Shown piece by piece: positions 1 through 64,000 of a stretch of 64,000 nucleotides of DNA; the first letter of the stretch is position 1, and every line of letters starts with the position of its first letter. The position numbers and the translations under genes were made by a program. The notes below the pieces were generated by a model. It saw nothing but the letters and a program-made list of their open reading frames with translations, ran no database searches and was not told where the DNA came from. The stretch spans positions 992,001-1,056,000 of the forward strand of contig QUOL01000002.1 of NCBI GenBank assembly GCA_009761415.1, written 5' to 3'. Origin of the DNA: Sarcomyxa edulis (lineage: Eukaryota; Basidiomycota; Agaricomycetes; Agaricales; Mycenaceae).

Positions 1-1073
1 TCGGGAAAATATATATGGATACAATGCATTTACCGACGGTCGATGGCTTCCACGTAATCGCGCATGGCCGATGCTCGCTCAGTTCATACCCCGAGTGGAG
101 AATGCTGAAAAGCGAGAGCGCAGTAAACCTAGCTAACTTCATCTTTGAAGACATTCTCTGCAGGTGGGGAAGCATAATGGAAATCGTAACCGATAACGGA
201 AAGCCATGGGTCAAGGCGGCCGATCAGCTACAAAAGCAATATGGGATTCATCACATTCGCATTTCAGGATATAACTCTCAAGCACAGGGTGTTATTGAGA
301 GAAAGCACTATGATGTTCGGGAATCACTCATCAAATCCTGCGACGGCAACCAATCAATATGGCCAAAGGCGGCTCATGCGATATTCTGGGCGGAGCGTAT
401 TACGATCCAGAAATCGACGGGGTACTCGCCTTATTATATCGCGCACGGGGTTCAGGCGATCCACCCCTTCGACCTGGAACAGTCCACATTCATGCATCCC
501 TTCATAGACGACGATATGAATTTTGGAGAACTTATTTCAAGAAGGGCGATGAAGCTTCAAAAGAGGGACAAAGAGCTCTCCAAGGTTCAGCGAGACAAAT
601 ACCGATCGCGTCTCCAGTCGGCAGAGCAGTTTTTAAAGAAATACGAGGGACAAATTCACGATTTCAAGTTCGCGCCAGGAAGACTCGTACTTGTTCGTAA
701 TACTCGGATAGAGAAGGAACTGAACAACAAAATGAAGCCCCGATACATCGGTCCAATGGTCGTGGTTCGCCAAACCAAATCGGGAAGCTACATCCTATCG
801 GAAGTGACAGGAGCGATCGCTGAACACCGATTTGCCGCATACCGATTGATCCCATACATGAGGAGGAACGAGATAACCCTACCAGTTACTACGCTAGTTG
901 GGAAGTCGACGAAGCAGCTGGATGATATGGCCGATGAGGACACGCCTGACGAGTTTACTCTCGTGGAGCCCGGAGACGATGCACTTCCGGGAACGTATAG
1001 GACACGATTGTGGCAGTTTCCAAAAAGGCCGGAACAAGAATCTAATACGCTAAGGCCTCCGGAACGATCGTAA
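1..1073 (+). mobile_element. Ty3/gypsy-type LTR retrotransposon, integrase 3' part (5' truncated by window edge)
   Basis: This is the end of a retrotransposon polyprotein: the integrase core and its C-terminal tail. The frame is open from the window edge and stops at 1071-1073. The three acidic positions of the DDE catalytic triad can be seen: Asp in the opening MDTMHLP, Asp in TDNGKPW, and Glu in GVIERKH 35 residues further on. The stretch around TGYSPYYIAHG and the tail with RPRYIGPM-like and SYILSEVTG segments are typical of gypsy integrases that end without a clear chromodomain. Reverse transcriptase and gag would lie upstream, outside the window. The coding sequence is intact as far as seen, so the element may be young. 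The 3' LTR could not be delimited. Confidence 0.85.
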
Positions 1074-2392
1074 AGATATCGCGCGGATATCTGGAAACCT
1101 CGGGAAATACTCCAACAAGGGACCGCGAACGAACAACTCTGGATAAGGCTCCCTTCTCCACATGATACTTTGAATCACCTTTCTATTTTTCCATACAAAA
1201 ATGTACATTATTACAAGAATATCAGCACCCTTCTCTCAAGAATAACCCTTATTTCCGACCCTGTTTCGACAAGAAAAGGGATACTACCCCGAGGAAGCAA
1301 TCGATTCTACGTAGACTTGACTGGCCAGGTGCCAGAACAAGCGGAATCCAGGTCAACGCCTTGTTCTAACGATCGGCTGAAGAAACAAAGCAAGAGGATG
1401 ACCGGTAGACCGATCGTCTTGGCCAATTCCATCCCAAGTCGTACTTTCTCCGATAAAGCGTCACAACGAAGGCCGATCCTGAGAAATAACCGACTATAGC
1501 TCAAAAGGACGCGAAAGGACGAATTCTTGGAACAAAAGCCGATCGACGATACAAATACAGTCCGAGCAGGTAGTTATGTTCAACAATCGGTAGCCGATTA
1601 AAGGAAAGATAGAAAAAGGCCGATCGTGGCCGACTGCGAGAAATTGCCGATTACTGCTGCTCTAAGAGGACTTAGACAAATTGCTGCACCGAAAGCCGAT
1701 CGACGACACGAACGCAATCCAAGAGAGTCGCCGTGTTCAAACGATCGGCCGAAGAAACAAAGCAAGAGGACGATCGGTAGACTGATCGTTTTGACCGATT
1801 GTATCCCAAGTCGTACTCTCACCGGACCTAGACGAGTTCCTGGCACAAAAGCCGATTGTCTATACAAAGGGAATCAGAGAGGATCGCAGTATTCAACGAT
1901 CGGTGACCGGGTGATGGAACGTAAAAAAAAAAAAAAACGATTGTGGGCGACTACAACAAAATGCCGATCGCTGCTGTTCATGAGGACTTTGACGAAATTT
2001 CTGGACAAAAGCCGATCGAAGTTGTTCGAAATCGTGCACTTTCCGGTATTAAGGCCGACCGATCGACTTGGGGATTTTTGACAGGAAACCATTGTGTTGG
2101 ACATATAACCAATTGTTTATGGCCGATCTTGCGGCGACTTAAGAACGGGACCCATTGACTCGTGAAGAATCGGTTTTCTGTATTTACAGATAACCGTACA
2201 GATATACGAGTCGGCACCACCTAACGTGGTACCGACGACAAGCTACGATCCGTAAAAAATGTGATATGGGCCGAAACCCGAGGAAAAATGTCCGCAGACG
2301 CGAGAGCCCGACCGAACAAAGGACGCGCGAGGAGGGGGAATTATATGAAAGAAAAGGAAGAAGGGAAATTTTAAAAGAAGTGATTATACAAA
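1074..2392. repeat. Non-coding 3' region of the retroelement with imperfect internal repeats
   Basis: No convincing gene lies here. The sequence holds imperfect repeats. The stretch beginning GAAGAAACAAAGCAAGAGGA at 1379 returns at 1751 (spacing 372 bp). The stretch around 1625 (CGATCGTGGCCGAC) returns in diverged form near 1938 (spacing about 317 bp). The words GCCGATCG and CCGATCG recur throughout. A purine-rich run at about 2328-2382 could be a polypurine tract preceding a 3' LTR, but it also overlaps the 3' flank of the minus-strand gene that ends at 2393. No matching terminal repeat was found inside the window. Confidence 0.5.
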
Positions 2393-4980
2393 CTACTTAG
2401 CTTGCCTTGAATCCTTCTTCTCCTTCTTCTTAACGATCACCACCCCATCTAACCTGCTCGACCCTTCTCCGACGTCGTCCTGCCCAGGAAGAGGCGCGGG
2501 AGGCCCACCGAACGAGTACGAAAGCCCTTCGTTGAAAGCCGATTCTACGGCGCCGAAGTGCAAGTTCATCGCGTCCTCGGTTATCTTGGCGATCTGGCCA
2601 GCGACGAATGACGAGAAATCCCGCTCGAACCTCTTGCTAGAAGCAGACCACAGGGCTCGGAGGTGTTTTTTGGCCGCATCGTTAGCGGCGGCCTCCTCGG
2701 CGTCGTTGGCAGCAACCTGAGAAGCGGTGTCGAAGTCTGGAGAGAGCGGGGGAGGGATGTTTAGACGTCGGTCAGGAATTTTAATACTAACTCCCGTACG
2801 CAGACGCGTACGGGAATACGGACCTTCGTCGTCATCCTCCATTTCCTGGTCCTCGTCGGCTTTCTGCTGTTGGTGCGAAGGGACTATGTTCCGACTGAAC
2901 GATTCACCAGGAGGAGGAATGCCGGGCTCGGTGACCAACTTCAAGAGGCCGTCTGCGATGTACTTTGCCTTGTCCGCGCTGGTGAACTCGTTAAACTTGA
3001 TCGAGCACTTGTGCTTGTCGCGGATGCACTTTCGGCAACGTCGGCCGGGGAGACCGACGCATGGCTGTACATCGAGCGCGATCCGGCAAGGGCGACACAT
3101 CAGATGCTATAAACAAATGAACAAAGTCAATAAAAGGAAACCGCTGGAGGGCGGTAATATTACAAGGAGAAGGAAACTACTCACCTCGAGTCGGAAAACT
3201 TCGCCTACAGCCAAAGCGCGTTGACGTCGAACACGCGTAGTCGCCGGCACGGTCTTAGGAGGGGGTTTCTGTGCCTCCTTGGGGTCGGCTGGACCTTTTC
3301 CCTTTCGAGCTCTCTTCTTTGCCGGAGCGTCGGAGTCTCTGGTGGAAGAAGTCGCGATGACTTTCGGATCGACCTTGGTCTTGGGTTCGAAGGGAACGAT
3401 ACCGGTGAATTCGATCTCGGAGTCGGTTTCGTCGGTCTTAGCGCGTTTCTTTCCTTTTCGCTTTGACGATGTCGACGTAGACGCTGCTGGCGCGGGGGAA
3501 TCGCGCGGCGTTGGAGTGTCGGACAAAGGAATTGGAGTCGGTGCCTTCCGCTTTCCTTTCGACGAAGCGGACTTTTGAGGAACGGCCTTCTTCGGTTTTG
3601 GCGGCGGTGGAGGAGCTATGCGAGGAGACGTTGGTGTGCGATCACGATCATCGTTCTCGGCCATGGGAGAAGGAGGGCGCGAGCGAGGAGGATCGATAAC
3701 GTCTTGACGATCGGGACCGTCAGGCGCATAGGAATCGGACAAAGTTGGGGGAGGAAGGGATAGGTTAGGGACGATGAGTTCGAGGGCGGGTGAAGGAGGG
3801 CGAGCGATCGGGGGGGGAGGTCGACTTCCATCCGCGCCTCTGCTGGAGGCGACTCCGGAGGAGGATCTTCATAATCAGGAATGAATCAGTAAGAATGATG
3901 GGTAACAAGGGGAGGGTCACTCACCAATCATCATATTTTCCACTTCTCCCTGCGATGAATCCCCCGTTCCCGAATTCGCCCCTTTCTCTGGTACGACGTC
4001 CGCCCTTCGGGCTTCCGCCTGTTCCTTTTCGAGCTCGTCGAGTCGTCGGTTTCCTAGAAGACAAGTAAAGGTTTTGAATGAAGTTTAGAAAGAGGAGGAC
4101 GTTTGCTTGGGTAGGACTTACTGATGGCAGCGGCGTCTGTCTCCTCGCGACCCAAGTTCTCCGACTCATTCAGAACGTTGCCTGCCGAGCTCTCTGGACG
4201 AGCGACTGTTCCATCCTCGACGATCTTCATCCCCAAAATGTCGCTCTCGATCGTACGATCGAAGTCCCCTCTCGATCCCTCGCCCTCGAAGCCTTCTGCG
4301 CCCGGCTCGACGTCGAGCCGTCCGCTCGTCGGTGAAGGAGGAACGGGGCTTGGCGACCCAAAGCTGCTGACCTGAGGCGGAGGAGTGTCTGGACAGTGAT
4401 ACCAGAGGCAATCGAAAGCCCATTTTGGAGTCCACTTCGACGACCTTATGAATTCGAGGGCTTCAGGCGTTATCTGGGGGAGGTCGTCGACCCAGTCGGG
4501 AAAATCGTCGTCGTCTCCGTACACCGCCTCGGCCCAGTCCTTAATCTCGTTGATGAGAGTGGGAACTGGTTTACGGGCAACGGGCGAGTGAGCGTTGATG
4601 TTAAAAGAGCTCCCGGCGAGTCTGGGATAGAAATCGTGTCGCTGAGGAAGGACGGAACGAGAACGACGTGACGTAGATTGGGTCAGCAGGATGGGGGGAA
4701 CGCCTTCCCCAGGGCCACTGAGACGAGACGTTGATGTATGAGAAGCGATCGGCGACGTCAAAGACGCGTTTGCCGCGAAATGAGTACGAGGGGTGGATGT
4801 CGAAGGTTGGCTGCGAGCAAACGGCTCGGACTTTATGGCGAGGAAGGGGTTGCGAGGAGCGGCTGCCTGCATCCTGGCAGGACTAATCCGCCGAGGAACG
4901 CCGCGGATGGCAGAGGACGACGCGGTTGGCTGTGATCCGCGACGACTCTCGTCATCGGGATTCGTCTTTGTACGTGCCAT
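2393..4980 (-). pseudogene. Zn-cluster (six-cysteine) protein beside the retroelement, one frameshift
   Basis: Four exons fit well: 4122-4980, 3925-4053, 3185-3866 and 2393-3106, with introns of 68, 58 and 78 nt, all GT-AG and phase compatible. The product is Ser/Pro-rich and charged. Its last exon opens with six cysteines spaced C-x2-C-x8-C-x7-C-x2-C-x6-C, close to a fungal Zn2Cys6 cluster. It then has an acidic stretch and a helical tail. Exon 3 is interrupted: a run of eight C (minus strand, about 3810-3817) leaves the upstream frame out of step with the rest, and one further C would restore one open frame. This may be a real loss or a base-calling error. In my recollection similar proteins are multi-copy and linked to retroelements in agaricomycetes; the function is unknown. 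DNA binding is inferred from the cysteine pattern only. Confidence 0.6.
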
Positions 4981-5750
4981 GGAAGTCGAGTAGGGAAGGA
5001 TGATGGAGGAGAAGAGGAAAGGAAGGACCGAGCGAGCGCTTAAAAATACGCGTCGAGAAATTGCTCGAAGTCTTTTGAAACTCAGCTCGGATATGGCCGA
5101 AATGCGATCGCGACTCGCGACTCCGCCAAACAAGCTGAAGCTTCAGCCAAACAACCGCTTTAGCCAGCAGCAGGTCGATAATCCTTAAGTTCGATGCTCC
5201 CATGGACCGCGCCGGAGAGTCTATTATATAAAAACGGTAAAAATCGGCGATAATACGGGAATAATATGGATTACATAAATTCGACATAGAAAGGACAAGA
5301 AACGAACGAAAACGGGGGAGCCGATCCAGTTTTTCGAAAAACCCACTAGCGATCGGCCTAATCACACGAACACTGTTCACAACCGAATATCGATCGGACG
5401 TGAACCAAGGAAGTCAAACAGAAGGAAGTCAAAGCGCTGCGACGCTAGCGAAACACGATTAGGAGAGCGCAAGGGTCGACAAACCAGCGCCTATGAAGGA
5501 TGACGATCCTTATAAAATTTATGCCGACTGGATTTCTGAATGAAATCAATTATGAACGACACTAGGCGACCCCGATTCGGCTGGCCAGCGGAATGGGACA
5601 ACGCAATGTGCCAAATTATGCATTATAGACGAAAACAACGCCGCTCGAGGCAAAATACACATTTGTGGCACAAGCTACTAACTATGCAGAACTTTTATTA
5701 GATTATGTGCCGAAGACGGGCAAATTATGAACTGACTTTTTTTGTTAACT
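4981..5750. other. Intergenic stretch, no gene seen
   Basis: The short reading frames here are compositionally poor and lack splice-compatible partners. The segment may carry the promoter of the Zn-cluster gene (start 4980) and the 3' end of the first array gene (stop at 5751-5753). A few CGATCG words occur. Confidence 0.4.
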
Positions 5751-6703
5751 TTAGAATCGGCTGGCCTGGCGACTAGGAGCGGATCGGCAATGAGGGTTTT
5801 CCCTAGGACCACGGCGCGGCAACCTTTCCCGACTGCCTGACGGACCGGCGAGACCTGGCCCTCTGGCATCAGGTATCAATGGCCGACCGAACGTATTGTT
5901 GGTGCCGCTCGAATTGCGAACAGGTGCGGGAACCGCCCCGTGTAACAGTACCTCTTCGTGTCCATCCTTTGTGGGGAACTGGCGCACGTATGGGAGAAAG
6001 GGCATTCCGGGATCAATCGTTCCAGGATCGACTTGACCGATCGCCTTCGACTTAAGCAAGTCATTGATCTGTCTTTCCTTCATTCCCTCATCGGCACCAT
6101 ACCGTGCGAAAGTATCCGAAAAACTATAACCCTGGAAGTCGATGGCGGACGATGCGTATCCGGGCTTGAAATAGGCAGAGATCAGTAAGGCCGATTGGTC
6201 ATAGACAGCTTTGGGCATACCTGGGCTATAAGATCGCACTTCAACCCGTTTAACAGAAAGCCGACATTTCTGACATTGACCCCTACATAATCACCTTCGA
6301 AGCCGAACTCCCGAATAAAGTATTCGAGCATGGCTACCGAGAGGGTCGCCTCGGCAGGAACGTCGACTGTCCGCCAGTCCCCCGCCTGGATCGCTTGAGC
6401 GATTCGTAACTTCATAGCTTGATGCTGAGCATTGTCGCTCCTCAGTATCAACAAGGGAAGCGCCTGGATACTGGATCGGCTTACAACATAATTAATCACT
6501 TTGGCGATAACGGTTCTTATCCAAAGGCGTTCTTCAATGGCAATCGCGCTGGTTGCGCGGTCGACAGTCGATAAATGAACAATGCCTAGAAGGTGCCGAA
6601 TCGAGGCGGACCAAAGGGTGGCCATGTCTTGTGGAGGAGCGCCCCTGGTGTCACTTGGGTCCTCTGCGAATTTGTTCGCCGATAAGCGAAGTAAAAATGA
6701 CAT
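5751..6703 (-). CDS. Array paralogue F (unknown family, 278 aa)
   Basis: This is the last of six tandem minus-strand paralogues. The exons are 6485-6703, 6221-6424 and 5751-6164; the introns of 60 and 56 nt are GT-AG and phase 0. The N-terminal exon (73 aa) carries block 1, here SIRHLLGIVHL, in place of the F-LRPM-type segment of its relatives. The second exon carries block 2 (DVPAEAT) and then FGFEGD. Block 3 (IDFQGYS) opens the third exon, followed by a basic, proline-rich tail that the other copies lack. I recognise no known domain, signal peptide or membrane segment. The function is unknown. The start is the ATG at 6703, which gives an N-terminus of the same size as the other copies. Confidence 0.55.
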
Positions 6704-6749
6704 CGCGGTACAGGGATTTTTTGAATCAAGACCGGGTTACACTCTCTAT

Positions 6750-7490
6750 TTATTCGAATTCAGCGTCGCTCACGCCTGGGTCGTCCTCGGACGATACTCC
6801 GTTCGGGGCCGGCCACATCTCGTAAGAATCCGATTGATCGCCCCAGCCGTTCCCCTCGTCACCATTCATTTCGTATCCTCCATCGGTTCCCCAGGCACCG
6901 AACCGATCGGCCGCTACATCGTAGTCTGGCGATGCCTCGCGAGCGAAGCCGTATTGAGGCCAGTCGAAAGGGTCTGTGGCTTGGCTGTAGTTGAGAGCAG
7001 CCAATCGGCTAAGCTCAACAAGGATCTCTACCGATCTCTCCCTCCATGTATCGCTGCCCTCAAAAACGAATTCGGAGCGATCGGCTGCCCTCCATATAAG
7101 GCGTAGATCGCTTAGCATCTGACCGGACTCGGATGGTACCCGGTTCTTGTTTAAATCGGCATCTGAGACACGGTTGCGCGCGTTCCAGAATACAATCTAA
7201 AAAAAAACTTGTCTAGGTCAGAAAAGGGCCGATCGAGGGCCGATCGACATACGCACCAACAGTTTCATGACCGATCGAATGGAGCTGGCAAAGGACGTGC
7301 GATCGACCTCAGAGAGGGACGGGAACTCGCCACTTGGGTCGAGTACGGGAAAGATTTTGGATGCGACAAGGCCGATAATGGGACGAAGGTACCGACGAAG
7401 AAAGCGATCGGCACTCTCATCGTTACTGATCCAATGGAAGCTGGCGTCCTTGACGAGAACGTCGAGTATGGCTATACTAAGGGGGTCCAT
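6750..7490 (-). CDS. Array paralogue E (unknown family, 226 aa)
   Basis: Two exons, 7257-7490 and 6750-7196, are separated by a 60-nt phase-0 intron (GTGCGT donor, T-rich acceptor). The start is ATG at 7490; a longer frame reaching 7556 is less likely because it breaks the N-terminal alignment with the other copies. Block 1 reads FLRRYLRPIIGLV. Block 2 is VPSES, 19 residues into exon 2. Block 3 is DPFDWPQYGF. The C-terminus is acidic with many Asp, Glu, Gly and Trp residues, and differs from the other copies. It ends 47 bp from the start of copy F. The function is unknown. Confidence 0.6.
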
Positions 7491-7778
7491 GTATGGTCTG
7501 CGATATTGACAGCAGTCGGTCGCGATGATATTGCTCTTATACTCGACGCCGAACACCTCGAATGGACAAGATCGGCCGATGCTGTGAAAAAAAAAGATTC
7601 GAGCCGATCGGCTGTGAAATCGTTTTTATTTTCAAGTATATCGTAGAGCGAGGCTATCGACTCTGCTCGCCCCTCGCCGACATTGTACCGCATGATATGC
7701 CGATCGCTGCTCCAGCTAGGACATCGCCCTCGTTTCGTCACCTAATGCGTTATCTCCACGCTCTTTTGGCTTTCTCTT

Positions 7779-8313
7779 CTACTGGTATCCGGGATAATCG
7801 ACTTGTCCGTTTCCCCTGGCAACGACGTGCCGCGTGTAAAATGCAAAGCTCGCTGTCATATTCCGAAAAGTTGTAATAACGATCGAAGATAGGCCGAGGG
7901 AATCTGCCTGGGCAATTAACAAGAGATGTGCGCGTGACCCCATGTTATGCGCTTCGGTTGGGATGCGCACGGTGTTGCGGAGTCCGCTAGCAACTGTGCG
8001 CGATCGGTAATCTAGGATGAGGGCCTGTTGTGCATGAGCGATCTTCTCGAACGATGGATCGACACTGACCTACCAAGTGCGCGAGGAATCTGATGAACTG
8101 TGTACGAGCGACAGATAGTGCGGCTTGCGCGACCATAGCATCTGCATGAAGGTTGATGCTGGCGGTGTTGTATTCGCGCTCTATCAGGTAAAGCATCGGG
8201 CGGAGCCGATAATGAAGGAATCCGTGAAATCCCTCAATCGGTACGAACGTCGGGATGAAGGAGGACGATGGCAAGGTTAACAGGGCAAATTCTGTCGCAT
8301 TATTGGACGCCAT
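7779..8313 (-). CDS. Array paralogue D (unknown family, 161 aa)
   Basis: The exons are 8074-8313 (80 aa) and 7779-8024 (81 aa plus stop), with a 49-nt phase-0 intron (GTAGGT donor). Block 1 reads FLHYRLRPMLYLIE. Block 2 is RIPTEAH, 20 residues into exon 2. Block 3 is VDYPGYQ at the very end. The ending GNGQVDYP is close to GHGQYPDF of copy B. This is one of the two shortest members and may show the minimal form of the family. No known domain is seen. Confidence 0.6.
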
Positions 8314-8366
8314 TCCTGAACAATGCTGAAGAGTACGTTATTCTGGCGATCCAACTACAGGGCCTT

Positions 8367-9052
8367 TTATAGTTGCAACTTGTCAATCTCGATCGGCACG
8401 CGAAAGCATGGATCGGCCGCACCTTCAGTTTGGAACGCGGCGATCGGTACCCCATGTATTGCATTATCTAGTGGCCAGCCTCCCTTGTCGTACCCCTTGA
8501 AATCTGCAAGCGTCTGCTCGGATATCTTTCTAACCTCGACCTCGTCCAACATGTCTCTGACTATTTGATAGGCGATAGGTGTCCTAATGGGAATGCAAGG
8601 TTCACCGTTGAGGCCGATCGCTTGAATAAGGCCGAGGATTGCCCTCAACATATACTGAGCCTCGACGGGAAGGGTCGGTATAGGCTGGCCGTCGCTGCGT
8701 TTGTGACGTCTGATCTCTTGGACTGCCGCCTGAAGCCAGAAAGGTCAAAAGTCGCGCTCGGCTTCCTTGTCCTGATTGCTCGACGCACCAGGATTTCAGT
8801 TATTTGCTTAACCATCCACCGGGCATTGTGGACGCCTTGGTTCTCCTTCATCTTGTAGAGATCGCTTCTCGTCTCGGGCAAGGGCAGGGGCACGACGGCA
8901 GCGATATAGGCTAACAAAGGGCGGACGTGCTCCGCAAGGAAGTTTCTAAGCTCGTTTTCTGATCCAAGGTTTTGCCGATCGGGTAGGGCAACTTGGACAA
9001 ATTGCTGTATCTTCTGGTTACCTTCAAAGTTCCACTGCTTTGACGACGCCAT
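8367..9052 (-). pseudogene. Array paralogue C (unknown family, frameshifted)
   Basis: Exon 1 (8789-9052, 88 aa) carries FLAEHVRPLLAYI and ends at the family's conserved phase-0 intron position. A 59-nt intron (8730-8788, GTGCGT donor, pyrimidine-rich acceptor) leads to exon 2. Exon 2 begins AAVQEIRRHKRSDG in the expected frame, but block 2 (LPVEA) and everything after it lie in another frame. A single-base loss near 8689 would explain this. The rest reads on to the stop at 8367, with a block 3-like DFKGYDKGG. A different acceptor could rescue the frame (for instance one 80 nt from the donor), so a functional gene is not excluded. Confidence 0.5.
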
Positions 9053-9402
9053 TACGAAGGATACAGGAGATCGACGTGTCTATAGGAGATATAGGAAAAT
9101 TTTTGAAGCACCGCCGCATGTTTGGACCTGTGGGGCTTTGTGGACGCCACTGCCGCTCGATCGCGTCGCGTGTCCTGGACTGGCTCAGGTAATTATTCCA
9201 CGATTATTCCAACTGAGAGGTATCTACGAGACCCCGTCATCTGCCGTTGGATCGACATCGTTCATCTAATCGTCTGCCTCTCCTGCCTGGGCTCTCTCTC
9301 CTCGACTGTGCGGCCGATCGTCTCTGTTTTTTTTTCGCAACGTTTAGTCAAAGGGTCACAGGAGAAAAGCGATCGCTTGCCGGTTCCGGTATTGGTAGAA
9401 TT

Positions 9403-9952
9403 TCAGCCTTGATCAAAATCAGGATATTGGCCATGGCCGATCAGTGTCCTGCCCAGTTCCTCTGCTTCAGCTTTCAGCTTCCCCAAGAGGGCTACGTAGA
9501 AGTTGTTCGCGTCGTCTTTCCAGTCTTCATAGAAGCCGACTCTGTCTATGACAATCAGGGCTCGTTCGAGCATGATTGTCGCCTCGGCGGGAATTTGCCG
9601 ATCGACGGTTCCTGTATCGGATACTGTGTTTTCTCTGTGATCGATTATCATGGCCTTTACCAGCGGTTAGCTCCCTTGCAGAACGTTTGAAAAGGACTTT
9701 TCGACGCACGATGTTGGATAAGAAGAACGCCATGAGATGGCGTGGGACGCTATACTCCGCGATCGGGTTGAACGACGTGGTCGGCAAGAACATCACCGGG
9801 TGCGGTAGGATTCTCTCTATAATACTGAACATTGGTCGAAGGCGGTGCTCGAAGAATTCAGGAATGGTTTCGCGTGCTGCGACGCTGGCCGATTGGTCGA
9901 TACGAACGTACAAAGAGAAGAACTCCGTTAGGAGAGAGTGATCGGGATTCAT
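9403..9952 (-). CDS. Array paralogue B (unknown family, 164 aa)
   Basis: The exons are 9710-9952 (81 aa) and 9403-9654 (83 aa plus stop), joined over a 55-nt phase-0 intron (GTGCGT donor). Block 1 is FFEHRLRPMFSIIE. Exon 2 opens AMIIDHRENTVSD, closely like ALILDYRSRTVAS of copy D, then block 2 (QIPAEAT) 20 residues in, then RVGFYEDW, and the ending GHGQYPDFDQG. An alternative 49-nt intron (9612-9660) also keeps the frame but destroys the match to copy D, so I prefer the first model. The function is unknown. Confidence 0.6.
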
Positions 9953-10234
9953 TCTAACGGGGATTTTTCACGGCACGGGAAGGCGCTGTATTCTAGATAT
10001 CAAGCCATTCCTGGACGACCTTTATACCAACTACGGATTGGAAATCCGGCTTTTTCCATGGAATAGTTTTTTTTTGTGCCCCCGATCGGCTACCTCTCCC
10101 TTCCAAGAAACCCTCTCCCCGAAGGACCGATTGCAGTACCCCCTTTTTCAGCCGTTCCGTGCGACCACTAGTCGCGGCATTCCGTCTTCGGCACTTGCGA
10201 TTAGTTGGGCAATCCCTTGAGAAACATTAGTCAT

Positions 10235-11047
10235 TTAAACCGCGGACCGGCGGTGAGCGTTCCACTCACGGGCTGTCTCTATGTCTGTCTCCCGATTCAG
10301 AGATGGCCTGTCAACTGCCTCTTCCCCTTCGCGAATCTCTTCGCCCATTTCTGTATCGCTGTCAGTGGCGACGGTTCCCTCTTCTTCCCGTCGGACCGGG
10401 AAAGGTAGAGTGCGACGCGCGACCTGCAGATTGGTGTGTAGAATTTCGCCAGTAAGGCTAATGCGATCGCCGTATAGTCTTGGTTGAAACTCCTCGATGG
10501 CCGCACATAACATGTTCGATGGATCGGCCTCCATGTAGTCCAAGTTTACTCCCGACCGAGATCGACGCGCATACAGCTCTAGGAACTGCAGATCACTGTA
10601 TATCCTACTAGCCTCTTCCACTAGGGTATCGTGTGTGAAACCAATGACATACACAAATCGGCGAGTCAGGACGACGAGCGCTGTTGCTTCTGTGGGGATC
10701 GGCTCCTTGTTATCGCGATACCGATTTTCAATGGTCCAACGCAGGCGGAGGATAAATGACTACAGTGCAGGGTTAGCTTCGGGTCCTGGTGTTCGACCGA
10801 CTGTGCTCACTAGGTGATCGCATATAATCCGAACGTGCTTACGAATAACTTCTACCCCACGCGGCGTAAATTCTTCATGAAGTTCGTTGCCGATCCTGTC
10901 CTGGAACAGTGTACAGAAGACGATGTTGACCATGGACCGGAGATTAACGCGTAGATACCGACGGAAAGTATTTTTCGATATTTCGGGGTCGATACCCTCC
11001 AGGTCGAGTGAGAGGTCAGCAAAAAGCTCTATAGCGACGGAATCCAT
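10235..11047 (-). CDS. Array paralogue A (unknown family, 253 aa)
   Basis: This copy is the most upstream of the array. The exons are 10811-11047 (79 aa) and 10235-10759 (174 aa plus stop), with a 51-nt phase-0 intron (GTGAGC donor). Block 1 is FRRYLRVNLRSMVNIV. Block 2 is PIPTEAT, 20 residues into exon 2, followed by YVIGFTHDT. Block 3 is NLDYMEADPS. It then continues for about 110 residues with an acidic Glu/Asp-rich C-terminus not shared with copies B and D. No known domain is recognised. Confidence 0.6.
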
Positions 11048-11750
11048 GATGAGCGGCGTCTACTTCGTGATCGGCCTGCCGCTTTTATGCGTACCACAGG
11101 ACCCTCGGGACCCCGGCGATTGCCCTCTGGTCCTCTGCCTACGGGTTCCCTGATCTGGTTGATCGACCGAGGACGGTCGATGTTCAAAAGTTAGGATGGA
11201 GTGTGAGGATGTGAACATCCCTAGCCTGCGACATCCTAGTTCCTATCCATTTCATGAGTACGAAGACATTAACCCCATGCCGATCTAGGTTTCTCCCCGA
11301 AAGACCATCCCTCACCTACCCGCTCAGTACTGCGTTCACGCTTTGACGACTTTCCTCAGCCATTACCCCTGTATTCCCACAGATGAAGAGTTCAACCAGT
11401 CACCAGAAAAATTAACGACAGTCTAGAAGAAATCACGACTGAAGTTTCCAATAGACGACTCCACGACTCCTAAAAAGATCCCGTCCGTCATACAGTTACC
11501 CATGAACTCCCTGCCAAAACGCATTTTCCTCTGGAAATACTGATCGCCCAATCCACACACACGCTCCTATCACTCCTTGTACCTTGCGCCCACACGTACC
11601 TGGTGGCCTAGCCTATCACTCCTGATACACAATTGACGAACTTCCCTATCTATCAGCCGATCGGTCGCCGAAAGGATCCGAGACCTGGCTATCGCTGCCG
11701 ACAATGAGGCCAAACGCGATCGCTTTCTGTAGAAGGTTCGGTTACAAAGT
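11048..11750. other. Intergenic, no gene seen
   Basis: No reading frame here is convincing. It includes the presumed promoter side of paralogue A and leads into the tandem repeats. Confidence 0.4.
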
Positions 11751-11751
11751 C

Positions 11752-11949
11752 GGCCGACACTTATCTTGGTCTAAGGATTCGAACGCGCAACCGACCGATA
11801 ATATGCACCAACCGATCGGCCGACACTTATCTTGGTCTAAGGATTCGAACGCGCAACCGACCGATAATATGCACCATCCGATCGGCCGACACTTATCTTG
11901 GTATAAGGACTCGAACGCGCGACTGACCGATCCTATGCACTGACCGATC
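11752..11949. repeat. 66-bp tandem repeat, three units
   Basis: The word GACACTTATCTTGG recurs at 11756, 11822 and 11888, an exact 66-bp spacing. The first two units are nearly identical and the third is diverged. On the minus strand each unit contains GTTCGAATCC or a close variant, which matches the B box of RNA polymerase III promoters (tRNA T arm). Upstream of it is GGCCGATCGGTTGG, which resembles the tRNA D arm/A box. Derivation from a tRNA-like SINE is an inference. Confidence 0.75.
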
Positions 11950-12415
11950 GGCCGACCTAGTCATCCAGCGATTTCAAGTTACGGATCTTATCCGTGCAGA
12001 TGACACGCATGTGTAATGCCATTCGACGCGACATGCTGTCCCAGGAGTAGCCGATCGTCGTTTCCATCCAATGATTCGAACCCGCGACTGACCGATCCTA
12101 TGCACTGACCGATCGGCCGACCTAGTCATCCAGCGATTTCAAGTTACGGATCTTATCCGTGCAGATGACACGCATGTGTAATGCCATTCGACGCGACATG
12201 CTGTCCCAGGAGTAGCCGATCGTCGTTTCCATCCAATGATTCGAACCCGCGACTGACCGATCCTATGTGCTGACCGATCGGCCGACCTAGTCACTCGGCA
12301 ATTTCAAGTTACGGAACTTATCCATGCAGATGATACCATGGCCGATTGGCCGATCCAATTAAACAGCCGACCAGTTTATCCCGGCTTAAGATTTCGAGCG
12401 CGCGACTGACCAATC
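11921..12415. repeat. 165-bp tandem repeat, two identical units and a diverged third
   Basis: Units start at 11921, 12086 and 12251 (GACTGACCGATCC). By eye the first two units agree at every position. The third is recognisable only at its start and in patches. A further fragment begins near 12404. The minus strand of the junction carries CGCGGGTTCGAATC, a B-box-like sequence, preceded by GGCCGATCGGTCAG. The two identical units point to a recent duplication. Confidence 0.8.
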
Positions 12416-13140
12416 CTTTGCACTGGCCGATCGGTTGACCCATCCACCAAGCGATTCTAAATTATGGATCTATCAAGACAAAATGAAGCATATGTGTAAC
12501 ACTATTCAACGCGACATGCTGTTCCAGGAACGGCCGATTGTCGTCTCTACCCAAGGATTATGGCTCGTAGCCGACCGATTCCAAGAATTGGCCGATCGAC
12601 CGATCCAGTAAAGCGGCCGATTCGATAGGAAATTCGCCAAAGACCGACATAGCGACAATAAGGGGTTGCCCTTCGACACAACCGATCGGAAACGAAAAGT
12701 CTGCATTCGAAATACGCTCTACCAATTTTAACGGACATCCCCCCGGTGGAACCAATATCCGGTTCATGCTGCGTGCATCGTTCTTTATCGGAAATAGGCC
12801 TCGAGGGGTGGAAAGGCGAACCCCTAATCGCAAGAGGCGAGGAATACTTATACCGGACTTGTAAAATACATTACGGTAGCTACGGGTAGACCCCCCCCCA
12901 TCTCTGTACGAACGAAATAATCAACAAACCCACTCTATACAAGGAGAAGTAGCTCACTTCTCACCTTCTAACGAATTGCTTCGACCGATCGCCTTTCTGA
13001 AATCTCCCAAATCCGAACAAACTATTGCTGCGACCGTAAACCGATCGGCTAAGTCGTTCACTCCCAGTTCCTTTACCTCTAAATTCGAGAGGGCTTCCTC
13101 TCGTCGCATTATAATTCTCACAGAGGTCATTTAGACCTCT
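12416..13140. other. Repeat-derived DNA, no gene
   Basis: Diverged pieces of the 165-bp unit and more CCGATCGG words continue to about 12.6 kb, then thin out. The last dense occurrences are near 12.98 and 13.04 kb. No coding potential is apparent. Confidence 0.4.
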
Positions 13141-13159
13141 CCATTATATTTACTTATAA

Positions 13160-13310
13160 AAACCTCGAGCATTTAGGTATTACCGTCAAGTACAAATCCC
13201 CTCAAACAAACGTCACCTAAACCCTTAGTGGACGAACTACTGTTAGGTTGCAGAAACTATTTCGCACCTAGCGCCGCAGTCCTCATCACATCGGAATACT
13301 TGAAATCACA
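13160..13310 (+). repeat. Diverged copy of the 5' flank of the 14.7-kb gene
   Basis: This segment aligns by eye with about 14700-14815. Shared landmarks in order are AATCCCCTC, AACGTCACCT, GCAGTCCTCATCACA and a preceding GAACTAC-GTTAGG stretch. The copies differ by substitutions and small gaps. They are direct repeats about 1.5 kb apart, so they may be a duplicated gene fragment or the ends of a decayed element. Confidence 0.55.
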
Positions 13311-14255
13311 CACGAACAACTTCTCCGAAGGAAATCTACCGCCAGAACCCAATTCCCTATCGTCGTTTCACCTGACCGAAGGCCCAATGTACTCGATCAC
13401 CTCTCCGCAGCCCCCTAGATCCTTCGGACAGATCCCAAATCGTTTCAGCAGGCTCCCTTTCACCTCTAGAAGACCTCATCGAGAGATACTTCACCGATAA
13501 AACATTGCCACCAGTCGACATACCGCCAACGTGATGCTTACTGCCCTGAGCTGTTCTTCCTATCAAATCGGACATATTCCCTTTACATTGTGATCTCAAT
13601 TCACACCTTTCCATGCATCTGGACGCCTCGTTAAGACCTCCGTCCACCCTGACCAAGTGGTGCTACGGAATATTCTTCCCTCTGTGTTTATCACATGACA
13701 CAGCACTTGTAAGCGAGGTATCGCCCGCTAACAAAGACACTACAGGTCTCCGCCTAGCAACCCACATCAAATTCACTCTTCTCGGACAACTTTGGCCGTC
13801 GCATCTTGGAAAAATCTATCGGAAGCTCCCCATCATCCTGCTCACTCGGACATGTTTCATCCCTTCACAAATTCACCTTGCAACGCTTTCAAGAAAACAC
13901 CTCAGGCCCTAACCTTTCACACTGAGCGAGGTTCGGACACATCAAAACCAATACCGGATCTGTTTCATCATTGGAGATCTCGGGGACCTTGGGATGGCAC
14001 TCGGGGTGAAGAATTAGGCAAGGACAGGGAAGGAATTCATATATAAAGTAGGATAGGACATGGAGAACGGTAGATAGAACAAGTGTGGACGAGAACCAGA
14101 GGAACACACCCGAATCGACCAACTACCCAGTCACTCTCTATAGGAATTCTATCCCTTTCTCATACTTCTGAAACCGAGACAAGGAAACGATTACAGGAGT
14201 CGGTCAAACAAAGAGAAAAGGACTTGATTCAGCCAGCAGTACCACCCCCCCGGAA
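13311..14255. other. No gene seen
   Basis: Several short frames occur on both strands, but none has splice partners or a recognisable domain. The sequence is C/T-rich on the plus strand and looks like decayed repeat DNA. Confidence 0.35.
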
Positions 14256-14610
14256 CAAAGGTAGCTCTCCGAAATCAGTCCAGAGCTGTCCGAAACCCTC
14301 GAAGCTCTCCGAAATCAGTTCAGAGCTGTCCGAAACCTTCGATAGCTCTCCGAAGACGTTTTATAGTTATACAAAGCATCGGTCAGCTCACCAAAAGCTG
14401 TCCGAAGCCCTCGAGGGTTCTACAAGATCGAACTTATAGCTGTCCGAAGCTCTCGATAGCTCTCCGAAGACGTTTTATAAGCCGTCCGAAGCATCGATCA
14501 GCTCTCCGAAAGCTGTCCGAGGCCTTCGTAGGTTTTCCAAGAACGAACCTATAGCTGTCCGAAGCCTCTAAACGGCCTACCGAGAACGAACCTACAAGTC
14601 CGAAGCTTAC
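14256..14610. repeat. Degenerate repeat block with core AGCT-TCCGAA
   Basis: The word AGCTCTCCGAA or AGCTGTCCGAA occurs about ten times within 350 bp. A higher-order unit is visible: GATAGCTCTCCGAAGACG occurs at 14341 and again at 14455 (spacing 114 bp), each followed by related sequence. It lies just upstream of the gene at 14.74-15.9 kb. Confidence 0.7.
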
Positions 14611-14741
14611 CTTACACCTCATCATCTCATACCCACCTCACCACCGTTTTACGGACACATTATCCAAACACAAGTCACTGGGCATTAGGATTTCTCGCTA
14701 CGTAAAATCCCCTCCGAGAAAACGTCACCTTACCCCCTAGA

Positions 14742-15896
14742 GGCGAACTACAGTTAGGAGTCTAGCCCATCTACTCCTAGCACCGCAGTCCTCATCACAA
14801 CGGGAACTGAAGAAGATTGGGGCCAGGCTTACCAACCGTGCAGCAGCAAACGATGTGCGCACCACAATCACCCGTATAAGTTCAGAGGTATGTTCCCTGA
14901 TCAGCCTTCTCTGATACAGGCATAAACTGACTCCTCACTTGTAGCTACAAAGCCTGGGAGACCGTACCGGCATCTACGCGCTTCTCCTAGTCACAAGAGG
15001 ACATATCGACGATACGGTGGCACCTAGTCTCTCCGGCACACGCGACTCGCTCGACTTCTTCTACGACATACTGCAGAAAGATGCCTACGACGTGGTACGG
15101 CTCTTCGAGCAGTGGGCTTGTAATAGAGCTTTAGGTAAGTGCCTATATCTCATGTTCCATACGTCGTTGACTTGACCCTTGCTCTTACAGAAAGCATGGA
15201 GCGCGACACGTTGTCCAGCATGCGCGTGCAGTGCTCAAAATTAATCCTGAAAGGCTTGTGTGAGTACAGTTTTCCGAAGCGCCGTTTGGTGATTCCCCCC
15301 AGCTGATTATCCTCTTAGGTATGGCTGCCCAATCGAAGGATATCACGATGAACTACGCGAACTACGACACCGCCATAGTCAAGCGCTATCGCGTCCGCAT
15401 CCAATGGCCACCCGGTATCAAATTCTCCAGCCCCTCTGATATCTCCGTAATCGACGACATCCGTCGTCTCCGCGATGACCTCAAGACGGGGGCCTGTTGC
15501 TGGATTTGTATGAGTGTCAGTGAAGTCGAGAAGCACATGAAGAACCTCGTCGACGCCTTGCCAGAGGGTGAGACAGTAGGAAAACCGAGGAAAAAGAGGT
15601 CGGATGCTGGGAAGCCACGAAAACGGAAGGCGGCGGGTGACGAGAGCGGTAACATCGAGGGAGGAGAGACACAGGGACATGCCAAGAAGAGGAAGAAGAC
15701 GAAGGAGGGTATCCAGGGTGACACAGGAGAAGGTCCCCAGACGACGCGCAAGAAGAAGACAACGGTACGAAAATCGAAGAAAAACCTCTCCGGGAAGCTC
15801 CCCCCCTCCATGACTCACAGGAGTCAGTCCCATATCAGCGCCGACGAGGACAGCGATAACGACGCCGACAATGCTGACAATCGCGCCAGCGCATGA
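14742..15896 (+). CDS. Agaricomycete multi-copy family protein of unknown function, 5' end missing
   Basis: Exons joined by canonical introns give one reading frame. The pieces are: exon to 14888 (...TRISSE), 14945-15133 (LQSLGDRTGIYALLLV), 15191-15260 (ESMERDTL...) and 15319-15896 (CMAAQSKD onward). The core with NYANYDTAIVKRYRVRI, then IQWPPGIKF and SPSDISVIDDI, resembles a family that I remember as abundant and uncharacterised in mushrooms. The C-terminal half is a lysine/arginine-rich tail with nuclear-localisation-like runs (KKRKKTK). No ATG lies in frame between the upstream stop near 14738 and the core, so the 5' end is lost, lies in an unfound exon, or the copy is defective. Confidence 0.5.
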
Positions 15897-16783
15897 AGAG
15901 GAGTCCGCCACCTACTTACAGCCCTCGTCGCTTCTCTGCCAGCAACAATGGCAACGTCTGGATGGCGTCTACACCTGGCGACGTTCACCATATTCATTCC
16001 ACATCTTTCCTTCCAATGTCGACGACGTATATCACCTATCCCATCCCATACTTATACTCACAGTATCATGCTCTTGACAGTCTCATTTCTCCTTATCTGT
16101 ACCTCAAGGATATGTAGATATAGTATATAAAGTGATATATATAATATACTTATTTTTGAAGCATTTGTATGGTCTGATTAAGTAAAAACTCGAGCTCGCT
16201 GTGGCCGACGACGAGCGCGACGGCGCGACGGCGAGCTCGTGTTTGGCCATATTTAATTTAGAAGAGACAACGGCTGGGCAGGAATGATGCCGAAAGGGAC
16301 GTCTGGAACGGTCCAGACAACCGGCTCCACAGTCAGCGGAGGTTACCGGTGGTGAGCTCCAAGTCTGAGGACAAGTCCCTCAGAGATACCGAGAATTATA
16401 GAGGCGTAGAGGATCTGTTGTTTTCCCCCCGAACTAGTGGCAGTATTCTATTCATAGATCACTACCTATTGGTAATAACAGTTGGGCCCATCAGGTGAGC
16501 CGATAGGAATGGACTGCTTAGAAGCTACTTATAGAGCTTTTGTTTGCCATGAGCATCTGGGCCAAACTACCTCCTACGATATCGATTTGATCAAACCTAA
16601 GCGAAGAACATCGATCTATGGCTAAGAGTATCGTTTCATCACTTTCAGGAGTCAATGTCCAATGCGAACACCATACAACCAATTCATATTTAGACCTTAA
16701 TGATACATCATGATTTATTCTTCCACCCACCCCATACTTTATCTTCACTTTCGATATTCCGACATTCCGGCGTTTCCACAACC
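15897..16783. other. Intergenic border between repeat-rich and housekeeping DNA
   Basis: No gene is seen. An AT-rich stretch lies at about 16115-16165. A GC-rich inverted repeat has 9-bp arms at 16191-16199 and 16231-16239 (CGAGCTCGC / GCGAGCTCG). The rest is ordinary and holds the 3' flank of the xylitol dehydrogenase gene. Confidence 0.45.
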
Positions 16784-18538
16784 TTACGCAAGGTCAGTAG
16801 AAACTCCAGGCCCAGAAATAATAGCCTTGATAACAGCGGTTCCATCCTCGCTCTTTCCAGCATTGTTAGCAGCGAACGCCGTAGCGGCGTCTTCGAATTT
16901 GTATCTAATCAATCGTCGTTGTGGTCAGATTCAGAGAAGATAGATAGATAGCAAGTGATGGAGCTTACCGGTGCGTCACTAGTGGCTTGAGATCGATCTT
17001 TCCTTGAGCGACAAGGGCGATTGCTAGAGGGTAGTCGCCGGGCTGTGATAATGATAGATATGAGGTCAATTGATTTTGTAGAGGGTTAGGTCAAGAGGCT
17101 TACGCCGTAGCGGAAACTGCCTTTGTAGACGAGTTCTTTTGTCATTAGGTTGCTGAGGTTGATATTGACATTTGGGTTTCCCATCCCGACCTAATCCAGA
17201 GCACCGCGAGTCAGCACATTTACGCGTATAAGTAGTGGCCATCAACGCACTTGAACGAACGTTCCACCAAACTTCACGATATAAAACGCTGTTGCGATAG
17301 ACACTTCAGCACCACTGGCATCGATGACCAAATCAATCGCCTTAGATCCTCGTAGCTCAATTCCCAGCTGTTTCTTCATCTCTTCGGCGTTACGGAGACT
17401 GTAGTCTCCTTTTGATTCACCTTCTAGAGGTTTGGGAGGAAGGTATACGTCTGTCGCGGCATAGCCCTTTGCGAATTCCAGTCGGCTGGGGACGATGTCG
17501 ACTCCGATTACGCGTGCGGCCCCGAGGGCTTTGGCGACTGCCATACACAGAAGACCTGATGGAGATTTGGAGAGTTAGTAGGGGTTTCTCCGAGGAACGG
17601 TAGATTCGATTCACGTACCAACCGGCCCGCATCCAAATATGACGATGGATTGGTTGGCGCGGAAGTTACCGAGGTTGGAGACGGAGTGGATCCCTACAGA
17701 CAGCGGTTCCATCTAGGGAAAACTATCAGGCTAACGTATATGTATACGCGTATGAAAAGAAAGACGTACCATGGCACCGTCTTCGAGTGTGACGTTTTCA
17801 GGAAGAGGATAGGCGAGATCGGCAGGGACGCGGTAGTAGCGTCCTAGAGTACCATCGTAGGGAGGGGTAGCAGCGAAGACGATATCTGGGCACAGCTGGG
17901 GATGTACGAGTAAGGGTATGCGATTTGGGACCATGGGAGGTTGGACGAACTTCGTAGCGGCCGCTTTTACACGAGTCGCAGTTGCGGCAGGTTGCACCTG
18001 GTTCCATCGCCACTCGATCGCCTACTTTGAGGTTCTTGACGTTTGGTCCGACTGTAGAAGGGATGTTAACATGAAGAGATTTGATTAGAAGAGGCAATTC
18101 TGACCTTTGTAGACGATGCCGGCGGATTCGTGCCCCAAGACCTGGAATCTCAGTTATCAGACTTGTAGAAAGTGACAAAACATGATGTAGATAATCACCA
18201 TTGGTTTAGTGACGACGAAATCGCCAATGCGTCCGTGGTTCAGGTAATGGACCTGCGGTCGCGTTAGAGGTGAAAATTCAACGTGTCAGATCTACTTACA
18301 TCGGAGCCGCATATGCCTACAACGAAGATGTCAGATCCAATCTTCTTCGCGGATATGTCACGTCTGCTCACCAGTTTTTTTCACTTCGACGAGGACTTCA
18401 TCGCCAGACACTGGGCATTGGGAGAGAGATGAGTTGTATACCAGATAGAGTATGGACGACTGTACCCTCTGGGATGGGACGTTGCTCGAAGACAACGTCG
18501 TGGATACCTCTGAGGACAAAAGATGGGTTATCGGACAT
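16784..18538 (-). CDS. XYL2: Xylitol dehydrogenase / D-xylulose reductase (medium-chain zinc dehydrogenase)
   Basis: NAD-dependent oxidation of xylitol to D-xylulose in pentose catabolism; cytosolic. About ten short exons run from ATG at 18538 (MSDNPSFVLRGIHDVVFE) to TAA at 16784-16786. Catalytic zinc ligands appear in ICGSD and in the GHESAG-type segment. The structural zinc loop reads GATCRNCDSCKSGRYE, with its last Cys after an intron. The Rossmann segment is VIFGCGPVGLLCMAVAKALG, with an acidic residue in VIGVDIV suited to NAD. The end reads TAVIKAIISGPGVS. A sorbitol dehydrogenase role cannot be excluded from sequence alone. One intron appears to use the unusual donor GTTCGT. Confidence 0.88.
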
Positions 18539-19236
18539 GATAGGAAGAGACGGAGAGTGGTACCAGTCCCGCCAACTTTGCGCCAACTAATATTTCACCC
18601 CCTGATCCGGTCCGATGCACCGACCGAACAGCTGACCGGATCCGGGCCATTCTAGCCTGAGGCCGGCTTCGAGGCCGGCTGTTCCCCGGAGCCAACCCGG
18701 AGCTGCCACGGCTTGTCTCAGGCCTTCATCGATGCTCACCTCAAGCTTCTCATGTTCTTGGGGATTGCCTCGGGATAGCTCCTCGACGCGCTCCTCGAGG
18801 TCGCATCTTCACTTGTTCACATCTGTTACCGGGGCCTAATGTCTTTGCTCCGTCTCACGATGACTCTCATCCATGGGAGTATTCGGACACGTCTAGCTGG
18901 ATTCGAGTCGTTTGTACCCATCCAGATTTACTAGCTAACACCGCTCCTATTTCAGTCTATATAGGGCCCTCGACGACGGCACGTACAACCTTGTCCACAC
19001 TGCCTGATCTTTGGTCTCGATCGGAACGTCGTTGATTCAGACTAAAGGTCAGCCTTCCATGTTAGCCAACAGATATAAGGCAGGCTAGGACGCTGCCATG
19101 CTGTTCTTCACTTCTCACTTCTCACTTTCACCTTCGCTCGAGATTTCACATTTCTCATTCGCTTTTTTGCTGTTCAACCTGTAACTTTCAAAACCCATAC
19201 ATTTTCTTTGCATTTTTTCCTTCTTTATTCGTCGCT
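18539..19236. promoter_or_regulatory. Divergent spacer between XYL2-like and kinase genes
   Basis: Both neighbours start outward from this 698-bp spacer, so it must hold both promoters. TATAAGG at about 19074-19080, some 160 bp before the kinase ATG, is a plausible TATA element. A C/T-rich leader precedes that ATG. A direct repeat of GAGGCCGGCT lies near 18660-18680. Confidence 0.4.
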
Positions 19237-20709
19237 ATGGTTCACGTCTCCATCACAAAAACCCTCCCCAACTTCACCGGCCAACTCATCGATGACGGTC
19301 GCTATCAGCTCTTGAACCTCCTGGGATCTGGTGCTTACGGAATGGTTTATCGCGCGGTGGATAACATCTCCCCCGTCGGCAATCCTATCTATCTTGCTAT
19401 CAAGTGTCTTCACAAGCATGAGATCGGTACTAGGCACGATGACCTCCAAATTCGCGAGTTCGCCCTCCATTCCAAGGTCGCTATCCACCCGAATATCATC
19501 ACCATCCACAAGATATTGAGCGACGACCTGTACGTTTACGTCGTCATGGATCTATGCACCGGGGGTGACTTGTTCGCGGCCATCACGGAGAAACGCCTCT
19601 ATCACAATAATTCTGAGCTCGTCAAGGTTGCCTTCGTCCAGCTCTTGGATGCCGTCCATTTTTGTCACAACTCTGGCGTCTTTCATCGCGATATCAAACC
19701 GGAGAATGTTCTTTGCACCAAGAGTGGATCAGGTATCCTTCTCGCCGATTTTGGTCTCTCCACAGAGAATCGTATCAGCAAGGACCTCGGTTGTGGTAGT
19801 TCCTATTACATGAGCCCCGGTGAGTCTCCTGAGATCTCTCTCCCTTCGATGCACTGTTTATCTCAAAATACTGTCTCAGAATGTATAGGAAAGGAGACAG
19901 CACTAGGCAAGTACTCCACTAGACACAGCGACATCTGGTCTCTCGGGATCATCCTCACCAACATGATATCGGGTCGAAATCCCTGGCGCTACGCCACAAC
20001 GCAGGACGACTGTTTCGCCGCCTACGTCAAGAATCCAGATTTCCTCCGCGACGTCTTGCCCATCTCCGACGGCGCGAACAAGATTCTCAAGCGTATCTTC
20101 GTCCTCAATCCGCTCTCGCGAATATCTCTACCCGAACTCCGGGAAGAGGTCCTCAAGATTGACACGTTCTTCATGTCAGAGGATGAAATCGCGAAAGCGT
20201 CTGATTTCGTGCGCAGTGCGGCAGAGACGTATGCTACTGCTCCGGCTCCTGTCATCTCCAATGATATCGCCGACGTTGCCTCTGCTTTCTTCGATACGAA
20301 CCTCTTCTCGGGCAGCGCTAGCGCTAGCAAGGACGCGTCGAAGACCCCAGGCGCGGTTCACGAGTTCGCGCCTGCTCCAATTGCCGAACCGGTCCCAGTA
20401 CGTGCCGAGAACTTCGACGATGGCTCTGTGTCTCTGATCGATAGCATCCCGTCTTCCGGAGGCTCAGGATCTGGAGTGGAGAGTGACGACGGACCAATCA
20501 CGCCTGCTACTCATCCCGCGGATCCGTCTATCGAGGTTCCTGAATTCTTTGAGGGCGAAAGTATGCAGCAGTCTGCTGCATACCCTGCTGTCGCTGGTTA
20601 CCCCACGTTCAACCACCACCCCGCTGGTGCTGCTGGTAAACCATCGTCCCGGCGTAGTCAGCTCTTTCGCATGGCTGTTCACAGGTTGAAGGCAATGTCG
20701 GCTACTTGA
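19237..20709 (+). CDS. Serine/threonine protein kinase, Ran1/Pat1-Ksp1-Sks1 type
   Basis: Two exons: 19237-19819 and 19880-20709. The 60-nt intron is in frame and could be misread as coding. The kinase domain begins at residue 20. It has the glycine loop LGSGAYGMVYRA, the lysine in LAIKCLHKHE, catalytic HRDIKPENVL, DFGLS, and activation-segment GCGSSYYMSPE. It ends around residue 300, followed by a Ser/Pro/Ala-rich tail of about 165 residues with no domain. The architecture matches fungal nutrient- and meiosis-related kinases such as Ran1, Ksp1, Sks1 and Vhs1. The precise orthologue is uncertain. All catalytic residues are present. Confidence 0.85.
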   Translation: MVHVSITKTLPNFTGQLIDDGRYQLLNLLGSGAYGMVYRAVDNISPVGNPIYLAIKCLHKHEIGTRHDDLQIREFALHSKVAIHPNIITIHKILSDDLYVYVVMDLCTGGDLFAAITEKRLYHNNSELVKVAFVQLLDAVHFCHNSGVFHRDIKPENVLCTKSGSGILLADFGLSTENRISKDLGCGSSYYMSPGESPEISLPSMHCLSQNTVSECIGKETALGKYSTRHSDIWSLGIILTNMISGRNPWRYATTQDDCFAAYVKNPDFLRDVLPISDGANKILKRIFVLNPLSRISLPELREEVLKIDTFFMSEDEIAKASDFVRSAAETYATAPAPVISNDIADVASAFFDTNLFSGSASASKDASKTPGAVHEFAPAPIAEPVPVRAENFDDGSVSLIDSIPSSGGSGSGVESDDGPITPATHPADPSIEVPEFFEGESMQQSAAYPAVAGYPTFNHHPAGAAGKPSSRRSQLFRMAVHRLKAMSAT

Positions 20710-21044
20710 TAGTATACGCATACGGGGACTTTGGGGAGGTCTTTCTTTGTTTTTTGCTGGACAATGCGCATGCGACTACTCTCTTTTATGTTTATGTTAT
20801 GTTTTGTGTATGTTTTTTACGACCGAAATACGTTTCTTAGAGGAAAACCAATCAAAACATTTCGTTCCATCTTCTTCTTTGGCTTTCCTCGGCCGTCACC
20901 GGATGAAGCAAATTGGGGTATCGATGATTCGCACGTGGCGGAATCGCCATCGTTTGAAATAATTTCATAAACTTGAAATCGTCTCAGGCTCTTCATCGAA
21001 CCACCATCTCTTTTCCTTTCTTCCCCCTCCATCTATCTCGCAAA
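20710..21044. promoter_or_regulatory. MET6 upstream region with pyrimidine-rich leader
   Basis: This 335-bp spacer holds the kinase 3' end and the methionine synthase promoter. The last 40 bases before ATG are dominated by C and T, a pattern common before transcription and translation starts of strongly expressed fungal genes. The AAAATGG start context is good. Confidence 0.4.
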
Positions 21045-23787
21045 ATGGTCGCATCTAGTGTCCTTGGTTTCCCCCGCATCGGTGAGACTCCCAGTTATGC
21101 AGATAAAGTTGTCATCATCTAAACAAGTATCTTTGTTATGAAGGTGCAAACCGTGAAGTGAAAAAGGCAGTTGAGGCCTACTGGGCTGGAAAAATCACTG
21201 CTAACGATCTCACCAAAGCTGCTGCTGACGTGAAGAAGGCAAGCTGGACTAGCGTCAAAGCTCAGGGCGTTGACTTCGTCCCCAGGTAAGATCTCTTTCT
21301 CTCTGATGGTTATCGATTCACGGAATTTGAGTTCTCACCGATCTTTTTATCTTTTTCATTTTTTCTTGTTAGTGGTGAATTTTCTCTCTACGATCACGTT
21401 TTGGACCACTCCGCCGCGTTCAATGTTATCCCCAAGAGATACGTCGGACAAGGACTCTCCCCTTTGGACGTGTACTTCGCCATGGGTCGTGGACGTCAGG
21501 CAGACGGTGTTGATGTCCCTGCTTCTGAGATGAAGAAGTGGTATGTACTAATTTTTGACTTCGTCGTTTTGACGACGATGTTGACCATTTCCTTTCGGAT
21601 AGGTTTGACTCCAACTACCACTACGTCGTCCCAGAGTTCTCTGAAGCGACCGACTTCAAGTTGAACTTCAACAAGGCCGTTGAGGAGTTCCAGGAGGCCA
21701 AAGCCGCTGGTATCACCACCCGCCCCGTTATCCTTGGACCAGTTTCTTTCCTTGTCCTAGGAAAGGCCTCCAAGGATGCCAAGGATGGATTCAAGCCCAT
21801 CTCTCTCCTGTCGAGACTCCTTCCCATCTACAAGCACCTCCTCGCTGACCTCAAGACCGCCGGCGCTGATTGGGTCCAGATCGATGAGCCCGTTCTTGTC
21901 CTCGACAGTGCTGCTGCCCTCGAGAAGCAGTTCACTCTCGCTTACACCGAGCTTGCCGCCGTCGCGCCCAAGATCATGCTCACCACCTACTTCTCCCGTC
22001 TTGACTCCAACCTCACCTTTGTTGCCAAGCTCCCCGTTGCCGGTCTCCACATCGATCTTGACCGTGCCCCTGGTCAGCTTGACGAGGTCATCGCTGCCGT
22101 GAAGCCCACCAGGATCGTTCTCTCCTTGGGATTGGTTTCCGGACGTAACATCTGGAAGACAGATTTCGCTGCCGCCATTAAGCAGGCACAGAAGGCCGTC
22201 GAAGCCCTCGGACAAGACCGTGTCATCGTCGCTACCTCCTCTTCCCTCCTCCACACCCCTGTTACTCTCGCTTCGGAGAAGAAACTCACCGCTGAGCAGA
22301 AGGACTGGTTCTCGTTCGCAACTGAGAAGGCTGCCGAGGTCGCCATCATCGCTGCCGCCCTTTCTGGATCCCAGGACCCCAAGGTCGCCGCCGCCATTGA
22401 GGAGAACAAGGTTTCCATCGAGAAGCGTCGTCAATTCGAGAGCACCTCCGATGACAGTGTCCGCAAGCGCGTTGCTGCCATCACTCCCGACCAGTTGGAG
22501 CGTAGAAGCCCATTCGCTATCCGAAAGGAAGTCCAGGCCAAGCACCTCAACCTCCCCAAGTTCCCCACCACTACCATCGGATCTTTCCCAGTATGTATTA
22601 TCTTCATCAAGCTTGATCTTTGTCTTATTCATTCTACCGTAGCAAACCAAAGAGATTCGTCAAGCTCGTGCCAAACTTGGCAAGGGTGAGATCACTCAGG
22701 AGCAGTACGAGGAGTTCATCAAGAAGGAAATCGAGACTGTCGTCCGCTTCCAAGAGAAGATCGGTCTTGACCTGCTCGTCCACGGAGAGCCCGAGAGAAA
22801 CGACATGGTTCAATATTTCGGAGAGCAGCTCCACGGTTTCGTCTTCACTCAGAATGCCTGGGTACAGAGCTACGGTTCTCGGTGAGTATTTTTTCCCTCG
22901 AACTTGTAAGTTCATCTGGCTAACTGAGCTCTCCGTTTCCAGTTACGTCCGCCCTCCTATCATCGTCTCCGACGTTAGCCGTCCCGGACCTATGACCGTC
23001 AAATGGAGTGCATACGCTCAGAGCCTCACCTCGAAGCCCATGAAAGGAATGCTTACCGGTCCCGTCACCATTCTCAACTGGTCGTTCCCTCGTGCTGATG
23101 TCAGCCGCGAGTTGCAATCCAAGCAGCTTGCCCTGGCTCTACGTGACGAGGTCATCGATCTTGAGAAGGCCGGCATCAACGCCATCCAGGTCGATGAGCC
23201 AGCTATCCGTGAGGGTGTAAGTACAGTTCAGCATATAAGTGTGGGTACTTGTCGCTGATATCACATCTCAATAGCTCCCTCTCCGTCGCGCTGATTGGGA
23301 CGCGTACCTCAAGTGGGCTGTTGACTCGTTCAAGCTTTCCACTGCCGGTGTCACCGATCAGCTCCAGACGCACTCTCACTTCTGTTACTCCGACTTCGAT
23401 GATATCTTCCCCTCCATCCAGCGCCTTGACGCTGATGTCATCTCCATCGAGGCATCGAAGAGTGACATGAAGCTCCTCAACACCTTCAAGCAATACGGTT
23501 ACTCCAACCAGATCGGCCCCGGTGTGTACGACATCCACTCTCCCCGTGTCCCCGGAGAACAGGAGATCAAGGACCGTCTTAAGTCTATGCTTGACATCCT
23601 CCCCGACTCCCTCCTCTTCGTCAACCCCGATTGCGGTTTGAAGACTCGTGGCTGGAAAGAGACCGAATGTTCGTAAACCAATATCTTCATAAGTTTTAGG
23701 TCTGATACTGACCACTTCATTCCACCCTCAGCTTCTTTGGTCAATCTCGTCGCAGGAGCTCGCTGGGCCCGTGAGAACTACGCTTAA
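21045..23787 (+). CDS. MET6: Cobalamin-independent methionine synthase (5-methyl-THPTG--homocysteine methyltransferase)
   Basis: Transfers a methyl group from 5-methyltetrahydropteroyl-polyglutamate to homocysteine, making methionine in the cytosol. Eight or so exons begin at ATG 21045 ([13 protein letters not shown]) and end at TAA 23785-23787. The first intron is 21082-21144. N-terminal and C-terminal barrel domains are both complete. Zinc/homocysteine ligands are visible: His and Cys in THSHFCY, Glu in ISIEASKS, Cys in [10 protein letters not shown]. Other family marks are GSFPQTKEIR and [17 protein letters not shown]. The last intron seems to use the donor GTTCGT. Codons end heavily in C, unlike the repeat-rich region, suggesting high expression. 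Confidence 0.95.
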
Positions 23788-24315
23788 ATACCCCCCTCTG
23801 CTTTCCGCTTCAACAGCGCTCGTACTGGTTAATTTAAAGACAGAGAGTATCCTTTCAAAAAGGAGGGGCGCTTCTCTGTGCTCTTGACCGTGTTGTGTAG
23901 TTGTGTGGCGATGATACCCACTATCGTCGGCTTTGCCTTCGAGGAGTGAGAGGGGCGCAGATATACTGCTATTTGGCCCGCGGAGTGCTTCATTGGGAGG
24001 CAAGGAGCTTTGCGTGTATTGTAGTGGTAGCATCGGATTTCAACAATCCCCGAATATATATGACCAAGGATCTCTATGAATTCATCTCAAGTTGTGAAGT
24101 TAAGATTCGGGAGGCTTGAAGACCAATATCTATGTCAATAAGCACTGAGCAGCCTGATTCAAAGGAAGAGATATCTCGGTCTCATCAAGATCCTGATTTA
24201 ACGATAATAGCATTTACAATCCACCCGTCCACGGAAACGTGTATACAGATATAACAAAATGAGAGATATGTCTATAAATTATTTTTAAAAGTGTCAGCTC
24301 ATATCAGCGTCAGCG
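23788..24315. other. Convergent 3' spacer
   Basis: Both flanking genes end here (MET6 on plus, the membrane protein gene on minus). No gene or strong repeat is seen. Confidence 0.4.
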
Positions 24316-26663
24316 TCATGAAGTCTCCGTTTTGTCCGACGACGGTACCGTCATACGTTCGTCCACCGCGATAGAGTCCTCAATCCCCGGTTTTTCTGTA
24401 AGATGATCCATGGATGTAGTCGTCCGTCTCTCCTCTTCCTCTTCTTCATCGCCAAATCCATCTCGTAATCGTTCTCCAGTCAGTGAGTTGATCTTTGGCA
24501 TGGGAGGAACCACATCAAGTGCCGCAGCGACGTCATAGTCATAAGGATGTTCCATCGCTAGAGCCGCTCGTAGCTTCGCCGCAACCACCGCCGTGCGTTT
24601 CGTTTTCTGCCCACCTTTCCAGATAAAAACCGCCGAGAGGATGCCACATAGGAAACTGAATGGGATTAGGCAGCCCGTACTCCAGGCCGGACGTTGGAAG
24701 CTAGAAAATTGAATGTGAGTGTTGAAGAGATTACACTGATATTTTGGTTTTGTGAGTGACTTGCCGATTCAGACTCCACATGGTGCAGCATAGCATGATC
24801 TGTGGATATATGATCGGTAAGAATATGAACCAGCTGAGCTAGGGCGCGCAGTTGACCCACTTGGAATATTGAATTGCCGTCATTGAAAAGACATATGAGA
24901 AGAGCAGTACTTAGACAGAAAGGTCAATTCTTGAGTAACTGAGACATAGTGAGATGTGGCGCACTTAATGGGGAACGCCCGGTGAGTTTCTGTTCCATGC
25001 GGTCTATACCACGTTTGGTGATGTTGAAATTTGACTTGTTCTGATTGAGATGTAATGAGTTAGCATGTATGCGCGGAGGGACTTGTCTGGACACTGACGT
25101 CTATGGAGGTCTTTCTGCTCTTTGTCCGTCAGAACATGAACATAGTTAGGATCATAAGCAGGGTCTGGGAGATCGTCTACGTCGAATAATTGAGGCAAGC
25201 CAGCCTTGGCTCGAAGCTTTCTTGTTCGGCGTTTATATAGCCATATTTTGTATACACCTATTTTGTATAGGTTTGTCAGGATGCTGTATAGAAAAAAGGA
25301 GTTGCGATGGATATGCTTACGATATGTATCGAGAACGCGAGAAGGGATCAGACCGATGCCAGTAACAGTAAATAGGCCTGTAGATGCGAATGTTCAGAAA
25401 GATGAGAACGCTCGCGGTGAAAAAAATATTGCGAACCATTTGTGACCTGCGAAGATACCTCAACCCAAAATCCTTGTGTGTTTGCATTGTGGAAGTTGAT
25501 GATTTTGAGAAGAAAGATAACAATAGCAGCGCCCCAAAACACTGAAGACAGATAATGGATAATAGGTGATGTAGACAACCGCAACGTACGTACCGACGAG
25601 AAAACCATATATTCCTGCGACCACCTGTCCATATAAAATTATGCACGGTCAAAAAATGAGTAGAGACGCTTGCAACTTACACCAAGGGCTGTGAACAGAT
25701 AATATATGAGCTATGGTCCAGAAGACCGCATTTTTAGACATACGAGTCTTGAGAAAGGACCAAACGCCTTTCATTGTCCGCCTGAATTTCGATGGCCGTT
25801 TGAGGACGTCGTCCACATGTCGGTCCAAAGAATCAGAGAACTCCTGCGTATGATCCGCTTGTTCCTCGTCATCATTGAGACTAGGTGGTGAGGATAATAT
25901 CACAATAGGTTTCCGCGAATAGAACGATAACGGAGGACTGTTGTGGAGACAGGTCAAACCTTAGAGGAATTCGAGACATAAGGGAACATATCTACATTAG
26001 TATTGCGTTGCAGGCATTCGTTAAATTGGATACTGTCCCAACTTGAGGATCTGAAGGGACATGGTATGACGTCAACGGTGCGGTTTACATGTAGCTACGA
26101 GCGAGCGTACCAATAACATCTAAATGCTCGACGATATCGTCGTGGTGGTGCCCGTCTTCACTGATATCAGACGGCGGACCACGACCACCAATTCCACTAT
26201 TCTGAGATAGGGCGATATTGGAATGTGAGAGACTAAGTGCACTTCCGATAAGACCAGGCTCCCCGTTGGACGCCATTTGATAATCGGTCTGCTGGCCTTC
26301 CATTGTGACCATCCCATTCTCTGTGTGATATGCCACAGATGATGTACTTCGCTGAGAGTGGGTCTGAGTTGTTCGGCTCTGCGCATTTGCGAGAGGGAGC
26401 GTGGGGGTCATCCGCATGGACTGTTGTTTCTGGGTGCAATAATGATGAACTCTCGAGTAGCTCCTTTCTCTCCTCGAGACATGGCCTGTGTTCCCACTAT
26501 TACCAGTAAGGATTGGGGTATTATTCTCGGGTTGAGCGTCCGGGAGGTCAGATGCAGAGGCCGGCCTGGCGAAAATGGTCGCCAGGGGTCTTGGTGAGCT
26601 GGAAAGATTTGGAGAGCCATCTATGGTGGTGTATGCTCTTCGTCGGACACGTATCGAGGGCAT
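24316..26663 (-). CDS. Conserved fungal multi-pass membrane protein of unknown function
   Basis: Exons linked by splice signals give one product. It starts at ATG 26663 (MPSIRVRRRAYTT) and ends at 24316. The first introns are 26051-26110 and 25938-25995; across the second the frame reads NACNAILIPPLSFYSRKP. The N-terminal 200 residues are Ser/Thr-rich and probably disordered and cytosolic. After an acidic stretch comes a basic segment, then hydrophobic helices (AVFWTIAHILS, VVAGIYGFLVG, VFWGAAIVIFLLKIINFHN, GLFTVTGIGLIP). Further helices lie around NGNSIFQ and STGCLIPFSFLCGILSAVFIW. The cytosolic tail contains AALAMEHPYDYDVAAALDVV. I recall orthologues in many basidiomycetes without an assigned function. 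Some internal exon edges are unsure. Confidence 0.7.
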
Positions 26664-26947
26664 ACTGATTCAACGACGAGGGGAAAGAACAAGAGTTGGC
26701 TTCGACCTGAAGGATGACTATAGGAGCATGACACCGATCAGGAGTGTCACAACTGTCACACACCTCCATGATTGACCGCCGTTCCCCGGACGGCCAAGCA
26801 CATGCAGTCCAAACAAAGTCCCGAGAACGATTCATTATTCAGTAGGGTAAGTATTATAATAACGGTATAAGTGGTACACATCTAAATCTCAGTCCTCATG
26901 ATGACCTCCTAGAGACCTCCGTAAACCCAAAGACGACGACTGTCTCA

Positions 26948-29900
26948 TCAACTCGTTAGCACATTAACTTGTCGGAGATCACGATCACGTACACTGCTCG
27001 ATGTTGCCACATCTTCTGAACTCTTCCTCGACCGTGACGATGTACGGCTGAAAAGACTCAGCATTCGTGACCTTGCTCGACGGGTGTTCGCCGAACTACT
27101 CGGCTCTTCCTCAAGTTCTAGAGGCTCGGGCTCGTCTGTTAAAGGCAATGCAGTAAAACTGGTAGGTGGAGGTTCAGGTTTTCTCTTTGACCCTTTGATC
27201 CACCGTCGAGGAGAAGGCGACCGCGTCCGTCTCCGTACTAGCAATTTGACATCCGAGTTTTCGTGTTTGCCCCGCACCAGTTTTGGGACACTTGGCTGAT
27301 GCTCTGTCCCTTTCGAGGAAGGATTCCACTTCGTCTTGGAGATAAGCTCGCGAGCTACCGGGAGTACGGGTATGAAGGACTGGTGGAAGACAATTTTGAC
27401 CCATCCACGCCAACTTGTGTTCGAAGGGATGAACTGGTTCACCAATTCCTCGAACTGTGGCGAAGGCATTCGTGAAAAGGTCTGTAAACACATAGTTGAA
27501 GAGAACTCACACTCCAAGTCTGATTGCGATACGCAAGTTCCCGAGTTTTGATGAACACATCGCGGCACTCAAACGAGTCTCCTTTCTTGATGCTCAGCAG
27601 GATGTTCGTGCTAGAAGAGAACAACATTCATGCTGAACAACTATATATCTTCTTGAGGAGACACAAGACGCACCTATAGAGTCGTACCAAGACGAATGAT
27701 TTTTGAGAAGACCGGGTTTTCATCTCTGCTGCGTCTCCCGCGTTCCGAGGATCGCCCTTGCCATGCTTTCTTGGAACACGACCCTCCGGAGAATCAGGAG
27801 GAGTCTCGAGAGGCCCATTCAACAAATCTGAAGATCGGGCTCGGTGAAGATTTGGCTTTTGTAGGGTCATGTTCTCCGAAGTGGCACTACGTAAGTCGGT
27901 GAAAGACCGCGAGGCGCCCAATTTCCTGAGAGGTGGTAGTAAGGTCCGACCCGAATGAGGGGTTTTGCGACTGTGAGGTGCCCAAGGGGAATCCATTGAT
28001 GATCGCGCTGGTGATATAACTGAATGGTCTGACTCTTCAGAAGCTCGTGGATGTGCCACATTGTCCATTGGAGACGAAGCATCTTCAATGGTCCCTGGTC
28101 TGTCCCGACGAGCTGGCCAAAGGTACTCCATGATTCGACGTCCGACTTTGGTGTCCAGCTGTAAGCGTATGGGGTGTAGAGTTACTTCGAATAATGGGTA
28201 GATGGTGATGCCACCGACAGGAGCAGAGACCTTCCAGTGCGCAGTGCCAAACAGGCCACGCTGTAATTATAGTAAGGAATGACAAATGACATCGAAGAGC
28301 CGATAAAACATACCTTGAATAACGGATGATTGCACGGCTCCTCGTTCTTGCAAAGAATCTCAGGCCAAACCGCGGTAGATGAGCCGTCAAAGGCCTGGAG
28401 ATTCCCCAACTCCAAATTGTTGAGAACAGAATTATCTCGTTGACTGAGCCGGTAAAAATTGATATCCCGCACAGCAAGTTTAGCGAGAAGATCCCGATGT
28501 TCGTCAAGCATATTCCAGGATATCTCCTTCGAAGATGCATGCAACAAGAGCGCGGATTTCTGATCAGTACGGTCATCATATCTATCTTGGGCCAGTTTGA
28601 TAGCGTCAAAAAGGAGGTTTAACTCGTCAACAAGGAGGAAAATGTGGGCCCTGAGCTTCAGTAATCCCAACTTGGCTTCATCTCCTACCACTCGATAATT
28701 ACGTTCTGCAGTACGTTCAGTCTCCATAGCATCCCGTAAGCGCCCCTGCAAATCAGCTATGACGTCGGCCGCAGACTTGAGATCCGTGAAGTCATAAGTA
28801 ATGAGCATGGTTTTGACTTTGTCCATCCGCTTCGTATGAGCCACATCAGAGAACAGAACGAGTTTAGTGACGATATTAGAGATAGATCGGAAATGATGGT
28901 CATTTGCTGAGACCGTGAAACGAGGAATGTGGATTTGAACGAGATCCTGAGGCCGATACGTGAACATCACTTTGAAACAAAGTCCGTTCGGATTGAAGCC
29001 ACTCACTGTCTGATCTTGCAGATGACTATCGTTTGAGGGTGTCGATTTATCTTGAGAGGGTCGTGCTCGTACAACGGACGTAACGTTGTTTCGTAAGCGG
29101 AGGCGATTGAATTTGTCGTAATGGAATGTGGCGTCGGTTTGTGGTACCAGACGATCGAAGTCACTGCTTTCACAGCGAAAATCGATCAGCACTTCCAGAG
29201 GTACACAACCATTTCCAGAATACGTGGATTCTTCAGGTGAGAAGCTTTGCAATCCGGTCAGAGATGTGTAATTTCTATAAGACAGAGATATAGTCAGCGT
29301 CTAGCAAGTCAAAGTTGGGGCATACCTCGACATGACCTTGCCACTGATAGGATCCTCTGCATTGGCGTCATCCATGATGGCAAAAGACTGCAGCTTCGCC
29401 TGAACAGCCGCCAAGACAAGAACGGAATCCGCAGAACCAGATCCTTCACTACGCAAGACAATCTGAGGCTTGAGCAACAAACCGAAATGGCTTTTTCGTA
29501 GAGAAACACCATTAGACCAGCCACTGAGAGGGTCAACAGCTGCGGAGACTTTGTACAATGGCTCCTCCAAGATGTCGACACATGCCTTGGTGGCACTATC
29601 CCCTGTTAGTATCCTACGCAGTGCTAGAGCGACCGCTTGCGGACTGCTGTGCGTGGACGTCTCTGGACGTTCATCGGAATAGCTAGCAAGTGCTGCTTCT
29701 GCTTGATCTCGAATGAACTTGACGGCACTAAGATATCGTTGGTATCGACATTCAGAAACCTTGAGGATTAAACGTACCGCGTGGCCATATGATACTCAAG
29801 TCCTCGTCGCGCTCGTGAGCAGTAGTAGTATTGCATCATTATCTATGGAAAGTAAGGTTGATCAGTATTAGAGGATAAGACACGTGCCAGTAGGATGTAC

Positions 29901-32900
29901 ATCACGGATAGCATTGTCCATGAAGATCTTCGGACAGTGGACTTGATAGACACTGTCGAATTCAGCCCATTCGTCTGGTGAAACTGTATCGGATGGCATA
30001 TAATAATTCTGAGCAGTCTCGTTGTCGGCGTGATTCGTATTCTTGTCTGTGTCATCCAAGTAGGTGACGTAGTCTCCTAGTAAGGCAATCATCCTTTCTA
30101 TAGGATGAGAAGGGCCTGTCGTCTTTCCACTCTGCAACCTTGTGTCAAGATATGGGCGTCAATGATGGTGGAACGACACTTACAGCTTCAGTGTCGCGAA
30201 CTTCTTTCCGCAATTCGGCTACGCGAGCTGACGCAAGAGATATCTGAACTTGAGGGACGGCTAGACTCAAAACATTGGTAAGTTTGTCCCAATAGACTAC
30301 TTTCAGACTTACAAGCTTCTTTTCCGAGAAGGCAGCTATGTGTATTTTCGATGCCAAATTTACTGCTCTCATCTTGGTTTTGAGTTTTGGCAGAATTCCG
30401 CTTGAAGTAGGTGAACCTAGGGCACGCTACAATGGGCAAAAGATGGACCTTCGGATCAGAGGATGGTGACCAGTCGACTTCGACAAAATCGTCTGCATCG
30501 AACCACACTGACGAGTAATCAACATCAGGGGGACGATTTCGTGTCCTATAGTTGCTGTCGCTTTCAGGAAGATCCATGAGAACGGACGTTTTCAGAGGTT
30601 CCTCAAAAGTCGCCATGAGTGCTCGTAAATCCAAACCTTTCAGAACCACTTCGGCGGCATAAAACGGTTTATGCCGTATGACCTTCGGAGAAGCCTGATC
30701 AAAACTTGTGATTATCGACTCTTGGTCGCGCTGATGCATGTCCACCTGAAACTCGTCGATCATTGCCTTGATGCCGACAAACGGAGTTACACCGTCTCTC
30801 CAGGTCTCCCTAGAGTCGTCAATATAAACGTGCTGGATGAAGAGCCTAGGGACCTGGATGCGATATTTGAGCGTGGCTAAATGACGTCCAAATTTCGGGG
30901 AGAGAGATCGAAGTGGATAGAAGCTTCCCTGCCGTATTGGGAGAGAAAGAACACCGTCGAAGAGCGCCCACCACGACCAGAACACGGCAAATGCTTTTGG
31001 CGTGAGATGGAGACTGCTTGGTTCGAGATTAGATCCGGGCTTATTGACGCGTATCGAAGAGGTCAGAGAGTTGGACAGATGGATGAAATCTGAGCGGAAC
31101 CCGTTGAATGAGTCTTGAGGACTCTGAAGATGAAGATCAGCAAATTATCCGACAGAGTTACACGGAACCTACCATGAGCTGAGGTATCCCATCTTTTCTC
31201 TCCAACATGATCTCGTAATGGGGACGAAAATTAAAGAAACGACACTTGCGTTTGAATGCGCTTCCAGAACAGTCATGACATTCTGGGCCACAAGATCGTT
31301 CTAACACGACGCCTACGCCGAACCGCACGCCCGAACGAAGCTTGGCACATACTTTTCGGAAATCTGGAGTCGCACCTGTTGTCCCATGAGCAACAGTGAG
31401 ACCACCTTCTGATACCATTGTTTCCAAGCTATCAGCTCGTGAGTAAGAAATTATTATGGAAGCGACAGAGTACCTACTTCGGGATGGCAATGAACATTGA
31501 GTTGGATATGACTTGAACGAGCTCCTTGTCTTCGTTTTCGTGGCCAATTAGCAATTTAGGATTACCCTGCCATGAGAGTAACAGGCCAGCGCCGTCGTCG
31601 AGAATATTGTATGGATCACGGGAGCCTGTCAAAGATTGAATTTGTGTTCACATACGAAAACATGCCGCGAACCTTTCATATGCAACCGAACCTCGCTCTT
31701 GAACGTTGCTAGTATGGTCCAATGAAATATCAACCGCATCTGATCAAAGGAGTCTGGATTGAATAGTAGCCCCACAGCAGCCCTTGAAATGGCGTACCTT
31801 ATCCCAAAAGCCAAGCGCAGGTGAAGAATCACGAGGGGAGCTAGATAATGTTTCGATGACTTTCATCATGTCTTGCGTCGCGGCACTGGATAGACAAGAG
31901 CAAAGATGTCGTCGGAATGGGAATGCCACAGTGGTCAGTTAGGCACAAAAAGTCTGTTCTCCGTTCAAAGAGGAGTACAAAGCAATACGGACCTATAACT
32001 GACTCCCCAAGAAAAAGTAGTCACCCCGCTGCTCAATACCCGAATGACAGGGTTGGCATAACTTTTGACAGGCATTATCGTTTTCGGGACACTCAGGAAG
32101 AGCGGGGCGGCACCATGTATGCCATCGTGTGGCTCTACAATGGGACAGTGGATCCAATCCACTGACAGGTCAGTACCCATCTCCTCTGCAATGACAAGAT
32201 CGGCAATGAATTCCAGACCCGGAGAGTTGTTGTTCGCATTGGATGGAATATTGACCAGTGGCAATGGATAGTCCCGAAGAGTGATTTCTAGGGACATCAA
32301 CGAGAATTCTAGATGCAGAGGGACCAACAAGGAAAACAAGGTGTCCTTCGGGAGTCCACCGCCCTGCTCATATAAGAAATCCGGCAGCGATTCCAGAGGA
32401 AAAGACGGGGGTGTCGCAGAAAGAGATACATAGTTAATCACCATGCGACACAATGGCGGAATCCGTTCTGTCGGCGTCACTTTCACGATGTTGGGAATAT
32501 CTCTACTACCTGACGAGAAATACGCGCCTCGTAAGTGCTGCAGATGGGCCTCTTCTGCCTTGGTCCGTCTCTCATTGAACATCCGATGCCTAGCATTCCA
32601 ATCCATAGCATGGAGTTTGTCCAATCGCCGACGAGCATCTTCGATAGAGATCGTGTGTACCGAAGTAAAAGTATAATCAGAATCGAGGTGGGGTTGCCGA
32701 GGCTCCGCAGACGCATCGGAGTCTTGGCCATGTGCCGCTAAAATCGTAGCTACCTTCGTCGCAAACGCCTCCTCACGTTCGAGGCGATGTTTCGCTGCCT
32801 CTGAGCCCGCTCGCCAGATAAGACCAAGTCTGCTCTCGAGAGGACCATCTGCTGCTTCGACACACAGACAACGAATCCGAGCTGTCAGATTCGGCATCGA

Positions 32901-35900
32901 TTTAGCTTCTTCTGCTGCAGGAGTAGGAATGTCGATGTAACGTCCAGCCGCGACCATTCTGAAGAGGTGGCGCAACGCTTTGAAGGTTATACCCGCATCA
33001 AGAAGCAAGTCAGCCAGCACGTATCCAAAGGGAATTCTCAACCGTCCACTATCGATCTCGAGGAAAATGGGGGGTGGGCCTTCTGTCGACAAGGGCAGGA
33101 ATACATCGCACTGGCGTAAAATAACCAGCTCTTCCCACCTATCATCTGTATTACCGTTCCATGGGTTCGTCTGAGGAGGGAGGTGAGTCCAAAGCACTGC
33201 TCTAGCTAACCCTAACCCTATCGGTCCATTGGTAGATGAATGAGCGTTGATAGAATCAATACGCATAGCGAGTTTTTCCTTCGGAAGAGTCCAAAGAATC
33301 TGGATGGTATCGATGTTGGCCTGGAATCGATAGAACATATTGCCAGGAACGGGAGAAGACTGAGGGGGAGGAGGATGAGGAAGAGGAACATCATCGTGAT
33401 TGGGTCGAGCCTCAAGTAACGAAGACAAGGTGCGAAATGCAAGCAATATGCTGTATACATGAGCAAGTTGAAACGAGCCTTGCAAATAGGGTATCCGCAT
33501 TGACACCTCACATTTATGATCATCTCTCGAGCTAGATTTTCCAGAAAAGATAACTTTTGCCTCCATTCTAGCTATCCTCAAGCACTCGCGAGGGCTCAAT
33601 GTTGGATTATCTTCCTCGGCGATGAACGGGTCATCCACGACATATTGTGTGGCAATAGCACTACGCAACGCCAGATCCGATACCGTGATCCCGAAGATGG
33701 CAGACTTCATATGTGTCACATGTGAACTTCTCGCTGCAGCGACAGCCTCCATCACACGCTCCTCCGGAAGATAGAGCTTGTGTCGTGTTTCAGACCGTTC
33801 GCGCAGCTTCTTGAGATGTGGACTGTGCGGAGAACTGAGACAGCAGTATTGGACTTGGATCCCTGTGCGGAATGCCATCCCTCGGCGTAGGTCCATGTCA
33901 TCGTTCGGATTGAGCTCTGGGGAGGTCATGAATAGGACGAGTCGAGGGACTGCGAAAGATGCCAGGAGACCTGGAGGGAGCCTATCAAGGAGAGGTGTAG
34001 ATGGTGTCGGGTGCGATGACGCCTTTGGACCCTTAGACACGAGTATCATAAGCTTCGCGCAAGCCGCGATGACGTTCGCGTGCCACAATTCAACAGACAA
34101 AGCATCCGTACAGCAATGGAGGTCAACAACAGTTGTCGATGTGTCCAAGGACACGAAGTTTTCCATACTATGAATGCTCCCCATCGTAGTGACCTCTCCA
34201 GTGATATCCAAACTCTCCATCGACAACAAAGCGGGATCTTCTAAGAAATCTGGATCTGCGATACCTAGCGGTAGTTGCACACCCAAATATTTCGCGGTGC
34301 CATTGAATCGCACGCGCACGAATGTGGGATTTAGGAACATAGAAAGATTGGAGGTCATCTGAAGCGGAAGATAATCGGGGTTGTAGTCGACCATGGGATC
34401 ATTGCCTTTGGCTGAGAATGTCGTGGTTATGAAGTGCGAGGCGGCTGATATACCAAAACCATTCGTCCGCAATTCTATTGAAAGGGGGATCTCGGCGGGA
34501 GAAGCATCATCGCAGATGATACGACCGCAAATTGGGCCACAGGTAACGTCTAAAGCTAGTCGAGGGATGTTGTATAGTGTAGTAGGAAATATGGGAGAAG
34601 AAGGAAAAGTGGTTGCGGATGCGGGGCTTTTGGGTCTTGCTCTGTTTATCCATTGTTTCAGATAATACAGTCTTTCTGTTACTTCGACACCTGCTAGAGT
34701 TATTCTGATGGCAAGTAATGCAGCGTCTGGATCCCCGGAAAGGAATGTAGTGGGGACCAGCCAAGGCGAAGGCCACTGCGATGTTAGAATGTGGAATTCG
34801 AGAGACCCCAACGTCAATAAACGCAGATCGTCTCGAGACGCGTTTCTCTCCACGGTTGTACTATCCATGGATAGACTGAAAGCGTAAGTATCGGCATTTG
34901 TCTTTGTGGTGCTGCGACCGAGTAGTTGACGATGGAACGAATTTTGAGAAGGGTCACTCAGGCTAGCACTGATCCGGAGATCGTGCACTAGTGCTTCGTA
35001 CGTTTCGCTCGTGTTGTCAGAATCGAGACCTGAACCGGATGTCATTCTGATATTCGCTATGCGGATACTTGCAGACGCTAAGACAGATAACGATGACTGG
35101 GAAAATTCGTCAGTTGTACAGCACGCGCATACTGAACCTTGATAGTCTACTCACCGTTGACTTTTCGTCTTCTAATTTGAGCCGCGACCTCCGATAACGA
35201 GGACGAGGACGCATAGACGCCTTCAATGAGGGTACTCAGCGTACCATACTTTCGTAGAACTGAAACAACTCACAGAGATAGCCTCAAAGAAGGGTGAAGT
35301 CCCTGACAAGGAAGACGAGGAATGTCGTGACATCGGGGAAGTAGGGGATATGAGAGAGATGGGAGAACGTGTCATAGGATGTGACTCGTGGAGGAAAGGA
35401 GATATGAAGAGATTGGGTCTTTGAGCCTTCGAGGGGCGTGGGGGCTCTGATTTCTTGAGCAGGTCTAGCAGCGCCTTTACAGCATCTACGGCAACGTAAA
35501 TCCCACCGATGTTAAGAGTGGTATTCAAGCTATGGGAATCAATGATTCCTCTTTTGGGGTTGAACTTCATGGATGCTCCTATGTCGATGACACCAGGAAG
35601 TCCGAGGAATTTGACAGAGTCTCCTACCACTATTTATCAAAGTGAGGAGCAGTGCCTGACGAAGGAAAGGACTCGACATACCAGGAGAAGTCGTCCCTGA
35701 AACGTTTTTCAATGTGAGCGAAATTGTAGCAGTGCCTTTCGTTGCACCCCACGCTCGATCCCATGAACGACCGAAGCTAGCCGTCATACGGGTTCTCCAG
35801 GTCCGCATGTTATAGAATCGAGATGCTCTCTTAGCCCTTGGATGTAAATCCTCCGTAGTGGGAATCAGCTTTTCCAATTGAGTGAATCCTAGGGCAGTAT

Positions 35901-36583
35901 GCAGCCGAGCCTCTGCAAGCCTTATCAGATTTCGAAATTTTACACCAAGTGAGTAATTTATCACCTTCAATCGTGATTTGTGTCCCGGGGAGATCAGCGA
36001 AAGTTATGACAGCCGTGTATAAGTCGAAGTTCAAGGCCTGTGTTATGGCTGGCAGCCAGTGGATTATACGGCGCAGAAATGCTACCACGCACGTCCGAAG
36101 GACGGGACGAAAGAATGGATCCAAGGTGACATATATTTTCGAGATTAGGGACCATAGTCTATACGCCATAGGAGATGGAGCAAAATCGGCAAGCGTCAAG
36201 GTGCGATTGTGGTGACGATGTGGTACAACCACTTTTGGTTCAGTCTTCCCGAAATCAAGATTGAGGCTCTCGATGTGTAGAGTAAGACGACTTGATCCTT
36301 CCACTGAAGACCAACGGTACGATAATCTGATCCTTTCTACGCGAATAGTTCGATTGCCAGTTCGGATGTACAGGCCACGAATAGATCGTAAGCTTATGCT
36401 GCGGACTCGGATGTGCTTGGACAAGAGTGCCAGGATCCAGGGACCGATGTAGGTGCGGAAGAGTAAGGAAAAGGTGATGAACCTGACAGCCCATATTCCG
36501 AGTGCGGACCAGGGAGAGTCATTGGGGGTGCTCAACAGGAGGATTTGGAAAGTGAATACGAAAGGGTGCAAGGGGTTGAACAT
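26948..36583 (-). CDS. FMP27: Bridge-like lipid transfer protein, Fmp27/BLTP2 (Hobbit) family
   Basis: A single giant gene with many short introns; the largest open stretch is about 31965-35045. It starts at ATG 36583 (MFNPLHPFVFTF) and stops at 26948. Near the N-terminus is a membrane helix (IWAVRFITFSLLFRTYIGPW), followed by the family signature IRVRSISLRSIRGLYIR. The family's named GFWDK motif is visible as ALGFWDKVRHFKG near 31790. The C-terminal part contains YRNQTWSFEELVNQF and IPVLPVARELISKTKW, then a Ser/Arg-rich tail. Family members form a long hydrophobic groove that moves lipids at ER-plasma membrane contact sites; the yeast homologue was first catalogued as mitochondrial. The encoded length of well over 2,500 residues fits the family. 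Confidence 0.88.
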
Positions 36584-37353
36584 AGCCAACACTTGGTCTA
36601 TAATTGGTATTAGTAGGCTGAAAGATCGTGTAACAGATGTAAGAACGCGCCTTTGGGCCCGAATCTAGTCAGTACCGACCCCCAGGAATGGGCTGTACTA
36701 GACAGATGCTAATGCTATATTCCGCCAATTTGTGCGATGGTTTTGTAGCCCTGAGGAACGCTGGTGTTGGACTCCAGGAAGACACGTACAGGCGAGCGCT
36801 GAAGTTGCCGTTGGACTTGGCACAGTTCGGAGGTTTAGGTGATCGAAAACATTCGTAATTCAGCTTACATGCACAACTTACATAATCGCGGCACGAACAT
36901 CCGATCCGACAGTCGACACAAACTTGACAAAGTTCAAACGCGCCTGGAAGGTTGCATCGATGAGCTCTCCAAGGTTACTACGTGGTACGCGTCGCCTATA
37001 GTATGTTCTTACTCTACGTTGACTCAGGCTGTTTAGCTGAAGCAAAGCCGATGCGTTGATCTCTGGAAGTTCCTCTATAGACAGTCTCCAGACTCGGGAG
37101 TGATCATACAGTCCATCCAGATAACCATGATTCTCGACTACCATAGATTGTGCCTCTAATGCTATACTGTCCTAGATTATTTGCGGGAGGCATTCATCAA
37201 GTCAGCCACTGGGTAGCCGAAGCGGTTGAGCGAGTCAGAGACTCAGAGGAGGGTCAGCCAATGTCAGCCACGAGAAATTCTATATAGTCTTGCTGCCCCG
37301 CATGTTCCTTCGAACCTATCTTTTCTCTGACAACCGTGCTGCCGTTGGAGGAA
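36584..37353. promoter_or_regulatory. Divergent spacer between FMP27 and the MLKL-like kinase gene
   Basis: Both genes start outward from this 770-bp spacer. A minus-strand open stretch at 36878-37144 (88 codons) has no recognised domain and no splice partner, so I do not call it a gene. Confidence 0.4.
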
Positions 37354-40300
37354 ATGCCAGTGCCCACGAGTACACGACACGGTTCCTCTAACTCGACTTG
37401 CACGATCAAAACTTCCCCTGCAAATCACATATTGCCTCCATCCTCCAGCCAGATTCCGCCCCAGATTCCGGAACACGGTGACTGGGAAGAGAAACGCGAG
37501 GTGCATGAACTTTTTCGTATTACTAACCGCATACTCGAGTTGACATGTCCTCAGCGTATATCCCGCGATGCCACAGCGATTTTTGGAACTGCTACCGGCG
37601 TCTGCCACGAAGCCTTGCATATGAGCATAGACATCCTCTCTGTAGCTCCTGTAGCTGGACTAGGCGATGCTGCAAGAACACTTCTATGCATCTGGGATGC
37701 ATTCCAGAGAGTCGAAGTCAGTAGCTCTCATTAATCTGCCCCGACAATCATCGATGATCGTTGATCCCTTCGTAGACAAACCGTTCATCTTGCCTCCGTC
37801 TAACGAAACGATGTGCAGAAATTCTGCGCTCTGTCTATCATGAAGTCCAGGATGCGGGAGATTCTGTCCGCGAGATCCTTCAAATGCCTATCAACGAGCT
37901 AGTCGCGTGAGTGATGGTACTTCTTGACAGAGTGTCTCTTTGACTAAAATGTTTGATTCAGATCTCTGAACCAAGTGCACATGTTTCTTGAAAAACAGGG
38001 AACACAACCGTTTTTGAAGCGCTACTTAAAGCGCGTCGAAATCCTGAAGCAGATAGAGGCCCACGAGGGAAGGCTAGCCGTTGTCCTTGCGTTATTCAGT
38101 GTACGGTCCTCTGGGCAGTCATGTCCAACTCAACTTAAACTGACATTTTATTCCGCAGTGCTCGATACAGACTAGAATCCTGTCCGAAGTCATCACAGCC
38201 GACCAACAAAGCGTTGACGACCACCAACTCCTCAGCTACGCCTTAAACTCCCGGTTCAACTCCTGTACTCTCGGAAATGGCGTTGGTCTCGGAATCGATA
38301 CTGCGAGCACCACCTCTGCCGTCAAACAACCAACAGCCCCTCATCCCTCCCCGGCCGTAATTCCGTCTTCAATATTATCATCTAACCGAACCCTCACCGC
38401 TGACGAGATTCAAACCACTCTCGCCACGATGCATGCGTTCCAAGCTAAAGAAGATGTGGTCCGGGACGCCACACAAATCAGAGACCTGATGAAAATGACT
38501 CTGAATAAGAATAGCGACGCCGAGATCATCGAGGCTTTACAAGTTCGAAGAGACGAGATGCCCGAGGCGATCAAGACTCTGCAGAGGGCACTCGAAAAGG
38601 TCGTAGACGTGAATGATCAAAAGACTGGTGGGGATTTAGGGACTGTGGTTGACGCGTCGCGCGCTCGTGCAAAGATAGTCAGACGTTTTTCCAAAACGAT
38701 GACGGTAATTCCTAAAGCGACGGATAGCGGCCAAACTACGGGGGTGCACGGAGAAGGGACAGATACGCTCGACAGAGAATTTATGGAGACTGGGCTTGAT
38801 GCACTGAGGAGGATGAGCCAGGGTGTAGACTATACTTTGCCCAGCTGGACCATCACCAAGTTGGTATTCATTATCTGCCATTGTTCGTTGGTTCATACTA
38901 AACCCCTTGTATTTCCCAGATACGAAGTAGAGTGTGACGAAGAGATAGGCCACGGTTTCTTCTCGACCGTCAATAAGGGCACGTGGCGGTCGCGCACTGT
39001 CGCCGTCAAAATCCTCGCCCCAATCACGTCGAGGAAACTCTTCGTGAAAGAAGTCGAGATCTGGAAATCCTTGAAACATCCACATGTACTGGAACTTTAT
39101 GGGGCATCCAGCACGAGTGGAAATCCTCCTTGGTTCTTCGTCAGTCCTTTTGAGAAGAACGGCTCTCTGGTGCATCACTTGAAGACGGTCAAAGCCCAGG
39201 GCGGCGAAGTGGATCAGATAAGGATGATGTTGGAGGTGGCGAAGGGGATGGAATATCTGCATAGCAAAGATGTCGTGCACGGAGATCTAAAAGTCGGTTC
39301 GATCTTGTTTGGTTTTTGAAGTCCTTTTGATTGCCGCGTTCTTTTTTATAGGCAGCGAATGTCCTCGTCGATGATTGGATGCATTGTGTCATCGCTGATT
39401 TTGGGCAGAGCGAAATGAGATCGGAGGTCTCTCGTATAAGTGGCATCACTCCTAGTTCGTAGCTCTTCCTCGTATAACACCGTTTCAATCCACTGATTCA
39501 AGGCAACAGGCGGCACTCTCAGGTGGCAAGCGCCCGAATTGATGGAGGGTCGTGTCAAGCTATCACTAGAGGTCGATGTTTACGCCTATGCAATTTCGTG
39601 TATAGAAATCCTGACTATGGGCGACCTGCCCTGGAACGGAGCCAGTGACAGTTCGATCATTCATTTCGTCCTCAGTAAGTGGTGTTCAAGACCGCACACA
39701 CGTCTCGATTCTGACTTCGCGTATAGAAGAGAACAAACGCCCTTCTATCCCTTATGCGCGTGCCACAAGCCAGGATCTTCAAAGCCTCATAGAGCGTTCC
39801 TGGGATCGCGACCCATCCAGTCGTCCAGCATTCTCAGTTATTGTCCAGGAGTTCAAACAACTCCGGAACAATGCTGGGATTAAAGATGATATTTGCTCGC
39901 CTCCATTGATGGATTCCTGGCCCGTCTCAATCAGCCGCTCTAGACTCTCGCCCGACATTCGTCCAATTAATTCACCCGGTACGTCTACAACGTGGCGAAT
40001 CCGTTGCTGGAATATCACAAGTGTACTTACCAACATCCGTGTCAATAGGTAGCAACGGATTCGCCACGTTTGGAATCTCTCCTTCTCCTCCATCCGATAC
40101 AAGTTCATATAAGACCGCTGATGGATCCTCGATCTTCTCCAAGACGGAAGATGTTGTTCCTACCAAAGGCATTCACTTGCCGGAGTCTATCTACCAGACC
40201 TTCAATAATCATGACCGCCCGTCTTCTTTCATGTCGACACCAAGCACCCAGTCGGAAGAAAATCTAGTGGATCACGAACGAATTGCAGAAATGAGAAATG

Positions 40301-41278
40301 AAAGGCGATACAGGATGCTGTTGACTCACAAGTTCAATCCGTCTCGTGAGTGTTGACCATTATCTTGATCATACTTATACTCGGAGTACTTCTGACTAAT
40401 GTATATACCCCCCTCTCTTTCCAGTCATGCTTCCTCTTTGGAGTCCAAGCCCCATTCCTGTCGGAGCAGTTGGCTATTTGTCTAAACCCAGTGGATCCTT
40501 CATCCAGCTCTTCAATTCTCTTGCTCCTAAAGGCACTCCTGCTCCCGCGGGGATGCCCTCGCTCTCAGGATATGGGCGGGTCTCCGAAGGAAATCAGCGC
40601 CACGATACTCGCAATGTCGCGAAGAGAGGTCTAGATGTCATTACAGGACGACTGGCTTCCAAGCCCAAGGGAGACGACCCTTCATTGTACGTCATGTTCT
40701 CCGTCTGAGCTCGGTACATCATTGACATAGAAATAACTCATAGGCAAAGCGTCAGCCGGAAAGAGTCCTGGCCACTGAGAGCCGGACAAAAGTGTGCTTA
40801 CTTGTACACCGAATCGACAAGTTATCGTTACATGGAAGATCTCGAAACACCGAAGGAATGGTTCAAAGCCAATATCGATACCATTGTCGATACATTTGGT
40901 CCTCAGCATCGGATTCAAAAGGAAGATATTTTCCTAGGTAAGTGTCGAGTCTTGTCCATCTGTTTTCACTCACTCACGTCCTTTCGCCCAGTCATCGGAA
41001 CTCTCGCCACACCAGACCATGCGCTATTTGTGAGCCACAACCACGGGAATGGCCACGTCCGCTTCAACGTTTTCTCGGCGCCCCGTCCTGGCCAACCTTG
41101 GGGAATGTTTGTAACAGATACAGGAGTTACCTCTGAGCGTCGCCCTTCCTACCAAGAAGCCGTCACTAGTGATGTTCTTGCTGCAAACAAAGTTTCCGTC
41201 ACTGGAGGAGGATGGAATACCGTCTTGATTTCACGACTCCGATTCAAACCTGATCTCCTGGAGCCGACTTTGCTATGA
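37354..41278 (+). CDS. TKL-type protein kinase with MLKL-like N-terminal helical domain and unknown C-terminal module
   Basis: Eight or more exons start at ATG 37354 and end at TGA 41276-41278. Part 1: after a polar leader comes ALHMSIDILSVAPVAGLGDA, running through VEILKQIEAHEGRL. This resembles the four-helix MLKL N-terminal/adaptor domain found on fungal NLRs and kinases. Part 2: a charged linker with repeated helix-like segments. Part 3: a kinase domain with glycine loop IGHGFFSTVNKG, VAVKIL, catalytic VVHGDLKAANVLV, DFG (IADFGQSE), GGTLRWQAPELMEG and a complete C-lobe. The residue before the catalytic Asp is Gly (HGD), so it is a non-RD kinase, but Lys and both Asp are present and activity is expected. 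Part 4: about 300 residues including AVGYLSKPSG, LRAGQKCAYLYTES, TIVDTFGPQHRIQKEDIFLV and LFVSHNHGNGHVRFNVFSA, which I remember on other mushroom kinases but cannot name. A role in cell-death signalling is an inference from part 1. Confidence 0.75.
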
Positions 41279-41540
41279 TATTCTGTCCTTGCTTCTCTTA
41301 TATATTCAATCTCAATCGGACATCTAGACTGCATACATACCTACCTTACCATACTTTCTTCAATATATCTCGGACCTTATCCCGATTATTGACTGAAAAT
41401 TGCTTCAGCAGACTGTCAGTGGTTATGATGCCAAACGCTGAATGGTCCTTGAGCCTGAGCACCACTGGTGTATAAATTTAGAGCTATAGACTGAAGATCA
41501 GACATGTAGCATAGTACAACTGCAAGATAATGCACATCGA

Positions 41541-43755
41541 TTATTCTTCGGCATCCATCTCTAAAATACTGTCAAAGCCGTCATCAGCATCTGGGATCTG
41601 TGGACACGGTTCTAAACGACTCACCATTCCTCCGAATTCATCTCTGAGGGCTGATAAGTGGAAAAAACGAAGGAGCTACCAATGAAGCTTCCTGGATTGA
41701 AGACATGACATCCTGTATAAGTAATTTTGTATCGGTCATATTTGTCTGCAAGGACGAGCTGTAACAAATGGAGTGTGAAGGAATGTACTATCAGATAGTC
41801 AAAGTACACTTACGGCCGTTGGTAGTGGGTATAAACGTAATGTATGGTCATAATCGGAGAGTGTGGGTTGAATGTCGATCGTCAAAGGACTGAGGTGACT
41901 CTGGTCCAAAATAGATTGCACAAGCTACGCAGAAAGGTTTAGTTCACTGACTGCTCACATCATCTGAGTAATGCACTCACAAATCGTTTGAGGTCGTCGC
42001 TGCTAACATCGGGTTTGACACCGACGATATTTCTTAGCATTCTAGACATCGTATCTTCCCTGAATATAACAATTTCTTGGTTGAAGAATCTGATACGACA
42101 TGGATTTGTGGCGAAGTGGACGTTGGGTATTCTGTTCCGCAGTCGAGAAACAAATGCTGGCAGTATCTGTTTTCGAGGTAAAGTGGCGTTGATCGTGATA
42201 TCCAAAGGTCCGGGAACGAATACAAAATGAGTATGTCGCGTGATCGCAGGATACTCTTCGAGCAAGTCGGACAAGTCAGAAAAGCTTTCTGTGATTTGAG
42301 AGTATTATATGCCTCGCAGACACCAGACTGTGGATGCCACTCACCTTCGTACCGCATGATATCCCGGTCGTTGCCGTGAGCTATTGACCGGCTGGTGAAA
42401 TTGCCACACAGGACAATGACTTTTGGAATGAAGCTGTTCTCGATGCAATTATCGAATATTTTTCGGAGACCAATGAAAGTGAGTGGATTGTCGAGCCACA
42501 CGTCTGATAGGAAGAAAAAGTGTAGATCTGCTAGCTCGTTTCGTACGCGAACAGAAAATTGGGTCTAATGTAGCAGGTCAGAATTTCTCATGAAAGATCT
42601 CAGAGATTTTACATACATCTTCTGATAACGAGGTTGCCCCTTTACCTAGAAAATCTATATGACCATATATTGATCTGCTTAAGAGTTTAGAAAATGGAGT
42701 ACATCACGACGAACTACAACTACTCACCGTGAAGTTTCGCGGTGTTCGCATGGAGGCTGACCGATTGCTATAATTTCTAGGGTGGCATCTTCAGTATATT
42801 CTCCCTCCACCAGCGCAAAACAGCCTTCTGTGAACAGGCCTGCCCCTGGTTCATCCTATGATACTAAAAATTACTCAGTTGTAGGTGATTGGAGGAGAGA
42901 TAAGTCGTACAAGACTGGAAAAATCAAGTTCAACTCGTCCATCAGCGTCTTCGATGCACAATTTTCCTTCCTGGTTATGTGCGAGCATCCCCAGGAGCAG
43001 AAATCGTTCTCCAGCACGGCCAAGCAGTTGTTTCGTGGATCTGAGCTATACAAACCTCTAAATTCCCAAGTATGTATCGTCAACCAGTCACTCACTGTCA
43101 CCAGGCGCGCTCTGTCGCGCGAGGGTAATGTAGAAGGTGCGAAATGTTCATTGCGAAGCACAGACTGTTTGATAATATGCAGTCGATCGCGCATAGCGAA
43201 TACACGAGATTCGGCTGATCCTGACATTGTCGGAGGATTTGCTGCTCTGAAAATGGACTGTCAGTAGGCATCGGGACCGAACAGCGTTCACGCACTTCTC
43301 GAAAGTACCTCTCTCTTGTGACCAACGCCAAAGTGGCATTTCGAACGCGTCGATAAAGAATAGGTGGTTGTCTGGATCTATTCGTTCGGTCTCTACTTCA
43401 TCAGAATCGTTCCCTTGATCTTGAAGAGACTCGTAAACTCTTCGCAAAATCTCCTCAGACACTTTCATCTCCGCATCTGGTGAAAGTTCAAAATTCAAAC
43501 ATTTGAAGGTCTCTTCACGTGTTAATCGGCTCACCATCTTGTTTGTTGTATTCCTTTGCAATAGTCTCAATAGATGATTCTACATCTCCATCCTCGATTT
43601 CGTGAACATCCAGTATTCTTTCCAGGAAATCAAGACTATCAGGGCCGAGAGAGTGGCTGTATTTGCGAAATACCTTGGCTTGGAGTTAGATAGAATGATA
43701 TGAAAGCTGTTGCGAGAGCTACCTTGATAATGAGTTGTTGTCGCGGATTCGACAT
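41541..43755 (-). CDS. DPB2: DNA polymerase epsilon subunit B
   Basis: Non-catalytic second subunit of the leading-strand polymerase; binds the catalytic subunit C-terminus and the CMG helicase. It starts at ATG 43755 ([11 protein letters not shown]); exon 2 continues [20 protein letters not shown]. The inactive calcineurin-like fold is recognised by [10 protein letters not shown], then [22 protein letters not shown] and [16 protein letters not shown]. The end has [20 protein letters not shown] and [14 protein letters not shown]. The last exon is uncertain: the frame can stop right after EMNSEEW (41621), or a small 3' exon ending [10 protein letters not shown] (stop 41541-41543) may follow; I could not find a clean splice for the latter. 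At least eight introns. Confidence 0.88.
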
Positions 43756-43926
43756 GGGTGAAAGCACAAAAAGAGAGGTTGAAATAGATGATCGACATCT
43801 GACGACGCGCCCTCTAAGGACGCGTTTTTGGGGCTCCACGTGGCTCAAATAGTGCAAAATCCCCCTTCAGCCGAACTGCCATGTAGCAACCACGACTCAG
43901 AGAAACATCTTCATTCTACAACAGCC
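43756..43926. promoter_or_regulatory. 171-bp bidirectional promoter with MCB element
   Basis: It separates the start codons of the polymerase epsilon subunit gene (minus) and the PHAF1 gene (plus). ACGCGT at 43820-43825 is the MluI cell-cycle box bound by MBF in yeasts, which drives replication genes at G1/S; an ACGCG core also lies at 43805-43809. A palindromic CACGTG sits at 43837-43842. Function of these sites in this fungus is inferred. Confidence 0.5.
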
Positions 43927-45345
43927 ATGCTAACTCTAGACTTGTATCCCGGATCTGGTCTTGGGATGTTTCAAATCGGTGTGCAGTTTCGCCTTTGATA
44001 CCTGGCAGGGATACGTCTGACTCAGGTATGTAGGATCCTCACTGTGGTCCGTCCTGGACACCTTGAGGCGTAATCAGCACTTGTTCCCCCAAGTCGATAT
44101 CAAGTTTGATCCAGATACATCTTCAACGACTCCTGTCATTCTGCATATACGACCTCATCTCGATCTCTTGTTCTCCGGGTACCAGCAACGTCTGCACACT
44201 ATCTGTCTGCGGAAACTACGGGACCCAAATCCTCCTGTGACTCTACTATACAAAGACACTGTTCTTTCTTCCATTGAACAAGTCTTGAGAAGAGTAGGCG
44301 TCAGTCGAACGTTTGGTCCTACGTACCCAGGCGATGATCTGAAGTATCCAGGAGTGTGGTTTGGTTTCGAAGAAGACAGTGTGGGGGATAGACGGAAGGG
44401 AGCTCAATTTGAGGATCGTATGCAAGAAGTCAGTCGTGTGCTGGTATGTCAGAAAGGTATAGATGGCGAAGAACGAGACGCCTTAGATGAAGTCGTAGAG
44501 TGTCCTATAATGGACGGCGACGTTGCACTCGCTGTTGTAAAGGTATCTTTGCATCATCACTCGACTAAGTGTAACTGGTTCATTCGGCATTGCTTGTCTC
44601 AGATCCATGAAGGTATAACTCTACAATTGCATCCGGCCGGCACGGATCCCATCCACGTTAGGCTAGGAGAGACGACTGCACAAGATCTGACTGTCGAACT
44701 GGGACCTCCACTTCGAGTTCATTACAAAGAAGATGACAGAATGACTATTCACTCGACGAGTCGCTCTGGCACCGAGGTTCCAGAGACAGGATGTACCGTA
44801 GATTTCACTAGTCCAATGCCAATTGCTCTCTGACATGGCTCCTACAGACTTTTATAACTACTTCCAACATGGAATAGACTTCCTGATATCTGGAACTACA
44901 CATATCGTCCAGAAAATCATCTTACATTCGAACGTGGTACGTTGGTCGTATACTACCTTCTCGCTGACGGAGTTGACTAGTTGGCTAGCCTGGAACCCCG
45001 ATGTTCCAACGCTATAAGCGTTGTAATTGGGAAATAGAAGGAATTCCAGAGGATGACGAAGATGGTAAATCCGTTTTTTTCCTCGTGCCTCGACTTCCAT
45101 ACAACCGAACATTACAGATACACCGCCGCGAAAGCGCTTTTACGATCGGGTATGCTCGTATATCTCCGCCCTGTTCTCAGATGCTCACTATCTAGTTCAC
45201 GCAGTTCGAGACTATCAGCCACTTTCTAAGTCCTCACGAACCGCCTCCTTCAATGCTACTAGACCGCACGGACGAAGAAGACTCTGTAACCTTACCAAGC
45301 GCTGCGACTCGTGAGTCTCTTTTACCTCTAGACTTAGCATCATAA
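43927..45345 (+). CDS. PHAF1 / UPF0183 family protein
   Basis: It starts at ATG 43927 with the family opening LDLYPGSGLGMFQIG. The first intron is 43979-44033, after which SSLWSVLDTLRRNQ follows. The middle holds HIRPHLDLLFSGYQQRL, FGPTYPGDDLKYPGVWFGF and IHEGITLQLHPAGTDPIHVRLGE in pieces. The 3' part has FQHGIDFLISG, PMFQRYKRCNWEI and the family-like ending ISHFLSPHEPPPSMLLDRTD, with stop at 45343-45345. The animal homologue (C16orf70) is reported to help phagophore and phagosome assembly; the fungal role is not known to me. The gene looks complete. Confidence 0.85.
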
Positions 45346-45577
45346 TGACTCGGATTTGAGGATTGCATGGTTATGATGGGATTATCCTAGAGGTTACAGA
45401 ATCTTCACAGGTGGTGTCAGTGACACTCTTCTGAATCTATACACTGTACTTTCGTCAAAACCTGTACATATACGTAGCTTTCTCGTCTTAATAATACGCT
45501 TCAAGGACTTGAAATCCGCGATATCATTTGTAGTACACAATCATAGTATAGAACATGGCGCAGAGCCGAAGAGAGAT

Positions 45578-47430
45578 TCAGAGTTTAGCATACTCTCCGA
45601 GCGGATATACACCATGCGGGTTATACTTGAGAGCCTTCCTATTGACATCCTTGGTAATGGATGGATATCCCGCCACGGTCATCGTTATATCTAAGTCCTG
45701 TTATATATAGTCCGAAATGTGCGTCAGCTCCCTGATATTGGTAATTTATAGAACTATTTACCGCTAAAAGAGACTTCATGACATGTCTACACCCTGCTTC
45801 ACCTTCATGTGCCATACCCCACACGAACAGTCGGCCAACTTGGACGGCATGGCATCCGAGAGCCAAAGCTTTGAATACGTCCGCCCCGGTGCGTATACCG
45901 GAGTCAAATATGATCTTCATTTCTGTTATCCCCATATCAGTAGTAATCGATATCATAGTAACCCGTTACTTACTAGCGCCAACAGCATCTACAATCTCAG
46001 GGAGCACTTCTAGGCTTCCTACGGCTCCATCGACTTGTCTCCCAGCATGGTTTGTGACAACGATGCCCTCACATCCAATATCGTACGCTTTCTGAGCATC
46101 TTCGACACTTTGTATGCCCTTGATGACGAAGGGCCGACCGGAAGAGATGCGTTTCCACTTGAAAACGGTCATTATCGATAGCCATACTGATAGCAGCGGG
46201 GAAATCGTCAACATACTTCTTTTATGAGCCAAGGGATCTTTGCCCAAGTGTGTGCCTTTCCGTGCCAAACAGAAGAATCGATCCATTTCCCAGAATCCTT
46301 CTTGAGCTCTTCGCCATACTTCTTCATGAAAACGGGATCAGATTCTCCGGTCTCATTTCCAACCTTGGTCGACTCAGTTGGTAGTCCTCGTGTCTATAGA
46401 TTGCCATGAGAGACTCACTGCTCCGGGGTAATAAAATCTAGGGAGATAACGACATTAATACAGGGTACAACAAGAAGGTCAACGAACGTACGCATAATTG
46501 GCGAGATTGATGTCTGTGGGCCTCCACCCTAGCTGCCAGGTATCGACAGTGAGCATACAGACATCGAAGCCACTCTTCCAAGCTCTCTCCAGAAGACTGG
46601 TGGTCTAAAATGGAAGTGAGTGACACTGGATTGGAGAGAATTATGCCGAGACGTACAATCTCATCATCGTGGCCCATATACAACTGGAAAAACCTCGGGG
46701 ACTGAGCGTTGCCTCCGTTAGGGCCGTTGTAGGAATGGACTGAGTTGCTTTCGTTCTTGATAGACGCTCCGAGATCGTTTGCAGCAGCCACAGCTTCGAT
46801 CGGCTGGGAAGATGCGGTCGAAAGACAATACTGTAGATAGAATATTCAATGAAAGATGCCAAAGAGAGCGGAGTAAACTGCTTACAGGTAGACCCAATTC
46901 GCCTGCTATCTTGGCTGGGATAAGTTCACCCCGAGGACTGTAGAGCTTGTTGATACCGATCGGCGCGAACAAGATAGGCGCAGGAATACGATGACCAAAA
47001 AGTTCGACTGTGAGAGATTAAATTTCGCTCTATCATAGTGAACTGCAGAGCGTACTGGAAAGATCTCTGGTGTTGGTGTCTACAAGCATGCGAGGAATAA
47101 TCCTCCAGCGGTAGAATGCTTCCCTAGGGGATAATTAACGCGTTGATCGTCTCGCGCGTGTTGTACACACCTGTTTGCCCTATCTGTCCAACCAAGTCCT
47201 GCATTCGAATTAGCATAGAAATAGCCGCGGTCGTTCAATTTCTTCTTGGTAGACTCTGCTAATTCTTCGGCATGAACAGAAAAACTTGGTACTGTTGAGT
47301 CGTCAGCGTTGATTCCAAGGGAGTACCAAAAGTACGCACAAACACCTTCCTCGCCGCCTTTCTTGAACACCTCCCTTTGGTACAATGAATAGTGAGGAGA
47401 AGGGCCTTTCGGTTTGTTAGTTGGGTCCAT
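45578..47430 (-). CDS. FMN-dependent alpha-hydroxy-acid oxidase (lactate 2-monooxygenase-like)
   Basis: Oxidises a 2-hydroxy acid such as lactate with FMN. It starts at ATG 47430 ([20 protein letters not shown]) and ends at 45578 after [18 protein letters not shown]. The barrel is recognised by [59 protein letters not shown] (flavin/substrate Lys), [10 protein letters not shown] (catalytic His and Arg) and [20 protein letters not shown]. The pattern DTWQLGWRP is closer to lactate 2-monooxygenases than to glycolate oxidases. No N-terminal cytochrome b5 domain is present, so it is not a cytochrome b2. Seven or so introns. The substrate is not certain. Confidence 0.85.
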
Positions 47431-47996
47431 TGTGAGTGTGCTCTTGGAGACATGTCGAGCCTGCAGTCTCAATTTATGTATAGACTGACGCGTGACGTCA
47501 TAAGAAACACGGATTCAACGGAGGTCCTTCAGATGCAAGGCAGGCCAATGCTCATACTTTCATCGTAGCTGCGATGAAAGATTCACAGTAAGACGGCTTA
47601 CCGACGGAATTTTAGGAGCTGGAAACTTACAGATACCCTACTCCATATAGGAGGCCATATTGCTGAGCAATGAATACGGATCCCCGTCGAAGCCGTGCCA
47701 GAAACGCGAACGACCAGCAACAGATGCTTAGAAAAGACTCCCGGAGGTATCTAAAATTAACGAAAATACTGGCGGAAGGAGGGTTGCCGCTCGACGATGG
47801 ATGGCTCCGTTCCGTTAGCTGACAGAGGGAAGGAAGAAGCTGAACGGTCACAAATACTATGAGTCGATTTGATATGGGTACATACACAGACTAGACGGTA
47901 TCTTCGGTATCAACAAGCACGTAGTGGGAGGAAATGTAGAGTAAGCACGAGGTGAACCAGAATTTGAAAGCAAGGGACTCAGACGCGTATCAAAGG
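47431..47996. other. Spacer, no gene called
   Basis: It holds the FMN oxidase promoter and the 3' flank of the next minus-strand gene. An 86-codon minus-strand frame (47627-47887) has no recognised features and probably is not coding. Confidence 0.35.
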
Positions 47997-48519
47997 CTAC
48001 AAGTGTATCCCTTCGTCCTCTTCTTCAGCTTCGGGCGAGACGATAGTCGTAGCATCAGCTATTGGAGTAGCGGGAGTCCCATTCGAAGCCGGCGCGAGAT
48101 CATAATGGCCACTTGTCGACACTCCTTTCTCATTCAAGGCCATCTTCAAAATTCCAACCCGCTCCTCCTGTGATCCACTGTCGGACCAAGATGATTAACA
48201 AATGATGCAGTGAGAAAAAACGGATGTGGACATACATTACAATCGTATTTTCTTCGAGGGCCTTCGTGATTTCTGGATCAACATCTGTGTTTGCCGCTAA
48301 CTCGGATTCCACGTGTTCCCGAAGCATGTCCTGCGTTTCTTTCAGGTGCTGTAGGGAGTTTTGGAGGCGAGTGATTTCTACAGTGCACGGATCTCGGTCT
48401 CAGAGAGAGTAGAGGTAGTTGGATGGGACAGCAGCTCGACCTTCACTGATCGTGGAGACATCTAATCGTATTGCTTCGCTCAACGTGAAGGGTTGTGCGT
48501 ATCGAGGTGTGTATTCCAT
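47997..48519 (-). CDS. Small coiled-coil protein, Tma17/Adc17-like
   Basis: Three exons from ATG 48519 (MEYTPRYAQPFTLSEAIRLD) to TAG at 47997-47999, about 140 residues. A helical heptad segment, EITRLQNSLQHLKETQDMLRE, is followed by DPEITKALEENTIVI and then a SQEERVGILKMAL helix. The tail is acidic (SPEAEEEDEGIHL). The order of a helix, a DPE--KA-EEN motif and a second helix resembles Tma17 proteins, of which the yeast member (Adc17) helps proteasome assembly. A prefoldin-type coiled coil would be the main alternative. Assignment is tentative. Confidence 0.55.
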
Positions 48520-48817
48520 TAGTGTCTGCTTATAGATACAGGTCGCCGAGGAAAATATTGGCTTTCAAGGAGGGAGGATGGAGGATGAATATTGAATATC
48601 GATGAATGTGGTCGTGATTCGTGAAGAGAAATCGCGAGAACGCGAACTGCAAAAGTACGAGCCGCGAAATCTGCTAGGAAATGGATGCATATGCATATGG
48701 CATCTTCTTCCAAGAAAAGTGGGAACTAACGATACACGGTGTAGGTATAGAAACTGCTGTCTAGTTATACATAATGCAAATACTACTACATCCTCGAGAC
48801 ATGAAAAAAAGATCAAT

Positions 48818-50439
48818 CTATCCTTCTGCAGCGTTCTCAGCAGCTTCTTTCCGTATTCTCGCCTCCTCGGCCATCTCCTTTTCTTCGGCTTCTACGACTT
48901 CAACATCGAGAGGGAACGTCAGGATAGCAGCAATTCCAGTTAGCTGATTCAGTTCTATGGAAGTGTGTCACGTAAGTCTAAGATAACGTTGTGGCTGGAC
49001 ATAAAACATACGCTGGCCTGATTCATGCATGCTCGAGAATATAACAACTTCCCCGCCTTTTTGTTGTACTGCTTCCACAAGAGCCACGTATTTCTTCCGG
49101 ACCGCAGGTTCGCTTGCTCTGTGAAGACAAATTGCATAAATTCAAAAATGAGCAAGACGTCGTAGTTGAATGGATAGCGTACCGGAAAAGATCGTCAGAG
49201 ATGAGAAGTGTCCCTATTGCTCCACGGTCCGCCGCGAGAAGAACATGATCAGGGCCGTACCACGCACGCATCTCGTCAGAGCCTAGCATCTTGAAGAACC
49301 TGCGTGAAAGAGATAAATGATGGAGGACAGTGGAGAGAAACCTGCGCGTACTTGTCAAGCATGATACCTTCTCGAGCAAACTTGGTCTCTTTTAATTGAG
49401 AAGCAATCTATAAAGTTGGTTACATTAATAAGGGATCTTAGAGAGAATTCAAGCCACTTACTTCGGGGCTTTTCAAAACTTCCACCAGACTATGGATATG
49501 TGGGCTACTGACATGCACCTTGATGACCTTATCCCGTAATGCTCGCTGCAAGATCTTATCTCCTCGACGCCCTGCCTCGCGGACCATCCATTCGTAAACG
49601 GCATCTCGCACCCATCCAGGACTTGCAATAACGATGGCACGAAGTCCCGTACTCGAATATGGTATGTGTCGGACAAAGGACTCGTATAAAAGGGCGTAGA
49701 ACTTTTCCAGGGCCTTCTCATGCTGTGACGCACCGGAGGATGCAGCCTTTCGAGGGATCGGCATAGATATGCGGTGCGTGACGAGGGTCATATGCTGCGA
49801 TAGTAGGCAGAACGTTGCAGTTCCCTCTCCACATACCACTGCCCCCACCTCTGCACCCTTTCCTGGAACGATGGCTTCTTCTACTCGACCTAGCGCGATG
49901 CTATCCCAACCATCCATTTTTTCGATCCTGATGTCCCTATTTGGCTCGATATCCAAAGTATGAAATGCGCCGAGTCGTACGTGAGGGTTCTCGACGGTGA
50001 CTCGGCCTGATACATGAAGTGCAGCGGTTGCTTGTGGTGCTGATGATGACCCAGAAGCATCTGAAGGGGCATCAGTCGCGGCAGATGCAGAGGGCGCAAC
50101 GGATGAGGAAAAGTCAACGCGATTGACTTGTATAGTGAGGTTCAGACGGACACGATGGGATTCAGTAGAACCGGTGGATGATATATTCTGAACTCGACTA
50201 GATGACTTATCAGCACATAGACGAAGTCATGACATACGGAATCACTGACCGAATTGCAGGAGCACGGATCAAATCGCCCTGCTGAATGAGATTGTATAAA
50301 TGCCACATATCCTCGTCATCCTCTGGACGCAAGGTAACATAGCCCTACAGTAAAAAGGATAAGAACATCAACATAATCATGAGAGCGAACTAAAACATAC
50401 TACGCCGTGCTTGTCTACATGCTTTCCTACCAGCTTCAT
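48818..50439 (-). CDS. DOM34: Pelota / Dom34, ribosome rescue factor
   Basis: Partner of Hbs1 in releasing stalled ribosomes (no-go and non-stop decay). Starts at ATG 50439 ([12 protein letters not shown]); stops at 48818-48820. The N-terminal Sm-like domain has [20 protein letters not shown] and an insertion rich in Ser/Ala before [20 protein letters not shown]. The eRF1-like middle domain reads [19 protein letters not shown] and lacks a GGQ tripeptide, as expected for pelota. The C-terminal domain shows [20 protein letters not shown] and [20 protein letters not shown]. The acidic, Ala/Glu-rich end is longer than in some homologues. Confidence 0.92.
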
Positions 50440-50541
50440 TGGTTTCAGGAGGAGAGACGCTTCAGCTTCTGAAGTTCGCCGATCACTTCCTCTTTTGGAA
50501 CTGCTACTTGCAGGCCAATTCTGTTTCCCCAATTTGCCTCG
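50440..50541. promoter_or_regulatory. 102-bp shared promoter, DOM34 / TXNDC9
   Basis: The divergent start codons are only 102 bp apart, so both genes presumably share one short promoter region. No specific element stands out. Confidence 0.4.
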
Positions 50542-51561
50542 ATGGACAGGTATGTAGCTTGGTCTGTTCCAAAGTTATACATGCTGATATATAGACATAA
50601 AGTAACCCAAAGATCGCAGCATTAGCAGCAAGACTTGTAGAACCCAACAACCCCCACAACTACAAAAGCACACAGCGTCACGAAGAGGACGAAGAGGACG
50701 AAGATGCACTATTCGCAGAGCTTGAAGAAGAGATCGAGAATGATAGTAATGCTGCTATGAGGGAACAGGGACTTGAGGCACTTCGACGAGAGTGAGTTAC
50801 ACGTCCTGGAGAGCTAGAGTCCACAACTCATTGCCTGTCTGGTCTGTAGAATGGAAAGGGTGAAAGAGATGCGCGAGAATGAACACGGGCGATATACCGA
50901 AGTTACGGACGAGAAAGAGGTCGTACGGGTGAGTGCGTGAGTGAATCGCAATCTTCAGCTGAAGAAGCACGTAACTCATGAGTTCAACATCGCAGGAGAG
51001 AACCTCGCTGCGTCGTGCATTTCTACCATTCAAATTTCAAACGATGTGAGATTATGGACAAGCATCTATCGGTGAGTCTTTACCGTCGTCAAAGTGGCAG
51101 TGACTGATGCCATACATCCAGAAACTCGCACCGAAATATTTCACGACGCGTTTCTTCCGCGTATTTGTAGAGAACGTACCTTGGCTAGTGGAAAAGCTCG
51201 CTATTAAAGTGCTACCATGCGTTATTTGCTTCGTCGATGGCGTGTCCAAAGACCGGTAACGTCCATTCAGATTCAAAGTGATCTGGAAGTTGACTGATCT
51301 TCGCTACCTAGGATAATTGGCTTTGAGGAACTTGGCAACAATGACGCTTTCGACACTGCTACATTGGAGCTGAGGTTGTCTGTGTGCGGTGAGGTTTAGT
51401 CTCAATGTATCGACGAACCCTAGCTGATGGCTAGCATAGGTGCTATACAGAAAACTACAGGCGGGACATTGCAGACTGTGTATAATGTGTCCTCATCTCG
51501 AGCTTTGCGTTCCAGCGCGCGAGACGATGACGACGACGATCCATTTGACTTGGACGAATGA
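50542..51561 (+). CDS. PLP1: Phosducin-like protein with thioredoxin fold (TXNDC9 / Plp1)
   Basis: Co-chaperone of the CCT chaperonin that modulates tubulin and actin folding. The first exon is only the start codon and a few bases (50542-50549), then an intron of about 50 nt, giving MDSNPKIAALAARLVEPNNP. A strongly acidic segment (EEDEEDEDALFAELEEEIE) precedes the helix leading to the thioredoxin domain: VVHFYHSNFKRCEIMDKHL, then APKYFTTRFFRVFVENVPWL and VLPCVICFVDGVSKDRIIGF. The canonical CxxC is replaced, as usual in phosducin-like proteins. The end is acidic (DDDDDDPFDLDE), stop 51559-51561. Six or so introns. Confidence 0.88.
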
Positions 51562-51793
51562 GATGATACCCGCGTTTTTGGAGCTACGGGCTCTCAAGTT
51601 ATTTTATCACTGCAGTATGATCTGTTATTGATCGCGATTTTACAAGTGTGTACCAGGATTCTCATTTTCCTGAGAGGCTGACGAGACATTGCAGATGTTT
51701 ATATTTTTTGGATGAGTCTTGCAATACAAGGACTGCTTTCCCTTCGTGTTGGAGACCGAGCGGATATATATGTGTTGATACAAGTCTTGAAAA

Positions 51794-52749
51794 CTATGCA
51801 GCCTTCGGCGAAGACATTCTTTCCAGATATGCGGCCCAACCTTCTTTTCTATACCTTTCAGCTTGTGCACGTATCTCGTCGATCAAGCTTGGGTCTTTTC
51901 CGTAAACACCTCTTCCAACGATGATGACGTCGCATCCTGCTTCGAGCACCACTTCTCGGGGAGTCCGATATTGTTGGCCCATTCCATCGCCTTTGGTATC
52001 GAGCCCAACACCAGGCGTCAACACCAAAAAGTCCTCTTCAGCAATGTTGTCGGTCGAGGTCGCGCAAATACCATCCATTCTACGTTGTGCAATGAATCCA
52101 ATGACGAAATCACGATGTTCCCGAGCCATACGGACAGCTCCTTCCGTGTATGCCCCCGATGCGAGAGAACCTTTGGTGCTCATCTCTGCTAATAACAGCA
52201 GCCCACGACCTAGAGACAAGCCGACCGACGCAAGACCAGTGATAATGGATGGACCTGGCACGGGATGTGCGTTTGTAATATGCGACCAACTGGCGATCTT
52301 GTGTACGCCGCTCGAATATTGCAACGCGACGGTATTTCCTGTCATTCCAGGTGATAAGTTGCATGACCTGTACTAAATTCGTTAAGCAAACGTACCGATA
52401 TCAGCAAATTTGCGGTCCTCGAAGATGACAAAGTCGTGCTTGATGCTGAGCTCTTGAAGTTCATGGATGAGGATGGGTTCGAAGTCTTCAATGATATCGA
52501 TATGTGTCTTCATTGCGGAATAGGGTGAGAACGACGACATAGACACGGAAGGAGGGTCGTTGCCTTTATAAGACAGACAAAAGGACCAACGACATCGATT
52601 ATCGCTAAGAAATCCTTGGTCTTCGTGACGTCTACGCTCACAGCGAGATTTGTCTGTTTTCTCTCCATGGTTTCTAGCAGTAATTTTGCGGCGGGATTTG
52701 AGTGTTTGGAAGCTCGTTGGCCATATGTTTGCAGATACAGCGAAGACAT
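51794..52749 (-). CDS. URA3: Orotidine 5'-phosphate decarboxylase
   Basis: Last step of UMP synthesis, orotidine 5'-phosphate to UMP. Exon 1 is 52564-52749 (62 codons), then a 56-nt intron 52508-52563 that begins with GC rather than GT. A second, canonical intron follows after ADI. Active-site residues appear in [10 protein letters not shown] and in [17 protein letters not shown] (the Asp-x-Lys-x-x-Asp catalytic array). The phosphate-binding end reads [20 protein letters not shown] and [10 protein letters not shown]. About 280 residues, complete, stop at 51794. It is convergent with the TXNDC9 gene and divergent from PUS7. Confidence 0.95.
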
Positions 52750-52899
52750 GATGGAGAGATGTTCAACGTCTATCGAAGAGAGATAGTTGGGAGGAGGAAA
52801 GAGAGCAGCTTTGTAGAGTTCGATCTAATCTTTGGCCCACTCGATCACTTTGATCTCGAAAAAAGTCCGTCGACTCTAACGCTCATACTCTCAAATCTT
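52750..52899. promoter_or_regulatory. 150-bp shared promoter, URA3 / PUS7
   Basis: This short spacer lies between divergent start codons and must contain both promoters. I saw no clear TATA element. Confidence 0.4.
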
Positions 52900-55800
52900 A
52901 TGGCTTCTGTTACGATTCGCGAACGAGAGCAAGACGACGCAGACTTTGAACGATATTCCAAACGCCCAAAGGTCGAAGATACTACCCAGCCAGTGGAGGG
53001 ATCTTCCACAGAGCCAGTGCAACCAGATACTATCCTACCTCCGAGCCACATTCTACTCAATGCACCTAAAGCCGTGGACACATCAGATGGCGTATTTCGC
53101 CTGTTAGAGACTGATGTAGGTATCTCGGAATATGTAGGCAAAGGTGTGTCCAAAATTGAAGGCATCATCAAGCAAAGGTTCGTCTCAATTATCTTTTTGT
53201 GCCGTCTTCTTCTCATAGAATATATTGTACAGATTCACAGACTTTCTGGTCTACGAGGTCGACCAAGATAGTAAAGTTGTGCATATAAAGTCTCTTAGCA
53301 AACCAGAATCCCCCAAGAAGGACAAGCCCGAGCCCACCGAAACTCCAATTGTTGCAGATGCCCCGGTTTCTGCTGAAAGTAATGCTATGGAAGGTGTAGA
53401 GGCCACCGTGGAAGCTACCCTCGCCGATACAGCCGATCCTATCCTTCCCAAAGACGATACTCCGTCCGAAGCGGTACAGACAACATCTGAGGAGGCGCAA
53501 CCAAAGTCAGAGGAGGGCCCTATTGACTCTGAACAACCGAGAAAGGGGAAAGGAAAGTCGAAACAAGGACCTTCAGATCCCTGGCCCGAGGATTTTAACA
53601 CGAAGCTTGCTCCATTCTTGACCGAAACGGCTATTGCTCAAGTTAAACAAATGTTTTTGGAGGGACCAGAGCCTCCATTGGTCAGCGACAGCGGTTGGGG
53701 TGGACGGCCAACTAAGGTTGCTTCGGAAGAGAGCGCAAAAGACACCATCACTGAGGCGCCCGAGACGCCGAAGGAAGAACCTGAAAAGGTTGGGAGAGGC
53801 AAACGAGGACGCGATCGGGGCGTTCGCGGTGGTAGAGGTGGACGTGGTGGTAGAGGTGGAAAAGGTGGCAATGCCAGGGAAGACCACCGGAGAGTCGTAT
53901 CAGAAGTATGTATATCTCATCATGCTCCTTCCTCCAATCTGATCATTTTTGTGTCTGAATAGCCGATCGAGTCTAAATCTACTCGTACTGCTTTCCATCA
54001 AGCTGTACGTGAGCTATTTGGAGGAAAACTTGAGACTGAGACGGATATTACTGCGCCTGAATCTGAGGATGATCCAAAAATTGTAATCAAATGGGCTAAA
54101 CGAGGAGGAGGAGCTCGTGGAAGAGGAGCTAATCGAGGTGGCAGAGGTGATGTAGACCCTGGAGCTGTTGAGCACCGTACTGACATATGTATCCTCAGGT
54201 GGCCAGGTAGAACGCGCGCCCCGCGGTCAATATCCACCATATATCCACTTTACCATGCAGAAAACCAATCGCGACACTCAGGATGCCCTCGGCCATCTGG
54301 CTCGGACACTACACGTAAACGTTAGGGATCTTTCCGTCGCTGGGACGAAGGATAAACGTGGAGTGACTGTTCAGCGAGTTGCTCTCAAGCGTAACAACAA
54401 GACAGTCGAAGACGTGTGGAAACTTGCCAATGGGATCATTGGAAAAAAGTCTCCAGAGGATGCATTGAAACATCGAGGAGATCGAGGGGTTCGGATCGCG
54501 GATCTCAACTATCGAAAAGCCAGTCTGGAGTTGGGGATGTTAAAAGGAAATGCTTTCGTTATCACCTTAAGGTTCGTTCCTTCTCTCAAGGCATGTTCCT
54601 ATATGCTGATTTCAGTGCAGGAACGTTCAAGTTGACTCTCTGGAAACTCTTGATAAAGCTATGAATATTATCAAGGAGAAAGGCTTCATCAACTATTATG
54701 GTAAAACCATCCGTCGTATCTTAGATTCTCGTCTGCGGACAGTATTTACTCCTGATTCTCAGGCATGCAACGATTCGGTACCGCCTCTGTACCAACCCAC
54801 TCTATCGGTCTGGCCCTTCTGAAATCAGATTGGCACCGAGGGGTGTCTTTGATTCTACAAAAGAGAGCTGGAGAACATCCTGACGTACTGGCAGCCCGAG
54901 AAGCCTGGCTCGTTGACGGAAATTTAGACAAAGCCCTCGAACTCATGCCCAGACGCGTTGTAGCGGAACGTTGCATACTTGAGAGTTACAAGAAACAGGG
55001 AGGTGACACTCGGAACGCCATGGGAGCTCTGTCCACCGTGTGTTCAACTATCTTTCTTTCGCTTCGCAATCACTACTAATCCCACGAATTTTCTAGATTC
55101 CTCGCAACCTTCGATTGATGTATGTTCATGCCTATCAGTCATATGTGTGGAATGCTATTGTCTCGGAGCGCATCCGTACATATGGTTCTGATAAACCAGT
55201 CGCCGGTGACCTTGTTTTCGAGGCTGGCGAGGATCAAGATATGGTTGTTGATGTCCCAGAAGAAACCCCTACGGACGACAAGCCTGAGGATGACAAGGTT
55301 GAGGCCGAAGAACCAGGTATGCCGTTTTCCCTACTACGCCAATCGGTCGAGTCGCTTACTTCGCGAGTCTTCAGAAAGCACATCTTCATGGTCCCGGAAA
55401 AAAGCACGAAAACCTTGGGTCGCTCCTGTTGTCAAAACCTTGACGGAGGCTGATCTGGACAAATACACAATATTTGATGTCATCATGCCACTGCCAGGCA
55501 AGGATGTGGATTACCCCGGAGGCCCACTTGGAGAGAAATACCGAGAATACCTACGCCTCGATGGTTTGGATCCCGAGAATTTCGAACGAAAGCAGAAGTA
55601 AGAATATCTCAATACTCCAGCATCTTCTACGAACTGATTTCTTGTGATTTATCAGGGACTACAGCCTGAGTGGATCATACAGAAAAATAATACATCTCCC
55701 AAAAGAGCTGTCTTGGTCAGTTCTACGCTACACGGACCCCGACGTACCTTTGGCGCAGGCCGACGAGGATAAATTGCTAGGATTCGACCCACCTGTCATA

Positions 55801-56007
55801 GTCGAAGACGGCAAGTTCATGGCACTTCAGATCGAACTCACACTGGGAACTGCAGCATACGCTACGATGGCCCTGCGCGAGATCACTAAAACTGAGACGA
55901 GCTCACACTTCCAAACGAGTCTCACACAGGCATCCGCAGATCAGAAATTCCGCGGAACCGAAGCAGGCGCTGGGGAGGTTGAGGAGACAAAAGTTGAGGC
56001 AGATTGA
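52900..56007 (+). CDS. PUS7: Pseudouridine synthase Pus7 (TruD family)
   Basis: Isomerises uridine to pseudouridine in tRNA, snRNA and mRNA. Starts at ATG 52900 ([20 protein letters not shown]), stops 56005-56007. The TruD core is seen in [40 protein letters not shown], the catalytic Asp motif [34 protein letters not shown], and [19 protein letters not shown]. Two low-complexity insertions stand out: an acidic/Pro-rich stretch at about residues 115-225, and Arg-Gly runs near 53800-53875 and 54105-54150 ([12 protein letters not shown] type). Such RGG tracts bind RNA in other proteins. An intron between GRG and GQVERAPRG joins the frame. Eight or so exons. Confidence 0.92.
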
Positions 56008-56467
56008 CCTCATAACGTGTGGACTCAGCACCGTCTACTTGGTTAACGCCATGCAACGGCTTGCGGGTACAACATCTGTTCCGTCTTTTGTGGGAATAGG
56101 AAGACCGGGAATGTCGAAACCGGGGAGTAGGATTACTTTTGCAGCGTCGTTGATTCGCCGAAAGAGATAACCAAAATACTGTTGTAAACGATATCTAATT
56201 TTATGTATACACTCCTGGACCCATAGAAGAGGATCAAGGGAGAGATTGAAGTTCGGCGCTGTTGATTGAAGCAGTGTACCCGACTAAATGGACTTTACGC
56301 ATTTTCTATCACGAACTCAAAACACGTCTCACCACTCTTGCTGCCATGGTGCCACGTCTGTTTATCCTCTTCCCTTCACAGATGTTCCCTCGACACTCGT
56401 ATAAATAAGTATATCTACATCTCTTGCCCGGGACTTCAAGCCCACACCTCATCTAGAACTGTCCACC
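56008..56467. other. Spacer, no gene seen
   Basis: It contains the PUS7 3' flank and the MFS gene promoter, with a pyrimidine-rich stretch near 56370-56400. Confidence 0.35.
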
Positions 56468-58442
56468 ATGGTCAAAGTCGAAACAGTCGTCTTCATTTCC
56501 CTGGTCCTGGACCTTTTCGCATTCACTATTCCTCTACCTCTCTTTCCTCGGATAATAGAATGGTATACCCTAGTGAGTTCATTCCATTATAAGATACGAA
56601 ATACCCCGCTGAATACAGTAAAGCGCGAGATCGGAGATCCTAATGGATTTTTGTCACGAACACTTCAATTCGTCTCATCGCTTAGGAGTATTTTCTACAA
56701 GCCCACATCCCATTCGGCAAGATGGGATGTAGTCCTACTAGGTGAGAGGATATCATATGCTCTAGCCCAAATGTGTACTCAAGAAAGACAGGTGGATTGA
56801 TGGGCTCGGTCTTCTCGTGAGTCGTACCTTCATGGACTGTCGAGCGCTCTACGAACATGGTACAATCTTCAGAACGTTACAGTTTTTCGTATCACCCAAA
56901 ATAGGAGCATTATCAGATAGATATGGACGAAAGGTACGTGCGCTGGATTGACAATTGGGCAGTTTGTCTGAGATTGAGACTTCTTCAAGCGTGTTCTCCT
57001 TATCACAATGATTGGGAACATCCTTTCTGCTTTGGTGTAAGCACAACTACTCTGTTCCTCGTTCCAGGTGAACTCACGCTATAAATTGCAGGTGGATCCA
57101 ATCTACAAGTTTTGTTTCTTACACCTTGAGTCGGGTGATTGGTGGTTTAAGTGAAGGAAATGTGCAATTAGCTATTGCCATCTTATCCGACGTTACCACC
57201 CCCGCCAATCGGTGAGTTCCCACCAAGACTTTGCAAGCGGATAAGCATAGCTAAATGGGCTGCCTCCACAGCTCAAAGGCGTTGGCACACGTAGGCATTG
57301 CCTTTGCCATCTGTTTCTGCATCGGTCCCCCGATAGGAGCATACTTCGCGTCAAAGCCATGGCCCATCAACAGCTGGGAACTGAACGTGTATGCCGTTCC
57401 TGCCACCCTCACTTTGGTTCTTCTCGTCGTGGAAACCATATTCCTCATGATTGCCTTACCTGAGACTCGAGGCAAACGTGTTTCTGTAACACCAACCAGT
57501 GAAAAGCCAAAGGTATCTAATGGAACTGCTAATGGCGCTGCTAAAGAGGCATCCGTCAATGGATCTTCGAATGGCACTAGTAATGGTCATGGACCTAAAT
57601 TAACACGGAAGGAAAGCGTGGAGAAGCGTATTTCTATCCTGAAGACACTTCGTCGCGTGCATTTCTTGTTTTTGTGTCTTTTCTCGGGTATCGAGTTCAC
57701 TTTGACCTTCTTGACTTTCGATCGTGAGCCGTATTCTTTCGTTGCGTCCCCTCTCCCTCTCTGACCACTGTCGAATACCCTCCAGTACTAGATTGGAATA
57801 ACAGACAGAACGGTAGCCTCATAGGCTCCATCGGCGTCATGAGTGCACTACTACAAGGCGGCTATGTTCGACGCTCAATCGCCAAAGTCGGAGAAGGGGC
57901 CATGGCACGCAGAGGCGTCGCCAGTTGTGCAACAAGTTTAATCCTATTGGCTATCCTCCCACAATTCGTATCTAGCAAGCCCACCCTCGCCATGAGGCTT
58001 CTCCAAGGTGCCGCAGTAGGCATGGCGTTCACCTCTGCGACAGTGGTAAACTCGCTCACTTCATTCGCGTCTTTGCAATGCGATGAAGGTGGCTTTGATG
58101 AAGTCACTGGCAAACCCCTGGAAGAGCATCCGCAGCTTGTCAAAGGATTGGGTGTGTCAATTTTGGTTTTGATCTCGGTCCATTTAGGTCAAAAGTTCTG
58201 ATATCAGATTCTTTGCAGCACTTGGTAAATTCCGTTCTTCAGGGCAGCTTGGTCGTGCGATGGGACCTCTCTTCGGTATGCTGTCTTTCTCCATTTCGAT
58301 GTACAATTGCCCTAAATCGCGCTCTACAGCCTGCGCATCCTATTGGACATTCGGCCCCTCCACCACCTACACCATCTCTGCTCTCGCCATGATTACACTC
58401 TACGCGAGCATGAAATCCATAGCGGCAACAAAATCATCATGA
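56468..58442 (+). CDS. Major facilitator superfamily transporter (DHA1 / MFSD10-like)
   Basis: Multi-pass carrier, about 500 residues over seven or so exons, ATG 56468 (MVKVETVVFISLVLDLFAF) to TGA 58440-58442. The cytoplasmic loop signature after helix 2 is clear: FVAPKIGALSDRYGRKRVLL. Helix 4-5 contains SRVIGGLSEGNVQLAIAIL and GPPIGAYFASKPWP. The central loop between the two six-helix halves is rich in Asn, Gly and Ser (NGTANGAAKEASVNGSSNG) and charged after that. The last exon reads ACASYWTFGPSTTYTISALA. The drug-antiporter family relation is fairly clear; the substrate is not known. Confidence 0.82.
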
Positions 58443-58790
58443 TAAAGAGGGAGGGTCTCAGGGATCACTTGCAATTGTTGTATACTTATTCCATCCGTTT
58501 TATTTAAGCTTCGTGCCAAATAATAAATGTCTTTTTGAATTTGTAAACAAAAGATTGTATTTCTAAAGTAGTGGAAAATAAATTGTTGCAGGCGCCATTA
58601 TCGTTGTCGAGTCCGTTATCAAAAGGTTGGTTGGGGTGGGTGGGTCGTACTAGTAAAATTTTTGTAGGGGGGTCGAGTCAGTGGGTAGGGGTATATTGGG
58701 TCTTAATAAAGTTCTCCATAAATCAAGCACTGGGGCGGGAGGCGGGCAGGAAGGGTGGAGCGTATGGACGGAGGTATATCTAAGGAGATG
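58443..58790. other. Convergent spacer
   Basis: It is AT-rich near 58500-58570 and G-rich near 58630-58700; no gene is seen. The MFS and SUR1-like genes end here from opposite sides. Confidence 0.35.
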
Positions 58791-60502
58791 TTACGACATG
58801 CGAGACCTTGACATACTCCGCGAGCCGGGACGCGAGTGACTGCCGGGTGATCTGGGTATATCACTGAGATCCACTAATGCTCCATTACGCTCCGGAATAG
58901 AATGAGCATACTGCCCGGAAGACCCTTGTGGAGACGACTCCGCCGGGAAGTCATCGCCGTATATACCAGCTCGTTCGAGATCATCCGCATAGCGTTGCTT
59001 CTCTGGCGGGAATGGCTGGGTTGCTCCTCGATAGATAGCGCGTTGGTAGCTGGGTGGAGCTAGAGGTTCTTCATCTCTGTGCGACGCCAATTCGATATCT
59101 GGTGTCTGAGTGAAAATAGCAGGTAGGAAGAATAGAACGCCTCTGCTGTGACGCTGCCGTCTGCTGCGGACTGGAGTGCGTGTGGTTTCTTCCCGGGCGC
59201 CTGCAAGTGATGCAACGCGATTCCTCACTCGTCGCACTGCGTCGAGTATGGGATTCGAGGAGTGCCTGCTGGGAGCAGGGACGAAGTAATCTGCGGAGGA
59301 TGACATTTCTGATGATGCGGGAGAAGAGGGTCGGGAGTCGAAAGGGAGTTGGATGATCGCGTCATCGCTATCTTCGTCGCTCGAATCGTCGGGGTTGGGA
59401 GATTGTGGGGTGTCGGCTGCGAGGAATGTGGACCATCCCAATGAGAGTTGCCACCGACCTGAACGTTGATGCCATCGGGGAAGGAGGACATCGTATCCAC
59501 CAATTCTCCGGAAACTGTATCGACGTTGTTTGCCGCTCGGAATGGCAATTCTGATGATGCCCACAATGAGTATCCCCAAACCAATCCACATCAAACCCTT
59601 GCCCCAATGGAGTAAAAACGCCATGAAGGCAGCATCATCTGCATGCCAACTGCTCCCGTAGAAATGACTGAAGAAAGAGTGGGGGGCCTCTCCTTCCTTC
59701 GCGTTTTTGCCGTATAGTGATCTTGGCAAGACTCGGATCGGGTCTCCGAGACTGTGGGAGGACGTGAAAAGGCCGTACTGAATGGAAAGGAACATGGGAC
59801 CTGTCGAAAACATGACGGTAGGGTAATTGAGAATCCAATCATGATCGAATGTGACGAGGTTATGAATCGTTTGTTCCATGAATGGGTGACCTTTTTCAGA
59901 AAAGATTAGATCATTGGAGATACCAACTGGCGTGGTGACGGGCAGGATGACGGGATAGACCAAAAGTTGATCCATGGGGCGCAGACATCCAATGTCCAAG
60001 TCGACGTATATGCCTCCATAATGATGGAGAACAAAATAACGTATAGCGTCGGCGCGTTGAATGTTGTAGGTGTAGTTGTCAAAGGTGTCTAAGAACCATG
60101 GATATTGCTTGGCAATAAATTCTCTAGAACTGGCATCTGTCCAAAGCATATAATCGCTGTTGGGTCAAGGGGTTTAGACAAGGCAAGTGAGAATAAGAAC
60201 GTGTGTAAGACTGACTAGTCGGAGTTCATGTCTCGACACTCCTGAGAGATACCCTGCCATCGTATAGGCAAAGTCTCAGACTTCCAGGTCTGGTGAATGA
60301 TACGTGGGATACGTTGGACTTTGCCATGGTCTGTAGCGTTCCAGCGAGTGACATTATCTGAGGGGGGTATTTCGATTTCCGTGAGGTAGGCACTTGGGTT
60401 GATAGCCAGATAGTAGGTTACGGAGGAAAGAACGACTACGGTTCCAAAGAGAAAAAGACCCAGGACGGATAGGAAGATATAGAGGGTACGACGACGAGCC
60501 AT
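58791..60502 (-). CDS. SUR1: Mannosylinositol phosphorylceramide synthase catalytic subunit-like glycosyltransferase (SUR1/CSH1 type)
   Basis: Adds mannose from GDP-mannose to inositol phosphorylceramide in the Golgi, together with a regulatory subunit. Two exons: 60216-60502 and 58791-60156; the 59-nt intron (GTCAGT donor) splits the Tyr codon of NSDYDYMLW. A single N-terminal anchor (LYIFLSVLGLFLFGTVVVLS) predicts a type II membrane protein. The sugar-transfer DXD-type motif is GGIYVDLDIGC, preceded by RADAIRYFVLHHY; IPRIIHQTWK is the family entry motif. A second hydrophobic helix (GLMWIGLGILIVGIIRIAI) lies after the catalytic part. The C-terminal 250 residues are Ser/Arg/Pro-rich and longer than in yeast. 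Confidence 0.87.
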
Positions 60503-61049
60503 GTCGTGATGGTTGGAGAGAAAGGAAGGATAGAAAAAGAGTGGAGGATTGATAGGAGCCCCAGAAATAAGGCGGCGCAGATTCAACGCAAAAAGCTATA
60601 CACGCTTCAACCGGTTACGGCCACGGCTACTGCGCTATGTGCCTTACGTACTACCATACTGTAAATCTATCCTTCAAATTCTCGTAATTTCATTGTCCGG
60701 CCTAGAGCTACCAGTGCATGTAACGTTGGTAGAGACTGTTACTACAGTGTTAGAGCCGGAGGCCACCATGGAGGCCACTGGCATGGAGGCTCACAAGTGG
60801 CAGACAGTATGCAACTATCTAGCTAGCCACTTTTTGGGGCACCCATGCTAGCCGTCGCTTGCCATCAATGTTGTACATGATTCCCATCTTCAAAACACTT
60901 TTTATTCCCTACAAAATTCCTATTTAAAATTCCATCAAAATTCCAAATACACCCGACGGAGCATGTGAATGTGAAGGGCGCCAATAATACACATGAATTC
61001 GAAAGCTTACTCCTTGGCAATGGCAATGACAGTGGCCGACAGACAGTCT
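60503..61049. other. Spacer, no gene seen
   Basis: It contains the SUR1-like promoter and the 3' flank of the PIN-domain gene. Near 60755-60800 a short word, TGGAGGC, repeats irregularly. No tRNA-like fold was found. Confidence 0.35.
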
Positions 61050-62858
61050 CTAGATTCCTGTAGGTCGCATCCGCGTCGCAAAGACCCCTGCTAGATGAGG
61101 CTCTAGCACCCCAAGCGATTCTTGTATCGAGTCTTCTTCCCAAACCGCTCCAACTCTCGCAAGCGCCCCGAGAGCAACATCCCAATCCATTTTAGACCAG
61201 TCCTGGCCTCTTCGTGCCCCAGGGCAAGAATAAGGTCTGCTAAGAAAGATATCCACGCGCGGACTCGTTGGCCTCAAAGGTTGTTTGCCATTAAGATAGT
61301 CCAAGCAGTCGCTAGCAGTCCATTCCAAGTACGTTTTCCCTGTTCGTGCCCATTGCGGCGCGTAGCGTGAAGCCGAAGACCCCCCGGAAGCTTGCCGTAT
61401 TTCAGGACCGCCCACTCGACCAACGAGTTCGACAAGCAATCGACTAAAGTGGTCAATCACTTGAATATGGAGCAAGTCTAGAGCATGGCTTGGTAGGAGT
61501 ATCTCTGGCTGTGAAGCGTCCTCATCTATTTCCATACCGTCATCATCATGGTCAATGACACTTGGACCAGGGGCGATAAGCAGATTGGCGCTTTTAGGAT
61601 CTCTATAGCTGGCGTGGTACTCCCCAAAACGATTCAGGTCAAGGTTATGCCCGAAAACGGCCCGCGCAAGCTCACGACTGCTCCAGTGGCGTGAGGGTGA
61701 GATAGAGGGTATATCTAGGTACAGAAATTAGGCACATCCATGGAACTTGAGAGGATAATTAGACTCACGGACGCTTTCGCTTTCGACGCACAAGTTGTTA
61801 TCCGCGCTGCACAGAAAGGTACGCCTCCCACGTGCGAAGAACTGGCAGCAATCGAGGATTAGAGCATCGTTCACTCGTTCCGAGCCCAACTCCTTCGTGA
61901 AGTGAGGCTTCAGCGTTACCAAACCTTCTAGCCTATCATGGAGAACGTAGAACACACCTCTCCTCGTGATCTTATCTTCCAGTTCCCCGACGCCTTGCAC
62001 GTTTCTTCGTTAGCCTGCCCGCGGACCGTTTTTCGTTCTTTGACTTTCTTCAGAAGCCAGGCAGACGCACGCCGAGCGAACCAGGCTAATCCGTCGCGAT
62101 TCTTCTGCCTAGGGTGGTAGAGCGATGCTCGAACTTTTCGATTCTTCCACGCGAAAGTTTGGGAATACCACATACCCATCGAGTTCATAGATAACTGCAC
62201 CCGGCACAATGACGACCACAGGCACAGACAAAGTCTCAATGTCCGAGATAAATCGTTGCAGAGGTTCAAAGTGGTGCAACAGTATGTTGGTATCCAGTAC
62301 AATAAAGGTTACTTGTTCAGAAAGGGGAGCCTAGAATAAGATCAATACACACGAAGAAGAAAGAAGTAGTATCGCAATCAGCCAGTCAGAACGGAATCAA
62401 ATATAGTTGATACTGCCGATACTTACCTGCATTTCGACATCGTCGTTCGCGATCTGGTCGATTCTCTCGAGCGTTGCATGCAGATGAGCATCATGAGGGT
62501 TGAAGTCTAACGAAGTGAAGGTCAATCAAGATGCCTTCATCCGGGTTTCAACGTTGAATGGACGTAAACGCACTAGAGGGGAACGCGTTTACTGCCAGTC
62601 CATGAGGGGTATTACTGTAAACGCTGGGGTAGTTAGCGAACGCCATTAGTGCACTCACCGGTCAGGAGCGTTCAGAAGATCGTCGTCGTATGGGTCGAAG
62701 GAAAGCGCGTCGGATTCTGGAAAATCTTACAATGATGATCGCACAAAGAAAAGACCAGCAGAAGTAGATTTGGATTTATAGAGATAATAATGCTATTGTG
62801 AAATACAAATGCGATGAAAATGATGATGTTGAGAATAAAGGTTAGAATGCGATCCATG
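61050..62858 (-). CDS. PIN-domain endoribonuclease-like protein (Swt1 type)
   Basis: The PIN domain starts FIVLDTNILLHHFEPLQRFI (first acidic residue in LDTN), continues with VVVIVPGAVIYELDG, and its end holds TFLCSADNNLCVESESV with the second acidic cluster. The C-terminal half, with VIDHFSRLLVELVGRVGGPE and DWDVALGALARVGAVWEEDS, fits the helical tail of Swt1, a nuclear quality-control nuclease for mRNA. The stop is at 61050-61052. The start is uncertain: ATG 62646 opens inside what looks like an intron, while an upstream exon ending YDDDLLNAPDR joins cleanly to VYSNTPHGLAVNAF. The true start is therefore probably between 62720 and 62860. Confidence 0.65.
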
Positions 62859-62890
62859 AGTATCAAGTCTGCGCGTATACATGGTCTTGC

Positions 62891-64000
62891 TCAAGCCACT
62901 GACAATGCCAACTTTTTGAACGGAGGTGTGCCATCGGCCTCACCAGTCAACGTAGTATCACGGTCGTCTACCTTACGTTTAGTCCCAACAGTGAGTTCTT
63001 GTGGTGGAGTCTGCGATTTGTCAGGAGTGGGTGTCAACGACTGCCTTAGTTCGGACTTTAGCGTTGATGAGGAAGGTGTACTTTTGGGCGGTGTCAAGCG
63101 AGAAGCCTCAGGAGTACCAGAGCGACTTCGAGGAGCCAGTTCAGTTCGTAAACGGGCAGCAAGACTGTTTGTCGACGCCACAGCCTCTGCATGACAAGTC
63201 GCATGATATACCTGGATGCCAGTCAGTAAGACGAAGATAGATCATCGCAGAGATAAAAAAAAGAACGTACCCGATCATCCTTCATCACTGCGTTCTTCCA
63301 CACCCAGTCTTCGTCATCCTCAAGGAATTCCGACTTGAAGCTCTCTTTGCAGATCGGACATGAAATGGGTTTCGCCTCATCACCAGGAGGCACTACCACA
63401 TATAGTGCTCGTAGCTCAGCATCACGCTTAGCGATCTCCGCAGCAGCAGCAGCTTTCGCATTCATAGGGCGAGATCCACCAGCACGGCCTTTGCCCTTAA
63501 CATCCACAGATATGTCATGTATCCAGTCCTGAACAATAAAGATACAACATGAGACGACGATCGAATGAAAACCGAACGCGATAGACGTACCTCCAATCCC
63601 GTGAACCAACTTCTACTATGCCCTCGTCCGATGTTCTGATTAGCCTTACGGTTCTGTCTAAAGTGCATGTCTAGGTGGTCCTCCATCTTTTTCTTGCCGA
63701 CTGAGGTATCAGCGAAGCGAATACCGCATTGCTTACATTGCGCAGCGAGCTGATCGTACAAAAATTTGACGACTTGAGGTTGTTTCCTAATCGACGCGTC
63801 AGAATGCAGTGAGTACAAAGGAAAGGCAGACGCACTTGGTGATATCAGCGCTTGTCAGTTTGATCTTGTGGGCCAGAATGGACTTGCGATACGCTCTGGA
63901 CGATTCTCGTTCGAGATCCATAGGCTCGGGCTTGAAGTCTTCTTCTTTCGATGTAGCGCCTGCACCTGTGGGGGTGCCATTTGCCGATACGACGCCGGCT
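62891..64000 (-). CDS. PCF11: Pcf11, cleavage/polyadenylation factor, C-terminal part (gene continues past window)
   Basis: Subunit of the mRNA 3'-end cleavage factor (CF IA) linking RNA polymerase II to termination. Only the 3' exons are here; the N-terminal CTD-interaction domain lies beyond 64000. Two zinc fingers are visible: one in LAAQCKQCGIRFADTSVGKK with KMEDHLDMHFRQNRK, the other in ISCPICKESFKSEFLEDDED with the ligand pair VYHATCHAEA after an intron. Between them WFTGLEDWIHDISVDVKGKG is typical of Pcf11. The last exon (62891-63212) ends with a Ser/Thr/Pro-rich stretch, KRKVDD and a final PPFKKLALSVA. The stop is at 62891-62893. Confidence 0.85.

What the first reader, a model, noticed from the sequence alone, without database searches (positions are those of the whole stretch)
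5751..11047. Tandem array of six highly diverged paralogues of an unrecognised family
Six consecutive minus-strand genes (starts 11047, 9952, 9052, 8313, 7490, 6703) share one architecture despite very low identity. Block 1 is an F-x(2-4)-LRPM-x2-I-type segment in an N-terminal exon of 73-88 codons. Block 2, [IVL]-P-x-E-[AS], lies about 20 residues into exon 2. Block 3, D-[FYW]-x-x-Y-like, comes further on: VDYPGYQ, IDFQGYS, FDWPQYG, LDYMEAD, ADFKGYD, PDFDQG. C-termini differ in length and charge. This looks like an old, rapidly diversifying cluster in a repeat-rich compartment. I know of no described family with these blocks. A role in conflict, allorecognition or effector function is speculation.
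Basis: partly seen in the sequence, partly recalled or inferred. Interest (0 to 1): 0.82.

Follow-up and report, generated by a model that had tools for sequence, protein, structure and literature searches.

The report
Antisense gene array in giant retrotransposons
The six odd genes are not a local host gene cluster but a conserved block of extra, intron-containing genes carried backwards inside large fungal retrotransposons that have copied the whole block around the genome, which suggests that the genes help the transposon to survive in its host.

Summary
In detail: six diverged minus-strand paralogues share a phase-0 intron and three blocks. The context changes the interpretation. The array lies between pol and the 3' LTR of a 20.6-kb Ty3/gypsy-type LTR retrotransposon with identical LTRs, antisense to gag-pol. 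Eight near-identical arrays are dispersed in the genome. A second family carries most of the same block in 31 copies: 16 have one version (G') of a six-cysteine gene, G, and 15 of these have integrase (one is cut by a contig end); 15 have another version (G'') and no integrase of their own. The array proteins are under purifying selection (31 synonymous, 29 nonsynonymous changes in genes A-E of 8 copies, p=2e-6; no coding indels). Between families they diverge far more (dN 0.50-0.89) than integrase (0.065). Family 1 is filled with its own motif (CGATCGG, about 75x background in the LTR), which family 2 lacks. Best reading: an element-encoded regulatory, possibly anti-silencing, module in which G binds the motif and the array proteins assist; this function is inferred. 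Closest known: plant Retand antisense ORFs and VANC anti-silencing. New variant of a known kind. Allorecognition or effector roles have no support.

The parts
1..1073 (+). C-terminal (integrase) part of pol of the family-1 element; gag-PR and the RT/RNase H part lie just outside the window (C12:986754-992000)
   Evidence: 100% identical at C4, C34, C5 and C15; 88% identical over 353 aligned codons to the C1 copy of family 2
1074..2392 (.). post-pol non-coding region with degenerate repeats (about 156-bp spacing), dense in CGATCGG (8.3/kb, counted on 1074-2395)
   Evidence: 11 observed, shuffled mean 0.34
2393..4980 (-). gene G, four exons as modelled (4980-4122, 4053-3925, 3866-3185, 3106-2393); basic stretches and a six-cysteine cluster CX2CX8CX7CX2CX6C; the frame of this window copy appears interrupted
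   Evidence: GT-AG introns; substitutions among three copies fall at codon positions 1/2/3 = 23/14/44 over the three ORF pieces (which include some intron ends)
5751..6703 (-). array gene F, exons 6703-6485, 6424-6221, 6164-5751 (278 aa)
   Evidence: 48% identical to F' of family 2
6750..7490 (-). array gene E, exons 7490-7257, 7196-6750 (226 aa)
7779..8313 (-). array gene D, exons 8313-8074, 8024-7779 (161 aa)
8367..9052 (-). array gene C, exons 9052-8789, 8729-8367 (208 aa); no family-2 counterpart found
9403..9952 (-). array gene B, exons 9952-9710, 9654-9403 (164 aa)
10235..11047 (-). array gene A, exons 11047-10811, 10759-10235 (253 aa)
11154..11201 (+). conserved stretch directly before the 3' LTR, purine-rich at its end (polypurine-tract-like); 85% identical to family 2 over 73 bp across the boundary
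11202..13290 (+). 3' LTR of the family-1 element (TGTGAGGATG...CTCATCACA), identical to the 5' LTR at C12:984684-986772; 66- and 165-bp tandem repeats inside
   Evidence: 2090 of 2090 aligned bases identical, one of them before the TG
13291..14802 (+). fragment of a family-2 LTR (from about nt 243), directly abutting the family-1 3' LTR
   Evidence: 97% identical to LTR2

Best explanation
The array is the accessory gene block of a giant Ty3/gypsy-type LTR retrotransposon, lying between pol and the 3' LTR and read from the opposite strand. SHOWN: element structure, dispersal, conserved order and intron positions, purifying selection, faster divergence than the pol enzymes, and existence of a pol-less subfamily that keeps the block. 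INFERRED: because the genes are antisense, their introns are not removed from the genomic RNA and survive reverse transcription. INFERRED: gag-pol can be supplied in trans and was dropped by the pol-less subfamily, whereas the block was kept, so the block probably acts mainly on the element that carries it. Most likely function (inferred): a self-directed regulatory module. Gene G, with a six-cysteine zinc-cluster-like domain, would bind the family-specific CG-rich motif that fills LTR and non-coding DNA (CCGATCGG contains two everted CGG triplets, the usual half-site of Zn2Cys6 proteins, recalled). The soluble, probably helical array proteins would work with it to keep the element transcribed or to lift host silencing, in the manner of VANC in plants.
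For: LTR pair 2090/2090 identical, gag-PR, RNase H and H2C2 integrase domains on the + strand, array on the - strand. Eight family-1 arrays with all A-E exons full length, without gaps or internal stops. Second family: 4-bp duplicated flanks in 2 of 2 insertions read, same primer-site sequence and LTR ends. Purifying selection; the pol-less C5 copy against pol-less C6 differs at codon positions 1/2/3 by 1/0/23 of 472 each. Integrase presence and G type partition the 31 arrays: 15 carry G'' and none of these has an integrase that is not better given to a neighbour; 16 carry G', 15 with integrase and one cut by a contig end (matched by coordinates). Motif CGATCGG: LTR1 22 observed against 0.69 in shuffles, post-pol 11 against 0.34, array 22 against 2.0, rest of window 7 against 8.8; LTR2 has none. 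G' and G'' cysteine spacing CX2CX6CX7CX2CX6C.
Against: No expression, binding or silencing data. Pfam does not recognise G as Zn_clus in the window (no hit at E<=1); only E=0.086, below cut-off, for G''. The spacing in window G (X8) departs from Zn2Cys6. Motif density in coding exons (3.6/kb) is not much lower than in array non-coding DNA (5.1/kb), unlike VANC targets. Where examined, G is under purifying rather than positive selection. AlphaFold models are poor (pLDDT 50 and 56); the F model has no fold match. Intact arrays in pol-less copies could in part reflect recombination with pol-bearing copies.
Confidence: 0.45

Rival explanations
1. The block is a drive, killer-protector or element-exclusion cassette: its proteins harm cells or rival elements that lack it, and so favour the element that carries it.
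For: Lineage-specific, fast-diverging paralogues; kept by a pol-less subfamily.
Against: No strongly hydrophobic segment in 11 proteins; within-family selection is purifying, and none of genes A-E is lost in the 8 family-1 arrays.
Confidence: 0.12
2. The proteins are particle or replication accessories (packaging, nuclear import, movement), used in trans together with Gag.
For: Six soluble, helical-looking paralogues could be structural; the N-terminal gag also diverges fast (dN 0.39-0.54 for the first 400 codons).
Against: Such functions are usually supplied in trans, so a pol-less subfamily would be expected to lose them; no Gag or Env family in Pfam for the array.
Confidence: 0.2
3. Captured host genes that benefit the fungus; the transposon is only a vehicle.
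For: Introns and gene-like organisation suggest a cellular origin at some point.
Against: By position the genome hits of A, B, C, D and F at E<=10 fall in or beside these arrays, except one weak hit (E=0.03, C36:1120830); I did not inspect each (E was not searched). Only 4 unnamed relatives in 5.8 billion proteins, while a gag-PR query in the same database found 53; the word-based search can miss fast-evolving proteins.
Confidence: 0.1
4. One reading: a host cluster for conflict, allorecognition or effector function.
For: Diverged tandem paralogues.
Against: The array is within an LTR element and dispersed in 8 near-identical and 31 related copies.
Confidence: 0.03

Closest known systems
Retand lineage of plant Gypsy LTR retrotransposons (PMC11963269; abstract and passages read)
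   Same: Long pol-3'LTR region; ORFs antisense to gag-pol; probable DNA-binding product; family-specific tandem repeats; some elements non-autonomous
   Different: Fungal rather than plant; seven intron-containing genes, six of them paralogues, where Retand mostly has TRP28 ORFs; no TRP28 match; the tandem repeats found here lie mainly in the LTR; 10.1 kb rather than 2.9-6.6 kb between pol and LTR; the word intron does not occur in that paper's text
VANC sequence-specific anti-silencing of Arabidopsis VANDAL transposons (PMC5735166; outline with abstract and passages read)
   Same: Element-encoded evolving protein, short motif dense in the element's own DNA and differing between related families, tandem repeats
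   Different: VANDALs are DNA transposons (recalled); anti-silencing was measured there and not here; the motif here is also common in exons; no VANC similarity was tested
LTR retrotransposons with extra ORF3 in bdelloid rotifers (PMC5408684; listing and passages read)
   Same: Extra genes downstream of pol
   Different: In the passages read the extra ORFs are of env, esterase or exonuclease type, not a diverged antisense paralogue array
Fungal Zn2Cys6 zinc-cluster proteins (recalled; Pfam PF00172 tested)
   Same: Six cysteines with the classical spacing in G' and G''; CGG-type candidate motif
   Different: Pfam score below cut-off or absent; window G has one longer spacer

Membership tests
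Ty3/gypsy LTR retrotransposon (autonomous) | Two direct LTRs with TG...CA ends | tested here: met
   LTR1 2089 bp identical pair; LTR2 1748 bp identical pairs in C6 (pol-less) and C1
Ty3/gypsy LTR retrotransposon (autonomous) | gag, then PR, RT, RNase H, IN in that order | tested here: met
   gag-asp_proteas 2.7e-7, RT_RNaseH 3.8e-16, Integrase_H2C2 7.3e-17 in this order. The RT (RVT) and integrase-core (rve) models did not score; the window's integrase part links to rve-scoring relatives (C12:704985)
Ty3/gypsy LTR retrotransposon (autonomous) | Short target-site duplication | tested here: inconclusive
   4 bp in 2 of 2 family-2 insertions read; not seen at the window copy, which is flanked by family-2 fragments
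Ty3/gypsy LTR retrotransposon (autonomous) | tRNA primer site after the 5' LTR | tested here: inconclusive
   TGGAGCCCACCGCG follows both LTR types; 32 genome hits of its complement, no tRNA gene identified among them
Retand lineage | Antisense ORFs between pol and 3' LTR | tested here: met
Retand lineage | TRP28 domain (PF04195) | tested here: not met
   No such hit for the array proteins at E<=10 or the G pieces at E<=1
VANC anti-silencing system | Element-specific short motif enriched in own DNA, different in a related family | tested here: met
VANC anti-silencing system | Protein binds the motif and removes methylation | not testable with these tools
   Needs binding and methylation assays
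VANC anti-silencing system | Sequence homology to VANC | not tested
   No VANC sequence was compared; Pfam gave no usable family for G or the array
Zn2Cys6 zinc cluster | CX2CX6CX5-12CX2CX6-8C (recalled) | tested here: inconclusive
   G' and G'' fit, window G has X8 in place of X6; Pfam PF00172 E=0.086 for G'' only

The most novel reading that the evidence does not exclude
A fungal retrotransposon lineage carries a multi-gene, sequence-specific self-protection module. A zinc-cluster-like protein (G) that turns over fast among elements recognises a family-specific motif spread through the element, six paralogous partners execute the effect, and a pol-less subfamily that parasitises the autonomous one keeps only this module, with its own G type. 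It would be the first VANC-like anti-silencing system that I know of in an LTR retrotransposon or in fungi.
Probability: 0.27. Interest if true: 0.87.

Novelty: new variant of a known kind. Interest (0 to 1): 0.63.

Why it matters
It shows an LTR retrotransposon lineage carrying at least seven intron-containing genes, the array genes kept intact through repeated copying, and a derivative that gave up gag-pol but kept the cargo. That makes a general question testable: what do antisense accessory genes of retrotransposons do, and do they act in cis against host silencing? It also warns annotators that such 'orphan paralogue clusters' in fungal genomes can be transposon cargo.

Tried and rejected
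Pfam and PDB profile searches with the six proteins: nothing useful. Protein database: 4 relatives for the array, all resembling B', E' or F, none named; the gag-PR control found 53, among the named ones Galerina, Mycena and Candolleomyces. AlphaFold of one public relative and of F, with exon fragments as a shallow alignment: helical, pLDDT 50 and 56; Foldseek on the F model only, 3 matches, all E>=8. Downstream flanks of 2 of the integrase relatives at 40-50% identity, 10 kb each: no array found (best E 0.42). Tandem LTR repeats as tRNA-like B boxes: 9 one-mismatch hits in the window against 5.4 in shuffles (10 of 100 shuffles reach it), rejected as evidence. A C gene in family 2: not found. 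Positive selection on G: not seen; differences at codon positions 1/2/3 are 28/25/79 in 684 sites between two pol-less elements, against 2/0/12 of 472 sites each in the A'/B' part of the same pair, so G looks like an older allele shuffled by recombination. Rows dropped: L047 (misaligned beyond its end); gene F from the within-family-1 counts (incompletely covered; one search ended with an error there, after printing A-E). Insertions relative to the window copy (0-12 bases per copy) were counted but not sorted by region. One search failed on orientation and was redone. The organism was not identified.
Full report
1. The observation. The six minus-strand genes are real. Leave-one-out profiles exceed all 1000 shuffles for exon 2 in 6 of 6 genes, and for exon 1 in 4 of 6 (A: 3 of 1000 shuffles as good; F: 354 of 1000). 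F belongs through exon 2, intron position and its family-2 counterpart.

2. It is a mobile element. The window is G000:C12:992001-1056000 of an unnamed 35.6-Mb genome. Searching single spliced proteins (A, B, C, D, F) against that genome gave eight near-identical arrays on C2, C4, C9, C12, C16 (two), C23 and C34 (97.8-100% DNA identity per A-E exon), a ninth F at the end of contig C5, and many relatives at 28-60% identity. Window 11201-13290 is repeated at C12:984683-986772 with 2090 of 2090 bases identical: these are LTRs. Between them, on the + strand, lie a gag-protease ORF and a pol ORF, then 10.1 kb in which the genes found are on the minus strand. The element is 20.6 kb.

3. A second family. 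The relatives read lie in elements with a different LTR (1748 bp, identical pairs in C6 and C1). The LTR ends and primer-site sequence are the same, the array is also antisense, and gene A is nearest the 3' LTR. Two of two insertions read have 4-bp duplications, GCGT in element orientation. A', B', D', E' and F' are present; C' was not found. There are 31 arrays, counted by F' exon 2. Of these, 16 have an opposite-strand integrase within 12 kb (using the 19 family-2-type integrase matches), but one of them (C8:15970) probably by its neighbour's. G DNA probes divide the arrays: the C6 type (G'') matched 17 places, 15 of them at arrays without their own integrase and 2 fragments; the C1 type (G') matched 20 places, covering the other 16 arrays, of which 15 have integrase and one (C11:1298) is cut by a contig end (matched by coordinates). 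The pol-less elements thus look like an established subfamily (C6 copy 11.7 kb) rather than random deletions.

4. Selection. Among eight family-1 arrays, genes A-E show 31 synonymous and 29 nonsynonymous variable changes for 707 and 2329 sites (binomial p=1.8e-6); deletions touch 0 of 3051 coding and 66 of 1260 non-coding sites. Pol-bearing C1 against pol-less C6: codon positions 1/2/3 differ at 5/7/54 of 1141 sites each. Pol-less C5 against C6: 1/0/23 of 472 each. For G, three family-1 copies differ at 23/14/44 sites by codon position. Between families, dN is 0.61 (A), 0.75 (B), 0.89 (D), 0.84 (E) and 0.50 (F), against 0.065 for integrase, 0.04-0.45 in windows along the RT-RNase H ORF and 0.10-0.54 along gag-PR; synonymous sites are mostly saturated. 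The array is thus constrained within a family and evolves quickly between families, faster than the enzymatic parts and on average faster than gag.

5. Gene G. Four exons as modelled in family 1, basic stretches, and a six-cysteine cluster: CX2CX8CX7CX2CX6C in the window, CX2CX6CX7CX2CX6C in C1 and C6. Pfam Zn_clus reaches only E=0.086 in C6 and nothing in the window. Pol-less C6 and C34 have A'/B' array genes that differ at 14 of 1416 coding sites examined, but their G first ORF differs at 132 of 684 sites, mostly third positions. G therefore has an older history than the array beside it, which points to recombination among elements.

6. Motif. CGATCGG occurs 68 times in the window against 13.1 expected; per kb 10.5 in LTR1, 8.3 after pol, 5.1 in array non-coding, 3.6 in array exons, 2.1 in gag-pol and 0.14 in the rest of the window. 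In the C1 family-2 element it is near background (LTR2 none; 0.2-0.4 per kb elsewhere), and LTR2 has its own repeated AGCTGTCCGA. CCGATCGGCCGA occurs 71 times in the genome against 1 for the reversed control; by position 63 of 71 lie in matched LTR1 stretches or beside family-1 arrays, and 8 (C1, C3, two places on C12) were not examined. Zn2Cys6 proteins usually bind CGG triplets (recalled), and CCGATCGG holds two. The link to G is inference.

7. Explanation. Antisense placement lets intron-bearing genes survive an RNA life cycle (inference from the known mechanism). Losing gag-pol but keeping a selected block suggests a function tied to the carrier. I favour a self-directed regulatory or anti-silencing module (about 0.45 for the whole statement; the element identity alone about 0.97).

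8. Known things. Plant Retand elements have antisense ORFs between pol and 3' LTR with probable DNA-binding products and family-specific repeats (PMC11963269, abstract and passages). VANC proteins bind family-specific motifs and lift silencing (PMC5735166, abstract and passages). Bdelloid LTR elements carry extra ORFs (PMC5408684, passages). A review of giant transposons was read in passages (PMC6431247). The listings of searches (titles and abstract starts of the best rows only) showed no fungal LTR element with an antisense paralogue array; the library lacks most subscription papers and all preprints. The family's apparent absence elsewhere rests on a word-based search that can miss fast-evolving proteins.

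Noticed in passing
window 13291-14802 and L069:1-2683: The window element shows no target-site duplication and is flanked on both sides by family-2 fragments (LTR end plus gag on the left, LTR from about nt 243 on the right), as if inserted with a deletion or recombined.
   Followed up: partly
window 11750-12340: 66- and 165-bp tandem repeats in LTR1 contain a tRNA T-arm/B-box-like stretch, five with one mismatch; not above chance for the window as a whole.
   Followed up: partly
L070, L071, L072, L073: Both family-2 insertions read have the same 4-bp duplication (GCGT in element orientation), a possible target preference (2 of 2).
   Followed up: no
C6 against C34:39.9-47.7 kb (L070, L046, L078): Third-position divergence in the first G ORF is about 35% while in the A'/B' array genes of the same two elements it is 2.5%: mosaic elements with old G alleles.
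   Followed up: partly
C7, C8, C9, C11, C16, C23, C25 near contig ends: Several copies lie within about 15 kb of contig ends: subtelomeric preference or assembly breaks.
   Followed up: no
public protein P0004: A further F-type sequence (65% identical to window F) exists in public contigs, so at least one more family may occur.
   Followed up: no
window 2393-4980: The window copy of gene G appears to have an interrupted frame; two other copies differ in length there.
   Followed up: partly
C36:1120830-1121219: A weak match to A (E=0.03, two stops) away from known elements; relic or chance.
   Followed up: no
C1:3399027, C3:78588-78731, C12:525579-525887, C12:955410: Eight copies of the 12-base motif CCGATCGGCCGA outside the family-1 places known here; perhaps solo or broken LTRs.
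   Followed up: no
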